NCBI GenBank assembly: GCA_903943625.1
Contig: CAJAPL010000157.1
Span: 1 to 11,185 of the forward strand
Reading direction: 5' to 3'
DNA length: 11,185 bases
DNA from: an uncultured bacterium
Lineage (GTDB): Bacteria; Patescibacteriota; Gracilibacteria; Absconditabacterales; Absconditicoccaceae
Positions 1 to 11,185 of this stretch are shown here, one piece after another (within the stretch, counting starts at the first letter, position 1; the number at the start of each line of letters is the position of its first letter). The position numbers and the translations under genes are program-made. The notes below the pieces were generated by a model. It saw only the letters and a list, made by a program, of their open reading frames with translations. It had not been told where the DNA came from and ran no database searches.

Positions 1-1
1 A

Positions 2-1009
2 TGAGATTTACTTTCCGGAGCAACTCGGTTTTGAGAAAAGATATGAGAGATACTTTGAATACAGATAAATTATTATGCTACCATAGATTTCAATTGATTC
101 GAGGATGTTATAAATACTTTGGGTTGAGTAGATGTCATGGTGAGAAACACAATACATGATACTACATATCCAGATTGAGAAGTGTGATATCTAACATTTC
201 ATTTAGATGCATGACAACAACATTTAGACGGGAAAACGGCCTTGATGTATGCTAGATCTAGACACACAACATCAGATTTTGATAGATCTCTTAGACAACA
301 AGAAATAATAAATGCAATCAAAGACAAGTTCTTATCTTGATGATATATCAGAAATGTTTCAAAAATTAAAGCACTGTATTCTGAGTATAAAAAGATGGTT
401 ACTACAAATATAAGTTTTAAAGAGATAATCTGAACTGTAAAATATGCAGATAGTCTCAAAAATATATTTTCTTTTGGTTTAAATACAGAGTGTGTATACA
501 CCAACTTTGAATATATGCAACCCTGATGTTTTCTATGAATACCCAATAGAGACCTATTTGACTGAGCTTCTGTGATGTTGCCAGAATGAGCCGGCACCAA
601 CAACATATCTTTTTATGATAACATCCACAAATTCGCGTTTCTGGTGACACATAACCAAGAATACCTTCTAGAAAGAGCAAATATAATAATACAAAACTGA
701 ATAGATAAAAATTTTGCAAAAAGCTTATGAAAAAAGCTTGATTGACATTGAAATCTATTGGCCGCAAAATTAAAAAAATACTGACTAAAAATATCTGATA
801 CTCAAAATGCAACATCACCTATAGAAAAAACCACCATATTTGTGCCATCCACATGATCATTTGCATGAACAACTAAAATATTGTGATTGTTTTTTAATAC
901 ACAAATACAGGTTGATCCAATACTTACTACATGAAACAATGTTGTTATCATACTATGAAACGATTATATCCAGAACATAAAAGACAATTGATTTAGATAT
1001 GATTTATAA
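2..1009 (+). CDS. LytR-CpsA-Psr (LCP) family glycopolymer transferase, 5' partial
   Basis: LCP proteins are membrane-anchored enzymes that transfer undecaprenyl-linked glycopolymers onto peptidoglycan outside the cytoplasmic membrane. With UGA = Gly the frame is open from base 2 for 335 codons to TAA; the start and the membrane anchor lie upstream of the window. Residues (counted from the first visible codon) 24-48 carry the family pattern YYATIDFNGFEDV followed by LGGVDVMV. Residues 78-104 carry GKTALMYARSRH, then DFDRSLRQQEII; these arginines and aspartate are the family's pyrophosphate-lipid-binding and metal-binding residues. From about residue 277 a LytR_C-type domain follows (FVPSTGSFAG, ending VVIILGNDY). 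The first ATG in the window belongs to another frame and is not the start. One base separates the stop from the next ATG, so the downstream gene is probably cotranscribed. The family is certain; the exact polymer is unknown. Confidence 0.93.
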
Positions 1010-1010
1010 A

Positions 1011-1270
1011 ATGAACAAGCTAGACACATATAGAAAGCAAATAGACAAAATAGATGCTGAAATAATTTGACTCCTCAAAATAAGGTTTGATATAGTGAAA
1101 AACAAGATTTTGCCATATAAAAAAAATTCAACATCCAATCCAATCAACCACAAAGATATAGTCAAATTATTAAAGATATTTGCCAAAAGTCTGATACCTT
1201 GGTCACAAAAAGATTTATAAGAATGCTCCGGGATATCATACACCAACACTCACTCAAATTACAAAAATAA
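1011..1270 (+). CDS. Chorismate-mutase-like protein (AroQ fold), interrupted by a -1 frameshift
   Basis: AroQ-type chorismate mutase converts chorismate to prephenate. The zero frame from ATG 1011 gives a typical first helix (RKQIDKIDAEIIGLLKIRF) and then reaches a stop at 1218-1220 after 69 codons. The expected third helix, FIRMLRDIIHQHSLKLQK, lies in the -1 frame and ends at TAA 1268-1270. Joining the frames at the run of eight A (1119-1126) gives 86 residues, the normal size of the domain. By eye against the E. coli P-protein, Arg8, Arg25, Lys37, Arg49, Ser81 and Gln85 match active-site positions (Arg11, Arg28, Lys39, Arg51, Ser84, Gln88). The positions of Asp48 and Glu52 appear changed to Gln and Tyr, so activity is uncertain. 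It may be a decaying gene, a base-call error in the homopolymer, or a gene expressed by slippage. No other aromatic pathway gene is present here. Confidence 0.72.
1119..1127 (+). other. Poly-A8 frameshift site inside the chorismate-mutase-like gene
   Basis: Eight consecutive A follow codon TAT, then T. In the zero frame the last seven bases form A AAA AAT, a heptamer of the X XXY YYZ type that supports -1 ribosomal slippage. A homopolymer of this length is also prone to transcriptional slippage and to sequencing or assembly error. One additional A would restore a full-length 86-residue chorismate mutase fold. I see no obvious strong stem-loop just downstream, which weakens the case for programmed ribosomal frameshifting. 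Confidence 0.55.
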
Positions 1271-1295
1271 TTATTATTTAAGCCAATCTTTTATT

Positions 1296-2159
1296 ATGAT
1301 TATTGAAAAGGATCTAAAAATTGATGACTCGGTTATTCATTATAAAGTTGCTGGCAACAATTTGGAGCGCACTCTTGTTTTTTTACATGGACGACCGGGT
1401 AGTGAATATTTAAGAAGTTCTGTGATTGATGAATTGTCAAAGGATTTCTATGTCATTGCGCCAGAACATCCATGACTTTTGAGATCAGACCCATTAAAAA
1501 ACTATATAGATATTTTTGATCAGTATGCTGATATTGTTTCTCATATTTTAATCCAAGAAAATCTAGATAAAAAAGCTCATATTGTTATGGGGCAATCATT
1601 TGGCGGTATCGTAGCTAGCACATTCGCAGAAAAATATAAATCAAACATAAAAGCACTAATTTTGACCGATGCTCAGATGGGGGCACAGAAACATGACCTA
1701 CTAAGAAAAGTGCTTTTTAAATACGGCAGGAAAATACTTCTCACATACTTATTGTTGCCAAACCATATAAAGAAGCATGGTTTAAAAATATTTTTTGGCA
1801 TAATTAGCAAGCATAAAAGTAGAAAACACAATAATAAATTGATTAGGGCTAGGGTCAATATGGTAGATAATTGTTGCAATCTCTTTAGGCAGGCTATCAA
1901 ACAAAACAATAATTTATTGTGTAGGGATTATGGTGATTTGCCTGTCATTATGCTGCGAGGAGATAGAGATGGGGCCGAATTTAATATATCTGGTTATTGT
2001 AAGGTAAAAGACGCCAAAGAAACTTATGGCAGATTAAAAGCCAGTTGAACACGTGTAGAGTTTTTAACTGTAAATGGCAGTCATACGGTATTATACGAAA
2101 AACCAAATATGGTTATTGCTGAGGTAAAAAAAGCACTAAACAAATATATTGATTTATAG
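1296..2159 (+). CDS. Alpha/beta-hydrolase fold protein
   Basis: This is a 287-residue alpha/beta hydrolase, probably a cytoplasmic esterase or lipase-like enzyme since no signal peptide is seen. The oxyanion HG motif is at residues 31-32 (VFLHGRPGS). The nucleophile elbow GQSFGG places Ser101, acid candidates are Asp223 and Asp225 in LRGDRDG, and the catalytic His263 lies in NGSHTVLYEKP. In-frame TGA occurs only at codon 60 (1473-1475, in EHPG where the family has a conserved Gly) and codon 251 (2046-2048). All 16 other glycines use GGN, whereas the neighbouring genes prefer TGA. This suggests comparatively recent acquisition from a standard-code donor, followed by partial drift to TGA. It lies 25 bp downstream of the chorismate-mutase-like gene. 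The start ATG 1296 is the first in frame and precedes the first strand by a normal distance. The substrate cannot be named. Confidence 0.9.
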
Positions 2160-2262
2160 AAAGCACCTCAAATCAACTTTTCCTTTGAAAAATGTACTTA
2201 CTTCATTAACTTATAGATACATAGCGCAACTTATTGATTTTTAATTGTTTTTAACTTCCAAA

Positions 2263-3012
2263 ATGATTCCATCTTTTGTGCATCAGAAAAAAGACGAGAT
2301 AGTAAATTACGTCAAATGACTCTGACTTGCTACAGACCAAATAAAAGATTATGATATGCTATTGCAATCATTTATACATAAATCATTTGCTGCTGATTTC
2401 AAAAATATAGCAGATCACAACGAAAGACTTGAGTTTCTTGGCGATTGAATATTATGAGCAATAATCAACAAAATTCTTTTTCTAAACCATCCAGAAATGG
2501 ATGAGTCAGATCTGACTCTTTACAAAATAGCTTTAGTGAAGGAAGAAACTTTGGCAGAAACAGCCAGAGATATAGAACTAGACAAGCGGGTTTTTATAAG
2601 TAAGTGAGAAGAAAAATCACAAGGTAGAGCAAAAGATGTTATACTTGCAGATTGTTTTGAGGCATTGATAGGATACATGTTTATAGATCTATGATTGGAG
2701 GAAACAGAGAAGTTTATAGGTAAATATTTATACTCCAAAATTGAGGCTATATCTACACAGCCAGTGAAATCATATAAAACTATGATACAAGAAATGGTCC
2801 AGAAGGATCATAAGATTATCCCAGAATACGTAGATACCGAAAATAAGAAGGACGATAAGGGCAATACTCTAGAATATAAATCTGAAATACATGTTCTATG
2901 AAAGAAACAGTCACACTGATTTGGCCCCAATAAAAAGAAGGCACAAGAATCAGCCGCCAAAGATTTGTATGAAAAATATAATAAGCTACAAAATAAAGAT
3001 TGAAAAAAATAG
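2263..3012 (+). CDS. rnc: Ribonuclease III
   Basis: RNase III is a dsRNA-specific endoribonuclease that processes rRNA precursors and structured mRNAs in the cytoplasm. The 249-residue product has the complete signature NERLEFLGD with Glu54 and Asp61, and the second metal-binding pair Asp130 and Glu133 in DCFEALIGY. A C-terminal dsRNA-binding domain runs from about residue 165 (SYKTMIQEMVQK) to KKKAQESAAKDLYEKY. The length matches the usual 220-250 residues. Nine of 15 glycines are TGA, several inside the catalytic domain (LGDGILGA). A 103-bp gap upstream separates it from the hydrolase. No Shine-Dalgarno sequence precedes ATG 2263. It is followed 62 bp later by secF in the same direction. 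Confidence 0.97.
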
Positions 3013-3033
3013 CAAAATAGATAAAAACTCCCA

Positions 3034-3061
3034 TTGAAATCCGTTTTTTTGATTTTATTAA
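3034..3061 (+). promoter_or_regulatory. Possible sigma70-type promoter upstream of secF
   Basis: TTGAAA (3034-3039) and TATTAA (3056-3061) are separated by 16 bp and end 13 bp before the secF ATG. This would give a very short 5' leader. The region is almost all A and T, so a chance match is quite possible. Confidence 0.33.
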
Positions 3062-3074
3062 ATTATTAATTAAT

Positions 3075-4034
3075 ATGAGACCTAGATTCCACATTGTTAA
3101 AAGAGCACATTATCGAGTTTGAATATGATTCCTTTTATTGCTAGTTGCTCGATATCTGTTTTTTGCAAATGCACAATTCTGAGAAGAATTTACATGATGA
3201 ATAAATATAGGAATTAGAAAAAATATAGATCAGGGGGCATTGAAACAATCTCTAACAGAATACATGCAATCCGTATGATACCCAAAGCCAAAAGTCCTCA
3301 TAGAAAATATCGCTTGATGAGAAACAATCATAAAGGTAAATACAAGAATAGAGACCGATCAAAAAGTCGCTGAACTATCCAAAAGCATACAAAGCTTGCT
3401 AGTCCAGAAGTGATATATCTGATCTACATCAGACATATCTTCGCAGTCCATAATATGACCAAGTGTGTGAGATTTTATGGAAAAATCAGCTAGAAACGCA
3501 ATAATCGTCTGACTGATTTTAATGGCGGTTTATATGCTTATCTCTTTTTCTGCTATCAGAACGGTAATTTCTCCGTCCATATTGGCGGTTATTACTATTT
3601 TAACAATGATTTTTGATATATCTATACCAGCATGAGCATACTGACTTTGGATGATGATATCGCCCACTGTCCAAATAGATACTGTGTTTATTATAGCTAT
3701 TCTCACGACAATGTGATATAGTATCAATGACACAATTGTAATATTTGATAGGATAAGAGAAAATCTACAGACAAAATGATGAACAAAAGATATAGTTTAC
3801 GGTAAAATATTTGAAGATAGTCTGTGGCAGACCATGAGAAGATCGTTTGGTATAGTATGAGCCACGCTTCTAGTTGTTTTGGCTATGTTCTTCTTTGGAT
3901 CTTGAATAATAAAACATTTCGCATTTACTATATGAATATGAGTCCTAGCTGGGTCCTATTCTTCTATATTTATATCAGCTCCATTGGCGTATTTGATGAT
4001 GTGAAGATATAAAAAAGAAAAAGCTAAATTATAA
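3075..4034 (+). CDS. secF: Protein translocase subunit SecF
   Basis: SecF, with SecD, uses the proton gradient to assist SecYEG-dependent protein export on the outer side of the membrane. The 319-residue product has an N-terminal transmembrane helix (about residues 14-31, after RPRFHIVKRAHYRVG), then an external domain that opens with FGEEFTGGINI. The five-helix RND core begins near residue 155. The diagnostic fourth-helix motif GYSINDTIVIFDRIREN begins at residue 214, and its first Gly is TGA. Twenty-three of 29 glycines are TGA. No secD is present on either side: the upstream neighbour is RNase III and the downstream one a pseudouridine synthase 12 bp away. SecD must therefore be elsewhere in the genome if the complex is complete. 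Confidence 0.96.
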
Positions 4035-4046
4035 AAGATTATCGAT

Positions 4047-4787
4047 ATGCTAAATATTTTTCAAACATCAGACTTCTACTTTTTCCGAAAGCCACATTGA
4101 GTTGCTTCTACTTTCTGAAAAGAGAGGTCTTTTTTGGATTATGTCTTTATTGATAAAGAGGATTTACCAAAGAATCTAACATCTTACAAGGATCTTGACC
4201 AGGATTTGTCCAAATATATAGACGACAACATTAGTCGCTTAAATATAACAGCAATACAATCCGATCAACAAGTAATTATTGATAGCTTAATAAACATATT
4301 TTGAAAAGATAAAGAATACTGACTTTTAAATAGATTGGACAATGATACTTGAGGATTGCTCTACTTTGCAAAAACGGCAGATATCTACGAGGATTATAAG
4401 GCTAGACAAGCTCAGAATTTAATTGGAAAGTTTTATATAACCCAAGTTAGCGGTAATCCCTTCTTCAAAATAGATAATAAGGAGATAAACATCGACTACC
4501 CTATCATGCATCATAAATTTGCTGAAGATAGAATGGTTTGCATAATACAACCATGAGACGCCACCAAATGAGATTGAAAACAACACATAGTCTCCACCAA
4601 GATTTCTTTATTAAACTTTGACAAGGCAAAAAATACATCAACCTTACTTGTCTCAATATCAAAGTGAATTAGACACCAGATTAGGGTCCACTTGTCTAGT
4701 ATATGATGTCCAATAATATGAGAAAATATCTATTGAAACAATAGATCGCAAGAGTATCTACATCTATGGTCTATATGACTTAAATAA
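4047..4787 (+). CDS. RluA-family RNA pseudouridine synthase
   Basis: RluA-type synthases isomerise specific uridines of rRNA or tRNA to pseudouridine. The 246-residue product carries the family signature around LLNRLDNDTGGLLYFAKT, with the catalytic Asp98 in RLD. The C-terminal motif GIRHQIRVHLSSIGCPIIG is followed by the usual YG. The N-terminus resembles the core strand that reads roughly V.KP.GV in the family (here FYFFRKPHGVAST). The S4 RNA-binding domain found ahead of the core in RluC and RluD is missing, as in short RluA-like enzymes. The gene begins 12 bp after the secF stop, so the two are probably cotranscribed. The target position cannot be assigned from sequence alone. Confidence 0.93.
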
Positions 4788-4928
4788 GTATTGACATAGA
4801 AAACTAAATGACTACATTGCAAGCAATATGTAAAGTTTTCCCTAATATAAAAATTTCAAAAAAATAATATAATCTTTGAGCATATAATCATAAGAATCAA
4901 ATAAAGTTTAAATTTTTATCTCAAAAGT

Positions 4929-4957
4929 TTGACTTTTTTATCAGAATACATTATAAT
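4929..4957 (+). promoter_or_regulatory. Near-consensus sigma70-type promoter
   Basis: TTGACT (4929-4934) and a perfect TATAAT (4952-4957) are separated by exactly 17 bp. This is the best promoter match in the window. The predicted start of transcription is near 4964, about 30 nt before the ATG of the 300-residue gene. The rest of the 4788-4994 gap is AT-rich. It holds one weak hairpin (ATTGC AA GCAAT around 4815-4826) without a T tract, and another isolated TATAAT at 4868-4873. Confidence 0.7.
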
Positions 4958-4994
4958 TAGTAAATCATTCGTTTTATATCATACACATACCCCT

Positions 4995-5897
4995 ATGGAT
5001 GAAAAAGGAAACAAGGATAGTTTGTTGTATTGATACAATCAACATGATTTTTTTGATAGATCGGTGGTCTTAGAGTTTTTATCAAAGCACAAACAAGACC
5101 TGCTTTTCAAAATTTGTGCTGATAAATACAATATTACAGACGAACATATCTGGCAAGATGTCTGTAATATTAGCGATGAAATAATCAATATGAGAAAAAA
5201 AAAGACAAAATGAAAATTATTTCCCAAAGCCTTTAATAATGTTATTTCAAAAAATAATATAACACTTGAAAATTGAGAAAATAAACTAAAAGACAAGCAG
5301 TATCGAAGTTTGATGTGAAGTCTCGTAAACATATTTAGATCTTATCAACGAAGACTTTATATAGAAGATATGGAAGAAGCAATTTCCAAAACTCTCAATG
5401 AAAAAACAACAATTAATCGCTCTGAAGACTATGAGTGATTGGTAGAATCTCAATTTGGTTGAGCTTTTATAGCTATGTTTGATAGTTTGGTAGGTAAAAT
5501 GTTACCAGAAGAAAATCGTCCAGCTGCAAAGTCGCTCGTTGTACAAGAAATAATTGATATGATAAACAACAAAAAAATACCCAGTTTAAATCTAAGAATA
5601 GAACCCGGTTCCACCGATGAAGATTTACTACAAAGATTTGCTATTGATCGTTATGACAATGACTGAGAATTAAAAGAATTTATAAAACTTATATGAGAAG
5701 ATGTGGTACTTAAATTTAAGAATCTCATAGAAGAAAAACTGCCAGAGATGTCGCCACTCTCAAGCCTTATAGATTATTGTCTAGATGTAATAAATAAAGA
5801 ACACAATCTACAATTAAACCCAGAAGAAAGAGAAAGGTTAGAATTAATGGGATGGAAATATTATGACAGAATAAAGAAAGATATAGAAGGACGCTAA
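4995..5897 (+). CDS. Hypothetical protein, 300 residues, mostly helical
   Basis: I do not recognise a family. The frame from ATG 4995 to TAA 5895-5897 is continuous only with UGA = Gly: there are eight TGA and six GGN glycines, a ratio like that of native genes. There is no signal peptide or transmembrane segment. The product is rich in Lys, Glu, Asp, Asn and Ile and appears all-alpha. The N-terminal part (1-140) is basic (MRKKKTKGK, FRSYQRRLY). The middle contains FGGAFIAMFDSLVGKMLPEE, and the C-terminal third is acidic, with LNPEERERLELMGWKYYDRI near the end. The gene has its own strong promoter and is flanked by long gaps, so it looks like a single transcription unit. It lies upstream of the HigA-like regulator, but nothing links their functions. 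It is probably a cytoplasmic protein restricted to this lineage. Confidence 0.85.
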
Positions 5898-5944
5898 CGA
5901 AAACAAACAATTGATTGAATAGTTTTATTATTTTTACATCAAAA

Positions 5945-5961
5945 TTCACTATTTCATAGAA
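5945..5961. promoter_or_regulatory. Putative operator O1, degenerate copy
   Basis: TTCACTATTTCATAGAA keeps the full left half-site TTCAC and the final GAA of the right half-site of the 17-bp pattern seen in O2-O4. Its centre is 66 bp from that of O2. It is the weakest copy and may be a coincidence. Confidence 0.4.
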
Positions 5962-6010
5962 CTAGTAAATTAAATATTGAGAGAATTGGAGGGGCTTGAG
6001 AGGGGAAAAA

Positions 6011-6027
6011 TTCACAAGTTCGGTGAA
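6011..6027. promoter_or_regulatory. Putative operator O2
   Basis: TTCACAAGTTCGGTGAA is a 5-7-5 inverted repeat (TTCAC / GTGAA) of the same total length as O3 and O4. It lies 118 bp before the ATG of the HigA-like gene. Confidence 0.6.
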
Positions 6028-6079
6028 TAAGTGAATGTATTGTGTGTGTTTGTTTGGGCTCTATTTTGGTTTGAGTAAA

Positions 6080-6096
6080 TTCACTGGGGTAGTGAA
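6080..6096. promoter_or_regulatory. Putative operator O3
   Basis: TTCACTGGGGTAGTGAA is a perfect inverted repeat with 6-bp arms around a 5-bp centre, 17 bp in all. O4 starts two bases after it ends, so the two are 18 bp apart centre to centre, close to two helical turns. That spacing would suit side-by-side binding of two dimers. Confidence 0.65.
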
Positions 6097-6097
6097 A

Positions 6098-6114
6098 TTC
6101 ACTAATGCTGTGAA
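6098..6114. promoter_or_regulatory. Putative operator O4, overlapping the -35 zone
   Basis: TTCACTAATGCTGTGAA is a 5-7-5 inverted repeat. It covers the position where the -35 box should be relative to TATAAT at 6127, and no good -35 hexamer is visible. A repressor bound here would block RNA polymerase, which fits autoregulation by the downstream HTH protein. Confidence 0.65.
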
Positions 6115-6126
6115 CTAGGTTTAGAA

Positions 6127-6132
6127 TATAAT
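6127..6132 (+). promoter_or_regulatory. -10 element TATAAT of the HigA-like gene, leaderless arrangement
   Basis: A perfect TATAAT ends 12 nt before ATG 6145, which would place the transcription start about 5-6 nt before the start codon. There is no room for a ribosome binding site. The same 12-nt spacing occurs in front of the DUF559 gene. Confidence 0.55.
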
Positions 6133-6144
6133 TTATATCGGAAA

Positions 6145-6765
6145 ATGCAGGTACATCCAGGGAAGAAAATCCAAGAAGAACTAAAAAACAGGGGTTGGAC
6201 ACAGAGACAATTTGCATTTTTGCTATGAAAAAAAGTTTCTGAGCTAAATGAATTGATCAAATGAAAAAGAAATGTCACAGTCCACCGAGATATTTTACTT
6301 TCACATGTTCTGTGAACTTCGCGCAAATATTGGTTAGACCTACAAAATGAATATGAATATTCCCTAATCGAAGCAGATTTCGATATTTCTAAATTGCCAA
6401 AGCCAGAGGATAAACATTGATCAATCTCGATTAACGTCGATAAAAAATCAGATAAAAAAGATCACAAAGTAAGTGAACAGGAGGTTAAAATAGAAAATTT
6501 AAATTCTGATCGTAAAATAAGCTCATCGGAATGACAAGAGTCTGGTAAAAAAGACATAAAACCAGCTTCTAACCGTGATGATAACTTAAATAAAGAACAC
6601 AAAATAATCTCACATGTAGACAAATCTTCAAGACAAGAAAAACTATCAGAAAAACATCGTCAAAAAGATGAAATTGAGAAAGAAAAAGTCCAAGAAAATC
6701 AAAAAAATCCAGATAGTGAAAAATCTCACCACAAACATAAGGAACATATTTTTAGAAATTTCTAA
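6145..6765 (+). CDS. HigA/VapI-like XRE-family HTH protein with long charged tail
   Basis: Residues 1-90 match the HigA-type antitoxin and repressor domain: HPGKKIQEELKNRGWTQRQF at the start, LLGKKVSELNELIKGKRNVT across the helix-turn-helix, and LGTSRKYWLDLQNEYEYSL at the end. HigA proteins bind palindromic operators of their own promoter and neutralise HigB mRNA interferases. Here residues about 95-206 form an additional low-complexity tail rich in Lys, Glu, Asp, Ser, His and Gln, finishing SEKSHHKHKEHIFRNF, probably disordered. Normal HigA proteins are about 90-110 residues. No toxin gene lies upstream (only 247 bp of gap) or downstream (a NUDIX gene on the other strand), so it is an orphan. 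The array of 17-bp inverted repeats in front suggests autoregulation. Whether it is an antitoxin or a lone transcription factor is open. Start ATG 6145 matches the conserved domain start. Confidence 0.85.
6604..6626 (+). repeat. 23-bp exact direct repeat, copy 1 (in the HigA-like tail)
   Basis: These 23 bases are identical to 7999-8021 inside murG and are read in the same frame in both genes, giving IISHVDKS. Identity stops at both ends. The copy lies in the low-complexity tail of the HTH protein. Confidence 0.85.
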
Positions 6766-6790
6766 TTAAACTTAAAATTTACAAAATTAT

Positions 6791-6818
6791 ATCTAATCAG
6801 ATTTAATTTAGATTTTTT
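6791..6818 (+). terminator. Weak AT-rich terminator candidate after the HigA-like gene
   Basis: ATCTAA (6791-6796) can pair with TTAGAT (6808-6813) across an 11-nt loop and is followed by a run of T to 6818. The stem is short and AT-only, so stability is poor. It overlaps the 3' end of the convergent NUDIX gene. Confidence 0.3.
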
Positions 6819-7240
6819 GATTCAAAATTTCTCAAGGCATTTAATGTGTCTTTTCGATGGTCGTCAAATAAATTTTCCATTTCATCAACCGATACTCGTC
6901 TCACCTCATCCTGATCTTCCAATGGCATTGCTTCACCAGACTTATAATCAGCAACAAAAGATAGCGCTACAACGTGATGCCCACTCGAACGGATAAAAGA
7001 TCTGCTTGCTAAAAATTGAAAATTTTGTACTTCGATTCAAACCTCCTCTTTCACTTCTCTCATCAATGCTTTTTCAACAATATCGCTCTCTAGCTCCATG
7101 TCAACTTTCCCACCAGGCACTGCTCGCTTACCAGCTGCTTGATCGTCTTTAGAGGATCTTTTTGCCAATAAATATTTATCTCATTTTTTTACCCAAGCCT
7201 CTACAAATACTACGTGTAAAGGGATTTCTCAATCTGCCAT
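6803..7240 (-). CDS. NUDIX hydrolase
   Basis: NUDIX enzymes cleave nucleoside diphosphates linked to another moiety, for example oxidised dNTPs, NDP-sugars or dinucleotides. The 145-residue product has the Nudix box at residues 42-69: PGGKV, then REVKEEVGI containing the metal-binding Glu62, Glu65 and Glu66. Between the GG and the REVKEE part there are about three additional residues compared with the standard 23-residue box. The N-terminal strand reads LHVVFVEAWVKKGDKYLLAKR. It is the only gene on the minus strand, convergent to the HigA-like gene with 37 bp between stops and divergent from murG. Glycines are three TGA and five GGN. The substrate cannot be inferred. Confidence 0.92.
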
Positions 7241-7274
7241 AAAATTATTTTTAAATATTAAATCATATTTTTAA

Positions 7275-7304
7275 ATCATATAGACAATTCTTTCTTGAAA
7301 GCAA
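7275..7304 (-). promoter_or_regulatory. Possible promoter for the NUDIX gene
   Basis: On the minus strand TTGCTT (7304-7299) and TATGAT (7280-7275) are separated by 18 bp, with the -10 about 34 bp before the ATG. The match is moderate in an AT-rich gap. Confidence 0.4.
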
Positions 7305-7308
7305 GTGG

Positions 7309-7384
7309 ACAATGTATACAACAATGTCGAAGTGTTTCTAAGCCTACCAAACTTCATTGCTACATAGCACTATTTAGACATTGT
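7309..7384. repeat. ACAATGT repeats in the NUDIX-murG divergent intergenic region
   Basis: ACAATGT occurs at 7309-7315 and 7321-7327, and in inverse orientation (ACATTGT) at 7378-7384. The second and third copies extend to a perfect 9-bp inverted pair, AACAATGTC at 7320-7328 and GACATTGTT at 7377-7385. The last copy ends 11 bp before the murG ATG. This may be a regulatory site or a long-range hairpin. Nothing else is recognised in the 155-bp gap apart from the minus-strand promoter candidate. Confidence 0.4.
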
Positions 7385-7395
7385 TACATTATTAC

Positions 7396-8541
7396 ATGAA
7401 ATCAAAGCTCAATATAGTAATGGCATGATGATGAACAGGATGACATGTTTTTCCTATAAAAAGCCTAATTGAATATATCTGATCCAAGCCACAATACGTA
7501 TCCAAAATAAAAAACCTATATCGATTTTGAGAGAAAAATTCACTAGAACAAGATATGTTTAATAAGATCAAACCATCAACTTTCGTGTTTAAATTTATTA
7601 ATATAATTTCCTGAAAATATCGTAGAGAAACAATATTGAAATCTAGACTAAAAAATATCCGTGATTTTTTTGTATTTATTGCGGGTATATTTCAGGCTTT
7701 GTTTCGATTAATTTATTTGCGTATAGATGTGATATTTTGTAAATGATGATATGTTGCTTTACCAGTTGTGCTAGCTTGAGCAATACTTCGTAAAAAGATA
7801 ATAGTACATGAATCTGATACTCACCCATGAATCGTAAATAGAATCGCCGCTAAATTTGCCCGTAAGACATTCACGGGTTTTGACTGAGTTTTCCGTAAAT
7901 CAGAAACTGTTTGACAGATAATTTCAGATGAAATAATCGTCTCAGATAAAGATATCAAAAATTGATCACAGACCTTGGTTCAAGACAATTTCAAAAATAT
8001 AATCTCACATGTAGACAAATCCAAAACATTAATTTTGGTGTCAGGATGATCACAGTGATCCAAAAGATTATATCAATCCTTACATAAAATCATGCTTCAA
8101 AGCCAGAGTCTCAAATCAGATTTTGTTTTTTTCTTGGTGCTTTGAGTTTTAAATAAAGACATAAGATCATTATTTGCCGGACTAGACAATGTCCATATCT
8201 TTGACTTTGTTTCACAAAAAGAAATGTGAACGCTGTGTTATTTATCAGATATTTCCATCACTCGTGCTGGTACAACATCGCTCGCAGAACAAAAACTATA
8301 TGACATGAAACTACTCATGATACCTATACCATGGACGCATGATCAATATGATAATGCTAGATATTACGTGCAACAATATTGAGATATTTTAGTCGATCAG
8401 AAAGATGAGCAATTTCTAACCAAGCTGTGAATGGCTATCAGAAAGTTCAAGAATCACAAAAAGAAACAGACAAATAAGAACAGACTAGAAGAGATATCGC
8501 TAGCCAAAGATAAAATAATTAAAGAAGTTTTAGCGCTATAA
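7396..8541 (+). CDS. murG: UDP-GlcNAc:undecaprenyl-PP-MurNAc-pentapeptide GlcNAc transferase
   Basis: MurG adds GlcNAc to lipid I to form lipid II, the last cytoplasmic step of peptidoglycan precursor synthesis, at the inner face of the membrane. The 381-residue product has every hallmark: the G-loop GGGTGGHVFP at residues 11-20 (coded TGA TGA TGA ACA GGA TGA), KGGYVALPVVLAG, HESD followed by NR, the second glycine motif SGGSQGS at 216-222, and the donor-binding RAGTTSLAE at 290-298 with Glu298. PIPWTHDQYDNA follows. An insertion of about 45 residues follows the first loop region (FGEKNSLEQD through ISGKYRRE). Twenty of 26 glycines are TGA. The gene lies 9 bp ahead of a SemiSWEET-like gene, suggesting cotranscription. 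Confidence 0.97.
7999..8021 (+). repeat. 23-bp exact direct repeat, copy 2 (in murG)
   Basis: This copy matches 6604-6626 exactly. It encodes IISHVDKS just before the MurG motif LVSGGSQG, in the linker between the two Rossmann domains, a region that tolerates variation. Confidence 0.85.
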
Positions 8542-8550
8542 ACATTAAGC

Positions 8551-8817
8551 ATGTATAAAGAAGTATTGTATTTTCTGACTACTATTATGGGCATAGTGAT
8601 GAGTCTATGACATTTTTTTCAAGCATATAAAATATATAAAACCAAAAGCTGAAAAGACGTGAGTCTAGTAACCTTTAGTATTTTTGCCATAGGATCATTG
8701 ATACGACTTTTGTATGGTCTCAATCTAAATCAAACTCCCATAGTAATTAGTTTCGCTATAGGATTGATAGGTAGTGGCTCTGTTTTATTTTTGAGTATAA
8801 AATATAGAAAAAAATAA
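8551..8817 (+). CDS. SemiSWEET / PQ-loop family small transporter
   Basis: The 88-residue product has three predicted membrane helices: about residues 4-22 (VLYFLTTIMGIVMSLGHFF), 39-57 (VSLVTFSIFAIGSLIRLLYG) and 63-83. The pattern FFQAYKIYKTKSGKDVSLVTF is the first-helix end and loop of SemiSWEETs, in which the usual Pro-Gln pair is here Phe-Gln. SemiSWEETs work as homodimers that carry sugars by facilitated diffusion; related PQ-loop proteins carry other small solutes. The size matches the family (85-95 residues). It follows murG by 9 bp and is probably read from the same transcript. Glycines are two TGA and six GGN, four of the latter in the last helix. The substrate is unknown. Confidence 0.85.
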
Positions 8818-8847
8818 AAAAATTGTTTCTGAATTTTACCAAAAAGA

Positions 8848-8888
8848 AGTCCCTCTTAGGAAAAGAGGGTGGTCCGATTTATCGGACC
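8848..8888 (-). repeat. Left double-hairpin terminal element of the DUF559 unit
   Basis: There are two adjacent hairpins: CCCTCTT (8851-8857) with AAGAGGG (8863-8869), and GGTCCGA (8871-8877) with TCGGACC (8882-8888, loop TTTA). Read on the minus strand the order is GGACC-hairpin, CCCTC-hairpin, ACTT, the same order as the right element at 9313-9351 on the plus strand. Over the outer 25 bases the two match at 18 positions without gaps. Two of the differences are compensatory within the stem. It may also act as a transcription stop after the SemiSWEET gene, or on the minus strand, where ACTTCTTTTT follows. Confidence 0.75.
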
Positions 8889-8896
8889 GGGAGATT

Positions 8897-8902
8897 TATA
8901 AT
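8897..8902 (+). promoter_or_regulatory. -10 element TATAAT of the DUF559 gene
   Basis: TATAAT ends 12 nt before ATG 8915, just inside the left hairpin element. No good -35 is visible. The spacing predicts a leaderless or near-leaderless mRNA, as for the HigA-like gene. Confidence 0.45.
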
Positions 8903-8914
8903 ATAACTTATTAT

Positions 8915-9307
8915 ATGTCCAACTGAGCTATTTATTACAACCCTAACCTTAAAAAATTTTCTAAAATAAATAGGAAACAATCAATAATGACAAAGCATGA
9001 ATGAATATTACGAAATGTTGCTCTAAAACACGACAATAGTTGATATAGATTTTTAAGACAAAAAATAATAGATGATTATATATTAGATTTTTATTGTTGA
9101 AAATTGAAGTTAGCAATAGAAGTTGATTGAGATAGTCATAATTATTCATTAGACTACGACCAAGGAAGAAACAACAAACTAGGTAAATTGTGAATAAAGA
9201 CCATAAGATATACAAACATGGAAATAAGTAAAAATCTTGAATGAGTCATAATAGATATTCAAGAACAGATTAAAATTAGAGAAGGAGAATTAAAAATACA
9301 TTTATAA
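8915..9307 (+). CDS. DUF559 domain-containing endonuclease-like protein
   Basis: DUF559 proteins belong to the PD-(D/E)XK nuclease superfamily and are related to very-short-patch-repair endonucleases. The 130-residue product starts MSNGAIYYNPNLKKFSK and contains GYRFLRQKIIDDYILDFYC with Asp58, then LAIEVDGDSH with Glu69, Asp71 and His75, and further YDQGRNNKLGKLGIKTIRYTN. These are the conserved motifs in the right order and spacing, and the length is typical (110-130). I chose ATG 8915 over the internal ATG 8987 because the YNP.LK..S...R segment before it is part of the family domain. Seven glycines are TGA and three GGN, so the gene is adapted to this code. It is flanked on both sides by matching hairpin elements, suggesting a mobile unit. 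The LRQ region before the core keeps the usual spacing. Confidence 0.87.
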
Positions 9308-9312
9308 ATCTT

Positions 9313-9351
9313 CCACCCTTCGGGTCCCCCTCCTTTTACAAAGGAGGACTT
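9313..9351 (+). repeat. Right double-hairpin terminal element of the DUF559 unit
   Basis: ACCC (9315-9318) pairs with GGGT (9322-9325) around TTC. CCTCCTTT (9329-9336) pairs with AAAGGAGG (9340-9347) around TAC, followed by ACTT. It starts six bases after the DUF559 stop codon and is the inverted counterpart of 8848-8888, although its inner hairpin is shorter. Confidence 0.75.
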
Positions 9352-9369
9352 TAGTTAGGTTAGTTTATT

Positions 9370-11185
9370 ATGAAGAAGTTTCGATATTTCTTTGTAGCAT
9401 ATTTATTACTTATAATCTGAACAAAATTTTTCTATGTTTTTTCTTCAGGAGAAATACAAAGCTTTATCTACGATTTAAGTTGACAATCCCAAGGGATTGG
9501 TACAAGTCAAAATTTAGACACAACTCAAAATTTAAATTCACAAGAAATTTTAGTTACACAACCGATATTTGACTCAGGTCAAAATCTATCACAATCATGA
9601 AGCATATTATCTTGAGACAGCACAAATTCAGGCCAAGTTACAGGACTTAGTATCAGCACTCCGTCAATACAAAGTTTCAGCATACAACAAAGCATGCCTA
9701 ATTTATCCATCACAGAAATATTTCGAGACTGAACGGATGAGTGGATAGAGATTACCAATTTCAGCACAGATACTTTCTCATGAACGATAGTTATAAGCTG
9801 AGCAAAAGCATCAATAATTACTATCCCAAGCTTCATTATATTGCCCAATCAATCGTTAATCCTATGAGACAACTGCTTGATGATAAGCAATTTTTCCTGT
9901 ATCGCATTCACTTGATTGTCTATGTCTATATCTGACACAAGCCAAATTAACATATCAATATTCTTCTCATGACAGCGACTGGATTTATTCTTTGTAGATC
10001 AAAACACAGTTAGCGCCTACAATAACACAGATACTTCATTTGAAAAATTATTAGCAAACTCTGCTTTCATAATCACCGGAACCTTTGTCGATAGAACATA
10101 TAATGTAAGCTCTTGATATCTTGCAAACCCGGGTATAGTGAAGACTTTTACAGCATCATCATCTACTTCCACATGAGTTGGGACGTGAAATTCAAATCTA
10201 CCCAACTTGTCTATAACTGAGGTTTTTTATGATTGAACAGACGAGCGGATAGAAATTACAAATTTCGGGACATGATTATTTATAGGAAACCTAAACCTTG
10301 TAGGAGCATCATCGTCTCTATTTGACGTCAATAATATTTCTATACCTGCAGACCGGTCCGTAGTAGTGGCAGATACTAATAATCAATTTATAGATTCTTC
10401 TAGTGTTGTGATTCATTCTTTGAGTATATCTGACACGTCAGAAATTTCAATAAATTTATTTTATTCGTGACAACTTTTGGACTCTTTTTATGTGCCGCAA
10501 AATTTTGTTAATAGTATCAATAATCTCAAAACTTCATTTGAAAGGCTTCTAAGCTCATGAAATCTCGTCATGACGATTACAAACACAGGTAGGATCTACA
10601 ATATAAAACCAGAATATATTTTATCAGGGTATGTCGGCAATCCATGAAAAGTCTTTCAAACGACAGAAACCATTACAGACATTGGCTCCACCGGCAATTG
10701 AATAATACTAGACCTAAGCTGACTTATCTTGCCTATTAATTGTTCAGATTTCACATTTAATCCATTTCAGATAACAGAAATATTTCCAGGCGACAGTCAG
10801 ACTTCGACATTCATTGAGCTGCTATGATTGAGTGATTTTAGTGGGGTAGTAGTATTTTCAGGCCAGTGATTAAGCACAAACTTCACTGTAAATTTAAGCA
10901 TAAACACATGAGAGAGGATTTTGATAACCAACGGTTTGCATGGTTTATTAGATGAACAAAAAAATATAGTAAATGTGGCTTTAGAACTAATATCTAGCTG
11001 ATGATGGGTGGGGCTATTTGGACAAAATGGACAGGTTTTGGACATTGCTTACTATATAAATTTCTGATATCCTAGATCATCTTATTTCAACTGAAGATAT
11101 GCTTCTTGTGCTAGAATATTTGATAAATATGACAATTATTCACCAGGTTTTAAAGAGACTCTATTGTCTTATTTTCCACAATGAG
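9370..11185 (+). CDS. Exported protein with repeated lamin-tail-like domains, 3' partial
   Basis: The frame is open for 605 codons from ATG 9370 and runs off the window; TGA near the last base is read as Gly. Residues 2-26 (KKFRYFFVAYLLLIIG and on) form a signal peptide or membrane anchor. Residues about 30-105 are a Ser/Gln/Asn/Thr-rich linker. Three beta-rich segments begin with a lamin-tail (LTD)-like motif: PNLSITEIFRDGTDEWIEITN at 110, cut here to its core SITEIF..GTDEWIEITN; SITEVFYDGTDERIEITN near 280; and FQITEIFPGDSQTSTFIELLG at 466. The first two are about 168-residue tandem copies that share ISDTS, FFSGQ or FYSGQ, TSFE(K/R)LL and NPG motifs. LTDs occur in secreted bacterial nucleases and surface proteins. 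No enzymatic domain is seen before the edge. It is probably a surface or extracellular protein. Confidence 0.82.
9697..10700 (+). repeat. Tandem protein-level repeat (about 168 residues) in the lamin-tail protein
   Basis: Copy 1 begins at 9697 and copy 2 at 10201, 168 codons apart. The copies are clearly alike as protein (PNLSITE, GTDE.IEITNF, SISDTS.I.I..F.SGQ.LD.F, TSFE.LL) but differ at most third codon positions, so the duplication is old. A weaker third unit starts near 10765. Confidence 0.75.

Follow-up and report, generated by a model that had tools for sequence, protein, structure and literature searches.

A DUF559 nuclease gene between inverted BoxC/PIT-type repeats: a candidate minimal mobile unit in Patescibacteria and other bacteria

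Does a small nuclease gene that lies alone between two double hairpins form a mobile unit with them? The question arises in the window (by which we mean the whole stretch of 11,185 nucleotides analysed here, contig 157 of the 1.0-Mb genome G000), where such an arrangement separates murG and a small PQ-loop ORF from a gene for a lamin-tail-domain protein (Table 1). The ORF list and the Pfam search agree with the earlier note that a PD-(D/E)XK-type nuclease is the only gene inside the borders: the unit encodes DUF559 only, with a profile match (PF04480) at E 2.8e-22 and 79.1 bits against a curated cut-off of 20.6. Genetic code 25, which the earlier note had not mentioned, is required for this frame, which holds six in-frame TGA codons within the profile match and seven over its whole length, and the other genes of the genome are read through likewise. 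E29, D58, E69, D71, H75 and D82 were invariant in an alignment of 56 rows. The nearest structures (VIA-align) were an uncharacterised DUF559 structure, then a homing endonuclease and then Vsr, so that the description of the protein as Vsr-like is upheld with Vsr as the third-nearest fold; the protein shares both the catalytic-domain fold of EDxHD homing endonucleases and the Vsr-related fold. PADLOC gave weak matches to nuclease models only, no methyltransferase was found among the four window proteins scanned with Pfam, and neither a tRNA nor an Rfam family at gathering threshold was detected within the window. The PQ-loop ORF had no match at that place in either of the two same-genus relatives. 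The nearest functional hints for DUF559 in the literature covered are a report of DUF559 segments as recombination hotspots in Legionella (PMC12308824) and a study of a DUF559 Vsr-like protein in Caulobacter (PMC12907096). In four other loci (L189, L196, L197 and L200) the DUF559 domain lies within long open frames (498-742 aa), some with an in-frame BoxC-like hairpin, as if a unit had been fused to a host gene.

Table 1. Features of the window (positions count from its first nucleotide)
Feature	Position	Strand	Evidence
murG	7381-8541		gene call, Pfam
PQ-loop ORF, small	8551-8817		gene call, Pfam
Left border, first hairpin (pyrimidine arm A, loop, purine arm B), stem CCCTCTT/AAGAGGG	8851..8869	+	fold; relaxed motif match 8851-8895; stem and loop identical in G435
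Left border, second hairpin (at the loop 2 place of BoxC/PIT repeats)	8870..8888	+	fold; pairing kept with double changes in G435 (four sequences only)
Left border, purine arm C and tail GGGAGATTTATAA, just 5' of the start codon	8889..8901	+	sequence; inverted repeat
DUF559 nuclease ORF, 130 aa, code 25 (TGA=Gly), Vsr/EDxHD-like fold	8915..9307	+	translation, profile match, alignment, structure match
Right border, purine arm C and tail GGAAGATTTATAA, overlapping the stop codon of the DUF559 ORF	9302..9317	-	inverted repeat, border alignment, G435 comparison
Right border, second hairpin, short (G435 counterpart: 11 pairs in fold)	9318..9328	-	fold, G435 comparison
Right border, first hairpin, arm A outermost, stem CCTCCTTT/AAAGGAGG	9329..9347	-	terminator scan, fold, relaxed motif scan; stem and loop identical in G435
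Lamin-tail-domain protein	9370 to window end		gene call, Pfam

Each border is built of arms A and B around a loop, followed by a second hairpin or a short loop and then by purine arm C, which faces inward. Sequence and fold confirm the two-hairpin arrangement in opposite orientation that had been described from the letters. The reported match at 18 of 25 outer positions is right on a hand alignment, two stem pairs differ between the borders by double changes that preserve the stem, and the inner arms form a 13-nt inverted repeat of 92% identity (8889..8901 vs 9302-9314). The relaxed motif scan of all 11,185 bases on both strands gave these two borders as its sole matches, with inner arms toward the gene and scores of at least 9, which is below the strict threshold (the strict scan found none in the window). 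On both strands the left border gave a better fold than any of its 200 shuffles, and the right border fold was not exceptional (59/200 and 51/200 shuffles folded equally well on the two strands). Covariation among four Gracilibacteria borders was weak, the number of double-changed pairs being reached by 79 of 500 shuffles. Of 2000 shuffles, 2 reached the match score between the borders, as did 95 of 6960 background pairs drawn from the window; the similarity of the borders taken alone is only moderately unusual, and for that reason the comparison across genomes had to decide.

Judged by their sequence, the borders are assignable to a known repeat type, BoxC/PIT, a point absent from the first reading. 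BoxC, PIT and TM elements are intrastrand triplex repeats (Holder et al. 2015, PMC4666352), noted in E. coli in the 1990s and reported from more than 260 genomes, with instability nearby; according to that paper their mover is not known and mobility genes were never found around them, and its main text holds no word beginning 'DUF' or 'nuclease'. The likeness extends to the order of parts (pyrimidine arm, loop, purine arm, second loop, second purine arm), the intergenic location and the occasional inverted pairs described there, and both window borders show the hairpin with an inner second purine arm on the relaxed scan. Unlike the elements as described in PMC4666352, the repeats studied here are tied to DUF559, and those of the window type carry a hairpin in loop 2. 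This form, which is the double hairpin of the window, was present in other Patescibacteria loci too; many of the 30 loci inspected had the same plan, with a short loop often replacing the second hairpin. Among eight Oscillospiraceae loci examined by eye, six had, to either side of the gene, the full plan in which a pyrimidine arm, loop and purine arm are followed by a hairpin and a second purine arm next to the gene; one had its left border cut down and one was differently arranged. As to the mirror symmetry of a triplex geometry, the inner arm was closer to the mirror of the outer purine arm than to a direct copy in one of three tests (36 to 13 for left flanks, p 0.003; 20 to 13 for right flanks, p 0.24; 13 to 11 for Gracilibacteria borders, p 0.60).

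A 32-nt covariance model of the common repeat form (R1) had no match in G000 or in the four Oscillospiraceae genomes with DUF559. The borders therefore fall into several sequence types; R1 was dropped as a model for the window type, and a second model (R2) was built for it. Oscillospiraceae borders such as that at L003 3369-3415 carry GACGGAGGG after the second hairpin, a sequence reminiscent of the CGTC tag (PMC3733652). CGTC repeats were left without a transposase in the account of Di Nocera et al. (PMC3733652), and DUF559 as their mover is only a lead; the alphaproteobacterial loci inspected had BoxC-like borders. No link between DUF559 and these repeats was found in the literature covered, which consisted mainly of open-access journal papers.

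The unit recurs with its borders. In 88 Patescibacteria DUF559 loci (30 plus 60 further loci, minus two at contig ends), the strict scan placed a motif 5' of the gene in 41, 3' in 34 and on both sides in 23, against 6, 8 and 1 of 475 neighbouring genes; with one locus per genome, any motif was found in 32 of 52. The relaxed scan gave 74 loci with a 5' motif, 49 with a 3' motif and 44 with both (control windows: 15/897). DUF559 genes without flanking hairpins, which the earlier note had named as a finding against its proposal, were sought in the same loci and amounted to 9 of the 88 on this relaxed scan. The left inner arm lay at a median of 23 nt before the DUF559 profile match, and 16 of 23 right-hand motifs with an inward arm lay within -13 to 11 nt of the stop codon. 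Similarity was higher between the two flanks of one locus (mean score 29.7) than between flanks taken from separate loci (18.6; 0 of 5000 permutations); the own right flank was the best match for the left flank in 21 of 89 loci, and inverted orientation beat direct orientation in 50 of 89, vs 33 of 89 the other way.

The association holds at the level of whole genomes as well. With R1 under strict filters, scoring the best 19 or fewer candidates per genome, the repeat was found in at least 76 of 379 Patescibacteria genomes, and strong DUF559 matches (E 1e-15 or better) in 73. Repeat and DUF559 occurred together in 62 genomes, the repeat alone in 14, DUF559 alone in 11 and neither in 292 (Fisher p 1e-45 with kinship ignored, on the best 19 or fewer candidates per genome). 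Hairpins unconnected with DUF559, the other adverse outcome foreseen, are thus not the rule at this level, strong DUF559 being present in 62 of the 76 repeat-bearing genomes (no DUF559 even at E 0.001 in 12). Nine loci from the 11 R1-negative DUF559 genomes, to which G000 belongs, were inspected by eye, and several had divergent hairpins with the same plan.

R2, built from only four borders and applied at a threshold of E 0.1 to eight genomes of the family, gave 146 matches in seven of them (none in G450) and 14 in G000, its two borders included. The pair counts leave out five overlapping calls from opposite strands of a single place. Neighbouring matches with purine arms inward formed 13 pairs at -7 to 13 nt and seven pairs at 305-416 nt (two of the seven being units used to build R2); other orientations were few (two outward and one tandem within 60 nt, one tandem at 251-520 nt). 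DUF559 lay inside all four fetched pairs at 375-416 nt and inside none of five short pairs examined, and the 305-nt pair (L240) had no detectable DUF559. The short pairs, of about 92-112 nt, are the unit minus its gene and are REPIN-like; gene-free pairs of this kind were found on contigs 78 and 12 of G000, in G435 and in G449, so that the search for the hairpin pair with and without DUF559 yielded ORF-less derivatives in G000 itself. Single borders are scattered in the same genomes as units and ORF-less pairs.

Empty sites in relatives, the further evidence that had been called for, were found at orthologous places. A murG search of 31 genomes including G000 (28 with a match) provided two others of the same genus. 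In G435 a unit with a 76% identical DUF559 lies between murG and the lamin-tail gene, its first hairpins identical to those of the window and its second hairpins different in sequence with pairing retained; in G436 the lamin-tail gene follows murG directly and the unit is absent. In an Oscillospiraceae genus of 15 genomes, calls were made at site A in nine and at site B (between ftsK/spoIIIE and ftsY) in 11. Site A is contiguous and unit-free in G381, G426, G430, G427 and G424, filled in G380 and G434, occupied by a decayed copy in G379 and marked by a single remaining border in G431 (G423, outside the nine, looks unit-free); no target-site duplication was seen there. As gene and, by reading, borders are both missing from site A in five genomes, they arrive or leave together there. 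At site B, DUF559 units are present in G380, G381 and G431, and G424 has a unit of another kind. G430 carries a border pair without an ORF there and G379 a Y1 transposase (Pfam E 9.6e-11), as do G426, G434 and G425 by reading. Little is left at this site in G427 and G428, each of which keeps one small hairpin. The Y1 gene (L171 1610-2116 and loci L169, L170 and L176) stands in the place of the DUF559 units of sister genomes as if both elements shared the site. At one orthologous site (L163, about 3900-4300, vs L161 and L162) two DUF559 unit types, or their hybrid, were observed in sister genomes.

Linkage by locus and by genome, gain and loss, and ORF-less pairs put the paired-border feature beyond chance. 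Recurrence, presence and absence at sites, ORF-less derivatives, a repeat that tracks DUF559, and the fold support what the earlier note had proposed, a candidate palindrome-associated mobile unit resembling REP-RAYT with a Vsr-like nuclease. We assign a probability of about 0.72 to the reading that the feature is a minimal mobile unit of some 500 bp, in which two inverted BoxC/PIT-type repeats surround one small EDxHD/Vsr-like DUF559 nuclease gene and which is presumably copied by cutting and repair. The nuclease would cut DNA at or near such hairpins or gene-end targets, and repair of the break from a unit-bearing copy would copy in the unit or its short ORF-less form, a homing-like spread without a transposase. 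REPIN-like pairs and solo repeats may be mobilised in trans or may be deletion products. The gain and loss of DUF559 at sites appears consistent with cutting that spreads the enzyme's own gene, as in EDxHD homing. Several findings count against the reading: the 9 of 88 loci and 12 of 76 genomes in which one partner is missing, the 305-nt pair with no detectable DUF559, the several sequence types of border, the Y1 transposases at site B, the lack of a target-site duplication at site A, the modest excess of inverted over direct similarity and the weak covariation.

The main competing explanation, which we consider unlikely but the best of the alternatives, is that DUF559 is a cargo or homing gene that enters existing BoxC/PIT pairs spread by something else, the unit being a filled target and the ORF-less pair an empty one. 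Short-joint ORF-less pairs in the same genomes, the ORF-less pair at site B where other genomes hold units, a homing endonuclease as the nearest characterised fold and reports of insertion sequences that target REPs (PMC1525189) would all suit it, but the five genomes at site A have neither gene nor, by reading, borders, and the repeat is rare where strong DUF559 is absent (14 of 306 genomes). It seems improbable that DUF559 only hitchhikes on repeats whose mobility is supplied in trans by a REP-type Y1 transposase (RAYT). The Y1 genes at site B in G379 and, by reading, in three more genomes, the one Y1 match in G000 and a weak association of repeat and Y1 (p 0.005) speak for this view; Y1 transposases (PF01797), used as a control family and present in 178 of the 379 genomes, had an odds ratio with the repeat of 2.1, against 118 for DUF559 (kinship ignored), and among DUF559 genomes the repeat was as common without Y1 (25/28) as with it (37/45). 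The repeat tracks DUF559 rather than Y1 transposases. Least credible is a vertically inherited gene for which the hairpins provide ordinary termination or translation control. In its favour one may cite their position at gene ends, an inner purine arm that could be a ribosome-binding site and a terminator scan that flagged the hairpins of both borders, among 7 found in the window vs 3.8 expected. We rejected its terminator-only form on the unoccupied sites, the pairs without an ORF, the borders that stand alone and the copies across the genome, with R2 matches numerous away from DUF559, and on PIT elements having shown neither terminator nor promoter activity in earlier E. coli work as summarised in PMC4666352.

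Seen as a mobile unit spread by its nuclease, the element resembles REP/REPIN-RAYT systems (see PMC3733652) in its palindromic repeats, its short non-autonomous inverted pairs, gene-free examples of which share the genome of the unit, and its one gene between two repeats. Unlike REP-RAYT, its enzyme is a PD-(D/E)XK-type nuclease with no Y1 (HUH) transposase gene, it is not known to use a single-strand chemistry, and the GTAG tag of REPs was not noticed by eye in the window borders. Unlike the EDxHD homing endonuclease I-Bth0305I, the window protein has 130 aa, is framed by palindromic repeats and is encoded outside any intron or intein seen; unlike Vsr, whose TG mismatch repair is tied to a cytosine methyltransferase, the DUF559 gene is multicopy and patchy, and the window gene is not known to act in mismatch repair.

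Similar arrangements occur beyond Patescibacteria. A tblastn search of plasmid records found DUF559 in 35, of which 12 were fetched; by eye, repeats flank the gene on both sides in five of the 12 (S. meliloti, N. gonorrhoeae, Pseudanabaena and, with opposite polarity, two Deinococcus), on one side in six and on neither in one. A phage search with a BoxC-like sequence returned two unannotated records. R1 detects 13 repeats in the genome of E. coli KE47 and places two at the DUF559 gene ycjD, where one overlaps the 3' end of the gene and the other lies 182 nt further on. At E. coli locus L155 (1030-1395) the 3' end of ycjD extends into a BoxC repeat. The gene is patchy, at least 80% of the query region being present in 3333 of 5426 complete E. 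coli genomes and less in 2093; as a clean empty site ycjD was discarded, three ycjD-free strains carrying other genes upstream of fabI.

We give an even chance to the wider reading in which the mobility enzymes so far missing for BoxC/PIT repeats are the DUF559 nucleases. In that reading they would represent a cross-phylum class of elements whose palindromic repeats and REPIN-like short units are spread by a nuclease in place of a transposase, the probable route being hairpin-directed cutting followed by repair copying. With an enzyme family tied to these repeats, the question of their mover can now be tested in a laboratory E. coli through ycjD. If the reading is true, it would assign a function to a nuclease family that is large but uncharacterised and add a nuclease-based counterpart to REPIN-RAYT, and would place such elements in very small genomes, recoded ones included; the unit may explain the spread of a long-known orphan class of bacterial repeats.
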